Source of the DNA: Actinomycetota bacterium
GTDB lineage: Bacteria > Actinomycetota > Thermoleophilia > Solirubrobacterales > Solirubrobacteraceae
NCBI GenBank assembly: GCA_005884115.1
Contig: VAXW01000003.1
Coordinates: 248,001 to 312,000 of the forward strand
Reading direction: 5' to 3'
DNA: 64,000 nucleotides
Part shown: positions 1 to 64,000 of the stretch, piece after piece
Position numbering within the stretch: the stretch's first letter is position 1
Layout of the letters: the number at the start of each line of letters is the position of its first letter
The notes under the pieces: model-generated
The model's database searches: none
Seen by the model: the letters and a program-made list of their open reading frames with translations, nothing else
Told to the model about the DNA's origin: nothing
Position numbers and translations under genes: made by a program

Positions 1-306
1 GTGGTCGTGCTCACGGGCGGGCACCGGCACGAGGCTTGCGACGTGTTCCTCGCCGCCGAGCGGCCGGACGAGGCGATCGAGATTCCCGGTGAGCGCCATC
101 CCGACGGCGCGGCCCACGGCTCGGGGTGCACGCACTCCTCGGTGCTGGCCGCCCAGCTCGCGCTCGGCGCGACCGCGCTCGATGCAGCGCGCACGGCGCG
201 CGAGCTCGCGGGCGAAGCTGTGGCGCACGGACTGCGCGCGATCGGCGCGGGCGCGGGCCCGGTCGACGTGCTCGGCCTCGATCGACCGACAGCGCGTTTG
301 CCATAA
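1..306 (+). CDS. thiD: Hydroxymethylpyrimidine/phosphomethylpyrimidine kinase, C-terminal part (truncated by window start)
   Basis: Ribokinase-like C-terminal motif HGSGCTHSSVLAA, typical of ThiD; frame open at base 1. Confidence 0.75.
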   Translation: MVVLTGGHRHEACDVFLAAERPDEAIEIPGERHPDGAAHGSGCTHSSVLAAQLALGATALDAARTARELAGEAVAHGLRAIGAGAGPVDVLGLDRPTARLP

Positions 307-316
307 TCCAGGCGCA

Positions 317-580
317 ATGAGGCTGCTGCGTCTGACTCCGGGTCACGGCGAGATCGTGCTCGCGGAGGGCGACGTGGAGGTGCCCGAGCAGGAGCGGGAG
401 CTGATCGAGGCGTTTCGTCGCGAGCTCGATGCGGGCATGTGGGCGGCGGTGCCGACCGCGGCCGGGGATGGCCGCCGGCAGGCGGAGATGGTCAAGAGCT
501 TCGACGAAGTGCCGCGCGGCGCCGAACGCGTGATCTTCTTCCCGCGCGCCGCAGGCGGCGCGCCTTCAACGGGCCGCTGA
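317..580 (+). CDS. Small conserved hypothetical protein (~87 aa)
   Basis: ATG at 317, ends directly before next ORF; acidic/amphipathic composition. Confidence 0.55.
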   Translation: MRLLRLTPGHGEIVLAEGDVEVPEQERELIEAFRRELDAGMWAAVPTAAGDGRRQAEMVKSFDEVPRGAERVIFFPRAAGGAPSTGR

Positions 581-585
581 GAGCG

Positions 586-1224
586 ATGGCGCTTGCGCTG
601 GGCACGGCCGGCCTGGTGCTGATCGCGCTTGCGCTGCAGCTTGCGTGGCCGAGCCTCAAGCGTGGGCTTGCGTGGCTGCGCGCGCAGCGCGCCGCGCGCC
701 GCGCTGCCGGCGCCGCGCGGGAACGTGCGGGATATGACCCGGGTCGCGAGCTGCGCGCGGAGCAGCGCGCGCGCGATCTGCTTCGCTCGTGCATCGAGGA
801 GCACGATTGGGCGATGTACCGGGACCTGGGCTTCTTGCGCGTGTGGGGCGGGTTGGGAGCGCAGCCGGCCGCCGGCGAGGGCACGCCGCAGGCGCCGCGG
901 GCGCCGTATGCGTACCTCATCTACCCGCACCGACCGATCGTCGCCTACATGCCGCAGGGCGGCGTGCTGCTGAGCGAGTACTGCGTGGAGTTTCCCGACC
1001 ACGCGCGCCCCTATGGCGGCGCGCGGCTGCCGGACTCTGACGACGTGCTTGCCAAGTGGATGGCGCTCACGGCCGATGAGCGTGGCTTGATCTCCGAAGC
1101 CAACATGCACCTCCCCGGACGTCAGATCGACCCCGAGATGGTGCGGCGCGACCTGCTGCGGCTCGCGCGCTGGGAGCGCGAGCGCGACGCACGGCGTCGA
1201 GCGGATATCGTGCGCGCCGCGTGA
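586..1224 (+). CDS. Hypothetical protein with N-terminal TM segment
   Basis: ATG 586; N-terminal hydrophobic helix [21 protein letters not shown]; stop overlaps next start. Confidence 0.6.
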
Positions 1225-2912
1225 GCAGCAGCCCTGCAGTTGACATAAAGCACCGCAGTCGCGCCCTCACCGAGGGGCCGGAGCGCGCGGCGGCGCGCGC
1301 CTACCTGCACGGCATCGGCTACTCGGCCGACGATCTCCGTAAGCCGATCGTTGGAGTGGCGCACTCGTGGATCGAGACGATGCCGTGCAACTTCAACAAC
1401 CGGGTGCTGGCGGCCAAGGTCAAGGAGGGCATTCGCGCGGCGGGCGGCACGCCGATGGAGCTCAACACGATCGCGATCTCCGACGGCATCACGATGGGGA
1501 CGCCGGGGATGCGCGCATCGTTGGTCTCGCGCGAGCTGATCGCGGACTCGATCGAGCTGGTCGCTGGCGCGCACCTTTTCGACGCGATGGTCGCGATCAG
1601 CGGTTGCGACAAGACCATCCCGGGCACGGTGATGGCGCTCGCGAGACTCGACATCCCTGGGCTGATGCTGTACGGCGGCTCGATCCGGCCCGGCTCCTAT
1701 AGGGGCGCGGACGTGACGATCCAGCAGGTCTTCGAGGCGGTAGGTGAATTCGCGTCGGGCGAGCTCTCGGAGGAGGAGCTGCACGAGCTGGAGGAGGCAG
1801 CCTCTCCGGGCGCGGGCGCGTGCGGCGGGCAGTTCACCGCGAACACGATGGCGATGGCGTTTGAGGCGCTCGGCATCTCGCCGGCCGGCTCCGCGATGGT
1901 GCCGGCGGAGGACGGTCGCAAGCTCGAGGTCGCAAGGCGCTGCGGCGAGCTCGTGATGGACGTGCTGCGCAGGGGACAGCGGCCGCGCGAGGTGATCACG
2001 AAGGCAGCGCTCGAAAACGCGATCGCCGCCGTGGCGATGAGCGGCGGCTCTACCAACGGCGTGCTGCATCTGCTCGCGGTGGCCCGCGAAGCGGGCGTGC
2101 CGCTGCAGATCGACGAGTTCGACAGCATCTCCGAGCGCACGCCGCTGCTGTGCGACCTGCAGCCGGGCGGGCAGTACGTGGCGACCGACCTGTACGAGGC
2201 CGGCGGCGTGCCGCTGGTGCTCAAGCGCATGGACGAGGCGGGCGTGCTGCGGGCGGACGCGATGACGGTCAGCGGTCGCACGATCGGCGAGCATGCGTCT
2301 GAGGCGCAGGAGGCCGAGGGCCAGCGCGTGGTGAGGTCCCTCGACGATCCGCTGGCTCCGAGGGGTGGCTTTGCGATCCTGCGCGGGAACATCGCGCCGG
2401 ACGGCTGCGTGGTCAAGCTCGCGGGGCACGCGCGCCGCTCCCACACGGGACCTGCCCGGGTCTTCGAGGGCGAGGAGCAGGCGATGGCGGCGGTGCTTGC
2501 ACGGGAGATCAACAACGGCGACGTGGTGGTGATCCGCAACGAGGGCCCTGTTGGGGGCCCGGGCATGCGAGAGATGCTGGCCGTCACCGGCGCGATCGTC
2601 GGCGAGGGGCTGGGCGAGACTGTCGCACTGATCACCGACGGGCGCTTCTCGGGCGCCACGCACGGGTTCATGGTCGCCCACGTCGCTCCTGAGGCTGCGC
2701 GCGGCGGCCCGATTGCGGCGCTCCGCGACGGTGACGAGGTGACCATTGACGTCGAGACGCGGCGCTTGGACGTGGCACTCGAGGAGGAGGAGATCGGGGC
2801 GCGCCTGAGCAGCTATGAGCCCGTGCGGCGTACGAGCGAGCTTGCGGACGTGGCGATCGGCAAGTACGCGAAGCTCGTCGGCAGCGCAAGCGAGGGGGCG
2901 GTCGCGCGCTGA
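1221..2912 (+). CDS. ilvD: Dihydroxy-acid dehydratase
   Basis: Full-length; [40 protein letters not shown] motifs. Confidence 0.95.
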
Positions 2913-2963
2913 GCGCTCGCCGGGGCAGGCGCGCGGGAAGGCGCGGCGAAGTTAGGCCTAAGC

Positions 2964-3932
2964 ATGGCCGACGAGCGCCGGCAAGTTCCGCCTTCTGAGG
3001 CGCCTGAGCCGCTTGGTGCGGCGTGGAGCGCTGCACTCCAGTCGCTCGCCGATGACCTGCGCAGGCGAGACCTGGCGCCGAGGACAGCGCGTGCGTATGG
3101 CTCTGATTTGCGCGACTTTGCCCGCTGGGCGAGCGCTGAGGGCCGCGAGCCCGCACAGATCGGGCCGAAGGACGTGCGCCGCTACATCGCACATCTGTCC
3201 GCACTGGGCGCTGCCCCGGCGACCACCGCACGCAAGCTCGCGGCGCTGCGCGCACTGTTTGGAAGCCAGCGCGAGCGCGGGTTCATCGCCCAGAACCCTG
3301 CCGACCTCGTCTCGACGCCGCGGCGGCCGCGGCACCTGCCTCGGGTCCTGAGCGCGCGTGAGGCGGCGCGCCTTCTGGAGAGCATTCCCGCGGGCAGCGC
3401 TCTGGAGCAGCGCGACCGCGCGATGTTCGAGCTCGCGTACGCGTGCGGCCTGCGCGCGGAGGAGCTCGTGTCGCTGGACGTCGCCGATGTCGACCACGAC
3501 GAAGAGCAGGTCCGCGTCGAGGGCAAGGGGCGAAAGACGCGCATCGTGCCTGTGGGCGAGCCGGCGATGGCGGCCGTGCGCCGCTACCTCGAACGCGCGC
3601 GCCCCGCGCTCGCCCGGGCCGAGCCGCGCGGGCGGGAGGAGCGAGCGGCGCTGTTCGTTTCGAAGAGCGGCCGGCGGCTGCACACCAGCGACGTGCGCCG
3701 CAGGCTGCGGGCGTGGAGCGCGAGTGCGGGCGCAGCGTCGGGGAGCTCGCTCGACCTCTCGCCGCATGCGCTTCGTCACAGCTTTGCCACGCATCTGCTT
3801 GACGGCGGGGCCGATCTGCGTAGCATCCAGGAGCTTTTGGGCCATGCCAGCGTGTCCAGCACCCAGATATACACTCGGGTAGAGTCCGCGAGGCTCAGAA
3901 GCGCGTACTCGCGCAGCCACCCTCGGGCATGA
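2964..3932 (+). CDS. xerC: Tyrosine recombinase XerC/XerD-like
   Basis: N-terminal SAM-like domain plus catalytic R...HALRHSFATHLLDGGADLRSIQELLGHASVSSTQIYTRV. Confidence 0.88.
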   Translation: MADERRQVPPSEAPEPLGAAWSAALQSLADDLRRRDLAPRTARAYGSDLRDFARWASAEGREPAQIGPKDVRRYIAHLSALGAAPATTARKLAALRALFGSQRERGFIAQNPADLVSTPRRPRHLPRVLSAREAARLLESIPAGSALEQRDRAMFELAYACGLRAEELVSLDVADVDHDEEQVRVEGKGRKTRIVPVGEPAMAAVRRYLERARPALARAEPRGREERAALFVSKSGRRLHTSDVRRRLRAWSASAGAASGSSLDLSPHALRHSFATHLLDGGADLRSIQELLGHASVSSTQIYTRVESARLRSAYSRSHPRA

Positions 3933-3941
3933 AGCAGGGGA

Positions 3942-4736
3942 GTGAAAACCCTGGAGACAAATGTCAAACCGATCGAGCTGCGGGAACTGTGGCGGCGATA
4001 CAAGGCTGATGGCGACGAGCGCGTCCGCGAGCGTCTGGTAGTCGCCTACTCGCCGCTCGTCAAGTATGTCGCCGGGCGCACCGCCGCTGGCCTGCCTCCG
4101 CACGTGGAGGAGGCGGATCTGATCTCGTACGGGATGGTCGGTCTGATCTCGGCCATCGAGCGCTTCGACCTTTCGCGAGAGATCAAGTTCGAGACCTACG
4201 CGATCATGCGGATCAAGGGCGCGATCATCGACGAGCTGCGAGCCATGGACTGGGTCCCACGCAGCGTTCGCGCACGCGCGCGGGAGGTCGAGCGCGCCAA
4301 TGCGAAGCTCGAGCACACCCTGCAGCGGGCGCCCACCGACCAGGAGATCGCGGGCGAGCTTGGCATCACGGTCGACGAACTGAACGACTCGCTGCTCGCG
4401 ATCTCACACTCGTCAATGGTCGCCCTGGATGAGCTCTGGAGCGTGTCGGACTCGAGCGGCGACCAGGTCTCGCTGATGGACACGATCGAGGATCCGGGCG
4501 CGCCGGATCCCGCGCGGGCGCTCGACGTGGGCGACCTCAAGGACCGAATCGCCGAGTCGATAGCGAAGCTGCCCGAGCGCGAGAAGCTCGTGATCGCGCT
4601 CTACTACTACGAGAACCTCACCCTCCGCGAGATCGGGGAGGTGCTGGGCGTGACGGAGTCGCGCGTCTCACAGATGCACACGAAGGCAGTCCTGCGCCTT
4701 CGCTCGCGCATGCAGGAGGAGGCCTTCGAGGCCTGA
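3942..4736 (+). CDS. whiG: RNA polymerase sigma factor, WhiG/FliA (sigma-28) type
   Basis: LWRRYKADGDERVRERLVVAYSPLVKYVAGR, EEADLISYGMVGLISAIERF, IDELRAMDWVPRSVR, LTLREIGEVLGVTESRVSQMHTKAVLRLR. Confidence 0.9.
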   Translation: MKTLETNVKPIELRELWRRYKADGDERVRERLVVAYSPLVKYVAGRTAAGLPPHVEEADLISYGMVGLISAIERFDLSREIKFETYAIMRIKGAIIDELRAMDWVPRSVRARAREVERANAKLEHTLQRAPTDQEIAGELGITVDELNDSLLAISHSSMVALDELWSVSDSSGDQVSLMDTIEDPGAPDPARALDVGDLKDRIAESIAKLPEREKLVIALYYYENLTLREIGEVLGVTESRVSQMHTKAVLRLRSRMQEEAFEA

Positions 4737-4956
4737 TCTGATTTTTGGGAGGCAAGCGCGCGCGGCGCTTTCACCGAGCCCTGCCTAGCCGGCCGCATCG
4801 CGGGGATGGCACCCGGGCCTCCTCGACCCTCGCGCGTCGTTATTCGACGCCGCAGTGAACGGCGTCCAGCCTCCCAGCCGAGCCGGCCTCCCCTCCTCGT
4901 TAGAAGTTGAGACCGCTCCGGCCGCCACGGCCGCTACTTTGCCGGCCGTCCGGGCC

Positions 4957-5036
4957 GGCCCGTGGCCAACCCGGCCCGTGGCCAACCCGGCCCGTGGCCA
5001 ACCCGGCCCGTGGCCAACCCGGCCCGTGGCCAACCC
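4957..5036. repeat. Tandem repeat: five perfect 16-bp copies of GGCCCGTGGCCAACCC
   Basis: Direct reading; units start at 4957, 4973, 4989, 5005 and 5021. Confidence 0.97.
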
Positions 5037-5196
5037 GGCAGTAGCCCCTCGGCGCCGTGCAGTCGGCCGGCCGATCGTGGGGGATGACGCGGGCCTCCTC
5101 ATCGACGGCGACAGCCGGCGAGGAGGAGCCGCGTAGCATCCCTCCAACCGCCCGGAAGACGCTATCGTGCTCGCACCCGGAAAGGAGAGAGCCCCA

Positions 5197-7269
5197 ATGC
5201 ACCCAGCAGCGGACCGTATCCGCAACGTCGCGCTAGTCGGCCATCGAGGCGCCGGCAAGACGTCATTACACGAGGCGCTGCTGTTCGAGGCAGGGGTAAC
5301 CAGCCGGCTCGGCTCGGTCACGGACGGGACCACCGTGTCGGACTCCGACGCCGACGAGCAGGCGCGGCAGATGTCGATCTCGGCCACGCTGAACTCGTTC
5401 GAGTGGCAGGAACGCAAGATCAACCTGCTTGACACGCCGGGAGAGCCGAGCTTCGTCGCTGATGCGCTGGGCGCGCTGCGCGTATGCGAGTCGGCTGTGT
5501 TCGTCGTCAACGCTGTGATGGGCGTGGAGGTCTCGACCAGCAGGCTGTGGGCGCGCGCGGCAGAGCTCGATATCGCGCGCATGCTGTTCGTCAACATGCT
5601 CGATCGCGAGCGCGCCGACTTCTTCCGCACGCTCGAGCAGCTCAAGAAAGCGTTCGGGTCGCACGTCGTGGCCACCGAGATCCCGATCGGCGCCGAGCAC
5701 GAAATCGAAGGCGTGATCGACCTGGTCGACATGAAGGCCTTTCACCAGGACTCGGCCGATCGCAAAGGCTTCGCCGAGATGCCGATTCCGGAGGCTCAGG
5801 CCGATCTTGCGCAGGAGTATCGCGAGAAGCTCATGGATGAGGTCTGCGAAGTGTCAGATGCTCTGATGGAGCGCTACCTCGAGGGCGAGGAGATCTCCCA
5901 TGAGGAGGTCGTCGGAGCGCTGAAGGAGGGCACCAACCATGGCGAGATCTTCCCTGTCGTGTGCGGGGTGGCGACCAGCAATCTCGGCACCTCGCGCTTG
6001 CTCGACGCGATCGTCGAGGACCTGCCCTCGCCGGTCAAGCACGGGGCCCTGAAGGTGGGCGAGCTGGAGCTCCAGGCCGCCGAGGACCGCGAGCTGTTTG
6101 CCTTCGTGTTCAAGACGAGGGCCGACCAGTTTGCCGGCAGGATCAACCTCCTGCGCGTCTACCAGGGGGCCCTGCGAGCGGATAGCCAGGTGCTCAACAC
6201 CAGAGCCCACGCGAAGGAGCGCATCGGCCAGCTCATCACGTTCGCTGGCAAAGAGACGCCCCACGTGCAGGAGTTCGGGCCCGGGGACATCGGAGCGGTG
6301 GCAAAGCTCAAGGAGACGCGGGCCGGCGACTGGCTCGCGGCTCGCGACGAGCCGATCGAGATGCCACGCCTGAAACTACCGGCGCCGGTGATGGCGTTCG
6401 CTGTCGAGCCGAAGAGCAGGGGGGACGAGGACAAGGTGTTCGCTTCGCTGCGCCGCCTGCAGGAGGAAGACCCGACGATCGACCTGCATCGTGACCAGCA
6501 GACCGGCGAGCAGATCGTCGCGGGCCTCTCGCAGGTGCACGTGGAAGTGATCGTCGATCGCCTGCGCGAACGCTTCGGCGTGGAGGTGACGCTGAAGCCG
6601 CCGCGCGTTCCCTACCAGGAGACGATTCGCCGCTCGGCAACCGCCCACGGCCGCCACAAGAAGCAGTCGGGAGGGCGCGGGCAGTTCGGCGACTGCCACA
6701 TCGAAATCGAGCCGCTCACGACGGGCGAGGGGTTCGAGTTCGTCGACAAGATCAAGGGCGGCGTGATCCCGAGCTCCTTCATCCCAGCCGTCGAGAAGGG
6801 CGTGCGGGAGGCGATGGACTCCGGCGTGCTCGCCGGCTACCCGGTCAAGGACGTCCGCGTGAGGCTGTTCGACGGCTCACACCATTCGGTGGACTCGTCG
6901 GAGATCGCCTTCAAGATGGCTGGCATCCAGGCGATGAAGCAGGCGCTCGAACAGGCCGACCCGGTGCTGCTCGAGCCGATCATGCTCGTCACCCTGTCCG
7001 TCCCCGAGGAGTTCGTCGGCGACGTCATCGGCGACCTCAACAGCCGCCGCGGACGGCCCCAGGGCATGGAGCCGGTCGGCGCGATGACCGAGATCAAGGC
7101 CGAGGTGCCGATGGCTGAGATGCTCACCTATGCCCCTGACCTGCGCTCGATCACCGGCGGACAGGGCGACTACACGCTCGAGTTCCTGCGCTACGAGGAG
7201 GTCCCCGGGCACCTCTCGCAGAAGGTCGTCGAGCAGGCCAGCGACGAGCGCGCAGCTGCGCACGCCTAG
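5197..7269 (+). CDS. Elongation factor G-like GTPase (FusA paralog)
   Basis: GHRGAGKTS P-loop, EF-G domain II-V; RBS aaaggagag upstream of ATG 5197; non-canonical G3 (DTPGEPSF) and G4 (NMLD). Confidence 0.88.
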   Translation: MHPAADRIRNVALVGHRGAGKTSLHEALLFEAGVTSRLGSVTDGTTVSDSDADEQARQMSISATLNSFEWQERKINLLDTPGEPSFVADALGALRVCESAVFVVNAVMGVEVSTSRLWARAAELDIARMLFVNMLDRERADFFRTLEQLKKAFGSHVVATEIPIGAEHEIEGVIDLVDMKAFHQDSADRKGFAEMPIPEAQADLAQEYREKLMDEVCEVSDALMERYLEGEEISHEEVVGALKEGTNHGEIFPVVCGVATSNLGTSRLLDAIVEDLPSPVKHGALKVGELELQAAEDRELFAFVFKTRADQFAGRINLLRVYQGALRADSQVLNTRAHAKERIGQLITFAGKETPHVQEFGPGDIGAVAKLKETRAGDWLAARDEPIEMPRLKLPAPVMAFAVEPKSRGDEDKVFASLRRLQEEDPTIDLHRDQQTGEQIVAGLSQVHVEVIVDRLRERFGVEVTLKPPRVPYQETIRRSATAHGRHKKQSGGRGQFGDCHIEIEPLTTGEGFEFVDKIKGGVIPSSFIPAVEKGVREAMDSGVLAGYPVKDVRVRLFDGSHHSVDSSEIAFKMAGIQAMKQALEQADPVLLEPIMLVTLSVPEEFVGDVIGDLNSRRGRPQGMEPVGAMTEIKAEVPMAEMLTYAPDLRSITGGQGDYTLEFLRYEEVPGHLSQKVVEQASDERAAAHA

Positions 7270-7336
7270 CGCAAGAACTCCTGCACCGCGCGGGCGCAAG
7301 AACTCCTGGGCCGTACCCAGCTACTCTTCTGCGCTG

Positions 7337-8026
7337 ATGGCTACGAGGACGATCGTCACCTCTCAGCCGGATGTCGCCTGCGACGTGTGCGAGCGGCGGC
7401 TACTGAGGGGCGAGCAGCCCGAGCTGTTCCTCGCCGCGGGGCAGCCCCGCACGGTGTGCGATCTGTGCGTGCCGCGCGCCGTCCACAACGGCTGGCTGCG
7501 CGAGAGCGAGCAGCCGCTCCCCGCCCCCGCGGCGCCGCGCCCGCGGCGCGGTCGCAGCCTGTTCGAGCGCCTGCGCGCAGCCGCCCGCCCCGGCGAGGAG
7601 GTTCGGCCAGCCCGCGCGGAGGCGGCGCACGGGACGGCCGAGCTGGAGCCGTATGACTTTCTCAGCGCGGGCGAGGCGACGGATGCTGCGGGCACAGCCG
7701 CCGATGAGCAGGGTGCGGAGGAGCCGAACGTGACGAGGCTCGCGGTCGAGCTTTTCAACGCGGGCGAGCACCCGCGTCGCATCGCGGGACTGATGCGCTC
7801 GCTCGGCGACCCGACCGTCAGCGTCCTACCCGTGGACGGCGTCGATGGACTGGTCAGCGTCGTGGTCGCCTGGGAGCTCTGCTGGTACCGCTACAGGATC
7901 GACGTCGACGACCCCGGGGCGGGCATCGAGGTCGTCCAGGGCACCGAGCTGGCCGAGCTCTCGCGTGAGGAGTGCGTTGCAAACGCGGTTGCGGACGCGC
8001 TTGGAGTCCTGGCCCTGCTCCAGTAA
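7337..8026 (+). CDS. Hypothetical protein with N-terminal CxxC...CxxC zinc-ribbon-like segment
   Basis: CDVCERRLL...CDLCVPRAV; ATG 7337. Confidence 0.6.
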   Translation: MATRTIVTSQPDVACDVCERRLLRGEQPELFLAAGQPRTVCDLCVPRAVHNGWLRESEQPLPAPAAPRPRRGRSLFERLRAAARPGEEVRPARAEAAHGTAELEPYDFLSAGEATDAAGTAADEQGAEEPNVTRLAVELFNAGEHPRRIAGLMRSLGDPTVSVLPVDGVDGLVSVVVAWELCWYRYRIDVDDPGAGIEVVQGTELAELSREECVANAVADALGVLALLQ

Positions 8027-8037
8027 GATCCCGGCAC

Positions 8038-8280
8038 ATGATCTATTCGGTGGTGCCCAGAGAGCTGGCAGACGAGCTCTATCCGAAGCTGCTCGCCTAC
8101 TACGAGAACGACGACAATGTGACCGTGATCGTCGATCGCCGCAAGTTCGATCGGCGTTCGCGCGGGCAGCGCTCTGATGCGGGTGTCCCCAACGGCGCCG
8201 CGCAGCGCCGCGTCGTACGCGACCGGCGCAGGGCTCGCGTGCCCGGGGACATGCCCCCGCTGGCGCGTGTCGGCAGCTAG
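8038..8280 (+). CDS. Small Arg-rich conserved hypothetical protein
   Basis: ATG 8038; VIVDRRKFDRRSRGQRSDAG. Confidence 0.5.
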   Translation: MIYSVVPRELADELYPKLLAYYENDDNVTVIVDRRKFDRRSRGQRSDAGVPNGAAQRRVVRDRRRARVPGDMPPLARVGS

Positions 8281-8311
8281 CGGCGCCGGCGCCAGGCCCT
8301 GACGGGGCGCC

Positions 8312-8731
8312 TTGAAGGTCATCGTGCACGTGGACGGCGGCGCGCGCGGCAACCCCGGCCCCGCGGCGGCGGCGTCGGTGATCAGCGCGAGCGACGGCGA
8401 GCTGCTCGACGAGCATGCGCAGCTGCTCGGCACCGCTACCAACAACGTGGCCGAGTACCGCGCGCTGCTGCTGGGGCTCGAGCGCGCTCGCGCGATCGGC
8501 GCAGACGAGGTCGAGGTGATTGGCGATTCGGAGCTCATCGCCAAGCAGCTGCAGGGCACCTACAAGGTCAAGAACGACGCGCTGCGCGCCCTGCACGCGC
8601 AGGCGTCGAGCGCCCTGCGCGCGTTCGACCGCTGGTCGGTACGCACGGTCCCGCGCGAGCGCAATGCGCGCGCCGACGCGCTCGTGAACGCGGCCCTCGA
8701 CGCCGCGGGCGCAGCCGGCAACGCCGCCTGA
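8312..8731 (+). CDS. RNase HI-family protein
   Basis: VHVDGGARGNPGPAAAA, TNNVAEYRALLLGLE, GDSELIAKQLQGTYKVKN, RERNARADALVNAALD. Confidence 0.88.
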   Translation: MKVIVHVDGGARGNPGPAAAASVISASDGELLDEHAQLLGTATNNVAEYRALLLGLERARAIGADEVEVIGDSELIAKQLQGTYKVKNDALRALHAQASSALRAFDRWSVRTVPRERNARADALVNAALDAAGAAGNAA

Positions 8732-8797
8732 GCACTCCTGTACGCGCGCCGGCGCGCTCGTGAACGCCGCCCTGAATGCCGCGGGCGCAGCCGGCAA
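8668..8797 (+). repeat. Imperfect 54-bp direct duplication of the rnhA 3' end (8668-8721 and 8744-8797, offset 76 bp)
   Basis: gcgcgccgacgcgctcgtgaacgcggccctcgacgccgcgggcgcagccggcaa vs gcgcgccggcgcgctcgtgaacgccgccctgaatgccgcgggcgcagccggcaa. Confidence 0.92.
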
Positions 8798-8816
8798 GCT
8801 GCCCTGGTGGCGCTCC

Positions 8817-10361
8817 TCAGTGCAGTGGCCGCGCCGAGCGCGCGATCGCGAGCATCTGCGCGTTGGAAAGGTCCTCGAGCAGCGTGTTGGTGAGCCAGTA
8901 CAGCGCCCCGCCCGAGCGCCATGCGATCACGTGGATGTGGCTTCCGTCGGAGAAGATCATGTAGGTGCGCCCGCCGATCTTGCGCTGTTCGTCCGGATGC
9001 GCGATGAGCGGCGGGTTCTTCCAGTCGGTGCCCTCGAAGTCGTAGTAGCCGCCGAGGGTGTTCTGCTGCCACGGCACGATGTAGGCGCGGTGCAGATGGT
9101 TGTGTTCGTCGCGCAGCGCATACGCACGTGCCTGCTGCTGGGTAGCGGGGCCGGTCTGCAGCGCCGGATAGAGCGCCCGGAAGGGAAGGTGGACGGATGC
9201 GCTTACGAGCGCGTTCTGCCCCGAAGACGGGGTCGGGTAGAGGCCGATCGCTGCCGCCGACGGCGTCGCGTGCCGCGAGCCTCCGCGCGAGTGCGAGGAG
9301 CGCTTGACGCGCACGATGGCCGCGTGGGGCAGGCTGACTTTCTGGCGGCCGAATTGGAAGTCGCGCAACGTCGCCTGCGCCAGCGCGGGCGTCGTCGTGA
9401 CGAAGGACCCGCCGCGCAGCTGCGCGTTGACGTTCAGCGCGCGGAACTTGACCTGGCGCAGCGGCTTGCCCTGCGAGAACGCGATCAGCTTGGCGAGCGT
9501 GAACAGCTCCTCGTGAGAGCGCTTGAACGTGCTCACGATCGCCCGCCCGACTGCCTTGGCTACCGGTTCGAGCTGGCCGATCACGTCCGACGGTGAGATC
9601 TGCTCGCGCAGGTCGCGCAGGAAGTCCTGCTGGCGCGCGACACGCACGAAGTCGGAGTCGCCGTGGCGGTAGCGAACGTAGCTGAGCGCGTTCTGGTAGC
9701 AGAGCTTCTGGTAGCCAGGCTGGAGGTTGATTTCGGAGTAGTTTTCGGCGCCGATGCCGTTGACGTGGTAGTAGCGGTGATCGACGTTGACATACACGCA
9801 GCCCAGCGAGTCGACCACGTTGATGAAGCCCGCGAAGTTGACGTCGATGATTCCGTTGAGCTTTAGGCCGGGGAACACCTCGTGCTCGATCGTTTCAGCG
9901 GCCAGGACCATGCCTCCCTTCGCGCCGCCGAGCTTGCTGCCGATCGTGTAGGCCGCGTTGATCTTTTCGCTCGGGTAGTACTGGCCGTGAGGGCCGCTGA
10001 TGTTGACCATCAGGTCTCTCGGGATCGAGAGGACCGATGTCTGGCCCTGTTCGGGATCCAGCCGCACGAGCAGGATCGTGTCACTGTGCGGGGGGTTGCT
10101 GCGGTCGTAGGCGCTCTTGGCCTTCGCCCGGCGGTCGGAGCCGAGCACCAGGAACGTCTGGGGGCCGCCGCTGTAGACGGGGGTCACGAGGCCCTTGGGC
10201 ACGACGATCGTGTTGCGGAAGACCTTTTCGGCGATGCTCGTCGCCGTGTTCAATGCAACTGTGAGCGTGGCGGCGAAGCTGAGCGCCACGACGAGCACGC
10301 CGCCGATGAGAAAGCGCTTCCACATCGCCCACCACAGCCTGGGCGGGCGCTCCTCATTCAT
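8817..10361 (-). CDS. LytR-CpsA-Psr (LCP) family cell-envelope attachment protein
   Basis: N-terminal TM; SDTILLVRLDPEQGQTSVLSIPRDLMV, KINAAYTIGG-like and YVRYRHGDSDFVRVARQQDFLR. Confidence 0.9.
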   Translation of the reverse strand: MNEERPPRLWWAMWKRFLIGGVLVVALSFAATLTVALNTATSIAEKVFRNTIVVPKGLVTPVYSGGPQTFLVLGSDRRAKAKSAYDRSNPPHSDTILLVRLDPEQGQTSVLSIPRDLMVNISGPHGQYYPSEKINAAYTIGSKLGGAKGGMVLAAETIEHEVFPGLKLNGIIDVNFAGFINVVDSLGCVYVNVDHRYYHVNGIGAENYSEINLQPGYQKLCYQNALSYVRYRHGDSDFVRVARQQDFLRDLREQISPSDVIGQLEPVAKAVGRAIVSTFKRSHEELFTLAKLIAFSQGKPLRQVKFRALNVNAQLRGGSFVTTTPALAQATLRDFQFGRQKVSLPHAAIVRVKRSSHSRGGSRHATPSAAAIGLYPTPSSGQNALVSASVHLPFRALYPALQTGPATQQQARAYALRDEHNHLHRAYIVPWQQNTLGGYYDFEGTDWKNPPLIAHPDEQRKIGGRTYMIFSDGSHIHVIAWRSGGALYWLTNTLLEDLSNAQMLAIARSARPLH

Positions 10362-10540
10362 GGGCGCTGGAGCCGCGCACGCTCATCGTGCGGGCGAGCG
10401 GACGCTCGTGATCTGAGAGAGGACAGCGCGCATCGATGCGGAGAGCGGCCCCTCGCATGCCGCGCGAGGGGATGGCCGTGCGCCCAGGGTAGCGGCCTGC
10501 GCGGCGGGTTTGCGACACAGGCACGAGGTACGCTCGGGCC

Positions 10541-11908
10541 GTGCTCAGCGCGCGCAACCGAGAGCTCTTGGGGCTGATCCCCTCGGCCTTGCTGGTCGTG
10601 GCCGGTTTCACCGCGATCTTCATCCAGGCTCAGAACACCGCGCCGCATGCGTCCACCAACTTCTCGCTCAACCAGGCCTCGAGCGCGTCGCTGACGTATG
10701 GCGCGCTGTTCCTCGGCCTCTGCCTCGCGGCGCATGTCGTGATCCGCTACGCGGTCCCGCACGCCGACCCCTACCTGTTCCCGCTCGCGGCAGTGCTCGC
10801 GAGCGTGGGAATCGTGATGGTGTATCGCATCAACCCCGTGCTCGCGCGCCAGCAGGCACAGTGGATGGTGCTGGGGCTGGTCTTGTTCGGCGCGACGCTG
10901 CTGGCGTTTCGGCGCGGGACCGTCGCGGTGCTCGAGCATTACCGCTACACGATCGCGGCGGTCGGGATAGTGATGACCGTGCTGCCGAGGCTGCCCGGCA
11001 TCGGCCAGCAGGTCAACGGCGCCTACCTCGACATCCACTTCGGCAGCATCTCCTTCCAGCCCTCTGAGCTGGCAAAGATCGCGATCGTGATCTTCCTCGC
11101 GAGCTATCTGCGCGACAACCGCCAGCTGCTCGTCACCGCCGGGCGCAGGGTGCTGGGGCTGACGATCCCGCCGATGAAGCACTTCGGGCCGATGCTCATC
11201 GTGTGGGGCGCGGCGATGGTGACCCTGCTGCTCACGCGCGAGCTCGGCACCTCGCTGATGTTCTTCGGCGCCTTCCTCGCGCTTCTGTACGTGGCGACCG
11301 GCCGCCTCTCCTTCCCGCTCATCGGAGTCGTGCTGTTCGCGCTCGGCGCGCTGTTCCTCGCCACGCACGTCAGCCATGTGCACGCTCGCGTGCAAGCCTG
11401 GGAAAACCCCTTCGACCACACCCTCTACAACCGTCCCGTCGGCGGCAGCTACCAGCTCGCCCAGTCTCTCTTCGCGCAGGCCGACGGGGGCCTGCTCGGC
11501 ACCGGCTTCGACCAGTCGCTGCTTCGCCTCCCTCATCAGCACCAGCCGATCCTGCCGGTGCCCGAAAGCGACACGATCTACGCCGTCATCACCAACGAGC
11601 TCGGCCTCGTCGGCGCGGCCGCGCTGCTGCTCGTATACCTGCTGTTCGTTGCCCGCGGGCTCAAGACGGCGGCACTCGCGCGCGACTCGTTCTCCAAGCT
11701 GCTCGCCACCGGGCTCGCGTTCGTCGTCGCGATGCAAGTGTTCGTGATCGTCGGCGGCGTGACACGCGTGATCCCGCTCACCGGGGTCACGATGCCCTTC
11801 GTCGCCTATGGGGGGTCCTCGGTGGTGATGAACTTCGTCCTGCTCGCGCTGCTGCTGCTCGTCTCCGACCGCGCACGGCGGCCGTACGAGCGCCCCGCGC
11901 GGCGCTGA
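10541..11908 (+). CDS. FtsW/RodA/SpoVE (SEDS) family protein
   Basis: Multi-TM; FQPSELAKIAIVIFLASYL, PVPESDTIYAVITNELGLVGAAALLLVY, PLTGVTMPFVAYGGSSVVMN. Confidence 0.92.
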   Translation: MLSARNRELLGLIPSALLVVAGFTAIFIQAQNTAPHASTNFSLNQASSASLTYGALFLGLCLAAHVVIRYAVPHADPYLFPLAAVLASVGIVMVYRINPVLARQQAQWMVLGLVLFGATLLAFRRGTVAVLEHYRYTIAAVGIVMTVLPRLPGIGQQVNGAYLDIHFGSISFQPSELAKIAIVIFLASYLRDNRQLLVTAGRRVLGLTIPPMKHFGPMLIVWGAAMVTLLLTRELGTSLMFFGAFLALLYVATGRLSFPLIGVVLFALGALFLATHVSHVHARVQAWENPFDHTLYNRPVGGSYQLAQSLFAQADGGLLGTGFDQSLLRLPHQHQPILPVPESDTIYAVITNELGLVGAAALLLVYLLFVARGLKTAALARDSFSKLLATGLAFVVAMQVFVIVGGVTRVIPLTGVTMPFVAYGGSSVVMNFVLLALLLLVSDRARRPYERPARR

Positions 11909-11990
11909 GCGGAAGCGGAGTTGCTGCAGGGCAGCTGGCGGGCGCGCGACGCCGGAGGGGTTTCGACGCGAGCTGTCGAAGCATGCGCAG

Positions 11991-12944
11991 ATGCGCAGCT
12001 CGACCATCGCCAGCGCAGCGCCGCGCATGCTCGTGCAGGCGCCACCCGCAGCGGCGTCCGCGCGCGGCCAGCGGCCGCTCGCAGCGAGCGCTGTCTTCAG
12101 CAGTCGCTCGACGCCGGCCGGGCTGCACCAGCGTCCGTGGCTCGGGCGCTTGCGCCGCGCGCTCGCGGCGGACCGCTTCGTCCTTCACTACCAGCCGATA
12201 GTCGCGCTCTCAGACCTGCGCGTCTCACACCACGAGGCGCTCGTGCGTCTCGACGACGAGCCCGACGGACGCCTCGTCGCGCCCGTGCGCTTCCTCCCAG
12301 CTGCCGAGCGCTATGGCCTGATCCGCGAGCTGGACCGCAGGGTGCTGGAGAGAGTCATAGCGCTGCTCGGCGATCCCGACGCCTCGCCGCCAGCAGCGGG
12401 TGAGCGGCCGCCGCGGATCGCCGTCAACCTGTCGGCGCTGTCCGTCGCCGATCCCAGGATGCTCGGCTACCTCGAGCGCCGGCTCGCGCAGCACGGGGTC
12501 GAGCCCGCACGCCTGATCGTCGAGATCACCGAGACCGCTTCCATCTCCGACATGCCCCGCGCAAGGGCCTTCTGCGCGGGCGTGCAGGAGCTCGGCTGCG
12601 CGGTCGCGCTCGACGACTTCGGCACCGGCCTCGGCTCGCTGCAGTACCTCAAGCACCTGCCCTTTCGCTACCTCAAGATCGACGGCGAGTTCGTCCGCGG
12701 CCTCGCGCACTCCAGAAGCGACCAGCTGCTCGTCAAGGCGCTCGCCGACGTCGTGCGGGGGATGGGGGGCGAGACGATCGCCGAGTTCGTCTCCGATCCC
12801 TCCACCCTGCCCCTGCTGGCGCGGTTCGGCGTCGACTACGCGCAGGGCTATGCCCTCGGAGCGGCGCGCCCGCTGCCTGCCGAGCGCCCGCAGGTGCGCA
12901 TCGCGCGCCTGCGAGCCCGCGCAGAGCAGGCAAGCCGGCGCTAG
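11991..12944 (+). CDS. EAL-domain c-di-GMP phosphodiesterase
   Basis: EALVRL, NLSALSV, EITETA, DDFGTG, LKIDGEFV, YAQGYALG; start codon uncertain. Confidence 0.85.
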   Translation: MRSSTIASAAPRMLVQAPPAAASARGQRPLAASAVFSSRSTPAGLHQRPWLGRLRRALAADRFVLHYQPIVALSDLRVSHHEALVRLDDEPDGRLVAPVRFLPAAERYGLIRELDRRVLERVIALLGDPDASPPAAGERPPRIAVNLSALSVADPRMLGYLERRLAQHGVEPARLIVEITETASISDMPRARAFCAGVQELGCAVALDDFGTGLGSLQYLKHLPFRYLKIDGEFVRGLAHSRSDQLLVKALADVVRGMGGETIAEFVSDPSTLPLLARFGVDYAQGYALGAARPLPAERPQVRIARLRARAEQASRR

Positions 12945-12990
12945 CGCTGCCGGCGAAGCCGCCGCCGCGAGCCCAAGCGCGACGGCGCGG

Positions 12991-13854
12991 CTAGCCCGGC
13001 TGCGGGAACTGTGCCCGCATGGCCGCGTCCCAGGCCCTGTCGCTGAGCAGCCGGCGCGTCGCGATCGTGATCTTCGCCGAGGGCGTGATCGTGATGCGAG
13101 TTGGCGGGCGGCGCCGGCGCAGCGCCCTCTCGATCACAGCCGCCACGCGCTCGGGGCCGGCTCCCAGGCGCCGCATCGGCCCCTCGTAGGCTCCTTTGCT
13201 AACCGTCGCGACCGCGGCGTTGAAGCGCGCGTAGGGGTCGCCGTCGGCGGTCGGTACGTCGCTCATGCTCGCGTGCGCGGCCTCGCCGAACTCGGTCGTG
13301 ATCAGGCCGGGCTCGAGCAGGATCACGTCGATCCCAAACCCGCGCAGCTCGAAGCGCAGCACATCCGAGAGCGCCTCCAGCGCGTGCTTGCTGGCGTGGT
13401 AGTGCCCGCCGCCCGGGAACGACAGCCGCCCGCCCATCGACGACACGTTGACGATCTTGCCCCAGCGCTGCGCGCGCATCTTTCCCAGCACCAGCTGGGT
13501 CAGGCGCACGACGCCGAAGTAGTTGGTCTCGAACTGCCGGCGCACGGCGTCCATGGGAACGGTCTCGATGGCGCCGCTCTGGCTGTAGCCGGCGTTGTTG
13601 ATCAGCACGCCGACCGCCCCCTCGGCCTGCTCGACGCTGGCCACCGCCGCGCTCATCGACTGCTCGTCGGTGACGTCAAGGGCGAGCGTGCGGCACCCAG
13701 CGTCCGCCAGATCCACGAGCGTCTGCGGGCGGCGCGCCGAGGCGTATACGGTCCAGCCCGAGCGAGCCAGCCGCAACGCGGTGGCGCGGCCGATTCCCGA
13801 CGAGCAGCCGGTGATCAGCACGGCCTCAGAGCGCTCAGCCATCGCTCGCAGCAT
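12991..13854 (-). CDS. SDR-family oxidoreductase
   Basis: TGCSSGIGRATA, NNAGYSQSG, YHASKHALEAL. Confidence 0.9.
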   Translation of the reverse strand: MLRAMAERSEAVLITGCSSGIGRATALRLARSGWTVYASARRPQTLVDLADAGCRTLALDVTDEQSMSAAVASVEQAEGAVGVLINNAGYSQSGAIETVPMDAVRRQFETNYFGVVRLTQLVLGKMRAQRWGKIVNVSSMGGRLSFPGGGHYHASKHALEALSDVLRFELRGFGIDVILLEPGLITTEFGEAAHASMSDVPTADGDPYARFNAAVATVSKGAYEGPMRRLGAGPERVAAVIERALRRRRPPTRITITPSAKITIATRRLLSDRAWDAAMRAQFPQPG

Positions 13855-13933
13855 ATGGGTTTGCGCACCGCGACCATCTCCAGCGGCGCCGCGCGCGCCA
13901 GCGCGGCGCCGCGTGCTCTAGGGTGAGCGCTCA

Positions 13934-14965
13934 ATGCGCGCCGTCACGTTCATGGCTCCAGGCCAGGTGCTGGTGCAGGACGTCCCTGAGCCCGCTCTCT
14001 CGCATCCGCGCGATGCGATCGTGCGCATCGAGGCCAGCGGCGTGTGCGGCTCGGACCTGCACATCTACCACGGCCGCGTGAAGATCGAGCCTGGCTTCAC
14101 GATCGGGCACGAGTACGTGGGCACCGTCGTCGAGACCGGCGACGACGTGCGCGAGCTGGCGGTCGGAGACAGGGTCCTGGGCTGCTTTCAGACGGCCTGC
14201 GGGCGCTGCTTCTTCTGCCGCCGCGGGCTGTTTCACAAGTGCGATGAGTCCCGCACCTTCGGCCACGGCGCGACGCTCGGCTCGCTGCCCGGCACGCAGG
14301 CCGAGCTGGCGCTCGTGCCGAACGCGGAGCTCGTGCTGCGCAAGGTGCCCGCCGGGATGAGCGACGACGTGGCGCTGTTCGCCGGAGATGTGATGGGCAC
14401 CGGCTACCACGCCGTCGTAGAAAGCGGCCTTCGCCCCGGCGACTCGGTCGCCGTTCTGGGCCTCGGGCCCGTGGGCCTGTGCGCCGTGCAGGCCGCGCGC
14501 GCAGTCGGCGCCGCGCGCGTGATAGCAGTCGACTCGGTGCCCGAGCGCCTGTCGATGGCCGAGTCCTTCGGCGCGCTCCCCGCCCCGCTCGACGAGGACC
14601 CGCGCGCGGCGGCACGCGAGGCCAGCGAAGGCAGGGGCGTTGATGTATGCATCGATGCCGTCGGCGACCCGCGCGCGCTCGAGCTCGCGCTGCGCCTGAC
14701 GCGTAAGTGCGGCGTCGTGCAGGCGATCGGCGTCTACGCCGAGCGCTGCGAGGTGCACATGGGCCTGTTGTGGATCAAGGCGCTCAGCCTGCGCTCGGGC
14801 CACGCCAACGTGATCGGCCACATCGATGCGGTGCTCGCGATGATGTCCGCCGGCGTCCTCGACCCGAGCGCGCTCGTGACGCACCACATGAAGCTCGACG
14901 AGGCGCCTGAAGCGTACGCTCTGTACGACCGGCGCGAGGCGCTTAAGATCGTGCTCAATCCGTAG
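13934..14965 (+). CDS. Zn-dependent alcohol dehydrogenase
   Basis: GVCGSDLHIYHG, GHEYVGTVVETGD, CGRCFFCRRGLFHKC, GLGPVGLCAVQAA. Confidence 0.9.
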   Translation: MRAVTFMAPGQVLVQDVPEPALSHPRDAIVRIEASGVCGSDLHIYHGRVKIEPGFTIGHEYVGTVVETGDDVRELAVGDRVLGCFQTACGRCFFCRRGLFHKCDESRTFGHGATLGSLPGTQAELALVPNAELVLRKVPAGMSDDVALFAGDVMGTGYHAVVESGLRPGDSVAVLGLGPVGLCAVQAARAVGAARVIAVDSVPERLSMAESFGALPAPLDEDPRAAAREASEGRGVDVCIDAVGDPRALELALRLTRKCGVVQAIGVYAERCEVHMGLLWIKALSLRSGHANVIGHIDAVLAMMSAGVLDPSALVTHHMKLDEAPEAYALYDRREALKIVLNP

Positions 14966-14985
14966 AACGCCAAGGAGGAGAGACC

Positions 14986-16494
14986 ATGACCGCCGCCACC
15001 GACACCGCCGCCGCGCTCCCCGAGTCGTTCGGCCAGCATGCGCGCGAGTTCCTTGCCCGCCCGCAGCAGCTGTTGATCGGCGGCGAGCGCGTCGAGGCCG
15101 CCGATGGGCGCACGTTCGCGACGCTCGACCCGTCCTCGGGCCGGGAGATCGTGAGCGTCTCCCAAGCCGGTTCCGAGGACGTCGAGCGCGCGGTCAAAGC
15201 GGCGCGCGAAGCGCTCGAGGAGGGTCCCTGGGGCTCCATGCCGCCGGCCGGGCGCGAGCAGCTCATGCTCGCGCTTGCCGAGGCGATCGAACGCAACGAT
15301 GACGAGCTCGCGCAGATCGAGTCGCTCGACAACGGCAAGCCGGTGGGGCTCGCCCGCTTCGTCGACGTGCGCGCGACCGCGGCCCACATCCGCTACTTCG
15401 CCGGCTGGCCCACCAAGATCGAGGGCGGCGTGCTGCCGGTGGCCCAGCCCAACATGCTCTGCTACACGCGCCGCGAGCCCGTCGGCGTGTGCGGGCAGAT
15501 CGTGCCCTGGAACTTCCCCCTGCTGATGGCCGCTTGGAAGATCGCTCCTGCACTCGCAGCCGGCTGTACGACGATCCTCAAGCCCGCCGAGCAGACTCCC
15601 CTGAGCGCGCTGCGGCTGGGCGAGCTGGCGCTCGAGGTCGGCTTCCCGCCGGGCGTGCTCAACGTGCTGACCGGAGACGGCAGCACCGGCGCCGCGCTCG
15701 TCGACCACGACGGCGTGGACAAGATCGCGTTCACCGGCTCGACCGTCGTGGGGCGCGAGATCGGCGCCAAGGCGGGCAGAGCGTTGAAACGCGTGACGCT
15801 CGAGCTGGGCGGCAAGTCCGCCAACATCATCCTCCCCGACGCCGACATCGCGACCGCTGTCCAGGGCTCCTACCAGGCGATCTACTTCAACTCCGGGCAG
15901 GCCTGCAATGCCGGGTCGCGCCTGTTCGTGCCCGCCGAGCGCTACGACGAGATCCTCGAGGCGCTCGTCGAGCAGGCGAAGGTCGCGCGGCTCGGTCCCG
16001 GGTTGGACCCCGAGACGCAGCTCGGGCCGCTCGTCTCCGCCGAGCAGCTGCAGCGCGTCATGGGCTACATCGAGTCAGGCAACGAGCAGGGCGCCGAGCT
16101 GCTCGTCGGCGGCGAGCAGGCGCTGCAGGACAGCGGCGGCTACTACGTGGCGCCGACCGTATTCACCACCAACGACGACCAGCTGAAGATCGCGCGCGAG
16201 GAGATCTTCGGCCCGGTGCTCGTGGCGACTCGCTATGAGACGCTCGAGGAAGTCGCGCGCCGCGCCAACGACACCGAGTACGGGCTCGCGGCGGGCGTCT
16301 GGACCCGCGACATAAGCAGCGCCCACAAGCTCGCCGCGATGCTGCGTGCGGGGTCGGTGTACGTGAACACGTGGTCCGCCGGCGATCCGTCGGCACCGTT
16401 CGGCGGCTTCAAGGCCTCTGGCCTGGGTCGCGAGCACGGCCACGAGGGCCTCGGCGCGTACCTGGAGACGAAGACAGTCTGGACCGCATTGTGA
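14986..16494 (+). CDS. Aldehyde dehydrogenase
   Basis: PWNFPLLMAAWKIAPALAAG, FTGSTVVGREIG, LELGGKSANIIL, NSGQACNAGSR. Confidence 0.95.
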   Translation: MTAATDTAAALPESFGQHAREFLARPQQLLIGGERVEAADGRTFATLDPSSGREIVSVSQAGSEDVERAVKAAREALEEGPWGSMPPAGREQLMLALAEAIERNDDELAQIESLDNGKPVGLARFVDVRATAAHIRYFAGWPTKIEGGVLPVAQPNMLCYTRREPVGVCGQIVPWNFPLLMAAWKIAPALAAGCTTILKPAEQTPLSALRLGELALEVGFPPGVLNVLTGDGSTGAALVDHDGVDKIAFTGSTVVGREIGAKAGRALKRVTLELGGKSANIILPDADIATAVQGSYQAIYFNSGQACNAGSRLFVPAERYDEILEALVEQAKVARLGPGLDPETQLGPLVSAEQLQRVMGYIESGNEQGAELLVGGEQALQDSGGYYVAPTVFTTNDDQLKIAREEIFGPVLVATRYETLEEVARRANDTEYGLAAGVWTRDISSAHKLAAMLRAGSVYVNTWSAGDPSAPFGGFKASGLGREHGHEGLGAYLETKTVWTAL

Positions 16495-16507
16495 GCCGCG
16501 CGGCCTC

Positions 16508-17818
16508 GTGAGCGTCGCCGCGCGCAGCGAGGTCGAGCTATCTCCTACCCGCTCTTGGCACTGGGCGCACGTGCTGGCCGGCGCGTGCGCGGTCGTGCTG
16601 GTGGCAGCGACGTGCGAGGTCGTGCTCGACGGCGCGCTCGACCACTCGCTGCTGATCCCCAAATCCCCGCCCATCGCCGGTTGGCTGTCGGGGATCGGCG
16701 AGCGTCTCGGCCTCCGCGTCTTCTTGACCGCGCTGTTGGCCAGCGCGGCTGCCTATGCCGGCGTGCTCGCGCTCTCGCGCCGCTTCTCCAAGCGCGCGGC
16801 GATCGCGCTGCTCGGTGTCCTGCACCTGATCGTATTCGCCGGGCCGATCCTGCTCTCGACCGACGTGTTCAGCTACATCGCGTACGCCCGCATGGGCGTC
16901 GAGCACGGCGTCAACCCCTACCTGCACGGCCCCATCGCGATCGCCTCAGACCCCGTCTTCCCCTATGTCGGCCAGGACTGGAAGCACACCGCGACGGCGT
17001 ACGGACCGCTGTATACGCTGCTGAGCTATCCGCTCGCGCCGCTCGGCCTGAGAGCGGCTATCTGGGGCATGAAGCTCGAGGCGCTGCTCGCGAGCGCCGT
17101 CACGCTCTCGCTGACGTGGCGCTGCGCGCGCAAGCGCGGGCTGGACCCGGTCGCGGCCACGCTCGCCGTCGGCGCCAACCCTCTCTACGTGCTCTACGGC
17201 CTGGGTGGCGCGCACAACGATCTGATCATGCTCGCGCTCATGATGGCCGCGGTCAGCCTCACGTTCGCTGACCGCGACGCGCCCGCGGCCGCATCGGTGG
17301 TTGCCGGCGCGCTCGTCAAGGCGACCGTCGCCACGCTGCTCCCGTTCATGCTCCTGGCCAAGCGCCGCGCCTCGCAGCTGTTCGCCGCAGCGGCCACTCT
17401 CGGGCTGGGCGCCGTGGTCGCCTACGCGGCCTTCGGCACGCACGGGGTCGACATCGTCTCCGCGCTCAACCGCGACGCAGCCTTCGTCTCCACCGACAGC
17501 TTCCCCACCGAGATCGCGCACCTGTTCGGCAAGCCGGGGGTGTTCCCCGTCGACCACGACCTGCTCAAGGCCGCGCTGGTGGTGATCGCCGCGCACATGC
17601 TGTGGCGGACCTGGCGCGGGTACGACTGGGTGTCCGCCTCGGGGTGGACGCTGCTCGCGATCTCGGTGACGAGCACATGGCTTCTGGCGTGGTACATCCT
17701 GTGGCCGCTCCCGCTCGCCGTCGTCGCTCGCGACCGCCGCCTGCTCGTGGCGACGCTTCTCGTGCAAGCCTTCTTCATCGCCCACCAGACCGCGCCGCTG
17801 TTCGCTCCCGTGTCATGA
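16508..17818 (+). CDS. GT-C fold multi-TM glycosyltransferase (mannosyltransferase-like)
   Basis: Multiple TMs; DVFSYIAYARMGVEHGVNPYLHGP motif. Confidence 0.7.
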   Translation: MSVAARSEVELSPTRSWHWAHVLAGACAVVLVAATCEVVLDGALDHSLLIPKSPPIAGWLSGIGERLGLRVFLTALLASAAAYAGVLALSRRFSKRAAIALLGVLHLIVFAGPILLSTDVFSYIAYARMGVEHGVNPYLHGPIAIASDPVFPYVGQDWKHTATAYGPLYTLLSYPLAPLGLRAAIWGMKLEALLASAVTLSLTWRCARKRGLDPVAATLAVGANPLYVLYGLGGAHNDLIMLALMMAAVSLTFADRDAPAAASVVAGALVKATVATLLPFMLLAKRRASQLFAAAATLGLGAVVAYAAFGTHGVDIVSALNRDAAFVSTDSFPTEIAHLFGKPGVFPVDHDLLKAALVVIAAHMLWRTWRGYDWVSASGWTLLAISVTSTWLLAWYILWPLPLAVVARDRRLLVATLLVQAFFIAHQTAPLFAPVS

Positions 17819-18300
17819 GCGCCTCCGAGCACAGCTTCCGGCAGCGACCGCGCGTGGGCGATCGCGCTGCGCCCGGCGCGCGCAACGGGGAAGGACAGCC
17901 CGCGAGCCGCCTGCACCTCCTCGAGTCGGTCGTGCTGCTGCTCGCCGCCCTGCTTTTGGGCGTCGCCACCGTGAACGACGTCGTGCGCCAGACGCATATA
18001 AACCACCGCCTGGTCGCAGACTTGCGCACCTGGCGCGCATACACCGGCCACGACTACCGCCGGCTGTCGGTCAGCCAGGACTTCCGCCACCACACCAAGC
18101 GCGAGGTCGTGTGCGGCAACACGAGCCCCGGCGCCCCCAAAGCGCGCGTGCAGGTGTGCCTGCTCATCACCGGCCCCGTCTCGCACGCGCGCCGCACCGT
18201 CAGCGGCGGCTGGTACCTGCCGCCCCGCCGCGAAGACCTGCGGGGCTACCGCTACGCGTGCTTCGGCCACGCTCTCGCCGAACGGAGGTGCCCGCGTTGA
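17815..18300 (+). CDS. Single-pass membrane protein, hypothetical
   Basis: ATG 17815 overlaps upstream stop (ATGA); one TM LLESVVLLLAALLLGVATV. Confidence 0.65.
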   Translation: MSASEHSFRQRPRVGDRAAPGARNGEGQPASRLHLLESVVLLLAALLLGVATVNDVVRQTHINHRLVADLRTWRAYTGHDYRRLSVSQDFRHHTKREVVCGNTSPGAPKARVQVCLLITGPVSHARRTVSGGWYLPPRREDLRGYRYACFGHALAERRCPR

Positions 18301-19976
18301 GTGTGGGCGCGGCCGCGCCGAGCACAGCGCTGGACATCGAGAAGGGCGCGGGACCCCGGCGGCTGCCGTCCTGGTGGGTGCTTGCGACGCTGCTCGTGCT
18401 GGCCGCGGCGCTGCGCCTGTCGACGCTCGACCTGCAGAGCTTCTGGTACGACGAGGCGTACACGCCCGTCCACGTCCTGCACAGCAGCCTTACGGCGACG
18501 CTGCGCTCGGTCGTACACAGCGAGAACTCCCCGCCGCTGTGGTACCTGCTCGCGTGGCTCGACGCACGCGTGCTCGGCGACGGCGAGATCGCGCTGCGCC
18601 TGCCTTCGGCGCTCGCCGGGATCGCGACCGTCGCCGTCGCGTGGGGGATCGGGCGCGAGCTAGCCGGTGCTCGCGCGGCCGCGGCGTGCGCCGCGCTCGT
18701 GGCCGTCAACCCGCTGTTCGTCTGGTACTCGCAAGAGGCCCGCGTCTACGCGCTGTTCGTGCTCCTCTCCGCGCTCGCCATGCTGTGCTTTCTGCGCGCG
18801 CACGCGCAGCCCACCCGCGGGCGCATGGCTGCGTTCGCGCTGTGCGGCTCGCTGGCGCTGCTCACGCACTACTTCTCCGTGTTCCTGCTCGTGCCGATGG
18901 TGCTCGTGCTCGTCGCCGACCCCGCCGTCCGCCGCGCCGCGCTGCCCGCGGCGGGCGTGATGGCCGCCGTCGGCGCGGGGCTTCTGCCGCTGATCATCGC
19001 CCAGGGCGGTCACCACACGCAGTGGATCGGGCGCTGGGCCTTGACGAGCCGCCTGCAGGCGATCCCGCAGTACTTTCTGACCGGCTACTCAGGAGCGCCG
19101 CTCGGACACTCCGTGGAGGCTCTCATCGCTGCACCGATCATCGCGCTGCTCGCGCTGGGCGCCTGCTGCCTGGCGCCCGTGGCGGCGGCGAACGTGCGCT
19201 CGCGCAGCAGCCCGAGCCCGTCCCGTCCGGCGCCGTCCCGCGATGCCGGCGCCGGCGCCGGCGCGGGCGTCGCACAGGCCGCACAGCTGGCGCTGCTGCT
19301 CGCGGGCTTCGGCGTCCTTGCTCCAATCGTGCTGGCGGCGCTCGGCGCCGACTACCTGGCCCCGCGCAACCTCGTCGCCGCCATGATCCCCGTCAGCGCT
19401 CTGATCGCCGTGTCCTTCGCCGCCAGCGTGTCCGGAAGCGCCCCGCGCACGGGACGCGCGTCGGCGAGCGGCGACGGGGGCGCCGCCGGCGTGGCCTCGC
19501 CGCCGCGCCGACCTCCCCCATGGGCCGGCCAAGCGGCCCTGGGGCTCATCGCCTTGACGCTGCTTGCCTTCGTGGCGGTGTCTGTGAATGTCAACCTCAG
19601 CCCGCGCCTGCAGCGAGGAAACTGGCGCGGGCTCGCGCGAGTGCTGCGCGAGGGCTCCGGTGGCCAGCGCGCGATCACGACCGTCGAGCTGGGGGCGGCC
19701 CCGCTCGAGTACTACCTGGCGCCGCTTCGCAACGCGCCCCGCGGTGCGACGCTCACGGTCGCTGAGATCGATGAGACGGGCTACGCCCCGCTGCGCCGTT
19801 CGGCAGGCCGCGCGCCGGCGCCCGGCTTCAGTCTCACCGAGCGCCGCAGCATCGACGGTCTCATCCTCTACCGCTTCCACTCCGTCCGCCCGCGCACCGT
19901 CTCGGAGTCGAGGCTCCGCCGCCACGTGATCACACGCGCCCGCCCCGAGGTGTTGATTGCCGCGCGCGCGGCCTAA
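18297..19976 (+). CDS. GT39/ArnT-like multi-TM glycosyltransferase
   Basis: TTG 18297 with ggaggtg upstream; LDLQSFWYDEAYTPVHVL, SENSPPLWYLLAW, YSQEARVYAL. Confidence 0.75.
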   Translation: MSVGAAAPSTALDIEKGAGPRRLPSWWVLATLLVLAAALRLSTLDLQSFWYDEAYTPVHVLHSSLTATLRSVVHSENSPPLWYLLAWLDARVLGDGEIALRLPSALAGIATVAVAWGIGRELAGARAAAACAALVAVNPLFVWYSQEARVYALFVLLSALAMLCFLRAHAQPTRGRMAAFALCGSLALLTHYFSVFLLVPMVLVLVADPAVRRAALPAAGVMAAVGAGLLPLIIAQGGHHTQWIGRWALTSRLQAIPQYFLTGYSGAPLGHSVEALIAAPIIALLALGACCLAPVAAANVRSRSSPSPSRPAPSRDAGAGAGAGVAQAAQLALLLAGFGVLAPIVLAALGADYLAPRNLVAAMIPVSALIAVSFAASVSGSAPRTGRASASGDGGAAGVASPPRRPPPWAGQAALGLIALTLLAFVAVSVNVNLSPRLQRGNWRGLARVLREGSGGQRAITTVELGAAPLEYYLAPLRNAPRGATLTVAEIDETGYAPLRRSAGRAPAPGFSLTERRSIDGLILYRFHSVRPRTVSESRLRRHVITRARPEVLIAARAA

Positions 19977-20160
19977 GGCGGCGTAACGCAACCGGCGCAG
20001 CTAGCCGCGAGGGCGCGGGTCCCTGCGCCATTGTGCGCGGTCCAACGCGGGCGCGGGTGCGGCAAACAAGCGCGTAACGCCACCCGCCCGATCGGGTAGG
20101 GGCTCTCGGAGTGCCAAGCGCAATCGTCGTCGGTCCGGAAAAACATTTAGGTTTCCCGCC

Positions 20161-22086
20161 ATGGCGTCATCGACGTTAGAGGCCCAGCGCGCGGCTGAGG
20201 TGGCGCTGGAGCTGGCGCGCGAGCATCTGCTGGACCTCCAAGACGACGGCGGCTGGTGGCGCGGCGAGCTGCAGACCAACGTCACGATGGACGCCGAGGA
20301 CATGCTGCTGCGCGAGTTCCTCGGCGCGCGTCGCGCCGATGAGACGGAGCGCTCCGCCGCATGGATCCGCTCCCAGCAGCGCGAAGACGGCACATGGGCC
20401 AACTTCTACGGCGGTCCCGGAGACCTCTCCACGACGATCGAGGCCTACTGGGCGCTGCGCCTCGCCGGCGACCCGCCCGACGCGCCGCACATGCTGCAGG
20501 CCGCCGACTTCATCCGCCGCCGCGGCGGGCTGAACCGCGCGCGCGTGTTCACGCACCTATGGCTCGCTCTGTTCGGCCTGTGGTCGTGGGAGGACGTCCC
20601 GGCGCTCCCGCCAGAGATCATCCTGCTGCCGTCGGCGGTGCCGCTGAACGTGTACGACTTCGCCTGCTGGGCGCGGCAGACGATCGTCGCCCTGTCGGTC
20701 GTCAAAGCGCACCGTCCGAACTGCGAGCTGCCCTTCGACCTGGACGAGCTGCGCGTCGTCAGCGCCGCCCAAGCGCCCGCGCCCCGGTCTGCGCTTGCGC
20801 GCCTGCTCGCGCTGCTCGACCGCGGGATGCGCGCGTATGAGCGCCATCCGCTTCCGTGGCTGCGCCGGCGCGCGCTCGAGCGCGCCGAGCGCTGGATCGT
20901 CGAGCGCCAGGAGGCCGACGGGTCGTGGGGCGGCATCCAGCCCCCGTGGGTGTACTCGCTGATGGCCCTCAAGCTGCAGGGCTACTCGCTTGAGCATCCC
21001 GTGATGCGCAAGGGCATCGAGGGGATCGACGGCTTCATGGTCGAGGACGAGGACGATGCCCACGGCGTCGGAGCCCCGCCGGGGCGCAGCCGGCGCCTGG
21101 AAGCGTGCCAATCCCCCGTGTGGGACACGGCTCTGGCGATGATCGCGCTGAGCGACGCGGGCCTTCCGGGAGATCATCCTGCGATGCAGCGCGCCGCGGC
21201 ATGGCTGCTCGAGCAGGAGGTGCGCGCGCGCGGCGACTGGGTGGTCGCGCGGCCGCAGCTCGCGCCCGGAGGATGGGCTTTCGAGTTCGCCAACGTCAAC
21301 TACCCCGACGTCGACGACACAGCCGAGGTCGTGCTCGCGCTCCAGCGCCTCGGAGCGGCGGGGAGCGGCGATGGCGCGGCCGGGGCGAGCGCGGCGGCGA
21401 GCGAGCGTGCTGCCGCGTGGGTGCGCGGCATGCAGACCTCCGACGGCGGCTGGGGCGCGTTCGACGCCGAGAACACGCGTACGCTGGTGCGCGAGCTCCC
21501 GTTCCTGGACTTCGGCGAGGTGATCGACGAGCCGAGCGCCGACGTCACGGCCCACGCCGTCGAGATGCTGGCCGTGCTCGGCCGGCGCGATGCGCCCGAG
21601 ACCCGACACGGAGTGCGCTGGCTGATCGAGCGCCAGGAGCGCGACGGCTCGTGGTACGGGCGTTGGGGCGTCAACCACGTCTACGGAACCGCAGCGGTCG
21701 TCCCCGCGCTCATCGCGGCCGGCGTCGAGCCCTCTCAGGAATGCATCGTGCGCGCCGTCCGCTGGCTCGTCGAGCGCCAGAACGAGGACGGCGGGTGGGG
21801 AGAGGACCCGCGCTCATATGACGAGGCGAGATGGATCGGGCGCGGCGCGAGCACCGCCTCGCAGACAGCCTGGGCGCTGCTCGCCCTGCACGCGGCCGGT
21901 GAGCGCTCGCAGAGCCTCACGCGCGGGTTGGAGTGGCTCGTGGGCGCGCAGCGGCCGGATGGCGGCTGGGATGAGCCCGAGTACACGGGTACAGGGTTCC
22001 CCTGCGACTACTACATCAACTACCACCTGTACCGGCTCGTTTTTCCCGTGATGGCGCTCGGGCGCTGTCTGTCAGCATCGCGCTGA
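20161..22086 (+). CDS. shc: Squalene-hopene cyclase
   Basis: QW repeats (QREDGTW, QEADGSWGG, QTSDGGWGAF, QNEDGGWGED), catalytic DVDDTAEV. Confidence 0.95.
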   Translation: MASSTLEAQRAAEVALELAREHLLDLQDDGGWWRGELQTNVTMDAEDMLLREFLGARRADETERSAAWIRSQQREDGTWANFYGGPGDLSTTIEAYWALRLAGDPPDAPHMLQAADFIRRRGGLNRARVFTHLWLALFGLWSWEDVPALPPEIILLPSAVPLNVYDFACWARQTIVALSVVKAHRPNCELPFDLDELRVVSAAQAPAPRSALARLLALLDRGMRAYERHPLPWLRRRALERAERWIVERQEADGSWGGIQPPWVYSLMALKLQGYSLEHPVMRKGIEGIDGFMVEDEDDAHGVGAPPGRSRRLEACQSPVWDTALAMIALSDAGLPGDHPAMQRAAAWLLEQEVRARGDWVVARPQLAPGGWAFEFANVNYPDVDDTAEVVLALQRLGAAGSGDGAAGASAAASERAAAWVRGMQTSDGGWGAFDAENTRTLVRELPFLDFGEVIDEPSADVTAHAVEMLAVLGRRDAPETRHGVRWLIERQERDGSWYGRWGVNHVYGTAAVVPALIAAGVEPSQECIVRAVRWLVERQNEDGGWGEDPRSYDEARWIGRGASTASQTAWALLALHAAGERSQSLTRGLEWLVGAQRPDGGWDEPEYTGTGFPCDYYINYHLYRLVFPVMALGRCLSASR

Positions 22087-23057
22087 TGCTCGTCGCCGAT
22101 CCGCCGCCTGCTGGGCCCGCGCCCGCGGAGGTGATGGCGCGCGCGCAGGGCGAGAACTTCCCCGTCCCGAGCCGCCTGCTCCCCCGGCGCCACCGCATCC
22201 ACCTGCTCGCGATCTACGGCTTCGCGCGACTCGTCGACGAGCTCGGCGACTCCGCGCAGGGCGACCGCCTCGGCGCGCTGGACTGGATCGAGCGCGACCT
22301 CGAGCGCGCATACGCCGGGCGCGCACAGCACCCGCTGTTGATCGCCCTGCAGCGCACGCTGCGCGAGTGCGCGCTCCCGCGCGAGCCCTTTGTGCGGCTA
22401 ATCGAGGCCAACCGCACCGACCAGCGCGTGGTCCGGTATCAGTCATGGCAGCAGCTGCGGGGCTACTGCGCGCTGTCGGCGAACCCCGTCGGCGAGCTCG
22501 TGCTGCGTGTGTTCGGCAAGGCGACGCCGGCGCGCATCGCGCTGTCGGATTCGATCTGCACCGCGCTGCAGCTGATCGAGCACTGTCAGGACGTCGCCGA
22601 GGACTTCGCCGCCGGCCGCATCTACCTCCCGCGCGAGGAGCTGGTGCGCTTCGGCTGCGCCCCCGAGGACCCGCTCTTCTCGCGCGCTCCTGCCGGCGGC
22701 GCGAGGGCTGCAGCGAGCGCCGCCGCCGGGCCTGCCGGCGTCCGCGAAGCGTCCGATCCACTGCGCGCAGTGGTCGCCTTCCAGGTGCGCCGTGCGAGGG
22801 CGCTGCTGGCTGAGGGCGCGCCGCTCATCGACGAGCTGCGCGGACGCGAGCGGCTCGCCGTCGCGGGCTTCATCGCCGGCGGCGGCGCTGCCCTGGAGGC
22901 GATCAAGCGTGCTGGCTACGAGGTTCGCCGCGGGCCTCCACGCGCGGCGCGCTGGCGTCTGCTCGCTGCTCTCGCTGCAGAGTTGCGGCGCTCGCGCCAC
23001 CGGCGCCGGCGCGCGCCGAGCTCGCCCGGCGGCGCCGAGCGAGCAGCCGGGCCTTGA
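22086..23057 (+). CDS. hpnC: Squalene synthase HpnC-type
   Basis: ENFPVPSRLLPRRHRIHLLAIYGFARLVDELGD; TGATG overlap with shc stop. Confidence 0.88.
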   Translation: MLVADPPPAGPAPAEVMARAQGENFPVPSRLLPRRHRIHLLAIYGFARLVDELGDSAQGDRLGALDWIERDLERAYAGRAQHPLLIALQRTLRECALPREPFVRLIEANRTDQRVVRYQSWQQLRGYCALSANPVGELVLRVFGKATPARIALSDSICTALQLIEHCQDVAEDFAAGRIYLPREELVRFGCAPEDPLFSRAPAGGARAAASAAAGPAGVREASDPLRAVVAFQVRRARALLAEGAPLIDELRGRERLAVAGFIAGGGAALEAIKRAGYEVRRGPPRAARWRLLAALAAELRRSRHRRRRAPSSPGGAERAAGP

Positions 23058-24016
23058 CGGGAGCGCCGATGAGCTCGAAGGAGGCAGAGGCGTACAGCTT
23101 CTGCGAATCGGTCACGCGCGCGCGCGCCGCGAACTTCTATTACGGCATCCGCCTGCTCGCCGGCGAGAAGCGGCGCGCGATGTGTGCCGTGTACGCGTTC
23201 GCGCGCCGCGTCGACGACATCGGCGACGGCGAGCTCGACCACGATCAGAAGACGCGCCTGCTCGATGAGACGCACGCCGCGCTTGCCGCTCTGGGCGCGG
23301 GCGCGTACGAGCCCGGCGCGCAGCCGGACCCGGTGATCGTCGCCCTCCGCGACGCCCGCCGGCGCTTCGCGTTTGCCCCCGAGGCGCTCGCCGAGCTGAT
23401 CGAAGGCGTGCGCATGGACGTCGACGGCGTCCGCTACGAGCGCTTCGATGAGCTGCTCCTGTACTGCCGGCGGGTCGCCGGCGCCGTGGGGCGGATCTCG
23501 CTCGCGATCTTCGGCGTGCGCACCGGCGCCGCCGCCGACGCCGAGCCGCTGGCGGACGACCTCGGCGTTGCGCTGCAGCTGACCAACATCCTCAGGGACC
23601 TGCGCGAGGACGCGCAGAGCGGGCGCGTGTACGTGCCGGGAGAGGACCTCAGGCGCTTCGGCCTGCACGGCACGCAGGGAGGCGGCGGCATCGCGGTGCT
23701 GATGGCGGGATCGGGCGGCCCGGGCGCGGGCGCCGGCGGGGTGCAGCAGGCGCGTGACGACGATCTCGCGCGCCTTCGCGAGCTCGTGCGCTTCGAGGCC
23801 GATCGCGCGGAGGCCTGGTACAGCCGCGGGATGCGCCTGGCGCCGATGCTGGATCGAAGGAGCGCGGCCTGCGTGCGTGCGATGGCGGGCATCTACCACA
23901 GGCTTCTGCAGCGGATCGCGCGCCGGCCGGAGCTCGTTCTGCGTGAACGAGTTTCGCTGGGCCCGCACGAGAAGGCGTGGGTGGCCGCGCGCAGCATGCT
24001 CGGTGCGCCGACATGA
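23054..24016 (+). CDS. hpnD: Presqualene diphosphate synthase HpnD-type
   Basis: FYYGIRLLAGEKRRAMCAVYAFARRVDDIGDG, QLTNILRDLREDAQSGRVYVP. Confidence 0.9.
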   Translation: MTGAPMSSKEAEAYSFCESVTRARAANFYYGIRLLAGEKRRAMCAVYAFARRVDDIGDGELDHDQKTRLLDETHAALAALGAGAYEPGAQPDPVIVALRDARRRFAFAPEALAELIEGVRMDVDGVRYERFDELLLYCRRVAGAVGRISLAIFGVRTGAAADAEPLADDLGVALQLTNILRDLREDAQSGRVYVPGEDLRRFGLHGTQGGGGIAVLMAGSGGPGAGAGGVQQARDDDLARLRELVRFEADRAEAWYSRGMRLAPMLDRRSAACVRAMAGIYHRLLQRIARRPELVLRERVSLGPHEKAWVAARSMLGAPT

Positions 24017-25410
24017 CGCGCGCCCGGCGCGTGGTCGTCGTCGGCGGTGGGCTCGCCGGGATCACGGCAGCGCTCGAGTGCGCCGACGCGGGAGCGGCGG
24101 TAACGCTTGTGGAGGTGCGGCGCAGGCTGGGCGGAGCCGCATACTCCTTCGAGCGCGAAGGCATGACCTTCGACAACGGCCAGCACGTGTTCCTGCGCTG
24201 CTGCACCGCCTACCGCGCCCTGCTGGGGCGGATGGGCAGCGAGCGGCACGTGCGCATCCAGCCCCGTCTCGAGATCCCGGTCCTCAAGCCCGGCGCCCGC
24301 CCGGTCCTCCTGCGGCGCAGCCGGCTGCCCGCGCCCTTGCACCTTGCTGGCGCGCTCGCCCGTTACCCCCATCTCTCGCTCGCCCAGCGCCTGCGGGCTG
24401 GGCTCGCGGCGCGCGCGCTGGGCAACCTGGACGCGGGTGATGGTGCGCTCGACCAGGTGACGCTCGGCGAGTGGCTTTCGCGCCACCGCCAGGGGCCCGA
24501 GGCGGTCAGCGCGCTGTGGGATCTGATCGCGCTGCCGACGCTCAACCTGCCCGCCGCCTCGGCCTCGCTTCTACTCGGCGCGTTCGTCTTTCAGACGGGG
24601 CTCCTGTCGAGCGCCGACGCGGGGGACATCGGCTTTCACAGCGGCACTCTCGCCGAGACGATCTCCGAGCCGGCGGCTGGCGCGCTCGAGCAGGCGGGCG
24701 TCGATGCGAGGCTCGGGTGGCGTGCCGAGAGCGTGCAGCGCCAGGGGAGCGCGTTCGTGGTCGCGGGTCCCGAGGGGGGGCTCATCGCCGACGCCGTGAT
24801 CGTAGCGGTACCGCACGCGCGCGCCGCGGTGCTGCTGCAGTCGCTGCTGCCGGCGAGCGCGCCCGCGTGGGCGGGGCTCGGGAGCTCGCCGATCATCAAC
24901 CTGCACGTCGTCTATGACCGGCGCGTGTGCGAGCACGCGTTCCTCGCCGGCGTGGGCACCCCGGTCCAGTACGTGTTCGATCGCAGCAGGGCCGCGCGGG
25001 CTCCCGTCGGCTGCCAGTACCTGGCGGTGTCGCTGTCCGCGGCCGAGCGCGAGATGGCGATGAGCGTGCAGGCGCTGCGCGAACGCTACCTGCCGGCGCT
25101 CGAGGAGCTGTTCGGAGGCGCGCGGGGCGCTCGCGTCGTGCAGTTCCGGGTCACGCGCGAGCACGCGGCGACGTTTCGTCCCTCACCCGGGTCGGCGGCG
25201 CGGCGGCCGACGGCGAGGACGTCGCTGCCTGGGCTCGCGCTTGCCGGGGCCTGGACCGACACGGGCTGGCCGGCGACGCTCGAGGGCGCGGTGCGCAGCG
25301 GCCACGCGGCCGCGAACGCCGCGCTGCATGCGCTCGAACTCGAGCATCCGGAAGCGCCCGCCTCCGACTCCGCCGCGTTCGCGGCAAGCGCTCGGGTGCC
25401 GAGCGCATGA
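24013..25410 (+). CDS. hpnE: Squalene-associated FAD-dependent desaturase HpnE
   Basis: VVVVGGGLAGITAALE dinucleotide fold, FDNGQHVFLRCCTAY, AGAWTDTGWPATLEGAVRSG. Confidence 0.9.
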   Translation: MTRARRVVVVGGGLAGITAALECADAGAAVTLVEVRRRLGGAAYSFEREGMTFDNGQHVFLRCCTAYRALLGRMGSERHVRIQPRLEIPVLKPGARPVLLRRSRLPAPLHLAGALARYPHLSLAQRLRAGLAARALGNLDAGDGALDQVTLGEWLSRHRQGPEAVSALWDLIALPTLNLPAASASLLLGAFVFQTGLLSSADAGDIGFHSGTLAETISEPAAGALEQAGVDARLGWRAESVQRQGSAFVVAGPEGGLIADAVIVAVPHARAAVLLQSLLPASAPAWAGLGSSPIINLHVVYDRRVCEHAFLAGVGTPVQYVFDRSRAARAPVGCQYLAVSLSAAEREMAMSVQALRERYLPALEELFGGARGARVVQFRVTREHAATFRPSPGSAARRPTARTSLPGLALAGAWTDTGWPATLEGAVRSGHAAANAALHALELEHPEAPASDSAAFAASARVPSA

Positions 25411-25994
25411 GCGGCGTGCTTATCGCCGCGCCGCTGCGCGTCGAGCAGCTCCTGATCCGCTCGGCCGCGCGCGGCGCGCGAGTAGTGCGAACCGGCATGG
25501 GCCCGCGCAAGTCGCAGGCCGCGGCCGGCGAGCTGTCGCGGGAGGAGGGAGACGCGCTGCTCGTGCTCGGCTTCTGCGGCGGCCTCGACGCCGAGTCGGC
25601 GCCAGGTGATGTCGTCGTGGCAGACGACGTGCTCGTGGCCCCCGATGAGCAGCACGTCGCCGAGCGCCTCAGCTGCGACCGCCCAGAGGGGCTGGCACGC
25701 GCGCTGGAACGCACGGGGCTGCGTGTTCGCACCGGTGCGGTGGTGTGCGTTTCGCGCATCGCAGTCGGCGAGCGCCGCGCCGAGCTGCGGGCAAGCGGAG
25801 CTATCGCGGTCGACATGGAGTCAGCGTGGCTTGCGCGCGGGGCTCGCGGCAGGCCCTTCGACGTCGTGCGTGTGGTGCTCGACAGCCCCAGCCACGAGCT
25901 CCTTCGCCCGGGCGCCGCCGTAGGCGCCGCGCGGGCCGCGCGGGCGCTGCGGCGGGTGGCGCGCGAGCTTTCAGACTTCGGGACGGAAGGCTAA
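25407..25994 (+). CDS. hpnG: Phosphorylase-superfamily nucleosidase, HpnG-like
   Basis: VRTGMGPRKSQAAA, LGFCGGLDAESAPGDVVVAD, AVDMESAWLA; sits between hpnE and hpnH. Confidence 0.78.
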   Translation: MSGVLIAAPLRVEQLLIRSAARGARVVRTGMGPRKSQAAAGELSREEGDALLVLGFCGGLDAESAPGDVVVADDVLVAPDEQHVAERLSCDRPEGLARALERTGLRVRTGAVVCVSRIAVGERRAELRASGAIAVDMESAWLARGARGRPFDVVRVVLDSPSHELLRPGAAVGAARAARALRRVARELSDFGTEG

Positions 25995-26008
25995 GGTAGG
26001 CCTGACAG

Positions 26009-27010
26009 ATGAGCGTTCCGATCAGACAGGGCGCGCGCATGGGCTTCTACCTGATGCGCCAACGGCTTGCCAAACGCGACAAGTTCCCGCTGCTCGTCGA
26101 GCTCGAGCCGCTGTTCCAGTGCAACCTCGAGTGCTCCGGGTGCGGCAAGATCCAGCACCCCGAGCACGTGCTGCGGCGCCGCATGCCCGTCGAGCAGGCG
26201 GTCGCGGCGATCGAGGAGTGCGGTGCGCCGATGGTCTCAATCGCGGGCGGGGAGCCGTTGATCCACCCTGAGATCCACACGATCGCGGCTGAGCTCATCA
26301 AGCGCAAGAGGTTCGTGTATCTGTGCACGAACGCGCTGCTGTTGGAGAAGAAGCTCGGCAACTTCAAGCCCAGCCCGTACTTCGCCTGGGCGGTGCACAT
26401 GGACGGGCTGCGCGAGCGCCACGATGCCTCGGTGGAACGAGCGGGGACGTTCGACAAGGCCGTGAAGGCCATCAAGGCGGCCCAGGAGGCCGGCTTCCGG
26501 GTGACGACGAACACCACCTTCTTCACGCACGACTCACCGACGACCGTGCGCGAGGTGCTCGACTTCCTCAACGACGAGCTGCGCGTCGACGAGATGATGA
26601 TCTCGCCGGCTTACGCGTACGAGAAAGCGCCCGACCAGGAGCACTTCCTCGGCGTCCAGCAGACGCGCAGCCTGTTCAGCGCCGCGTTCGCGGACGGGCG
26701 ACGCAAGAAGTGGCGGCTCAACCACAGCCCGCTGTTCCTCGACTTCCTCGAGGGCAAGGTCGACTTCGAGTGCACGGCCTGGGGGATCCCCAGCTACTCG
26801 CTGTTCGGCTGGCAGCGACCCTGCTACTTGATGTCGGACGGCTACGCCTCCACGTACAAGGAGCTGGTCGAGACCACCGACTGGAGCAAGTACGGGCGCG
26901 GCAGGGATCCGCGCTGCGAGAACTGCATGGCTCACTGCGGCTATGAGCCGACAGCCGTGGTGCGGACGACGCGCTCCGTGCGACAAGCGCTACGGGCGCT
27001 CGCGGGCTAG
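26009..27010 (+). CDS. hpnH: Radical SAM adenosyl-hopene transferase HpnH
   Basis: CNLECSGCGKIQHPEHVLRRRMPVEQAV, SIAGGEPLIHPEI, MDGLRERHDASV. Confidence 0.93.
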   Translation: MSVPIRQGARMGFYLMRQRLAKRDKFPLLVELEPLFQCNLECSGCGKIQHPEHVLRRRMPVEQAVAAIEECGAPMVSIAGGEPLIHPEIHTIAAELIKRKRFVYLCTNALLLEKKLGNFKPSPYFAWAVHMDGLRERHDASVERAGTFDKAVKAIKAAQEAGFRVTTNTTFFTHDSPTTVREVLDFLNDELRVDEMMISPAYAYEKAPDQEHFLGVQQTRSLFSAAFADGRRKKWRLNHSPLFLDFLEGKVDFECTAWGIPSYSLFGWQRPCYLMSDGYASTYKELVETTDWSKYGRGRDPRCENCMAHCGYEPTAVVRTTRSVRQALRALAG

Positions 27011-27014
27011 CACG

Positions 27015-28082
27015 CTACGGAGGCAGCACCTCACTGCCCGCGGTGCCGCCGGCAGCCTCGGCGCTGCGGATGTCGCGCCAGGTTAGACCCTCTCTGAGCA
27101 GGGCCGGGGTGCCGAGCGCGAGAGCGGTCAGCACCTCGACCGCCTGCAGGATGATCCCGTACGCGAGCGCCTGCCCGGCACCGACTTCGTAGGCAGCCAG
27201 GACGACGAGGCAGGCGGCCTGGAAGACGCCGAGGTTCGACGGCGTGGGAGGCAGGATGGCGCTGACATTGACCGCGAGCAGGACCGCTGCCGCGCTCACG
27301 AGCCCCGCCTTCGACTGCAGGCCGAGCGCGAGCAGGACCATGTAGCAGGCGAGCCACTGAAGCGCCCAGGCCAGCAGCTGCAGTGAGACGGCGCTGAGGC
27401 CGAGACGTGGCCGCGCAAACACCACCAGGCCGCGGCGCGCGAGGGCCAGCAGGCGCGCAAGCAGGCTCGCGGCCAGCGAAAGCCTCTTCCAGCGCGCCCG
27501 CTGCGCGAACGCCAGAATGCGCGGCCCTGCGACGACGAGCGCGCACCCTATGAGCGGCACGCCGAGCGCTAGGGCGATGCCTGCGGGATGGCCCCGCAGC
27601 AGGGGAACGCTCGAGAACGTAACCGCCGCGAGCACGCCCAGGGCGACCAGGTTGATGAGCGTCTGCGAGAAGACCGTGCCCGCGACGACAGGGAGCAGGC
27701 GGCGGTTGGGCCCCTCGAGGCGACGAGCGAGCACCACGACGCGCGTGGGCTCGCCGATGCGACCGGGGAACACGGCCGAGGCCATCACGCCGATCATCGT
27801 CGCGCGCACGACCGGTGCCCAGGCGATGTGCGTCGTCGGAAGCGCCGCGCGCAGGGTCTGATGCCAGGAGAGCGAGCGCATGAGCAGCGACAGCCCCATC
27901 AGGACGAGCGCCAGCGCGATCCATCCCGGCGACGCGGTGATGAGGGCATGCCAGATACGCCGCAGCCCGAGCTGCGAAAGCGCGAAGGCCACGAGGCCCG
28001 CTAGCACCAGCACAGCAAGCACCGCGCCCACCCGCCTGTGCCGCCGCCCGCGCTCAGCGGACGGTTGATCGGGGCTGCCCAT
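27015..28082 (-). CDS. Lysylphosphatidylglycerol synthase TM-domain / flippase-like membrane protein (HpnL-like candidate)
   Basis: Multi-TM; GRIGEPTRVVVLARRLEG, NVSAILPPTPSNLGVFQAA; convergent with hpnH. Confidence 0.75.
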   Translation of the reverse strand: MGSPDQPSAERGRRHRRVGAVLAVLVLAGLVAFALSQLGLRRIWHALITASPGWIALALVLMGLSLLMRSLSWHQTLRAALPTTHIAWAPVVRATMIGVMASAVFPGRIGEPTRVVVLARRLEGPNRRLLPVVAGTVFSQTLINLVALGVLAAVTFSSVPLLRGHPAGIALALGVPLIGCALVVAGPRILAFAQRARWKRLSLAASLLARLLALARRGLVVFARPRLGLSAVSLQLLAWALQWLACYMVLLALGLQSKAGLVSAAAVLLAVNVSAILPPTPSNLGVFQAACLVVLAAYEVGAGQALAYGIILQAVEVLTALALGTPALLREGLTWRDIRSAEAAGGTAGSEVLPP

Positions 28083-28097
28083 CCAGTGGGTTATCGC

Positions 28098-29951
28098 TCA
28101 GCGAACGGCGCGGGTGGATGCCGCCCCGCGCGCGGCCTCGGCGACGGCCTTGCCCACAACGCGCACCGACAGGATCGCGATGTCATCGCGCACGGCGCTC
28201 TCGACGTCGACGAGACCAAGCAGCGCCGCGATCGTGTCCTCGGCGCAGTGCGGCTTGAGCTCCTGCAGACGCTCGATCGCATCGTCGGCGGTGATGATGT
28301 TGTCGGGCGCGTGCGCCTCGAGCAGGCCGTCGGTGTATAGCACGAGCGCGTCACCGGGCTCGAGCGTCGTCGTCGCTTCCTCGATCACGGGGTCCTCGAA
28401 GATGCCGAGCAGTGTCCCGCGGTCGCCGAACTCGCGCACCTTTCCCTCCGACCGTACCAGCAGCGCCGCCGGGTGCCCGGCCGACGCAATCGCGAGCTCC
28501 ACGCCCGTCTCTTGCGCGCGCAGGTGCACGAGTATGGCGGTTGCGAAGCGGCCGTCGAACCCCCGCTCGAGCATCACCTGGTTGACCCGGTAGAGCACCG
28601 TCGCAGCGCTGGGCGCCTCGCGCGCGTATGCGACGGTGGTGGCGCGCAGGAAACCGGTGAGCGTCGCCGCCTCGGCGCCCTTCCCGCACACGTCCCCGAC
28701 GATTAGCCAGCAGCTCTCGGGCGATCCGAAGACGTCATAGAAGTCCCCACCCACCTCGCTGCCCGCGCCCGTGGGCCGGAAGTAGCTCGCGAGCTCGAGC
28801 CCGGGAAGGCTGGGCAGCCGCGCCGGCATCAGGCTGCGGCGCAGGGTGCTCGCGGTGCGACTTCGCTCCGCGTACAGGTGCGCGTTGTCGAAGGCCATCG
28901 CCACGCGCTGGCTCATGTCGGCTAGCACTGCCATGTCATCGGTTCCGAAGTGCTCGCCGTCGCTGAGGTGCACGAAAGAGATCGCGCCGCGCGTGCGTCC
29001 GCGGGCGATCATCGGAAAGACTGCCACTGAGCGGTAGCCGGCCTCGCTCATCAGCCGCCGGTGCTCCTCGCTGCGGGCGAAGCGCGCGAGCTCGGGCTCC
29101 AGCGCCAGATCGCGGCTCACGCAGGGCTGACCGCTGCGCAGCGTCTGGGAGATCGGGTGTGCGCCCAAGAGCGCGAGGGGAGAGGCCTTGGCCACGCGCT
29201 CGAGCTCGGCGGCCGTCGCCGCATCGGGGGCCGCTGCGACCGTCTCCACCATCAGTCCGTCCTGGTCGAGCAGGTCGACGAGGCACACGTCGGCGAGCGC
29301 TGGGATGACCGCGCGGGCGAAGTCGCGCACCGTCTCGGTCGGGTCGAGCGAGGTGTTCAGCGACGCGATGGCCGACAGCATGAGTTTCAGGCGCCGGCGC
29401 TGGCGGCGGATGTTGTCGAGTGCGAAGTGCACGAAGCCGACGGTCAGCGCCGAGAGCACCACGCCTATGCAGACGACCGCGCCGAAGGCGGCTGGCACCG
29501 ATTCGTAGGCGAGCGGCGCCAGGAACCCCACCAGCACGGCGAGGGTCGCAAATGCGAGACGACCTCGTGGCTGGAACGCAGCAGCGTGGCCAATCGCGAA
29601 CAGGTACAGGATCGCGAAGGGGCTGCGCGCCCCGCCAGCTGACGCGCACAGGATGATGATCAGGACGGTGCCCCAGAGCTCGGCGGCAAACGCCAGCCTG
29701 AGCCCGCCCCGTCCGCCTCGCGAGACGAGCAGCAGCGCTGTCGCCGTCACGATCGCCGAGACGCCGACGAACGTCACCCCGGCGGGCGAGTCGACGTTCG
29801 GCAACAGCGGCCACGTCGCCGTCAGCGCGCCGCCGGCCAGATAGAGTCCCGCTGCCGTGAGGTTGGCCGCACCGACTTCGGGGCCGGTGGGCATCTCCCA
29901 GCGTTTGTGCAGCCAGCTCCTGGCTCGGGGTGATGTCTGCATTGCGCCCAT
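28098..29951 (-). CDS. Membrane GAF-PP2C (SpoIIE-type) serine phosphatase
   Basis: N-terminal TMs; YFRPTGAGSEVGGDFYDVF, LIVGDVCGKGAEAATLT, LVLYTDGLLEA. Confidence 0.9.
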   Translation of the reverse strand: MGAMQTSPRARSWLHKRWEMPTGPEVGAANLTAAGLYLAGGALTATWPLLPNVDSPAGVTFVGVSAIVTATALLLVSRGGRGGLRLAFAAELWGTVLIIILCASAGGARSPFAILYLFAIGHAAAFQPRGRLAFATLAVLVGFLAPLAYESVPAAFGAVVCIGVVLSALTVGFVHFALDNIRRQRRRLKLMLSAIASLNTSLDPTETVRDFARAVIPALADVCLVDLLDQDGLMVETVAAAPDAATAAELERVAKASPLALLGAHPISQTLRSGQPCVSRDLALEPELARFARSEEHRRLMSEAGYRSVAVFPMIARGRTRGAISFVHLSDGEHFGTDDMAVLADMSQRVAMAFDNAHLYAERSRTASTLRRSLMPARLPSLPGLELASYFRPTGAGSEVGGDFYDVFGSPESCWLIVGDVCGKGAEAATLTGFLRATTVAYAREAPSAATVLYRVNQVMLERGFDGRFATAILVHLRAQETGVELAIASAGHPAALLVRSEGKVREFGDRGTLLGIFEDPVIEEATTTLEPGDALVLYTDGLLEAHAPDNIITADDAIERLQELKPHCAEDTIAALLGLVDVESAVRDDIAILSVRVVGKAVAEAARGAASTRAVR

Positions 29952-30031
29952 CTCCGCGCGCTCCCTCGTGCGGCGCCGGTCATGAGGTGCCTCACGGCCC
30001 GCATCGCCTCTTGTTCTGGCAATGGTAGGTG

Positions 30032-30451
30032 CTAGGAGGAGGTGTCGCTAGCGAAGCGCTCGAGCCCGCTGCGGATCCATGACGGGATCTCGGTCTTGCT
30101 CCACGTCACGCGGTCGACGCACACGTGGCGCAGCCTCGCCTGCACGAGCAACTGCTCGTCGCGGACCATGTCGATCTCAGTCACGATCGCGGTCCTGCCC
30201 AGGTGCGTCACGTGCGCGCGCAGCGCGAGCTCGTCATCGAAGTGCGCGGGAGCCCGAAAGCTCAGGTGCGCGTCCGCCACGACGGCGTCGTATCCGCGCT
30301 CGAGCATCTGCCCCCACGGCCCAACCGCGGCACGCCACAGCTCGGTGAACGCGACGTCGCAGTAGAGCAGGTAGTTGGCGTTGAAGACGATGCCCTGCGG
30401 GTCGCACTCGCCGTAGCGGACCCGCAGCTCGTGCACGAAGGTCTCAGACAC
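30032..30451 (-). CDS. Acyl-CoA thioesterase, 4HBT fold
   Basis: RVRYGECDPQGIVFNANYLLYCDVAFTELW. Confidence 0.88.
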   Translation of the reverse strand: MSETFVHELRVRYGECDPQGIVFNANYLLYCDVAFTELWRAAVGPWGQMLERGYDAVVADAHLSFRAPAHFDDELALRAHVTHLGRTAIVTEIDMVRDEQLLVQARLRHVCVDRVTWSKTEIPSWIRSGLERFASDTSS

Positions 30452-30526
30452 GAGCAGAAAGCTAGCCGCTGCGGGGTCCGACCCACCTGGAGCCCACGGC
30501 GCGCGCCGGCTGCCTGCACGTGGGCG

Positions 30527-30745
30527 CTACCTTGATTGCACGGCCACGTGATGTGTCGCGGCCTTCGCCGGCGTCTTCGTGGATCCGCTCAAGCCGAGCG
30601 ACGCGACGCCGCTCGCGGCGATCAGTAGCGTCGCCGTCGCCAGCCGCATGCGGCCGGGTGTGAGCCAGGTCAAATGATGAGCCTGGAGCCAGGATCGAGC
30701 CCCGGTGGCACCCGCTGCCGCGGCAATTGCGCAGGCTGCGCACAT
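30527..30745 (-). CDS. Small CAAC-containing membrane protein, hypothetical
   Basis: MCAACAIAAAAGATGARSWLQAHHLTWLTPGRMRLATATLLIAASGVASLGLSG; divergent from the metal SBP gene; upstream in-frame start at 30775 also possible. Confidence 0.55.
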   Translation of the reverse strand: MCAACAIAAAAGATGARSWLQAHHLTWLTPGRMRLATATLLIAASGVASLGLSGSTKTPAKAATHHVAVQSR

Positions 30746-30852
30746 CAAGTCCCATTCTAGGCGCCCGCGCGGCACGTTCGCCGAGACGGAGGAGCGGTCG
30801 CAGGCGATCAGCGGGAGGTGCGGGGTGGAAGTCAGCGGAGCGAAGGCGATCT

Positions 30853-30869
30853 ATGAGACTGAGTCTCAT
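30853..30869. promoter_or_regulatory. Candidate Fur-family (Fur/Zur-like) operator, ATGAGACT-G-AGTCTCAT
   Basis: Perfect 8-1-8 palindrome (7-1-7 core TGAGACT-G-AGTCTCA) in divergent intergenic region. Confidence 0.6.
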
Positions 30870-30927
30870 TCTGTTTGTATTGTTGCCGCGGGACGGATCG
30901 GTTCCCGGAGACGAGAGGAGGCTGGCC

Positions 30928-31860
30928 TTGCCCAAACTGCGCTTCACGCCGCCCGCGCTGCTCGCCGGCCTGGCAGCGGCGGTTCTCGCCTGCGGATGCG
31001 GCCGCTCGGGTCCGGTGACGCCAGCGCGCGGCGCCTTCACCGTTGTCGCCGCGGAGAACTTCTGGGGCAGCATCGCCGCGCAGCTGGCGGGCGCCCGCGC
31101 GAGCGTGCGCAGCGTCATCGCAAGCCCGAACACAGACCCCCACAGCTACGAACCGAACACCTCCGACGCGCGGACGATCTCCGAAGCGCGCCTGGTCATC
31201 CTCAATGGCGTCGGCTACGACAACTGGGCCGAGCGGCTGCTGCAGGCCAGCCCCGCCGGCGGGCGGGTCGTGCTGAACGTCGGCCGCGTGCTCGGCCTCG
31301 CTCCGGGCGCGAACCCGCACCAGTGGTACTCGCACTCGCACGTCGTGCGGGTGATCGAGCAGATCACCAGCGACTACGAGCGCGTCGACCCGGCCGACGC
31401 GCGCTACTTCGCACAGCGGATGCATGCGCTCCTCGCAGTGGGTCTCGCCCGCTACGACGCGCTTCGCCGGCGGATACGCGCGCGGTTCGCGGGCACGCCG
31501 GTCGGCTACAGCGAGAGCGTCTTCCAGCCCCTCGGGCGGGATCTGGGCCTGAAGCTGATGACGCCCTACAGCTTCGCCAAAGCGATCTCGGAGGGGACCG
31601 ATGTGACCGCGGCCGACAAGCAAACGGTCGACAAGCAGGTTGAACGACACCTGATCAAGGTGTGGGTGTACAACAGCCAGAACACCACGCCGGACGTTCA
31701 GCGGGTCAACGAACTGGTGCGAGACGCGCACATCCCGATCGTCTCGATCACGGAGACGCTCTCACCAGCGTCTGCGAGCTTCCAGCAGTGGCAGGCGTCA
31801 CAGCTGGACGCATTGGCGCGGGCCCTTGGCGCAACGGCGCAGCCGGGTGCTAACGGGTGA
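30928..31860 (+). CDS. Metal ABC transporter substrate-binding lipoprotein (ZnuA/PsaA family)
   Basis: TTG 30928 preceded by gagaggagg; lipobox LAAAVLAC; NTDPHSYEPN, GANPHQWYSHSHV; longer in-frame start (ATG 30853) lies inside the palindrome. Confidence 0.85.
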   Translation: MPKLRFTPPALLAGLAAAVLACGCGRSGPVTPARGAFTVVAAENFWGSIAAQLAGARASVRSVIASPNTDPHSYEPNTSDARTISEARLVILNGVGYDNWAERLLQASPAGGRVVLNVGRVLGLAPGANPHQWYSHSHVVRVIEQITSDYERVDPADARYFAQRMHALLAVGLARYDALRRRIRARFAGTPVGYSESVFQPLGRDLGLKLMTPYSFAKAISEGTDVTAADKQTVDKQVERHLIKVWVYNSQNTTPDVQRVNELVRDAHIPIVSITETLSPASASFQQWQASQLDALARALGATAQPGANG

Positions 31861-34354
31861 GAGCCGGGTCAGCGCGCAGCACCCGCTCGATGGCCCCGGC
31901 CGGCGCCGGTTCGCCAAGGAAATAGCCTTGGACCATCTCGCAGCCCATCTGCGCGAGCACGCCCAGCTGCTCCTGCTCCTCGACGCCCTCGACCACGACG
32001 GCGAGCGACAGCGCCTTGCCCAGGCCGAGTATGGCTTCGAGCAGGTGCCGGCTGGGCCCGCCGTCGCGTAGAGCGGCGGCGAAGCTGCGGTCGATCTTCA
32101 GGACATCCGCGGGCACGCGCTGGAGGTTGGACAGCGAGGTGTAGCCGGTCCCGAAGTCGTCGAGTGCGACGCGCACGCCGAGCGCCCTGGCCGCTTCGAG
32201 CTGTTTGCAGGCCGCCGAGAGGTTGTGCACGACGGTCGTCTCGGTGACCTCCAGCGTCAACGATGACGGCGCGACGCCCGAGGCCTCGAGGGCTCGGCGG
32301 AGGTCGTCGAGAAAGTCGCTGCGTCCGAGCTGGTAGCCGGAGACGTTTACCGAGACGCCCACGTTCAGCCCCTCGGCGTGCCAGCTTGCCGCTTGCGCGC
32401 ACGCCTGGGCGAGGACCCAGCGGCCGATCCCGACGATCATTCCGCTGTCCTCGGCCAGCGGAATAAAGCCGTCGGGTGCCAGCACCCCGCGGCGGGGATG
32501 CTTCCAGCGGATAAGCGCCTCGACGTCCACAATGGTGCGGCTCGGAAGGCTGAAGATCGGCTGGTAGAGCAGAAAGAACTGTTGCTGTTGGACCGCCGTG
32601 CTGAGCCCACCCTCGAGCTCGAGCCGATCTTCGACGTCGGTGTACATGCTCGCCTCGAACAGCGCATAACGATCCTTGCCGGCTGCCTTGGCGGCATACA
32701 GCGCGAGGTCAGCGTCGCGCAAGAGGTCATCCGGGCTCGCGTAGTTGCCGACTGCGACCCCGATGCTCGCGGTGACCGAGTAGATCTTGTGGCCGTCGTC
32801 GAGCTCGATTGGCTGACGCAGCAGCTTTGAGATGCGGTCGGCCAGGCCGTCGAGCGTTTCCAGGCCGCCTGGCGCCTCCACGAGCACGACGAACTCGTCC
32901 CCGCCGAGACGACCAACCGTATCCCCCTCGCGGATCGCCGCGGCCAGCCGCTCTCCCACGACCTTCAGAAGCCGATCTCCGGCCGCGTGACCGAGGTGGT
33001 CGTTCACGTGCTTGAACCCGTCGACATCTACGAACAGCGCGCCGGCGAGCCCGCTCTCGCTGCGCGCTGCGCGAGCCAGCAATTGCGCGGCGCGATCGAG
33101 CACGAGCGCCCGGTTGGGCAGGCCCGTCAAGTTGTCGTGCATCGCCTGATGTGAGAGCTCGCCGGTCTTCTCGCGCACCAGTGCCAGCGCTCGCCTGCGG
33201 CCGGTGCCCAGTACCAGCACGAGCAGCCCGAACATCACGCTGATCGCGACTCCGCCGACGAGCACCGCCAGCGCGTTGCGGTTTGCGAACACGCCGCCTG
33301 CGGCGGGTGCGGCGAAGCTCTCGAGAGTCCACCCCGTGTGCACGGGCACCGTCGTGCTCAGCGCCCTGGGCGGAACCGACCCGTGGCTGAAGACGACGTG
33401 AGAGTTGTCGGAGTTGAAGTGGAACTTGACGGCGATGCCGGGGTGTCCGGCCAGCGCTCGTTGCAGCACGACCTTCGGCAGGATCAGCTCGCCAAGCCAC
33501 CCGATGAAGGCTCGCCGGCGCGCGCTCACGGTCCGTGGCACGAGGCCGCCACGGTAAACGGGCGTAGACACTCCCAGCGTCGTCGAGGTCGAGGCCAGGA
33601 CCGGCGCGTAGTTGGCAGACGCGGTGTCGCGATCGGAGATCATTCCCGGCAGGAGCGCGCAGTAGTTCAAACGCGTTGGCACATATGCCGCCGGGTCGCG
33701 TGCCAGCCCGGCGGCCGCAAGGCAGTAGTACGGCCCCTGCGTCGGCGGCAGGACTCCGCGGCCTTCCCGCGGTGGCAGCGAATGCACGCCGAACGGCCGC
33801 ACGGGATGGGCTGCCATCCGCGTCTGAAAGGCTGCCAGCTTGGACGACGGCACCAGCTTCACCAGGCCGATGTTCTGAAGCTCGGGGTATCTCTGCATCG
33901 CTTGCACCGATTCGGCCCAGCGGTCGAAGGCGACGGGCGAGGAATTGGCGCTGCTGGTCACGAAGGCGCTGGCTGCCACCACGAGGTCTTCCTCGTGCTG
34001 GATCGCGAGCTTGAGCGTGGAGGCGATCTCCTCGGTGGACACGCGGAACGCGAGTCGCGCCTTGGCCGCTTCCGACCTGGCGACCGCGCTGGAGCGGGCC
34101 ACCGCGGCGCATGCTCCGCCGAAGATGAGCACCGCCGCCAGCGCGAGCCACGGGTCGAGGCCTTCCCGCAGCGAGCGCTTGGCGCGCGCGAGGGCGCGCT
34201 CGGGCCAGCCGGCGAGGTCCAGCGTCGCGGCGGGAGGAGCGCCCATCGACGGGCTGCGAAGTTGACCGGTGGGCACGGGCGTCGTCTCTGGTGGGGCGGC
34301 GCGAGTGCGCCTATCGCAGCATCGGTGCGGTGGGGCCCTACTGTCGACGCGCAC
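31850..34354 (-). CDS. CHASE-GGDEF-EAL bifunctional c-di-GMP enzyme
   Basis: Two TMs flanking a CHASE-like sensor; VGRLGGDEFVVLVE; VEALIRWKHP, DDFGTGYTSL, LKIDRSF, VVVEGVE. Confidence 0.92.
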   Translation of the reverse strand: MRVDSRAPPHRCCDRRTRAAPPETTPVPTGQLRSPSMGAPPAATLDLAGWPERALARAKRSLREGLDPWLALAAVLIFGGACAAVARSSAVARSEAAKARLAFRVSTEEIASTLKLAIQHEEDLVVAASAFVTSSANSSPVAFDRWAESVQAMQRYPELQNIGLVKLVPSSKLAAFQTRMAAHPVRPFGVHSLPPREGRGVLPPTQGPYYCLAAAGLARDPAAYVPTRLNYCALLPGMISDRDTASANYAPVLASTSTTLGVSTPVYRGGLVPRTVSARRRAFIGWLGELILPKVVLQRALAGHPGIAVKFHFNSDNSHVVFSHGSVPPRALSTTVPVHTGWTLESFAAPAAGGVFANRNALAVLVGGVAISVMFGLLVLVLGTGRRRALALVREKTGELSHQAMHDNLTGLPNRALVLDRAAQLLARAARSESGLAGALFVDVDGFKHVNDHLGHAAGDRLLKVVGERLAAAIREGDTVGRLGGDEFVVLVEAPGGLETLDGLADRISKLLRQPIELDDGHKIYSVTASIGVAVGNYASPDDLLRDADLALYAAKAAGKDRYALFEASMYTDVEDRLELEGGLSTAVQQQQFFLLYQPIFSLPSRTIVDVEALIRWKHPRRGVLAPDGFIPLAEDSGMIVGIGRWVLAQACAQAASWHAEGLNVGVSVNVSGYQLGRSDFLDDLRRALEASGVAPSSLTLEVTETTVVHNLSAACKQLEAARALGVRVALDDFGTGYTSLSNLQRVPADVLKIDRSFAAALRDGGPSRHLLEAILGLGKALSLAVVVEGVEEQEQLGVLAQMGCEMVQGYFLGEPAPAGAIERVLRADPALTR

Positions 34355-34499
34355 AAGCGGCTCGACGAATATTCGGGGCGCCCGCGTCGAGCGGCCGCGA
34401 TCGCGAGCCGCGTGCGCGTGCGACCGGCGCTGCAGCGCTCAAGTTGGGAGACGGGCACGCCGACTAGGAGGCCGTCTCCTCCGCATACCTCCCGGACCT

Positions 34500-35006
34500 A
34501 TGCTCACACCGCGAGACCCGCAAGCACCGCATCGAGTGAGGCCGCAAGCGCGCGGCTTCATGCGGGCGCTGGGCGTTCTCGTGCTGGCATTGGCTGCAGT
34601 GGTGCTGCTCGCCGCGTGCGGGAGCAGCAAGAAGAAGGCTCAGCCCCCTGCGCCGCACGCGATCACGAAGGCGGAATACGTCGCCAAAGCAAACGCGATC
34701 TGCGCCGCGGCAGACCCGGCCCTTATAGTCGCGACCGCGAAGCTGGCCGCTCGCCCCGGCAGAGCACAGGTCATCGCGCTCGTGAGAAGCACGTTCGTGC
34801 CCTCGACCGAAGCGCAGATCAGGGCGATCAGGGCCCTGAGCATCCCGCCCGGCGAGGAGGCCGTCGCGCACCGGATGCTTGCGCTCGTTCAGGGGGATCT
34901 CGCCAAGCTCAAGCGCAACCCGGCGTTGATCAAGACGGATGTCTTCGGCGACTTTGCGCGCGTCGCCCATCCGTACGGGCTGGCAGCCTGCGCCCCGACC
35001 AGCTAG
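34500..35006 (+). CDS. Small lipoprotein, hypothetical
   Basis: Signal + lipobox VLLAACGSSKKK; alternative start at 34560. Confidence 0.7.
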   Translation: MLTPRDPQAPHRVRPQARGFMRALGVLVLALAAVVLLAACGSSKKKAQPPAPHAITKAEYVAKANAICAAADPALIVATAKLAARPGRAQVIALVRSTFVPSTEAQIRAIRALSIPPGEEAVAHRMLALVQGDLAKLKRNPALIKTDVFGDFARVAHPYGLAACAPTS

Positions 35007-35062
35007 GTCGCGCAAGCTCCTGCCGGCTACCTGAAACACGCCATCTGCAGGCTCCGCCGAGG

Positions 35063-35098
35063 GCCGGAGGAGGAACTCGAACCCCGAACACGCGGATT
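35063..35098 (-). repeat. tRNA-Met 3'-half fragment (candidate att site), direct repeat of 38790-38825
   Basis: gccggaggaggaactcgaaccccgaacacgcggatt vs gccggaggagggactcgaacccccgacacgcggatt, 33/36 identical. Confidence 0.88.
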
Positions 35099-35192
35099 GA
35101 CTGGCGCTCTGGAGCTCTGATGTGGCGGTCGCGCGCTTGAAGTGGGGAATCGTCGAGCGACTACGCGCTCGCGAGCCGGGTAGTAGCTGGAT

Positions 35193-35309
35193 ATGGGATC
35201 TCTGATGACGATCGCGATGCTTGTGATGATGGTCGCGATGATGGGTGGGATGATGGTTGCCGGTGCATGGGCCTTCGTGCGGCGGGTGAAGCGCCACCGC
35301 GACGACTGA
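35193..35309 (+). CDS. Micro-ORF, 38-aa Met-rich single-pass membrane peptide
   Basis: MGSLMTIAMLVMMVAMMGGMMVAGAWAFVRRVKRHRDD; below length cutoff of the ORF track. Confidence 0.45.
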   Translation: MGSLMTIAMLVMMVAMMGGMMVAGAWAFVRRVKRHRDD

Positions 35310-35400
35310 TCGTCAACGGGGGGAGCAAGCACGGGCTGCGGTCGCCCCGCCGTTCACCAGGACGGCACCGGAAAGCTTTGCGCGCGAGAATACGGCTGAC

Positions 35401-36720
35401 GTGAGCACGCCGATCCCCCCTGAAGAGTTTGCGGCGCTCGTGGGCGTCTCTGCCGAGCAAGTGGAGCAGTGGAGGCAGGAGGGGTTGCTCGATCCGGGAG
35501 GCAGCGGGAGCCTTGACGAGTTGGACCTCGTGCGGTGGCTGACGATTCACGGCCACGAGGCGCGCGGGTATCGCTCCGATCAACTGGCCGCAGCGATCAA
35601 GGCCGGCGAGGTCAACCCGTTCATGGGTGAGTTCCTGTTTCCCTCCGGTCGGACGCTGAGCCTCGAGGCGGCCGCCGAGCGTGCGGGCGTGGACGCCACG
35701 ATGGTGCGCGAACTTCGGACCGCGCTCGGGCTCCCCCGTGAGGGAGGCATCGCCGAGACCTGGCTTGCGCAGCTCGAGGCGTTCAAGACGATGCAGGCTG
35801 CCGGCCTGCCGTGGGAGGCGGTTCTGGAAGGCGCTCGCGTGTACGGCGACGCGCTCCGCCGCTTGGCCGAGACCGAGGTCAGGCTCGTGCACGTCCATAT
35901 CCACGAGCGGCTGAGCGCGTCAGGGATCCCGGAAGACGAGGTGCTGCGCCAGCTCGGCGTCATCGAGGAAGCGGTCGTGCCGTTGCTCGACGGCATCGTG
36001 CAAGCCGTACACCATGAGCATCTTCTTCAGGCGAGCATCGAGGATGCCTACCTGCATCTCCCCTCCAGCGAGATCCCGACCGAGCGCGGGTCGGTCGAGA
36101 CGACAATCGTCTTTCTCGACCTCGAGTCGTTCACCGAGCTAACGCACACCAAGGGCGACGAGCTTGCGATGGAGACGCTGACGCGGCTGGAGGGCGCGGT
36201 CAGGCCGCTTGCGCTTGAGCACGAGGGCAAGCTCGTCAAGCAGATCGGCGACGGGCTGATGCTCGCCTTCCGTCGTCCGGACGATGCCGTCGCCTTCGCC
36301 CGCAGGGCGCTCGATGCGGTCGCGCATGATCCGGACATCCCTCCGCTGCACGTCGGTATCCACACGGGTCCCGCGATCTACCGGGCCGGTGACTACATCG
36401 GCAGCACCGTGAACGTCGCCTCGCGCGTGACGGGGACGAGCTCGGCGGGAGAGATCCTGCTCACCGACGCCGTGGCGGCGGCGCTGACCGAGGAGACGAC
36501 GGAACCGGTCGGCGTGCGGATGCTGCGTGGCGCGGCCCAGCCTGTGCGACTTTTCCGCGTCATCAGGCGCGAGGAACGGCGAGATCCTGTCTGTAACACG
36601 GTTGTTCTGGACCCGCCCGCGGCCCAGCTACGGCAGGGAGATGAGGAGCTGTGGTTCTGCTCTCAAGAATGCCTGCGCCGCTTTCTCGATGGCCATGAGG
36701 AGAGCGCGGCGGTCGCCTGA
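35401..36720 (+). CDS. Class III adenylate/guanylate cyclase with N-terminal MerR-like HTH/regulatory region and C-terminal YHS metal-binding domain
   Basis: VFLDLESFTELT, KQIGDGLMLAF, GSTVNVASRVTGTS; C-terminal DPVCNTVV...LWFCSQECLRRFLDGHE. Confidence 0.85.
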   Translation: MSTPIPPEEFAALVGVSAEQVEQWRQEGLLDPGGSGSLDELDLVRWLTIHGHEARGYRSDQLAAAIKAGEVNPFMGEFLFPSGRTLSLEAAAERAGVDATMVRELRTALGLPREGGIAETWLAQLEAFKTMQAAGLPWEAVLEGARVYGDALRRLAETEVRLVHVHIHERLSASGIPEDEVLRQLGVIEEAVVPLLDGIVQAVHHEHLLQASIEDAYLHLPSSEIPTERGSVETTIVFLDLESFTELTHTKGDELAMETLTRLEGAVRPLALEHEGKLVKQIGDGLMLAFRRPDDAVAFARRALDAVAHDPDIPPLHVGIHTGPAIYRAGDYIGSTVNVASRVTGTSSAGEILLTDAVAAALTEETTEPVGVRMLRGAAQPVRLFRVIRREERRDPVCNTVVLDPPAAQLRQGDEELWFCSQECLRRFLDGHEESAAVA

Positions 36721-36817
36721 GTTAGGAGTCGCCGACTCCTCGGACCTCCGGATCACACGCCGGCGGCCGAGACACTCCTGTCCTCGCGCTTTGTTCTGCA
36801 CTCTCCTGCGACATCGC

Positions 36818-37240
36818 CTACTCCGACGGCCCGGCAGCTTGGAGAGCGTCGGCGCGATGGCGAAAATACTCAATCTTGTTCACCTTTCCATCTCGGATCG
36901 TGCACAGCTGAAAGAAGTGGATGATGATCGGGACGCCGCTTTGTCGCCCTCGGCCACTTTGGCGAACGAGAACGAGGACCCGACCGCCCGGTACCTCGCT
37001 TAGCTCAAGCAACTCCTGGACGAGGTCGATCCACCCATCTCGATATTGCTCAGCGAACGCGATGAACTCTGGGAGCCCGCGAAGATGCTGCGGGAAATCA
37101 GGGTACGTCTGCCGATCCCGCCAGATCATCTCGATCTGCGGATCGAATCTCTCCGCATACGCTTCGCTGGACAGCTCACCGCGCATGAACGCATTGAAGG
37201 CGTCGGTGCCCTGTCAAATTGTGTCAGCGTTCCGCGACAC
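36818..37240 (-). pseudogene. SnoaL-like (NTF2-fold) gene with in-frame TGA at codon 9
   Basis: Reading from GTG 37240: VSRNADTI*QGTDAFNAFMRGELSSEAYAERFDPQIEMIW; aligns with paralog start MSENLDLVRPIFAAWARGD; residual ORF 36818-37186. Confidence 0.65.
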
Positions 37241-37242
37241 GC

Positions 37243-37643
37243 CTACTCCGTGAGGCCGAGGTCGGCGAAGGCGCGTTGGCGATCGAAGTATGTGACGTAC
37301 CTGATCACCCTGCCGCCCCGGACGTAAAGACGGCGGCTCCCTGTGTCAGCAAATGCCCCAGCTCCAGTCCGCTCGCCTTTCCCCGTCCGCTGCGATGAAA
37401 GAGCACGAGCACGCATTCGTCGCCGAGCTCTCGGTACTCGTCCGCCTCGACCCTCTGGTCCTCCCAGGCAGCTTCCGCCTCACGCCATCGCTCGACCATG
37501 CTGGTGACTCCCATCCAGACGCCGGGTCGCAGACCGTCGGCGATCACGAATTCGACGTCGGGGTCCGCCCACTCGACCGAGCTGAAGTCGCCCCGCGCCC
37601 AGGCCGCGAAGATCGGGCGCACGAGGTCCAGGTTCTCGGACAC
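37243..37643 (-). pseudogene. SnoaL-like (NTF2-fold) gene with single-base frameshift near 37325
   Basis: ORF 37305-37643 ends LLTQGAAVFTSGAAG*; adjacent frame continues VRGGRVIRYVTYFDRQRAFADLGLTE*, the expected SnoaL C-terminus. Confidence 0.7.
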
Positions 37644-37646
37644 CGG

Positions 37647-38465
37647 CTACTCCGCAAGCCCCACAGCTTTGAGGGCCTCCGCGTGGTCCAGATAGTGTCG
37701 TTGCTGAATGATCTTGCCGCGTTCGATGGTGTTGACGTTGGTGATCCCGAGATGGGTGTCAATGCCGCTCGCCCTACCTCGAACCTGCCAGTCCATACGG
37801 GAGACGACCTTGTCGCCGGCCGTGAGCAGCTCTAGAAGGACGGCGGTGTCTTCACCTTCCCAGGCCTCCTTCAGACCCTCGAAGAACCGACGGATCGCGG
37901 ACTGCCCCTTGAGGGTTTCGGTCTCTACCCATGACGGCGGCGGCGTCATCTCGGCGTCGACGGCATACAGGTCAACGAAGGCGTCGAGGTCGCCACGGTT
38001 CCAGGTCTCAAACCAACTGCGCGTGACGACCAGAGGCTCGTCGGACATCGTCTGCCCCCGTTCCGCGGCAAGGCGTTCGGCGGCAGCACGGGCCTCGTCG
38101 ATGTCCCGATAGACCGTCGTCCGCGCGACCAGGCCTTCGACAATTACGAAGACGTACGCCTGATGCGTGTTGACGTAAGCGGCGCTTCCTACCGGCCGCG
38201 CATCGTGGCGGATGGCGGCAAACAGCACCCCATTGCCGAGGTCCAGGACCTCCTCGGGCGTCAACCGAAGATCATCGAATGCGTCCCACCAACCGCCGAT
38301 GAGCCCACGGATCGCCGCTGGGCCCTCATATACGCCAAGCCCGTCACGCGACGCGTCGTACACGGCATCAGGAGCGAACACGCTCATGAACGCATTGAGG
38401 TCATGGCGATTCGCGGCCTCAAGCTGCCGACCCGCAAGCTCCACCAAGTCGAGGTTCGCCGACAT
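37647..38465 (-). CDS. Tandem (double-domain) SnoaL-like protein
   Basis: Two NTF2-like repeats: MSANLDLVELAGRQLEAANRHDLNAFMSVFAPDAVYD... and MSDEPLVVTRSWFETWNRGDLDAFVDLYAVDAEM...; start chosen at M44 of the listed ORF. Confidence 0.75.
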   Translation of the reverse strand: MSANLDLVELAGRQLEAANRHDLNAFMSVFAPDAVYDASRDGLGVYEGPAAIRGLIGGWWDAFDDLRLTPEEVLDLGNGVLFAAIRHDARPVGSAAYVNTHQAYVFVIVEGLVARTTVYRDIDEARAAAERLAAERGQTMSDEPLVVTRSWFETWNRGDLDAFVDLYAVDAEMTPPPSWVETETLKGQSAIRRFFEGLKEAWEGEDTAVLLELLTAGDKVVSRMDWQVRGRASGIDTHLGITNVNTIERGKIIQQRHYLDHAEALKAVGLAE

Positions 38466-38754
38466 CGGGTCCAGTATCCCGTCACTGTCTTCGTTCGTGC
38501 GGTCTGGGCAGTGACGTCCGACCGCTGCGATTGGTTCTCGGGCCGGCGGCGCGCGAGAGGAGCCGGAAGCGGAGAGCGCTAAACAGGGTCGCACCTGGCG
38601 CGCGGCTTTGATGAAGCTCCGCCGTGCTGCCCTGCGGCCTTAGCCGACTGCGGCCTCGCTCCGTTCGATCCCGAGATCGAGGATGATGGATCGCTCGCCG
38701 ACACTTTCGCTGACACCCACCCAGAATCTGGCCTGTGCTGCTTGCCACTCTCAG

Positions 38755-38777
38755 CAAAAAACCCCGCAATAACGGGG
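38755..38777 (-). terminator. Rho-independent terminator downstream of tRNA-Met
   Basis: Minus strand CCCCG-TTATTG-CGGGG followed by TTTTTT. Confidence 0.85.
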
Positions 38778-38788
38778 CCGTTAGCGAG

Positions 38789-38862
38789 TGCCGGAGGAGG
38801 GACTCGAACCCCCGACACGCGGATTATGATTCCGCTGCTCTAACCGACTGAGCTACTCCGGC
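38789..38862 (-). tRNA. tRNA-Met(CAT) (elongator Met, or Ile2-CAT; not resolved)
   Basis: Cloverleaf GCCGGAG TA GCTCAGTCGGTTAGAGC A GCGGA-ATCATAA-TCCGC GTGTC GGGGG-TTCGAGT-CCCTC CTCCGGC A; anticodon complement at 38826-38828. Confidence 0.95.
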
Positions 38863-38889
38863 GGGATGGAGCAGTTTAGCCCCGTGGCG

Positions 38890-39942
38890 ATGTCACGACC
38901 GATCCTGCTCGCGGTGCCGAACGTGTCGGAGGGACGCGACGCGACCGCAATCGAGGCGGTCGGCGCGGCGTTTGCCGGACAGGGCGCCGACGGACCGCCC
39001 CGTGGCGCTGACAGGGGCGAAGAGGGCCCGCGTGAGCATGCCGGCACGGGAGCCATCCGGGATGCAGTCCAGCTCCTGGACGTGCACTCTGACCGCGATC
39101 ATCACCGCTCCGTCTACACGCTCGCCGGGCGCCAGCGGACGCTCGCGGACGCGTTGCTTGTAGGGGCGCGCACCGTCGTCGAACGAGTCGACGTCATGCA
39201 CCGCGACGCAGCGAGCGCACCCCCCGCGCAGCACCCGCACGTGGGCGCGCTCGACGTCGTGCCGATCGTCTATCTCCAGGCACGAGCGCGCGGTGCAGCC
39301 TGCGCGGAGGCGCTCGTAGTCGCAGAGCGGCTGGGCAGCGAGCTCGGCCTTCCGGTGTTCCTCTATGGCGAGCTCACCGCCACCACCCTCGACCCCGCGC
39401 GAGGGGAGCTCGCCGGCGCCGCTTCGTCGCCCGCGCCCCGCACGCGCGCCGAGCTCAGGCGCGGAGGGATCTCGGGGCTCGCGCAGCGGATGGCGGGGGA
39501 GGCCGGGGAGCGGGAGGCCCGCCTCGAGCCCGACTTCGGCCCTCCGCGCATTCATCCCAGCGCGGGGGCGACGCTCGTTGCCGCGAGGCCGCCGCTCGTC
39601 GCATTCAACCTGCAGCTCGCCCCCCCTGCTACGCTCGCCGACGCACAGCGGGTCGCGGCGCTCGTTCGCGACGGCGGCGCCGAGGGCCTGGCGGGGGTGC
39701 GCGCGATCGCCGTCGCGCTCGGCGACGGTGCCGCCCAGGTGTCGATGAACGTCGAGCGTCCCTTCGAGCTGCCCCTCGCGGCGGTCGTCGAGGCCGTCCG
39801 CGCGCACGTGGTTGTCAGAGACGCCGAGCTCGTCGGGCTCGCGCCGCGCGCTGCGCTGGAGGGCTTCCCCGACGATCTCCCGTTGCTCGGCTTCGACCCC
39901 AGCCGCCATCTGATCGAGAACGCGCTGCTCGCGCTCGCTTAG
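38890..39942 (+). CDS. ftcD: Glutamate formimidoyltransferase-like protein
   Basis: VPNVSEGRD, LLDVHSDRDHHRSVYTLAG, HPHVGALDVVPIVYL; alternative start 38866. Confidence 0.8.
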   Translation: MSRPILLAVPNVSEGRDATAIEAVGAAFAGQGADGPPRGADRGEEGPREHAGTGAIRDAVQLLDVHSDRDHHRSVYTLAGRQRTLADALLVGARTVVERVDVMHRDAASAPPAQHPHVGALDVVPIVYLQARARGAACAEALVVAERLGSELGLPVFLYGELTATTLDPARGELAGAASSPAPRTRAELRRGGISGLAQRMAGEAGEREARLEPDFGPPRIHPSAGATLVAARPPLVAFNLQLAPPATLADAQRVAALVRDGGAEGLAGVRAIAVALGDGAAQVSMNVERPFELPLAAVVEAVRAHVVVRDAELVGLAPRAALEGFPDDLPLLGFDPSRHLIENALLALA

Positions 39943-39961
39943 AACGCATTACGCTGCTGAG

Positions 39962-40342
39962 GTGGCACAGACCAGGCGCAGACGCAGGACCAAGCACCGC
40001 GGCAACGCCGCCGGCGTGATCGAGTCCCGTGGCCGCACCGGGCGCAAGCCGACCGCGGCCGAGAAGAAGGGAGCTGCCGCTACTGGCGCGCGCGCGAAGG
40101 ACAGGATCGCGGAGCGCCGCGACCGCCCGCCGACTTGGCGTGGCGCCTTCTACCGCGCGATGATCGCCGCCGTGCTGCTGCTCGTCGTGGCCATCCTCCT
40201 GAAGGTCCGCGCCGCCGTCGCGTACTTCCCCTTCGCGCTGCTCGTGTACACCCCCATCAGCTACTACAGCGATCTCTGGATCTACAGGCGCCGGCAGCGC
40301 GCAAAAGCCGGGCCCGCCGGCGGGCGGAGCGGGAAGGCGTGA
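39962..40342 (+). CDS. Small basic membrane protein, hypothetical
   Basis: Lys/Arg-rich N-terminus then two hydrophobic segments; DUF-like. Confidence 0.6.
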   Translation: MAQTRRRRRTKHRGNAAGVIESRGRTGRKPTAAEKKGAAATGARAKDRIAERRDRPPTWRGAFYRAMIAAVLLLVVAILLKVRAAVAYFPFALLVYTPISYYSDLWIYRRRQRAKAGPAGGRSGKA

Positions 40343-40353
40343 CCGCGCTCACG

Positions 40354-40393
40354 GCACGTCGCGCGCCCGCACGTCGCGCGCCCGCACGTCGCC
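40354..40393. repeat. Short tandem repeat, ~2.7 copies of 15-bp GCACGTCGCGCGCCC
   Basis: Direct reading between 40342 stop and 40407 start. Confidence 0.85.
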
Positions 40394-40406
40394 TCGGGAG
40401 GCTCGC

Positions 40407-41174
40407 GTGAGCGCGCTCGACGTGCGCGCCTTCACGGTCGGGCCCGTGCAGGAGAACTGCTACATCGTGCTCGCCAGCACCGGCGCGCACGCGGCTGATG
40501 GCGCCCGCCGGGCCAGCAAGGCGCTGATCGTCGACCCCGGCGACGAGCCACAGCGCCTGCTCGCGGCCGCCGCCGCCCTCGGCGTGACGATCGAGGCGAT
40601 CCTCATCACGCACACCCACTTCGACCACATCGGCGCCGTCGCTCCCGTCGCCAGAGCCACCGGAGCGCCCGTCTACTGCCCGCAGATCGAGCGCACCGTG
40701 CTCGCCGACATCATGCGTTGGGTGCCTCCGGGGTTCGGGCCGTTTGATAGCTACGACGCTGACCACACGCTGGCGGGAGGCGAGCAGCTTTCGCTGGCGG
40801 GCCTGGAGATCGACGTCCTATTCACGCCCGGCCACAGCCCCGGACACCTCACCTATGCGATCGGGCTGCCCTCGGCACAGCCCGAGCAGGGCGCTGCTCG
40901 GCCTGTCGGCAGCGAGCGCGCGCTGCTCTCGGGCGACGTGCTCTTCCAGGGCTCCGTGGGGCGCGTGGACCTCCCGGGCGGGGACTGGGCGACGCTCGAG
41001 CGCTCCATTGGGAGCCTAATTGAGTCGTTTCCGCCCGAGACCGTGGTGTACCCCGGACACATGGCGGTCACGACGCTCGGGCGAGAGCTCGAGACGAATC
41101 CGTTCCTGCGGGAGCTTCGCGCGGGCGTGCCCCAGACGGCTGCGCCGCCGGGTGGGACGGCGCCCGCGAGTTGA
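40407..41174 (+). CDS. MBL-fold metallohydrolase (glyoxalase II-like)
   Basis: THTHFDHIGAVAPVA, FTPGHSPGHLTYAI, GDVLFQGSVGRVDLPGGDW, VYPGHMAVTTLGRE. Confidence 0.92.
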   Translation: MSALDVRAFTVGPVQENCYIVLASTGAHAADGARRASKALIVDPGDEPQRLLAAAAALGVTIEAILITHTHFDHIGAVAPVARATGAPVYCPQIERTVLADIMRWVPPGFGPFDSYDADHTLAGGEQLSLAGLEIDVLFTPGHSPGHLTYAIGLPSAQPEQGAARPVGSERALLSGDVLFQGSVGRVDLPGGDWATLERSIGSLIESFPPETVVYPGHMAVTTLGRELETNPFLRELRAGVPQTAAPPGGTAPAS

Positions 41175-42475
41175 GCGGCCCGAGGATCAAAGCGCCGCGC
41201 GGAACGTTCGACGTGCTCGGCGAGCAGGCCGAGTCCCGCTCCGCGCTCGAGGTGCGAGCGCGCGCGATCCTCCAGGGGGCGGGCTACGAGCGAATCGAGA
41301 CCCCCGCTTTCGAAGCGACCGAGCTGTTCGCACGCGGCGTCGGTGAGGCGACCGACATCGTGCGCAAGGAGATGTTCACGTTCGAGGATGCCGGCGGGCG
41401 CTCGCTGACGCTGCGTCCCGAGGGCACCGCTCCGGTCTGCCGGGCCTACCTCGAACACGGCATGCACAAGCGCCGCCAGCCGGTGAAGCTGTGGTACCTC
41501 TCGAGCTTCTTCCGTCACGAGCGCGCGCAGGCTGGCCGCTACCGGCAGTTCTGGCAACTCGGAGCGGAGGCCATCGGCTCCGATGACCCGGCCGTCGACG
41601 CCGAGACGATCGTGCTCCTGTCGAGCCTGCTCGCCGAGGTCGGGGTGCGCGATGTGCGCCTGCGCCTCTGCAGCCTCGGCAGCCCGCAGACCCGGGGGGA
41701 GTACCGCGAGCGCCTGCAGGCGCACCTGCGCTCGCACGAGAGCAGCCTCGCGCCCGAGGTGCGCGGCAGGATCGAGGCCAACCCGCTGCGCGCCTTCGAC
41801 TCCGAGCACGAGGGTACGCGGCGCGTGATGCGGAGCGCGCCGCGCCTGCTCGAGCACCTCGACGCCGGCGACCGTGCGCACTTCGAGGCGGTTCGCGAGC
41901 TGCTCGACGACGCCGGCATCGCCTACGAGATCGACTCGACGCTGGTTCGCGGGCTCGACTACTACACGCGCACCGTGTTCGAGTTCACCTCAGACGCGCT
42001 CGGCGCGCAGAGCGGGGTGGGCGGCGGCGGCCGCTACGACGGCCTCATCGAGCTGCTCGGTGGCTCGCCGACTCCCGGCGTGGGCTGGGCCGCCGGGATC
42101 GAGCGCATGCTGCTCGCGAGCGGCAGCTCGGGCGGCACGCTCGACTCCGAGCGATCCCGAGACTCGGGCACCGGCTCGGCAGCCGCCCCCGTTGAGCTGT
42201 TCCTCGCGCGCGCCGAACCACGTAGCGCCGCCGACAGGCGAACCGCCTTCGCGCTTCTCTGTGCCGCCCGCTCGGCCGGCCTCAGAGCGCAGATGGAGCT
42301 CGGCGGGCGCTCGCTGAAGGGGCAGCTCAGCCACGCCGACGCGCTCGGGGCCCGCTATGTGGCGATCGTCTCCGAGCGCCAGGCCTCCCTGCGGGACATG
42401 CAGGAGGGTCGGCAAGAGGAGATCGCCTCCGACGCCGTCGTGCACGCAGTCCTGCGCGGGCTGCGCACGCTTTAG
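41171..42475 (+). CDS. hisS: Histidyl-tRNA synthetase
   Basis: ALEVRARAILQGAGYERIETPAFE, LRPEGTAPVCRAYLEHGM, FRHERAQAGRYRQFWQLGAE, VRGLDYYTRTVFEF. Confidence 0.95.
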   Translation: MSGPRIKAPRGTFDVLGEQAESRSALEVRARAILQGAGYERIETPAFEATELFARGVGEATDIVRKEMFTFEDAGGRSLTLRPEGTAPVCRAYLEHGMHKRRQPVKLWYLSSFFRHERAQAGRYRQFWQLGAEAIGSDDPAVDAETIVLLSSLLAEVGVRDVRLRLCSLGSPQTRGEYRERLQAHLRSHESSLAPEVRGRIEANPLRAFDSEHEGTRRVMRSAPRLLEHLDAGDRAHFEAVRELLDDAGIAYEIDSTLVRGLDYYTRTVFEFTSDALGAQSGVGGGGRYDGLIELLGGSPTPGVGWAAGIERMLLASGSSGGTLDSERSRDSGTGSAAAPVELFLARAEPRSAADRRTAFALLCAARSAGLRAQMELGGRSLKGQLSHADALGARYVAIVSERQASLRDMQEGRQEEIASDAVVHAVLRGLRTL

Positions 42476-42678
42476 GTCCCAGCCCCCGGCGGCTCGCTTG
42501 GTCGGGCCGCACCGGCCGCCGGCGCCTGCGCCCGCAGGCCACGGCGCACGGTCCGCCGGCCAATCGCGGCGAGGCCGTGCTCGCGCGTGATGAAGGCCGC
42601 TTCCGCCGATCGTCCGCAGGTGTCCAGCGTCTGCTGCGTCGTTCAACTCTTGCGCGCAAGTTGCCGAAAAGGGGAGCA

Positions 42679-43431
42679 ATGACGCAACTCTCGCGCCCCT
42701 TTCAGATTGCTCTGGCGGCGGCGGGGCTGTTCTTGGCCGTGTGGTTCGTGGCTCTGCGCGGACACTCATCGAGCTCCGAAAGCTCCCCACCGGCCGCCTC
42801 GACGCCTGCCGCATCCTCCTCGAGTGGCGGCTCGAAAGCTGGCGGGGCGGGCTCCGTCTACCACGGCTCGGCGCCCGGCGTGGAAGGTCTGACGCACGAC
42901 ATCGCAAAGGCGCGCGGCGCCGTCGCCGCCTCAGAACGCAACGCAAAGCAGCTCGAGGAAAAGTCGGCCCAAGCGGCAGGCTCGAGCGAAACCGGCGGCA
43001 CCTCCGCCTCAGCTTCAGCGTCGGCAGGCGCCCGTCACGCGCCGGCAGCGACGCGCGCGCGCTCGCACAAGAGCAGCGGCGCAGCGGCGCCTCGCCACTC
43101 GCGAGCCGTCGGCGTCCAGCACATGCAGCGCACCGTCGAAAGAGAGCTCAGGCGCGGCAAACTCGTCGCCATCCTCCTGTGGAACCCCGCCGGGACGGTC
43201 GACGAGCGGGTCCAGGACGAGCTCGAGCTGGTGGCGCGCAAGTTCAAAGGCAGGCTCGCCGTGCACAGCGCGGTGCCCAAGCAGGTGGGGGCGTTCGGGT
43301 CGTTCACGCGCGCGATCCAGGTGTACTCGACGCCGACCATCCTGATCGTCAACAGGCACGGGCAGACCAGCACGGTCCCCGGTCTCACCGACGCCTTCTC
43401 GCTCAGGCAGGCGATCCAAGAAGCCTCCTAG
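42679..43431 (+). CDS. Membrane-anchored thioredoxin-fold protein with Ser/Ala-rich linker
   Basis: N-terminal TM, low-complexity linker, C-terminal VAILLWNPAGTVDERV...YSTPTILIVNRHGQ. Confidence 0.65.
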   Translation: MTQLSRPFQIALAAAGLFLAVWFVALRGHSSSSESSPPAASTPAASSSSGGSKAGGAGSVYHGSAPGVEGLTHDIAKARGAVAASERNAKQLEEKSAQAAGSSETGGTSASASASAGARHAPAATRARSHKSSGAAAPRHSRAVGVQHMQRTVERELRRGKLVAILLWNPAGTVDERVQDELELVARKFKGRLAVHSAVPKQVGAFGSFTRAIQVYSTPTILIVNRHGQTSTVPGLTDAFSLRQAIQEAS

Positions 43432-43465
43432 CCGCCGCGCTCGCGCTCGCCCTAGACTCGGTCGG

Positions 43466-44917
43466 GTGAGCACGACCGGCGAGCGCCTCGAGCAGCACCT
43501 GCACCACCCGCACGGTCGCGGGCACATGCCGGACGGCGCGTGCACCGGTGCCGCAGGCGGTGCTGCGTGTGGCGATCTGGTGCGGATCTCGATCGCGCTC
43601 GGGGAGAGCGATGCCACCGGGGGCATCCGCGACGCTGGATTCGATGCGCGCGGCTGCGGTGCCGTTCTTGCAGCCGGGAGCGCCGCGGTCTCCCTGTTGC
43701 GCGGGGCCCCGCTGCTCGACGCCGCGCGGATCGGCGCTGACGAGATCGAGCGCGAGCTGGGCGGACTGTCCGTCGCCAAGCGCCACGCGGCCGAGCTCAC
43801 GGCCGACGCCCTGCACCGCGCGCTCGGCCTGGCCGCACGCACCCACGCCCGGCTTGCACCCGCTCCTGGACGCACGCTCGTGGCGATGAGCGGCGGCGTC
43901 GACAGCGCGGTGGCCGCGCTGCTCGCGTCCAAGCAGCGCGGCCAGAGCGCCGCGGTGACGCTGGAGCTGTGGTCCGATCCGGAGAACGACGGCGAGCTCA
44001 GCTGCTGCTCGGCGCAGGCCGTTCGCAGCGCGCGCAAGGTCGCCCACGGGCTCGGCCTGCCGCACCTCTCGATCGACCTGCGCGAGGAGTTCCGCGCGGG
44101 GGTCGTCGAGCCCTGGCTCGCCGGGCGCGCCGCCGGCGAGACGCCGAACCCGTGCGTGCGCTGCAACGGCAGTGTGCGCCTCGACGCGATGCTCGAGCTC
44201 GCCGCGCGGCTCGGCGCGAGCACGCTCACGACTGGCCACTATGCACGCGTGCAGCCCGACGGGCTGCTCCGTCTCGCCGTCGACGAGGGCAAGGACCAGA
44301 GCTATGTGCTGGCCGCGCTCGCGCCGGCCACGCTCGCGCGCCTTCGCTTTCCGCTCGGCGGCCTGCACAAGTCGCAGGTGCGCGAGATCGCAGAGCGTGC
44401 GGGTCTTTCGGTCGCCCACCGCAAGGACTCGCAGGACCTGTGCTTCCTCGCCGGCACGCGCCAGAGCGCCTTCCTTGAGCGGCACGGCGGCCTGCGACCG
44501 CGACGCGGCCCGATCGTCGACCGCGAGGGAAGGGTTCTGGGGGAGCACCAGGGCGCTCACACCTTCACCGTCGGCCAGCGCCGCGGCATCGGCATCGGTG
44601 GGCCCGGTCCCCTGTACGTGCTCGAGACCGACGCTCAGGCCAACTCCGTGATAGTCGGCCCGGGCAGCGCGCTGCTCTCGCGGCATGTCGACGTCCGTGA
44701 GCTCGTACTTCACCGCGACGGCCGACGCGTCGACGGGCTGCGCGTGCGCTCGCACGGGCGCCGCCTCGGCGCGCGCCTCGAGCAGGATCTCGCTCCCGGT
44801 CGTCACCCCCGCGCTCGAATTGAGCTGACGGAGGCCAGCGCGCGCGCCGCCTCGGGGCAGCTCGCGTGCCTGTATGCCGGAGATGTGCTCGTCGGCCACG
44901 GCACGATCACCGCGTAG
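43466..44917 (+). CDS. mnmA: IscU/NifU-like scaffold domain fused to tRNA 2-thiouridylase MnmA
   Basis: N-term ACGDLVRISIAL...FDARGCGAVLAAGSAAVSLL (IscU-like); C-term SGGVDSAVAALLASK, NPCVRCNG, DSQDLCFLAG, GQRRGIGIGG. Confidence 0.88.
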   Translation: MSTTGERLEQHLHHPHGRGHMPDGACTGAAGGAACGDLVRISIALGESDATGGIRDAGFDARGCGAVLAAGSAAVSLLRGAPLLDAARIGADEIERELGGLSVAKRHAAELTADALHRALGLAARTHARLAPAPGRTLVAMSGGVDSAVAALLASKQRGQSAAVTLELWSDPENDGELSCCSAQAVRSARKVAHGLGLPHLSIDLREEFRAGVVEPWLAGRAAGETPNPCVRCNGSVRLDAMLELAARLGASTLTTGHYARVQPDGLLRLAVDEGKDQSYVLAALAPATLARLRFPLGGLHKSQVREIAERAGLSVAHRKDSQDLCFLAGTRQSAFLERHGGLRPRRGPIVDREGRVLGEHQGAHTFTVGQRRGIGIGGPGPLYVLETDAQANSVIVGPGSALLSRHVDVRELVLHRDGRRVDGLRVRSHGRRLGARLEQDLAPGRHPRARIELTEASARAASGQLACLYAGDVLVGHGTITA

Positions 44918-44958
44918 CGCAGCGCGGCGGCGCGCACGCGGCCTAAGATCGTTGCCCG

Positions 44959-47667
44959 ATGATGAGCTCGGATGAGATCCGCGAGCGTTACCTGGCGTTC
45001 TTCGAGGAGCACGGGCACGTGCGCATCCCCTCGGCTTCGCTCGTCCCCTCCGCCCACGACCCCTCGGCGCTGCTCACGGTCGCGGGCATGCATCCCTTGA
45101 AGCCCTACTTCCTCGGTCAGGAGGCTCCGCCGGCCTCGCGCCTTACCAGCTGCCAGAAGGTCTTTCGCTCGGTCGACATCGACAACGTCGGCAACACCGC
45201 CCGGCACCTCACGTTCTTTGAGATGCTCGGCAACTTCTCATTCGGCGACTACTTCAAGCGCGAGGCCATCGAGTTCGCCTGGAAGCTCTCGCGCGAGGTG
45301 TTCGGATTCGCGGCCGAGGACATCTGGGTGACCGTGTTCGAAGGCGACGACGAGCTCGAGCTCGGCCCGGACGAGGAGGCGATCGAGTGCTGGACGGGCG
45401 CTGGCGTGCCGCGCGAGCGGATCGTGCTGTGCCCGCGCTCTGAGAACTTCTGGCAGGCAGGGCCCAGCGGCCCCTGCGGGCCGTGCTCCGAGCTGTATGT
45501 CGACCGGGGGCTCGACCAAGGCAGCGCCGACGATCTCCCCGGGGGCGATAACGACCGCTTCCTCGAGTACTGGAATCTCGTCTTCATGCAGTACGAGCTC
45601 GCGCCCCTCCCCGGCGGCGCGGGCGATCGCGTATCAGCGATCGCGGCGCCGCTCCTAAAGCCCCTCCCGGCCAAGAACATCGACACTGGCCTCGGCCTCA
45701 ACCGCATGGCGGCGATCCTGCAGGAGCAGCCCTCGGTGTTCGAGACCGACCAGTTCCTGCCGCTGGTTGAGCTCGGCGAGGAGCTCTCTGGCCGCCGCTA
45801 CGGGGAGGCCTTCGCGGTCGATCGGGCGCTGCGCATACTCGCCGACCACGCGCGCGCGATGACGTTCCTGCTCGCAGACGGCGTCGTGCCCTCCAACGAG
45901 GAGCGCGGCTACGTCCTGCGCCGCGTCATGCGCCGCGCGATCATGCAGGCTCGCAACCTCGATCTCAAGGAGGGCTTCCTCAACCGCTACGCCGAGCGCG
46001 TGCGCGAGCTGATGGGCGCCGTATACCCCGAGCTCTCCGAACAGCAGAGCGTGATCGAGAACTGGCTCTCCTCCGAAGAGGAGGCGTTCGGACGCACGCT
46101 GCAGCAGGGGGTCGCCGCGCTGCAGCAGCTGATCGAGCGGGCGCGCGAGACAGGTAGCTCGAGCGTGGCGGCGAGCGAGGTCTTCCGCCTGCATGACACG
46201 TTCGGCTTTCCCTACGAGCTCACGCGCGAGCTGCTCGCCGGCGAGGAGCTCTCGATCGAGGGCGACTTCGAGACGCTGATGGACGAGCAGCGCGCGCGCA
46301 GCAGGGCCGGCGCTGCCGCCGACGGGCGCGGCAGCTCCGACGGACTCTCCGGCGAGCGCGCCGCCGCCAGCGCGTTCGTCGGGCAGAGCGGCTTCGTGAC
46401 CCGCTTCACGGGCTACGAGAGCGAGCGCCAGCGCACCACGGTCGGCGCCGTGGTCGAAGCCGACGGCGGCTACCTGGTCAAGCTCGCCGAGTCGCCCTTC
46501 TACGCCGCCGGAGGCGGCCAGGTGGCGGACGTCGGCACGATCGAATGCGAGCAGGGCGACTGTCGCGCGCGCGTACGCGACGTCTACCGTCTAGCCGAGG
46601 ACCAGGCCTTGGCGGTCGTCGTGGAGCAGGGCACGCTGCGCGTGGGCGAGCCGGTGGTGGCGCAGGTCGACCACGCGGCGCGCCATGCGACCGAATGCAA
46701 CCACACGGCCACGCACCTGCTGCAGGCGGCGCTGCGCAAGCGCCTCGGCAGCCACGTGCGCCAGGCCGGCTCCTACGTCGGCCCCGACAAGCTGCGCTTC
46801 GACTTCAGTCATTCACGCGCGCTCTCCGAGCAGGAGCTGCGCGAGGTCGAGGACCAGGTCAACGAGTGGATCGCGCGCAACGATCCCGTGCGGCCGATCA
46901 CGACGACGCTCGAGGAGGCCAAGCGCTTGGGCGCGATGGCGCTGTTCGGCGAAAAGTACGGAGACGTCGTGCGCATGGTCGAGATCGCGGACGGCGACTA
47001 CTCGCGCGAGCTGTGCGGCGGCACGCACGTGCGCTCCACCGGCGAGATCGGCGCCATGCGGATCCTCAGCGAGACCTCGAGCGCAGCCAACGTCAGGCGC
47101 ATCGAGGCGCTCACCGGTCCCGCCGCGATCGAGTTGCTTCGCGAGCATGACCGCCTGCTAAATGAGGTTGCGCGGGCGCTGCGCAGCCAGCCGCGCGACG
47201 CGCCCGAGGTGGCGGCCGAACACGAGCGCGAGCGGCGCGAGCTGCAGAAGCAGCTGCAGAGCTCCCGTGCCGGCGGCGGGGCGGGGGACGAGGCGCTCGA
47301 CATCGAAGCGCTCGCCGCGCAAGCTCGCGAGCACGACGGCGCCACCGTGCTCGCCGCCCGCGTGCAGGTCGGCGATGGCAAGGCTCTGCTCGATGTCGCC
47401 GACCGCCTCAAGGGCAAGCTCGCCGAGGCTGCCATAGCGCTCGGAACCGCGAGCGAGGGCCGCGCGCACCTGCTCGTCAGCGTCGCGCCCGCGCTGGTCT
47501 CGCGCGGGGTGCGCGCGGGCGCGATCGTGAAGGCGGCCGCAGAGGTCGTGGGCGGCGGCGGCGGAGGCAGGGACACGCTCGCTCAAGCCGGCGGGCGCGA
47601 GCCCGAGAAGCTCGACGCCGCGCTCGAAAAGGCCGAAGCGGCGATCCTCTCCGCGCTCGACACCTGA
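44959..47667 (+). CDS. alaS: Alanyl-tRNA synthetase
   Basis: ERYLAFFEEHGHVRIPSASLVP, NVGNTARHLTFFEMLGNFSFGDYFK, CNHTATHLLQAALRKRLG, LCGGTHVRSTGEIG. Confidence 0.97.
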   Translation: MMSSDEIRERYLAFFEEHGHVRIPSASLVPSAHDPSALLTVAGMHPLKPYFLGQEAPPASRLTSCQKVFRSVDIDNVGNTARHLTFFEMLGNFSFGDYFKREAIEFAWKLSREVFGFAAEDIWVTVFEGDDELELGPDEEAIECWTGAGVPRERIVLCPRSENFWQAGPSGPCGPCSELYVDRGLDQGSADDLPGGDNDRFLEYWNLVFMQYELAPLPGGAGDRVSAIAAPLLKPLPAKNIDTGLGLNRMAAILQEQPSVFETDQFLPLVELGEELSGRRYGEAFAVDRALRILADHARAMTFLLADGVVPSNEERGYVLRRVMRRAIMQARNLDLKEGFLNRYAERVRELMGAVYPELSEQQSVIENWLSSEEEAFGRTLQQGVAALQQLIERARETGSSSVAASEVFRLHDTFGFPYELTRELLAGEELSIEGDFETLMDEQRARSRAGAAADGRGSSDGLSGERAAASAFVGQSGFVTRFTGYESERQRTTVGAVVEADGGYLVKLAESPFYAAGGGQVADVGTIECEQGDCRARVRDVYRLAEDQALAVVVEQGTLRVGEPVVAQVDHAARHATECNHTATHLLQAALRKRLGSHVRQAGSYVGPDKLRFDFSHSRALSEQELREVEDQVNEWIARNDPVRPITTTLEEAKRLGAMALFGEKYGDVVRMVEIADGDYSRELCGGTHVRSTGEIGAMRILSETSSAANVRRIEALTGPAAIELLREHDRLLNEVARALRSQPRDAPEVAAEHERERRELQKQLQSSRAGGGAGDEALDIEALAAQAREHDGATVLAARVQVGDGKALLDVADRLKGKLAEAAIALGTASEGRAHLLVSVAPALVSRGVRAGAIVKAAAEVVGGGGGGRDTLAQAGGREPEKLDAALEKAEAAILSALDT

Positions 47668-48065
47668 TGCGCGTGCTGGCGCTCGACTACGGCAGCGCAC
47701 GCTGCGGGTGCGCGCTCAGCGATCCCAGCGGCACGATCGTGACCCCGATCGCCGCCGTGCCCCGCCCGGGGAGCAAGCGCGGGCTGCAGGCGCTCGCTCA
47801 GATCGCGCGCGAGCGCGAGGTCGAGCGGGTGCTCGTCGGGCTGCCGCTTTCGCTGCGCGGATCGGACACGGCGCAGACGCGCGAGACGCGCGCGTTCGCG
47901 CGAGCGCTCGCGCGGGCGCTGGGGTCGTCGGTGCCGGTCGAGATGCACGACGAGCGCTTCACCACCCGCATCGCCTCGCGCATGGAGGGCGCGTTCAACT
48001 CCAGCGAGGACTCGCGCGCGGCCGCGCTGCTGCTCGAAAGCTGGCTGGCCCGCGCCAGCCGCTAG
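47667..48065 (+). CDS. ruvX: Holliday junction resolvase-like YqgF/RuvX
   Basis: LALDYGSARCGCALSDPSGTIVTPIAAV, VLVGLPLSLRGSD, DERFTTRIA. Confidence 0.88.
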   Translation: MRVLALDYGSARCGCALSDPSGTIVTPIAAVPRPGSKRGLQALAQIAREREVERVLVGLPLSLRGSDTAQTRETRAFARALARALGSSVPVEMHDERFTTRIASRMEGAFNSSEDSRAAALLLESWLARASR

Positions 48066-48073
48066 CGCCGCTC

Positions 48074-49270
48074 GTGTCCGCCGGAAGCCAAGGACCGCGC
48101 AGGCGCATTTCCGGTGATCGCCAGCGCGAGCGCCAGCTGCGCGACCGCCGCCGCCTGGGAGCGACGCGGGCGCACGTGAGCCATCGCCCGCCGCCGGGCG
48201 CGTTCACCCGTCGGCGCATCGCCGCCGCCGCAGCGCTGATCGCCGCCGGACTGCTCGCGTGGTTCCTCGTGGCGCTGTTTCAGCCCTTCGCCGGCCCCGG
48301 CAGCGGACGCGTGATCGTGGAGATCCCCAAGGGCGCGAGCGCCAGCCGGATCGGATCGATCCTGGCAAAGGACGGTGTTGTGCCGTCGGGCCTGCTGTTC
48401 GACCTGCGGGCGCTGCTCGGGGGCAAGCGGGGCGAGCTTCACTCCGGCCGCTACGAGCTGCGCCGCAACATGAGCTACGCCGCGGCCATCGACGCGCTCT
48501 CAAAGCCGCCGCCCGCGGCCATCATCGAGCGCGTCGTGATCCCCGAGGGCTTCACGCGCACGCAGATCGCCGCGCTCGCCCGCACCGACTACCTCTCCGG
48601 CGACTACCTCGCCGCCTCGCGGCGCTCGCGGCAGCTGGACTACAAGCGCTACGGAGTGCCTGCCGGGACGAGCAGCCTCGAAGGGTTCCTGTTCCCCGCG
48701 ACCTATGAAATGACTGCCGGCGCTCCCGCCAGCCGGCTCGTGAGCGAGCAGCTGCTCGCCTTTCGCGAGCGCTTCTCAGCGGCGTTGAGGAGTCGCGCGC
48801 GCTCTCTCGGGCTCACCCCGTATGAGCTGTTGACGGTCGCCTCGATGGTCGAGCGCGAGGCCAAGGTTCCCGCCGACAGGCCACGCATCGCCGCCGTCAT
48901 CTACAACCGGCTGCGCCGCGGCATGCTCCTCGGGGTGGACGCGACGGTCTACTACGCGATCGAGCTGCAGAGGGGGATCGCGACCTACACCGGCCCGCTC
49001 AGCGCCTCGCTGCTGCGCATCGACTCGCCGTATAACACGCGCACGCACAAGGGTCTTCCTCCCACACCCATCTCCAACCCGGGGCTGGCGTCGATCGAAG
49101 CCGCGGCGCGGCCGGCACGCGTCCCCTACCTCTACTACGTGGCCGCCGCCGACGGTTGCGGCGAGCACGTCTTCTCCAGCACCTACGCGCGCTTCCAGGC
49201 GGACGTCGCGGCCTACGATGCCGCCGTGAGGCGCAACCACGGCCAGCCCCCCACGTGCACGAAGAGATGA
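48074..49270 (+). CDS. mltG: Endolytic murein transglycosylase MltG
   Basis: TM + LysM-like; LEGFLFPATYEM, LTVASMVEREAKVPADRPRIAAVIYNRL, DSPYNTRTHKGLPPTPISNPGLASIEAA. Confidence 0.92.
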   Translation: MSAGSQGPRRRISGDRQRERQLRDRRRLGATRAHVSHRPPPGAFTRRRIAAAAALIAAGLLAWFLVALFQPFAGPGSGRVIVEIPKGASASRIGSILAKDGVVPSGLLFDLRALLGGKRGELHSGRYELRRNMSYAAAIDALSKPPPAAIIERVVIPEGFTRTQIAALARTDYLSGDYLAASRRSRQLDYKRYGVPAGTSSLEGFLFPATYEMTAGAPASRLVSEQLLAFRERFSAALRSRARSLGLTPYELLTVASMVEREAKVPADRPRIAAVIYNRLRRGMLLGVDATVYYAIELQRGIATYTGPLSASLLRIDSPYNTRTHKGLPPTPISNPGLASIEAAARPARVPYLYYVAAADGCGEHVFSSTYARFQADVAAYDAAVRRNHGQPPTCTKR

Positions 49271-50160
49271 TGCAGGACGGGGCGAGCAGGTGCCGGCTCG
49301 GCGTGCTCGGCTGGCCCGTCGCGCACAGCCGCTCGCCCGCCATGCACAACGCGGCCCTCGCGTTCCTCGGCATGGATGCGTGGAGCTACCAGCGCCTGCC
49401 CGTGCCGCCTGCTCTGTTCGAGCAGACGGCGAGAGCGCTCGCGCAGTCGGGCTTTCGCGGCGCGAACGTAACCGTCCCCCACAAGGAGGCGGCCCTCGCT
49501 CTGGCCGACAGCGCCAGCGCGAGCGCTGAAGAAATCGGGGCGGCCAACACGCTCACGTTCGGCGACGACGGCTCAGTGGCCGCCGAGAACACCGACGCCC
49601 CGGGACTGCTCGCGGCGCTCGAGCTCTCCCCGCGGGGGATGAGCGCGCAGATCCTCGGCGCCGGGGGAAGCGCGCGCGCAGCGGCCTGGGCCCTGCGCGA
49701 GGCGGGCGCCCGCGAGGTGAAAGTGTGGAACCGCACGCCCGCGCGCGCCGACGCCCTCGCACGAGAGCTCCTGGTGCAGTCCGTGCCCGAGCCTCGCGCC
49801 GCCGATCTGCTCATCAACTGCACCTCAGTGGGGCTCTTAGGGCCCCCGTCCGGCTCCGAAGGCGCCAGCGGCCTAGAACCCTCGGCCACTGACGTCGCGG
49901 AGCTCAACCAACTCGCGCTGACGTTCGATCTGGTCGGTGAGTACTCGCATGTCATCGACCTGGTTTATGGGAGTGGACCGACCGCGCTGGTTGCCGCCGC
50001 GCGCCGTGCCGGCGCGCGCGCGCTCGACGGCCTCGAGGTGCTGGTCGCCCAGGGCGCGCTCAGCTTCGAAACGTGGACCGGCCGCAGCGCGCCCGTCGAA
50101 GTCATGCGGCACGCAGCCCGCGCCGAGCTCGGCCGCGGCGACGCACTCACGCGGCCCTAG
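49267..50160 (+). CDS. aroE: Shikimate dehydrogenase
   Basis: LGVLGWPVAHSRSPAMHNAALA, GANVTVPHKEAAL, GAANTLTF, NTDAPGLLAAL, GAGGSARAAAWAL. Confidence 0.93.
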   Translation: MMQDGASRCRLGVLGWPVAHSRSPAMHNAALAFLGMDAWSYQRLPVPPALFEQTARALAQSGFRGANVTVPHKEAALALADSASASAEEIGAANTLTFGDDGSVAAENTDAPGLLAALELSPRGMSAQILGAGGSARAAAWALREAGAREVKVWNRTPARADALARELLVQSVPEPRAADLLINCTSVGLLGPPSGSEGASGLEPSATDVAELNQLALTFDLVGEYSHVIDLVYGSGPTALVAAARRAGARALDGLEVLVAQGALSFETWTGRSAPVEVMRHAARAELGRGDALTRP

Positions 50161-50214
50161 CGGCGCTCGCCAGCCTGCGACGAGCGCGCACGTCGGCGCC
50201 AGTCGGGAGCCAAG

Positions 50215-52206
<1,992 letters not shown>

Positions 52207-52301
52207 TGCGCTGAGGCCGAACTGGACAGTCGCTCAAATTTTCGTCCAGTCGCGGCGCGCAAACTCGGCGCGCCCAGTGCGGGGGGTCGATGGGCGGGAC
52301 T

Positions 52302-53399
52302 ATGGACATCGATTTCGCCGATCTGCTCATGGAAGTCGTCTCACGCCGGGCCTCCGACCTGCACCTGACGGCAGGCTCGCGCCCGGTCGTCCGCGTCCGC
52401 GGCCGTCTTACGAGGCTTGAGGAGTACCCCAAGCTGACCCCCAGCGACACGCGCGAGATCGTGTACTCGATCCTGACCGGAGACCAGCGCCAGCGCCTCG
52501 AGACGGACTGGCAGTTCGACTTCGCCTACTCGATCCCTGGCCACGCGCGCTTCCGCGTCAACGCCTACTTCCAGCGCGGCGCGCTCGGTGCCGCGTTCCG
52601 CCTCATCCCGTACGGGCTCAGCTCGATCGAGGAGCTGGGGCTGCCCGCCGCGGTGCACGAGTTCACCAGGCGCCCGCGCGGCTTCGTGCTCGTGACCGGG
52701 CCCACGGGCTCGGGCAAGTCCACCTCGCTCGCCGCGATGATCGACGAGATCAACAACACGCGCGAGGAGCACATCATGACGATCGAGGACCCGATCGAGT
52801 TCCTGCACTCGCACAAGAAGTGCATGGTCAACCAGCGCGAGCTGGGCTCCGACGCGCAGAGCTTCGCCGATGCGCTGAAGGCGGCATTGCGCCAGGACCC
52901 CGACATCATCCTCGTGGGCGAGATGCGCGACCTCGAGACGATCTCCACCGCGCTGACAGCCGCCGAGACGGGGCATCTGGTGTTCGCCACGCTGCATACG
53001 CAGGACACCGCCCAGACGATCGACCGCATCATCGACGTCTTCCCCGCTCACCAGCAGGGGCAGGTGCGCGTGCAGCTGTCGGTGGCCCTGCAGGGGATCA
53101 TGACCCAGCAGCTGCTGCCCACCGCCGACGGCGCAGGGCGAGTGGTGGCGACCGAGGTCCTGGTCCCCAACCCGGCCGTGCGCAACCTGATCCGCGAGGG
53201 CAAGACGCACCAGATCTACTCGGTGCTGCAGACCAGCTCTTCGGTAGGCATGCAGACGATGGACGCCTCGCTCGCCACGCTCGTGCGCCAGGGCAAGATC
53301 ACCCAGAAGCTCGCCGAAGCTCGCTCCTCGACGCCGGAGGAGCTGCGCCGCCTGCTCGGGGCCGAACGCCTTGAGATGGGCCAGCAGGTCGCCGCGTAG
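52302..53399 (+). CDS. pilT: Type IV pilus retraction ATPase PilT
   Basis: RASDLHLTAGSRPVVRVRG, VTGPTGSGKSTSLAAMID, RQDPDIILVGEMRDLETI, HTQDTAQTIDRIIDVFPAHQQ. Confidence 0.95.
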   Translation: MDIDFADLLMEVVSRRASDLHLTAGSRPVVRVRGRLTRLEEYPKLTPSDTREIVYSILTGDQRQRLETDWQFDFAYSIPGHARFRVNAYFQRGALGAAFRLIPYGLSSIEELGLPAAVHEFTRRPRGFVLVTGPTGSGKSTSLAAMIDEINNTREEHIMTIEDPIEFLHSHKKCMVNQRELGSDAQSFADALKAALRQDPDIILVGEMRDLETISTALTAAETGHLVFATLHTQDTAQTIDRIIDVFPAHQQGQVRVQLSVALQGIMTQQLLPTADGAGRVVATEVLVPNPAVRNLIREGKTHQIYSVLQTSSSVGMQTMDASLATLVRQGKITQKLAEARSSTPEELRRLLGAERLEMGQQVAA

Positions 53400-53414
53400 A
53401 GGCGCCGAGGCGAG

Positions 53415-54623
53415 ATGAGCACCTACGTCTTCAAAGCGATGGACCTCACCGGGGTCAAGGCCCACGGCGAGGTCGAGGCCGACTCCAAGCAGGCCGTCTC
53501 CGACCAGCTCAAGCAGCGCGGCCTAATCGTCCTCGACATCTCAGACAAGCACAGCTCGCGCGAGATCGAGCTGTCGTTCATGAAGCGCGTCAAGGCGAAC
53601 GAACTGGCCATCTTCTCCCGCCAGCTCTCGACCATGATCACCGCCGGCATGAGCATCCTGCGCTCGCTGTATGTGCTCGAGGTCCAGACCGAGGGGAAGT
53701 TCCTCAAAGAAACGATCGTGGCCGTGCGCAAAGACGTCGAGGCGGGCCTCTCCCTGAGCGCGGCGATGGAGCGCCACCCCAAGGTGTTCAGCCCGCTGTT
53801 CGTCGCCATGGCGCAGGCAGGGGAGCTGGGAGGCGTGCTCGAGAGCTCGCTCATACGGGTCGCAGACCAGCTCGAGAAGGACGCCTCGCTGCGCCGCCAG
53901 ATCAAATCGGCCATGATCTATCCCGCGCTCGTCATCACCTTCGCCGTTGGCGTGATGATGGCCCTGGTCGCGTTCCTGGTGCCCGTGTTCGAGGGCGTCT
54001 TCAAGCAGTTCGGCGGGCACCTGCCTGGGATCACACAGGTCTCGGTGGGCCTCTCGCACGCCGTGGTCGGCTACTGGTGGCTGATGTTCATCTCCGCGGG
54101 CGGGCTCGCCGTGGCGTTCTTGAAGTGGAAGTCCTCCAGCTGGGGCCGTCCGCAGTGGGACCGCTTCCGGCTGCGCGTCCCGATGAAAATCGGCACGATC
54201 GTCCAGCAGGTCGCCGTGGCGCGCTGGTCGCGCACGTTCGCATCACTCACGAGCGCCGGCGTGCCGCTTCTCCAGGCGCTCGAGATAACCGGCAAAACCG
54301 GGGGCAACGTGACCATCGAGGAGGCGATGGACGGCGTGATCGCCTCCGTCAAGCGAGGTGGAACGATCGCCGCGCCGCTCGCACAGGCCCCCATCTTTCC
54401 CACCATGGTCACGCACATGGTGGGCGTGGGCGAGGAGTCGGGCGCGCTCGATTCGATGCTCGAGAAGATCGCCGAGTTCTACGAGGACCAGGTCGCCGCG
54501 TCGGTCAAGGCGCTGACGTCGATCCTCGAGCCGATCATGATCATTGTCATCGGGTCGATCGTGGGCTTCATCGTGATCTCGATGTACATGCCGCTCTTCA
54601 CGGTCTACAACAACATCAAGTAG
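53415..54623 (+). CDS. pilC: Type IV pilus inner-membrane platform protein PilC
   Basis: AIFSRQLSTMITAGMSILRSLYVLE, MAQAGELGGVLESSLIRVADQLEKD, GEESGALDSMLEKIAEFYEDQV. Confidence 0.95.
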   Translation: MSTYVFKAMDLTGVKAHGEVEADSKQAVSDQLKQRGLIVLDISDKHSSREIELSFMKRVKANELAIFSRQLSTMITAGMSILRSLYVLEVQTEGKFLKETIVAVRKDVEAGLSLSAAMERHPKVFSPLFVAMAQAGELGGVLESSLIRVADQLEKDASLRRQIKSAMIYPALVITFAVGVMMALVAFLVPVFEGVFKQFGGHLPGITQVSVGLSHAVVGYWWLMFISAGGLAVAFLKWKSSSWGRPQWDRFRLRVPMKIGTIVQQVAVARWSRTFASLTSAGVPLLQALEITGKTGGNVTIEEAMDGVIASVKRGGTIAAPLAQAPIFPTMVTHMVGVGEESGALDSMLEKIAEFYEDQVAASVKALTSILEPIMIIVIGSIVGFIVISMYMPLFTVYNNIK

Positions 54624-54639
54624 ACCGCGGCGCCGCGCC

Positions 54640-54921
54640 TCAACCCGGTCGCCGCCGCCGCAGAAGGCGTGCCCGCCGCCGCCCGTCCAGCGCGCGTCTG
54701 GCGCGTCGCCGCCTGCGCTGCTCCTCGCGCGCGTTCTCGCGTTCTTCGCCGAGGCCGATTTCCAGGAAGACCAGCAGCAGGGCCCCCGCGAGGCCGGCGG
54801 AGATCAGCACGATCGTCAGCACTTCGCCCGCCACTCCGCCGACGAGCGCGGCGCACGCAGCCCCCGCGAGGACGAGCGCAGCGGCGAGGGAGAAGGCCGC
54901 CATGCGCACCCGAGGAGGCAC
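54640..54921 (-). CDS. Small two-TM protein with Arg-rich C-terminus, hypothetical
   Basis: MPPRVRMAAFSLAAALVLAGAACAALVGGVAGEVLTIVLISAGLAGALLLVFLEIGLGEERENAREEQRRRRRARR. Confidence 0.55.
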   Translation of the reverse strand: MPPRVRMAAFSLAAALVLAGAACAALVGGVAGEVLTIVLISAGLAGALLLVFLEIGLGEERENAREEQRRRRRARRALDGRRRARLLRRRRPG

Positions 54922-54924
54922 AGC

Positions 54925-56133
54925 TCAACTGCCTTCCTCTCGCGGCTGCGCGGAGGCGCGAGCTTCGATCGAGAGCTCGCGCCCCGACACTGCCAGCGAC
55001 AGGCGGCCATCGAGCAGCTCGAGCAGCTCGGCGCCGACGAGCTCGCGCCTCCACCCGCGCAGCGTGCGCACATCCGCGTCGCCGCGCGTCTCGCGCGAGG
55101 CGGCGAGGAGGAGCTGAAGGTCGGCCCGCGTGGCGAGCAGCTCATGCGCAAGCCCAGCCTCCCTTGCACGCGCCCGCACGAGCGCCTCCGCGAGCGCGAT
55201 CAGCGGCGCGTCCTCCGGCCTCGGCGGCGGGACACGCTGCGCAGGCGGAGCCGAATCGGGTGGTAGCTCGCGCGCCCGCGCAATCACCTCGAGCAGCTGC
55301 TCGGCGCGCCGCGGCCGGTTGCCGGCGCCCGCGCCGCGGATCTGTGCGAGCTCGGCTCTGGAGCTGGGGCCGCGCCTGGCTATCTCCACGAGCGCAGCGT
55401 CGGCGAGCACGCTCGGGACCGGCCGGTCCTCGGCGGCCGCCGTCCGCTCGCGCCAGGCCACGATCTCGCGCGCGACCCGTCGCGCGGAGGCGTTGAGCGT
55501 ACGTATCCGCGGCAGGCGCTCGAAGATCACATCGAGATCGCGCTCGTCGCTTGCCTGCTCCAGCGCCTGGCACTCCTCCCGCGCCCAGGACAGGCGCTCG
55601 AGCGCGCTCAGGCGTCGTTCGAGCTCGGAGGCCAGGGCCAGCAGGTGCACGACGTCCTCGCGCGCGTACGCGAGCTGCTCCGCCGACAGCGGCCGCGCGT
55701 CCCAGCGCGTGAAGCTCGCGCTCTTGCTGACGCGCACGCCGAGGATCTCGGCGAGCAGCGTCTCGTACGAGCACTGCGCGCCAAGGCCCGCGAAGCCGGC
55801 TGCGACCTGCGTGTCGAAGACGTTTCGCACCGACGTGCTGTATCGCCTGCGCAGGAGCGCGATGTCCTGCCGGCCCGCGTGCACGACTATCTGAATGGCG
55901 GGGTCGGCGAGCACGCTCCCCAGGTCCTCGGCTCCGGCCCCGAAGTCGCCGGCGAGCGGATCGATGAGCTCGAGGCGCTCGTCGGTCCCGCTGCGATCCG
56001 GGATCGCGAGCTGGATCAGGCACAGAAGCGTGCGATAGCGGCCCTCACCCATGAACTCGGTGTCCAGGGCGAGCCGCCCCACCGCGCGCGCATCGCGGGC
56101 GAGAGCCCGCCCCATGGCATCCTCCTCGGCCAT
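54925..56133 (-). CDS. rnd: Ribonuclease D
   Basis: LALDTEFMGEGRYRTLLCLIQLA, VVHAGRQDIALLRRRY, VFDTQVAAGFAGLGAQCSYETLL, YAREDVVHLLAL; TAATG overlap with upstream stop. Confidence 0.9.
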   Translation of the reverse strand: MAEEDAMGRALARDARAVGRLALDTEFMGEGRYRTLLCLIQLAIPDRSGTDERLELIDPLAGDFGAGAEDLGSVLADPAIQIVVHAGRQDIALLRRRYSTSVRNVFDTQVAAGFAGLGAQCSYETLLAEILGVRVSKSASFTRWDARPLSAEQLAYAREDVVHLLALASELERRLSALERLSWAREECQALEQASDERDLDVIFERLPRIRTLNASARRVAREIVAWRERTAAAEDRPVPSVLADAALVEIARRGPSSRAELAQIRGAGAGNRPRRAEQLLEVIARARELPPDSAPPAQRVPPPRPEDAPLIALAEALVRARAREAGLAHELLATRADLQLLLAASRETRGDADVRTLRGWRRELVGAELLELLDGRLSLAVSGRELSIEARASAQPREEGS

Positions 56134-58007
56134 TACGTTGTCCTCTTCGATAGCAGCCACAGCACACCCGTGTGTTCCAGGCCCGCGAGCCGCGAGACGT
56201 CGAGTGCGTTCGCGCGCACCCAGCGCGCCGGAATCGAGCAGGCGGCGTCGCCCGGCAGGTGGCGGCGCGGGCAGGAGGAGTCGAGCACGGCGTAGCGCAC
56301 AGCATCTTCGGCGATCAGCCGCCTGAGCCTCGGCACGCTCGTAAAGACGCGACCGTTGTAGGTGGTGAGCACCAGCACCGGGCGCACGTCCTGCACGATC
56401 AGCGAGCCGATCTCGGTCGCCGACTGCGCCGCCAACTCATAGCGCGCGGCGCCCTGGTGGGCGCGCAGGTAGGCGCTGAGCTTCAGTTGCTCCTGCCGGG
56501 GAAGTGCGCCCACATGGCCGGCGTCGCCGATGCCCTCGTTGATCGCTCTCACATCCACGGCCAGCGGGAGCGAGAAGACGGCGGCGATTGCCAGCACGAG
56601 CGTGGCGGCGGCTCGCGGCTCCTGCAGGCGCCCCGCCGCAGCCGAGGACACGGCGAGCCGCCCAGCGGCGAGTGCGGCGGCGCACAGCGCGGCCGCCAGC
56701 GTGATCCACCACACCAGCGTGAACCCGTACTCGAGGCGCTGCACGTAGAAGACCGTCGCCGCGAGCGCTGCGATGAGCGCGAGCAGGCGCGCACGCCCTC
56801 CAGGCGCGGCGGCCCAGACGATCCCGATCCCGAGCAGCGCGGCGACAGCCGGCGTGAAGCCCTCGACGTAGCGAGGGTGAAGGCGCGCCATCGCGCTGAA
56901 GATCACCACGCCGGTCAGCGCCCACACGGCGAGACCGGCGGCGAGCGCACGCCTGGCGCGCTCCGGGCGCCGCGCTTGGCGTGGCGGGGAGGCTGCGCCT
57001 CCCGAGCCCGCGCCGCGATACAGGCTCAGCGCCAGCGCCGGCGCGCCCAGCACGATCGCGATCAGGAGCATGAGCCCCAGCCGCTGCCCCGACAGCGGGC
57101 CGATGCGGGCGAGCAGCCGCGTGGGGGAGGGGGGGACGATCGGGATGCGGTCGCGCTGGGCCTGGGTAGCCTGCGGGTAGCGCTGCCCGCGCTGAAAGAC
57201 GGGAAACTGGCCTTCCACGGGCTTGCCGCTGATGCGGTCGGTGCCGTTGAAGACGAAGGCCGCGTTCCACGCGCTGCCGTTCGTCGAGCCGATCGCCCAC
57301 GGACGCTCTCCGGCCGGAAAGAGAAGCGTTGCGGTCAGCCACGAGAGCGCCACCGCCACATACACGGCGGCTGCCGCGCCAGACTGCATCAGGCGCCTGC
57401 GGCGCGTCCCCGGCAGTCCGAGGTAGCCGATCAGCGCGAGGCCGGGCAGCGCCACGAGCGACTCCAAGAGCTTCACGTCGAAGGCGAGGCCGAGCGCAGC
57501 GGCCCCCGCCAGCAGCCAGCGCGTGCGTCCGCTGCTGCAGGCGCGCGCGATCAGGACCAGCGCGAGCACGCTCAGCGCCATCATGACGGCGTCCATCGTG
57601 TCGCTGCGCGCCGTGATCACCTCGATCGGCAGCACCGCGAGCGCCGCCGCCGCGGCCAGCCCGGCGCTCGTGCTCCACAGCTCCTCGACGGCCGTGAACA
57701 GCAGCGGGACCGCGGCGGTGCCCGCGAGCGCCTGCGGCAGCCTGAGCGTCGTCGAGGAGAAGCCGAACACCTTGACGCTCGCGACCTGCAGCCAGAGGTC
57801 GACGGGCGGCTTGTCGATCGAGACGCTGCCCCCGGGCTCGAAGGCTCCGAAGAAGAAGTTGTGCCACGAGAGCCCCATGCTCCGCACCGCGGCGTCATAG
57901 AAGGGGTCGGGCGCCACCTTGCTCAGATCGAGGAGTCGCAGCAGCAGCGCCGCGGCCGTGAGCAGCGCGAGAATCACCCACTTGCGCTGTCGCGCGCCCG
58001 TTCCCAC
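56133..58007 (-). CDS. GT39/ArnT-like multi-TM glycosyltransferase
   Basis: Multi-TM; DPFYDAAVRSMGLSWHNFFFGAFEPGGSVSIDKPPVDLWLQ; HPRYVEGFTPAVAAL; start codon uncertain. Confidence 0.82.
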   Translation of the reverse strand: MGTGARQRKWVILALLTAAALLLRLLDLSKVAPDPFYDAAVRSMGLSWHNFFFGAFEPGGSVSIDKPPVDLWLQVASVKVFGFSSTTLRLPQALAGTAAVPLLFTAVEELWSTSAGLAAAAALAVLPIEVITARSDTMDAVMMALSVLALVLIARACSSGRTRWLLAGAAALGLAFDVKLLESLVALPGLALIGYLGLPGTRRRRLMQSGAAAAVYVAVALSWLTATLLFPAGERPWAIGSTNGSAWNAAFVFNGTDRISGKPVEGQFPVFQRGQRYPQATQAQRDRIPIVPPSPTRLLARIGPLSGQRLGLMLLIAIVLGAPALALSLYRGAGSGGAASPPRQARRPERARRALAAGLAVWALTGVVIFSAMARLHPRYVEGFTPAVAALLGIGIVWAAAPGGRARLLALIAALAATVFYVQRLEYGFTLVWWITLAAALCAAALAAGRLAVSSAAAGRLQEPRAAATLVLAIAAVFSLPLAVDVRAINEGIGDAGHVGALPRQEQLKLSAYLRAHQGAARYELAAQSATEIGSLIVQDVRPVLVLTTYNGRVFTSVPRLRRLIAEDAVRYAVLDSSCPRRHLPGDAACSIPARWVRANALDVSRLAGLEHTGVLWLLSKRTT

Positions 58008-58030
58008 GAGCGGGACGTTAACCTGCGCGC

Positions 58031-58243
58031 GTGGTGGCTGACCCCGGTGACAGCGACGAGGCCGCTGAGGGCGCGGAGAGGACACGCGAGTGCATGGCCT
58101 GTGGCGGCAGCGGGCGTGTGGTCTCCAACCTCGGAGGGGCACCGAGCTCGGTGCCCTGCCCTTGGTGTGAAGGCAGAGGTATGCGCCTCAGCGATGTCGA
58201 TGCGCAAGCACATTGGCGTGAGGACGCGAACGCCGACTCCTGA
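58031..58243 (+). CDS. Small DnaJ-type zinc-finger protein
   Basis: CMACGGSGRVVSNLGGAPSSVPCPWCEGRGM (two CxxCxGxG-type repeats). Confidence 0.6.
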   Translation: MVADPGDSDEAAEGAERTRECMACGGSGRVVSNLGGAPSSVPCPWCEGRGMRLSDVDAQAHWREDANADS

Positions 58244-58428
58244 GCGGCTGCCATCTGCACGCGCGCTTGCAATGTCAGCTTTGCACCGAGTTACCGCTCG
58301 CGCCTAGTCTTGCGGGCAGCTCACGTGAACCTCGCTGCCTAAGACACCGCCGCGCGGCCAGCCCGTTTGGGCAATACGTCCAAGTCACTCCCAGCGCTAA
58401 AGATCGCACGCGCGGGAGTCGATGCACC

Positions 58429-58590
58429 GGCTGACAAAGCCAGTATCGCGGGCCAAGGCAAAGCGCCCTAACAGGGCGTGTGACAAAGCCGGCGACTCTC
58501 ACGACTCGATCCCATGGATCGACCAAGGGGGGCGTGTCGCCACTTGCGGGCGATGGACCGAGGGCTGGCGCCCAAGAAAACCAGATCCAG
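58429..58590 (+). promoter_or_regulatory. Structured 5' leader of the first pilin gene (several strong hairpins, duplicated GACAAAGCC)
   Basis: gcgccc-taaca-gggcgt (58463-58479); tcgatcc-cat-ggatcga; ggcgac/gtcgcc (58491-58496 with 58536-58541); gacaaagcc at 58433 and 58482. Confidence 0.5.
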
Positions 58591-58598
58591 GAGGATCA

Positions 58599-59039
58599 AT
58601 GTTCAACTCACTGCGCCAGCGCTCGAAGGACGAGGGTGGTTTTACCCTTATCGAGCTTCTGGTCGTCATCCTGATCATCGGCATTCTTGCCGCGATCGCG
58701 ATTCCGTCCTTCCTGAACCAGAAGGGCAAGGCTCAGGACTCCTCCGCGAAGACGCAGGCGGCTTCGGCCCAGACCGCGATGGAGACCTACGCCACTGACC
58801 ACAACGGCTCGTACGAAGGTGCGTCCGTCGCGGAACTCCAGGCGATCGAGCCCACGCTCAAGGACAAAACCACCGCGGAACTCGAAACAGCCAAAGGCAA
58901 AGGCTCGGAAGAATACGAAGTGACCTCCAAGGCGGTCGGTTCGGGCAACAAATTCACCATCAAAATGACAGCTGGTGAAGTTGCACGGAGCTGCACCACC
59001 GAAAAGAAGGGTGGCTGCCCCGCCGGCGGCAAATGGTAA
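58599..59039 (+). CDS. Type IV pilin (major pilin candidate)
   Basis: RBS aggagg; prepilin site DEGG|FTLIELLVVILIIGILAAIAIPSFLNQ. Confidence 0.93.
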   Translation: MFNSLRQRSKDEGGFTLIELLVVILIIGILAAIAIPSFLNQKGKAQDSSAKTQAASAQTAMETYATDHNGSYEGASVAELQAIEPTLKDKTTAELETAKGKGSEEYEVTSKAVGSGNKFTIKMTAGEVARSCTTEKKGGCPAGGKW

Positions 59040-59081
59040 GAACCGCTTGCTCGAGCTCGCTTGAGCAACGGTGAAGGATTC

Positions 59082-59106
59082 GAGAGGCGGCCCTGGGCCG
59101 CCTCTC
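59082..59106 (+). terminator. Strong hairpin between the two pilin genes (terminator or 3'-end stabiliser)
   Basis: gagaggcggcc-ctg-ggccgcctctc, perfect 11-bp stem, followed by gtcgttgttg. Confidence 0.65.
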
Positions 59107-59188
59107 GTCGTTGTTGCGGCCGGCCAAGTCGTCGGCAACCCCAACTGCCTGACTTCAGGAAACTGACGTTTCGCCCGATAGGGGTCCC

Positions 59189-59650
59189 ATGCCAACCCGC
59201 GCAGGCGCGCTGTCTGTCATCCGTACCCGCATGAGCGAGGACGGCGGGTTCACGCTCATCGAGCTGCTCGTCGTGATCCTCATCATCGGGATCCTCGCCG
59301 GGATCGCGATCCCCAACTTCATCAACCAGACCCACAAGGCCAGCGACGGAGCCGCCAAGGTGCTGGTGCGCACGGCCGAGACCGCCGCCGAGAGCTACGC
59401 GACCGATCACGGTGGTGCGTACACAGGGATGAGCGTCGCCGAACTGCAGGCGATCGAGCCGACGCTGAAGGAAAAAAGCTCAGCCGAACTCCTCGTGGGT
59501 GAAGCCAACGGTGCCGGCGGCTACCTCGTCGAAGCCAAGAGCACGGGCAGCGGCCATACCTTCGCGATCGAACGCAACGGCGCGGGCGAACTCGCCCGCA
59601 CCTGCGCACCGGAAGCGCAGGGCGGCTGCCCTTCCGGGGGCTCCTGGTAG
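59189..59650 (+). CDS. Type IV pilin paralog
   Basis: EDGG|FTLIELLVVILIIGILAGIAIPNFINQ; C-term CAPEAQGGCPSGGSW matches first pilin CTTEKKGGCPAGGKW. Confidence 0.92.
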   Translation: MPTRAGALSVIRTRMSEDGGFTLIELLVVILIIGILAGIAIPNFINQTHKASDGAAKVLVRTAETAAESYATDHGGAYTGMSVAELQAIEPTLKEKSSAELLVGEANGAGGYLVEAKSTGSGHTFAIERNGAGELARTCAPEAQGGCPSGGSW

Positions 59651-59704
59651 GCACCGCCGCGAGCGGCGCTCAAGGCGGGCGGCGCGGCGACCGATCCTCG
59701 TCTC

Positions 59705-60454
59705 ATGGAGGTCACATTCGCCGGCCTGCTCGGCGCAATCGCCGGGTCCTTCCTGAACGTCGTCGCCTACCGGCTGCCGCGCAGGCAGTCGCTGGTCTCG
59801 CCCGCGTCGCGCTGCCCGCACTGCCAGACGCCGGTCAAGCCCTACGACAACGTCCCGATCGTGTCATTCATCTTGCTGCGCGGGCGCTGCCGAAGCTGCT
59901 CGGCCCCGATCCCGCTGCGCTATCCGATCATCGAGGCGCTGACGGGCGCGCTCTGCGTGGGCGTCGTGCTCGCGCACCACTCGGCGGCCTCCATTGCGCT
60001 CAGCGTGGCGCTGATCCTGCTGCTCGTGCCTGCCGCTGCGATCGACATCGAGCATCGCATCATCCCCAATCGGCTCACCGCGCTTGGTGCGGTGCTCGCG
60101 CTTGCAATCGGCCTGCTCCTGGACCCCTCGGGCGAGCCGCAGAGACTGATCGCCGGCGCGGCCGCCGGGGGTTTCCTGCTGATCGCGGCGCTTGCCTATC
60201 CGGGCGGAATGGGCATGGGAGACGTCAAGCTCGCCGGCGTCATGGGTCTGTTCCTGGGTCGCGCTATCGCGCCGGCGATCATGATCGCGCTCGTGGCCGG
60301 CGTGGCGGCCGGCATCGTGGTCATCGCACGCAAGGGCGCGCGCGAGGGCCGCAAGACGGCGGTCCCGTTCGGTCCCTTCCTCGCGCTCGGCGCGCTGGTG
60401 GCCGCGTTCGTCGGCCAGGACATCGTGAGCGCATATCTCAACCACTTCGGCTAG
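59705..60454 (+). CDS. pilD: Prepilin peptidase
   Basis: SFLNVVAYRLPR, CPHCQTPVKPYDNVPIVSFILLRGRCRSC, AAIDIEHRIIPNRLT, GMGMGDVKLAGVMGLFLG. Confidence 0.95.
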   Translation: MEVTFAGLLGAIAGSFLNVVAYRLPRRQSLVSPASRCPHCQTPVKPYDNVPIVSFILLRGRCRSCSAPIPLRYPIIEALTGALCVGVVLAHHSAASIALSVALILLLVPAAAIDIEHRIIPNRLTALGAVLALAIGLLLDPSGEPQRLIAGAAAGGFLLIAALAYPGGMGMGDVKLAGVMGLFLGRAIAPAIMIALVAGVAAGIVVIARKGAREGRKTAVPFGPFLALGALVAAFVGQDIVSAYLNHFG

Positions 60455-60587
60455 TGGCCCAAACCCGCCAGGAACAGGCGAACGGGCAACCAAGCATCTA
60501 GCTGCGCAACCGACGCTAAAGGCCACCGGGCCTGCCGCCGATACCCCACCTGCGGTCAAACGCCCGCGAACCCCCGCCTCTTCGACG

Positions 60588-61868
60588 ATGCCTCTCAACC
60601 TGAAACTTCCGCTCGGTCCCCGCTCGGGTGCCGACGTGGTCGGCCTGGACATCCAGCCCGGGTTCATCGCCGCGGCCAAGGTTCAGGTCAACGGCTCGAT
60701 CGTGACCCGGCGGGCCGCCGTCGCCGCGCTGCCGGCCGACGTCGTGCGCGAGGGCGAGGTCGTCGACGAGCGCGCGCTCAGCGAGGCGCTGCGTGAGCTG
60801 TTCGCGGGATCAGGCCTTGGCAAGCGCGTGCGCATTGGCGTCGCCAACCAGCGCACCGTCATGCGCACCCTGCAGCTGCCGCCGATGTCCGACCGCAAGG
60901 AGCTTGCTGCGGCGGTCAACTTCCAGGCGCAGGACCAGGTTCCCATGCCGCTCGCCAACGCGGTGCTCGACTTTCACTCGCTCGGCGTCATCGACACGCA
61001 CGAGGGCCCGCGTGAGCGCGTCGTCCTCGTGGCGGCGCAGCGGGACATGATCGAGCGCCTGCTGCGCGCCGTTCGCGGCGCGGGACTGCAGCCCGAGGGG
61101 GTCGACCTGTCGGCCTTCGCTCTGATCCGCTCGCTTCATCGCGGTGGCCAGGAGCGGTCCGAGCGCGTCCTGTACCTGAACGTCGACGGCTTGACGAACC
61201 TCGCGATCGCGGACGGACCGATCTGCAACTTCACACGCGTGGTCGGCGGCGGCATCGAGGCCATGGCTTCAGAGCTCGCCGAGCGGCGAGGGATCCCCGT
61301 CGCCGAGGCACGCGAACAGATCTCGGCATTCGAGCTCAACCGCCCCGAGCGCGAGCTCGAGCCCCTGGCCGAACTGGAGCCCGAGGCGGAGCTCGAGCCC
61401 GAAGAGGAGCTGGAGTCCGAGACCGAGCTCGAGCTCGAAGGGGAGCCTCGGCCGGTGCCCGACGAGGAGCAGCCGGACCTCAGCGCCGAGGAGCACGCTG
61501 CGCGCGAGGCGAGCGCGAGCTTCTCCGAGCTCGTGGCCCACGAGCACGCGCCCGAGCCTCTCGACGTGGAGCTCGACGACGAGGACGTGCGGGGCGTCAT
61601 CGAAAACGCCATCCGTGAGATCGCCAGCGACGTGCGCAACTCACTCGACTTCCACCGCGTCCAGGACCAGGGAGGCGAGGTCTCCCATGTCGTCCTGAGC
61701 GGCGCGGCGCTCGACCTGCCGGGCTTCGCCGAGTCGCTTCAGATGGCGCTCGACGTCGAGGTTCGCGCGCAGAGCGTGGAGGTGCTGGACGAGCACGCCG
61801 CCGCGAATGTCTCCCCCCACAGGCTTGCGGTTGCAGCCGGCTTGGCCGCCGCGGAGGCCCCGCGATGA
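60588..61868 (+). CDS. pilM: Type IV pilus assembly protein PilM with acidic Glu/Leu-rich insertion
   Basis: VVGLDIQPGFIAAAKV, MRTLQLPPMSDRKELAAAVNFQAQDQVPMPL; insertion ERELEPLAELEPEAELEPEEELESETELELEGEP. Confidence 0.88.
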   Translation: MPLNLKLPLGPRSGADVVGLDIQPGFIAAAKVQVNGSIVTRRAAVAALPADVVREGEVVDERALSEALRELFAGSGLGKRVRIGVANQRTVMRTLQLPPMSDRKELAAAVNFQAQDQVPMPLANAVLDFHSLGVIDTHEGPRERVVLVAAQRDMIERLLRAVRGAGLQPEGVDLSAFALIRSLHRGGQERSERVLYLNVDGLTNLAIADGPICNFTRVVGGGIEAMASELAERRGIPVAEAREQISAFELNRPERELEPLAELEPEAELEPEEELESETELELEGEPRPVPDEEQPDLSAEEHAAREASASFSELVAHEHAPEPLDVELDDEDVRGVIENAIREIASDVRNSLDFHRVQDQGGEVSHVVLSGAALDLPGFAESLQMALDVEVRAQSVEVLDEHAAANVSPHRLAVAAGLAAAEAPR

Positions 61869-62629
61869 GAGCTGTAAACCTGATCCCCTCAGACCAGCGC
61901 CGCGCGGTCAGCGCCGCCGGGCGCTCCGGCGGCGGAGCCTACGCCGTGCTCGCTGTCCTTGGCGGCTTCGCGATCCTCGCCTTCCTGTACGGCCAAGCGC
62001 ATCGCCAGGTCTCAGACCGCACCTCGCGCGCCACCTCGCTGACCGCGCGCGCACAGCGGGCGCAGGCGGCCGCGGCCCAGCTTGCCCCCTACACGAGCTT
62101 CGTCGCGCTTCGCGAACAGCGCATGCAGGCCGTCTCGCAGCTCGTGGACTCGCGCTTCGACTGGGCGCACGCCTTGCACGAGCTCGGCCGGGTGCTGCCC
62201 CACGGCGCCTCCGTGAACACGCTCGACGGGCTGATCGGCTCCTCGACGTCGGGATCGACGAGCGCGGCACCGGCCGCGAGCTCTAGCGCGAGCTCGACCT
62301 CGGCTTCCGCGAGCCAAGCTGCGAGCACGTCCGTGACCTCCGCGACGCCGCCCGGCGCTGTCCCGGTCTTCGCGGTGTCCGGCTGTGCGACGAGCCAGTC
62401 GGAGGTGGCACTCACGCTCGAGCGCCTGCGCCTGATCGACGGCGTCACCTCCGTCAGCCTGCAGAGCTCGACCGCGTCCAGCACCGGTGCGAGCTCGGGC
62501 TCGGGCGCCGGCTGCCCGCAAAACGACCCGGCCTTCGCGCTGACGATCTCATTCGACCCGCTGCCGGCGTCCGTCTCGGCTGCCAAGCCCTCGGCGGCGC
62601 TCGCCTCCAACCAGGGAGCCGCACGATGA
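61865..62629 (+). CDS. pilN: PilN-like protein
   Basis: MRAVNLIPSDQRR start, one TM, ATGA overlap with pilM. Confidence 0.78.
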   Translation: MRAVNLIPSDQRRAVSAAGRSGGGAYAVLAVLGGFAILAFLYGQAHRQVSDRTSRATSLTARAQRAQAAAAQLAPYTSFVALREQRMQAVSQLVDSRFDWAHALHELGRVLPHGASVNTLDGLIGSSTSGSTSAAPAASSSASSTSASASQAASTSVTSATPPGAVPVFAVSGCATSQSEVALTLERLRLIDGVTSVSLQSSTASSTGASSGSGAGCPQNDPAFALTISFDPLPASVSAAKPSAALASNQGAAR

Positions 62630-63390
62630 CCGCTCGTGACCGCCTCGTCCTGATTGCCCTCGCGGCGTTGGCCCTGCTCGGCGCGGTGTGGGTGCTGGCC
62701 GTATCTCCTGAGCGCAAGAAGGCCACTGAATTGAGCACGAAGGTGAACGCCGCGAGCGCCGAACTCGCGAGCGCCGAAGGCAAGCTCGCCGACGCCCGCC
62801 AGGCGCAGGCCAGCTATGCCTCAGCCTACGCCTCGATCGTCAAGCTCGGCAAAGCCGTCCCGGCTGGAGATGAAGTGCCCGCGCTCGTCTACCAGATCGC
62901 GCAGGCCTCCCACCGCCGCGACGTCAACTTCGCTTCGATCGTCGCCGGAACCGGCTCGGCTTCGAGCTCGCCGAGCGCGAGCGCGGCGAGCGCTGCCTCC
63001 GCCACGACGGCTGCAGGCTCCAGCACCGCAGCTGCGGGCTTCCAGCAGCTGCCGTTCACGTTCACCTTCGAAGGCACCTTCACCGACCTCTATCGCCTCT
63101 TTGTGCAGCTCAACCGAGCGACCGTGCGCACGTCCGGCGGCCTGGACGTGAGCGGGCGCCTGCTCACCATCCAGGGCGCAAAGCTCACGCCGGTGACGAC
63201 CTCCGCCTCGGCCAAGCCTTCCGCACGGCTCACCGGAACGATCACGGCCACCGCATATGTCCTCCCCGGAGGGCAGACCCTGACGGGTGGAGCAACGGCG
63301 TCGTCCCCGAACGGAGCCGCGACGCCCGCCTCGACGCCGGCGAGTGCAAGCTCGCCCGCCGCACCGGCCGTCGCGAGGGTGACGCCATGA
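62626..63390 (+). CDS. pilO: PilO-like protein
   Basis: N-terminal TM, coiled-coil, LPFTFTFEGTFTDLYRLFVQLNRATVRTSGGLDVSGRLLTI. Confidence 0.78.
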   Translation: MTARDRLVLIALAALALLGAVWVLAVSPERKKATELSTKVNAASAELASAEGKLADARQAQASYASAYASIVKLGKAVPAGDEVPALVYQIAQASHRRDVNFASIVAGTGSASSSPSASAASAASATTAAGSSTAAAGFQQLPFTFTFEGTFTDLYRLFVQLNRATVRTSGGLDVSGRLLTIQGAKLTPVTTSASAKPSARLTGTITATAYVLPGGQTLTGGATASSPNGAATPASTPASASSPAAPAVARVTP

Positions 63391-64000
63391 GCGACTTCTT
63401 GAACGCCATCAAGGTCGACCTGCTCGACAGCCGCCGTCGCCCGATTCTCGCGGTGCTCGTGGTCGCGCTCGTAGCGGCGCTCGCATACGCGCTGCTCGGT
63501 GGCGGCTCGAGCGCGAGCTCTCCCGCGCTCTCGCCGCTTCCTGTTCGGCCCGGCTTCTCTGGCATCCCCGTGAGCCAGGCGCCGGCCAACACCGACCAGG
63601 CAGTGGCCGAGACGACCAGCGGGGCATCCAAGCAGCGCACGGGAAGCTCGCGCGACCCGTTCGCGCCGCTACCCGGCACGGGTGTCACGACGACCTCTAC
63701 GGCCACGGCGACGAGCACGGCGAGCTCCTCGCCCGCCGGTGCGCAGTCGGGATCCTCGACCCAGGGCGGCGGTGGAACGAGCTCCGGGACCGGAACCCAG
63801 AAAGCGTCGACGCCGAGGGTCCTGATTCGCTACCACGTGACCGCGCAGTTCGGTGTCGTGCCGCCTGTCGCCGAAGGTGCGCCGCCGCAGCCGGCCGAAC
63901 TGAAGACGTACCGGCAGCTGGCGCTGAACCAGCCGCTGCCCTCCAAGGACAACGCGCAGCTGGTGTTCCTCGGAGTGGTGCTGCGCACGGGCAATGAAGC
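63387..64000 (+). CDS. Pilus-associated membrane protein (PilP-position), truncated by window end
   Basis: ATG 63387 overlapping pilO stop; MSDFLNAIKVDLLDSRRRPILAVLVVALVAALAYALLGGG; no stop before 64000; absent from ORF track. Confidence 0.65.
   Translation, partial: MSDFLNAIKVDLLDSRRRPILAVLVVALVAALAYALLGGGSSASSPALSPLPVRPGFSGIPVSQAPANTDQAVAETTSGASKQRTGSSRDPFAPLPGTGVTTTSTATATSTASSSPAGAQSGSSTQGGGGTSSGTGTQKASTPRVLIRYHVTAQFGVVPPVAEGAPPQPAELKTYRQLALNQPLPSKDNAQLVFLGVVLRTGNE

What the first reader, a model, noticed from the sequence alone, without database searches (positions are those of the whole stretch)
43466..44917. IscU/NifU-like scaffold fused to MnmA, with the third scaffold cysteine missing
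The N-terminal ~115 aa carry the first two IscU cysteine motifs (AACGDLV and FDARGCGAVLAAGSA). The position of the third (normally KLHCSxLA) reads KRHAAEL. The MnmA part is intact (SGGVDS, NPCVRCN, DSQDLCFL) and has CxxC...C rather than the DxxC...C of E. coli MnmA. IscU assembles and transfers Fe-S clusters, and cluster dependence of CxxC-type thiolases is discussed for related tRNA enzymes. The fusion suggests in-cis cluster or persulfide delivery to the thiouridylase.
Basis: partly seen in the sequence, partly recalled or inferred. Interest (0 to 1): 0.7.

Follow-up and report, generated by a model that had tools for sequence, protein, structure and literature searches.

The report
NifU-like sulfur relay fused to MnmA
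In a whole class of soil actinobacteria the enzyme that puts sulfur on tRNA carries a built-in, altered iron-sulfur scaffold domain, and the alteration suggests that it hands over sulfur atoms rather than building iron-sulfur clusters.

Summary
ORF 43466-44917 (+) encodes a NifU/IscU-fold domain (residues ~6-121) joined in frame to a complete CC-CxxC-C type MnmA. It is family-wide: 77 of 80 named loci from Solirubrobacterales and relatives carry it, including cultured Conexibacter, Patulibacter and Solirubrobacter.

The missing third cysteine is a rule. Of 159 distinct fused domains, none keeps both His105 and Cys106 (E. coli IscU numbering). 131 keep C37-D39-C63-H105 and lack C106; 12 keep C106 and lack H105. 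Cys37 (Cys35 here) is the domain's most conserved column. Unfused neighbours of mnmA mostly keep all five.

C-D-C-H is the resting metal site of free human ISCU2; the lost cysteine is ISCU2's persulfide acceptor. In SufU the acceptor is the Cys35 equivalent.

In 32 of 33 genomes of the order SufS is the only cysteine desulfurase type found; sampled SufS sequences have the zinc-swapping His of SufU partners. TusA is mostly absent.

Most likely the domain is an in-cis persulfide relay (SufS to Cys35 to MnmA), not a cluster scaffold. Acceptance at Cys35 is inferred. One family with a cysteine-free remnant and no IscS found argues against strict need.

The parts
43466..44917 (+). whole fusion ORF, 483 aa, GTG start, TAG stop
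   Evidence: same junction in 77 of 80 loci
43481..43828 (+). NifU/IscU-fold domain, residues 6-121
   Evidence: PF01592 E 6e-20; IscU fold
43568..43570 (+). Cys35 (IscU Cys37, SufU CGD cysteine): most conserved column of the domain; proposed persulfide acceptor
43574..43576 (+). Asp37 (IscU Asp39), metal-site residue
43655..43657 (+). Cys64 (IscU Cys63), metal-site residue
43784..43789 (+). His107-Ala108 at IscU His105-Cys106: His kept, persulfide-acceptor Cys of IscU replaced by Ala
43871..44914 (+). MnmA part, residues 136-483
   Evidence: NF001138 325 bits over cut-off 284
44003..44008 (+). Cys180-Cys181, CC motif of C-type MnmA
   Evidence: invariant in 70 fusions
44153..44164 (+). Cys230-x-x-Cys233, NPCVRCN, catalytic CxxC
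   Evidence: invariant in 70 fusions
44441..44443 (+). Cys326 (E. coli MnmA Cys199 position), proposed final sulfur carrier or cluster ligand
   Evidence: invariant in 70 fusions

Best explanation
The N-terminal domain is a sulfur-transfer module dedicated to MnmA. It descends from the NifU/IscU scaffold of an iscS-nifU-mnmA operon but is no longer a full cluster scaffold. Proposed mechanism: (1) Cys35, Asp37, Cys64 and His107 hold one metal ion, probably zinc (residue set shown, metal inferred). (2) The domain docks on a cysteine desulfurase, in this organism SufS (SufS as the only type found is shown, docking is inferred). (3) As in SufU, the SufS histidine takes the place of Cys35 on the metal, and Cys35 swings out and accepts the persulfide (inferred). 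(4) Cys35-SSH hands the sulfur in cis to the MnmA site Cys230/Cys233/Cys326, either as a Cys326 persulfide or onto its [4Fe-4S] cluster (inferred), and MnmA puts it on U34 of tRNA.
For: Cys35 is the best-kept column of the domain (0.99) and stays in all 15 fused domains that lost the metal site. None of 159 fused domains has the complete IscU site, while 143 keep a four-ligand set, C-D-C plus either His105 or Cys106. In free human ISCU2 the metal ligands are exactly the kept C-D-C-H, and the lost Cys is the sole persulfide acceptor (PMC11021402). In M. tuberculosis SufU the acceptor is the CGD cysteine, freed by a SufS histidine (PMC10216065). SufS here and in sampled relatives has that histidine. 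No IscS-type desulfurase found in 32 of 33 genomes of the order and TusA absent in 16 of 18. Unfused NifU next to mnmA with iscS upstream in f6 and f27 gives the ancestral arrangement.
Against: Family f7 has a cysteine-free remnant and no IscS was found there, so some relatives manage without it. One fused domain (L329) lacks the first Cys. f21 has the same C-D-C-H state with iscS next door, so the state is not a mark of SufS use. Free SufU is also present and could serve MnmA in trans. The sequence resembles IscU more than SufU. No distance between Cys35 and Cys326 could be measured. Own genome is 88% complete.
Confidence: 0.5

Rival explanations
1. In-cis cluster delivery: the domain binds iron or a labile [2Fe-2S] cluster at C-D-C-H and builds or repairs the [4Fe-4S] cluster of the CxxC...C MnmA site.
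For: IscU fold. C-D-C-H binds ferrous iron in free ISCU2. The MnmA part is of the C-type, and T. thermophilus C-type MnmA has a [4Fe-4S] cluster and is oxygen-sensitive (PMC8584467).
Against: The cysteine needed for persulfide uptake in cluster assembly is lost in every C-D-C-H fusion. Fusions with Cys35 alone cannot hold a cluster. Ordinary C-type MnmA elsewhere in the phylum has no such domain.
Confidence: 0.17
2. Docking platform: the domain recruits a cysteine desulfurase and its metal pulls out the desulfurase cysteine loop, so that the loop delivers sulfur straight to MnmA; Cys35 is only a metal ligand.
For: In the human complex the metal on ISCU2 positions the NFS1 cysteine loop and Cys381 of NFS1 replaces Cys69 of ISCU2 on the metal (PMC11021402). 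The ISCU2 acceptor is missing here. B. subtilis YrvO gives sulfur to MnmA directly (PMC11784392).
Against: Cys35 is kept where the rest of the metal site is gone (f9), which a pure metal role does not explain.
Confidence: 0.2
3. Relic or structural extension: after fusion the domain serves folding or tRNA binding and its chemistry is fading.
For: Family f7 keeps a shortened cysteine-free remnant; f9 and part of f8 have lost most of the site.
Against: C-D-C-H is invariant in all 51 fusions of families f1-f5 in the class sample and present in 131 of 159 over the phylum; Cys35 is the best-kept column.
Confidence: 0.13

Closest known systems
IscU / NifU N-domain scaffold (PF01592, TIGR01999, TIGR03419)
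   Same: Fold, first helix, CGD and GCG motifs, kept His105; about 30% identity to solved IscU
   Different: Lacks Cys106, fused to MnmA, below all NifU/IscU equivalog cut-offs
SufU zinc sulfurtransferase (TIGR01994)
   Same: Four-ligand site with the CGD cysteine, a SufS partner with the zinc-swapping His in the genome
   Different: Ligand is His105 instead of the third Cys; lacks the SufU insertion; sequence closer to IscU; acceptance not tested
C-type MnmA (CC-CxxC-C), as in Thermus thermophilus
   Same: All five cysteines of the type, complete MnmA domains
   Different: Carries the NifU-like domain at its N-terminus
E. coli IscS-TusA-TusBCD-TusE-MnmA relay
   Same: Carries sulfur from a desulfurase to MnmA
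   Different: Relay proteins not required here: TusA mostly absent, IscS not found in most of the order
B. subtilis YrvO-MnmA pair
   Same: A private sulfur source for MnmA without the Tus relay
   Different: Here no desulfurase gene is adjacent; a fused acceptor domain is present instead

Membership tests
MnmA (tRNA 2-thiouridine synthase) | Equivalog model over cut-off | tested here: met
   NF001138 and TIGR00420 over cut-off
MnmA (tRNA 2-thiouridine synthase) | PP-loop SGGVDS and catalytic cysteine pair | tested here: met
   SGGVDS, Cys230/Cys233/Cys326 invariant in 70 fusions
C-type MnmA | CC-CxxC-C cysteine pattern | tested here: met
   Cys180-181, 230, 233, 326; class definition from PMC11784392
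C-type MnmA | [4Fe-4S] cluster bound and needed | not testable with these tools
   needs anaerobic spectroscopy and assay
IscU/NifU scaffold | IscU fold | tested here: met
   Foldseek and PDB sequence search
IscU/NifU scaffold | Complete five-residue site C37, D39, C63, H105, C106 | tested here: not met
   C106 is Ala108 here; 0 of 159 fused domains complete
IscU/NifU scaffold | Equivalog cut-off (TIGR01999, TIGR03419, TIGR02000) | tested here: not met
   49-58 bits against cut-offs of 188-273
SufU | Equivalog cut-off TIGR01994 | tested here: not met
   22 bits against 92.5
SufU | CGD cysteine plus Asp and second Cys as metal ligands | tested here: met
   Cys35, Asp37, Cys64
SufU | Third Cys as fourth zinc ligand | tested here: not met
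   Ala108; His107 may take its place
SufU | Partner SufS with zinc-swapping His | tested here: met
   HPHD motif in own SufS and sampled relatives
SufU | Accepts persulfide from SufS | not testable with these tools
   needs an in vitro transpersulfuration assay

The most novel reading that the evidence does not exclude
A third kind of sulfur supply to MnmA, besides the Tus relay and direct desulfurase transfer: a former Fe-S scaffold turned into an in-cis, metal-gated persulfide carrier that lets a SUF-type desulfurase feed tRNA thiolation in bacteria without IscS or Tus proteins.
Probability: 0.42. Interest if true: 0.75.

Novelty: new variant of a known kind. Interest (0 to 1): 0.6.

Why it matters
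Whether MnmA works by persulfide or by a [4Fe-4S] cluster is openly disputed (PMC11784392). A natural fusion that keeps the metal site of a scaffold but drops its persulfide cysteine separates the two ideas in one molecule, with ready-made natural variants (C-D-C-H, C-D-C-C, Cys35 only, cysteine-free). It also suggests how bacteria without IscS or Tus proteins may feed tRNA thiolation from SufS, and shows an Fe-S scaffold apparently repurposed for RNA modification.

Tried and rejected
Chance or frame artefact: rejected, 77 of 80 loci have the same junction, including a complete genome and cultured strains. Misplaced start: rejected, the first helix is conserved. One-off loss of the third cysteine: rejected. 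'The fusion causes the cysteine loss': rejected for f21, where abutting unfused genes show the same loss. 'The H-A state occurs only in SufS-only genomes': rejected, f21 has iscS directly upstream. 'Every lineage without IscS needs the cysteines': rejected by f7. Two of the desulfurase queries were antisense frames and their columns were ignored. Literature searches for a NifU/TrmU/MnmA fusion found no description; the Shigi 2020 paper on C-type MnmA is not held, so an earlier mention there cannot be excluded.

Full report
THE OBJECT. The ORF at 43466-44917 (+) is real and reads as one 483-residue protein. Residues 10-120 match NifU_N and 137-481 a complete MnmA. The AlphaFold2 model of the whole protein has mean pLDDT 92.6 and pTM 0.90. 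Foldseek aligns its parts to MnmA structures (2hma, 2det) and to IscU (4eb5_C); the N-domain modelled alone gives IscU again, with SufU further down. The gene lies between hisS plus a small ORF without Pfam match and alaS-ruvX, with no desulfurase gene next to it.

FAMILY-WIDE. In a sample of 149 genomes of the class, the window's order (families f1-f4) and families f5, f8 and f9 carry the fusion. A scan of named genomes gives Solirubrobacterales and relatives, among them cultured Conexibacter arvalis, Patulibacter, Solirubrobacter and the complete genome of Paraconexibacter antarcticus; 77 of 80 loci show the fused frame. Families f10 and f7, which first looked unfused, have an N-terminal extension that resembles the domain: f10 keeps C, D, C and the third Cys, with an IscS-like gene directly upstream of MnmA; f7 has a shortened, cysteine-free remnant. 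Family f6 has unfused iscS-nifU-mnmA with all five site residues. Outside the class, f21, f53, f71 and f14 have fusions and f27 has the unfused operon. In f21, fused and abutting unfused genes occur side by side. A tree of the MnmA part groups these lineages apart from ordinary actinobacterial MnmA and needs several changes between fused and unfused.

THE ACTIVE SITE. I mapped the five IscU assembly residues (E. coli C37, D39, C63, H105, C106) on 259 distinct domains. Fused, 159: CDCH without C106, 131; CDC with C106 but without H105, 12; C37 only, 9; C37 and C63 only, 6; D39, C63 and C106 only, 1; complete CDCHC, 0. Unfused but next to mnmA, 15: complete 11, CDCH 4. So a fused domain keeps a four-ligand set with either H105 or C106, or loses part or most of the site. 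C37 (Cys35 here) is the most conserved column of the domain, 0.99, and is kept in all 15 fused domains that lost the metal site. The states run by clade, so they stand for a few independent events, not 159. In the MnmA part, cysteines 180, 181, 230, 233 and 326 are invariant in 70 fusions.

WHAT THE RESIDUES MEAN. In free human ISCU2 the metal is held by exactly Cys69, Asp71, Cys95 and His137, and Cys138 is the specific persulfide acceptor; no other cysteine is persulfidated in C138S (PMC11021402). The fusion keeps the equivalents of the first four and lacks the fifth. In M. tuberculosis SufU the acceptor is Cys40 of the CGD motif, set free when SufS His354 replaces it on zinc (PMC10216065). 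The SufS of this genome and of sampled relatives carries that histidine in an HPHD-type motif.

SULFUR SOURCES. In the own genome the only full cysteine desulfurase found is SufS, next to a SufU; the assembly is 88% complete. In 32 of 33 genomes of the order no IscS-type enzyme was found; the exception is G107. TusA is absent in 16 of 18 genomes of the order, including the own. Against a simple rule: f21 has the same C-D-C-H state with iscS directly upstream, some f5 genomes have an IscS-like gene, and in f7 no IscS was found and the remnant has no cysteines.

READING. The evidence favours a scaffold repurposed as a private sulfur carrier of MnmA. Shown: fusion, fold, site residues, their distribution, SufS background. 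Inferred: metal identity, docking on SufS, acceptance at Cys35, transfer to Cys326 or to the cluster. Cluster delivery, a pure docking role and a fading structural role are the rivals. The persulfide-versus-cluster dispute for MnmA is open (PMC11784392; PMC8584467), and this fusion is a good place to test it.

NOVELTY. Both parts are known families; the fused architecture with a consistently incomplete scaffold site was not found described in the library, which does not hold all papers. It is best filed as a new variant of a known kind.

Noticed in passing
window 42577-43431 (+): ORF just upstream of the fusion: probable membrane-anchored protein with a thioredoxin-like C-terminal half but no CxxC (LFWNPKG-type motif), no Pfam match; a relative lies in 32 of the 80 related loci.
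   Followed up: partly
L110-L123 (family f7): MnmA with a shortened cysteine-free remnant of the NifU-like domain that is still conserved in sequence; its role is unexplained.
   Followed up: partly
L168 with L391; L171 with L390 (family f5): IscS-like gene followed directly by a TusA gene in two f5 genomes that also carry the fusion.
   Followed up: no
L265, L266, L259: Records titled Bifidobacterium breve and Chlamydiae bacterium carry the fusion with Solirubrobacterales-like sequence; probably mislabelled or mis-binned metagenome contigs.
   Followed up: no
L326, L327, L328 (family f21): nifU and mnmA as separate abutting genes while close relatives have them fused: recent fusion or fission within one family.
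   Followed up: partly
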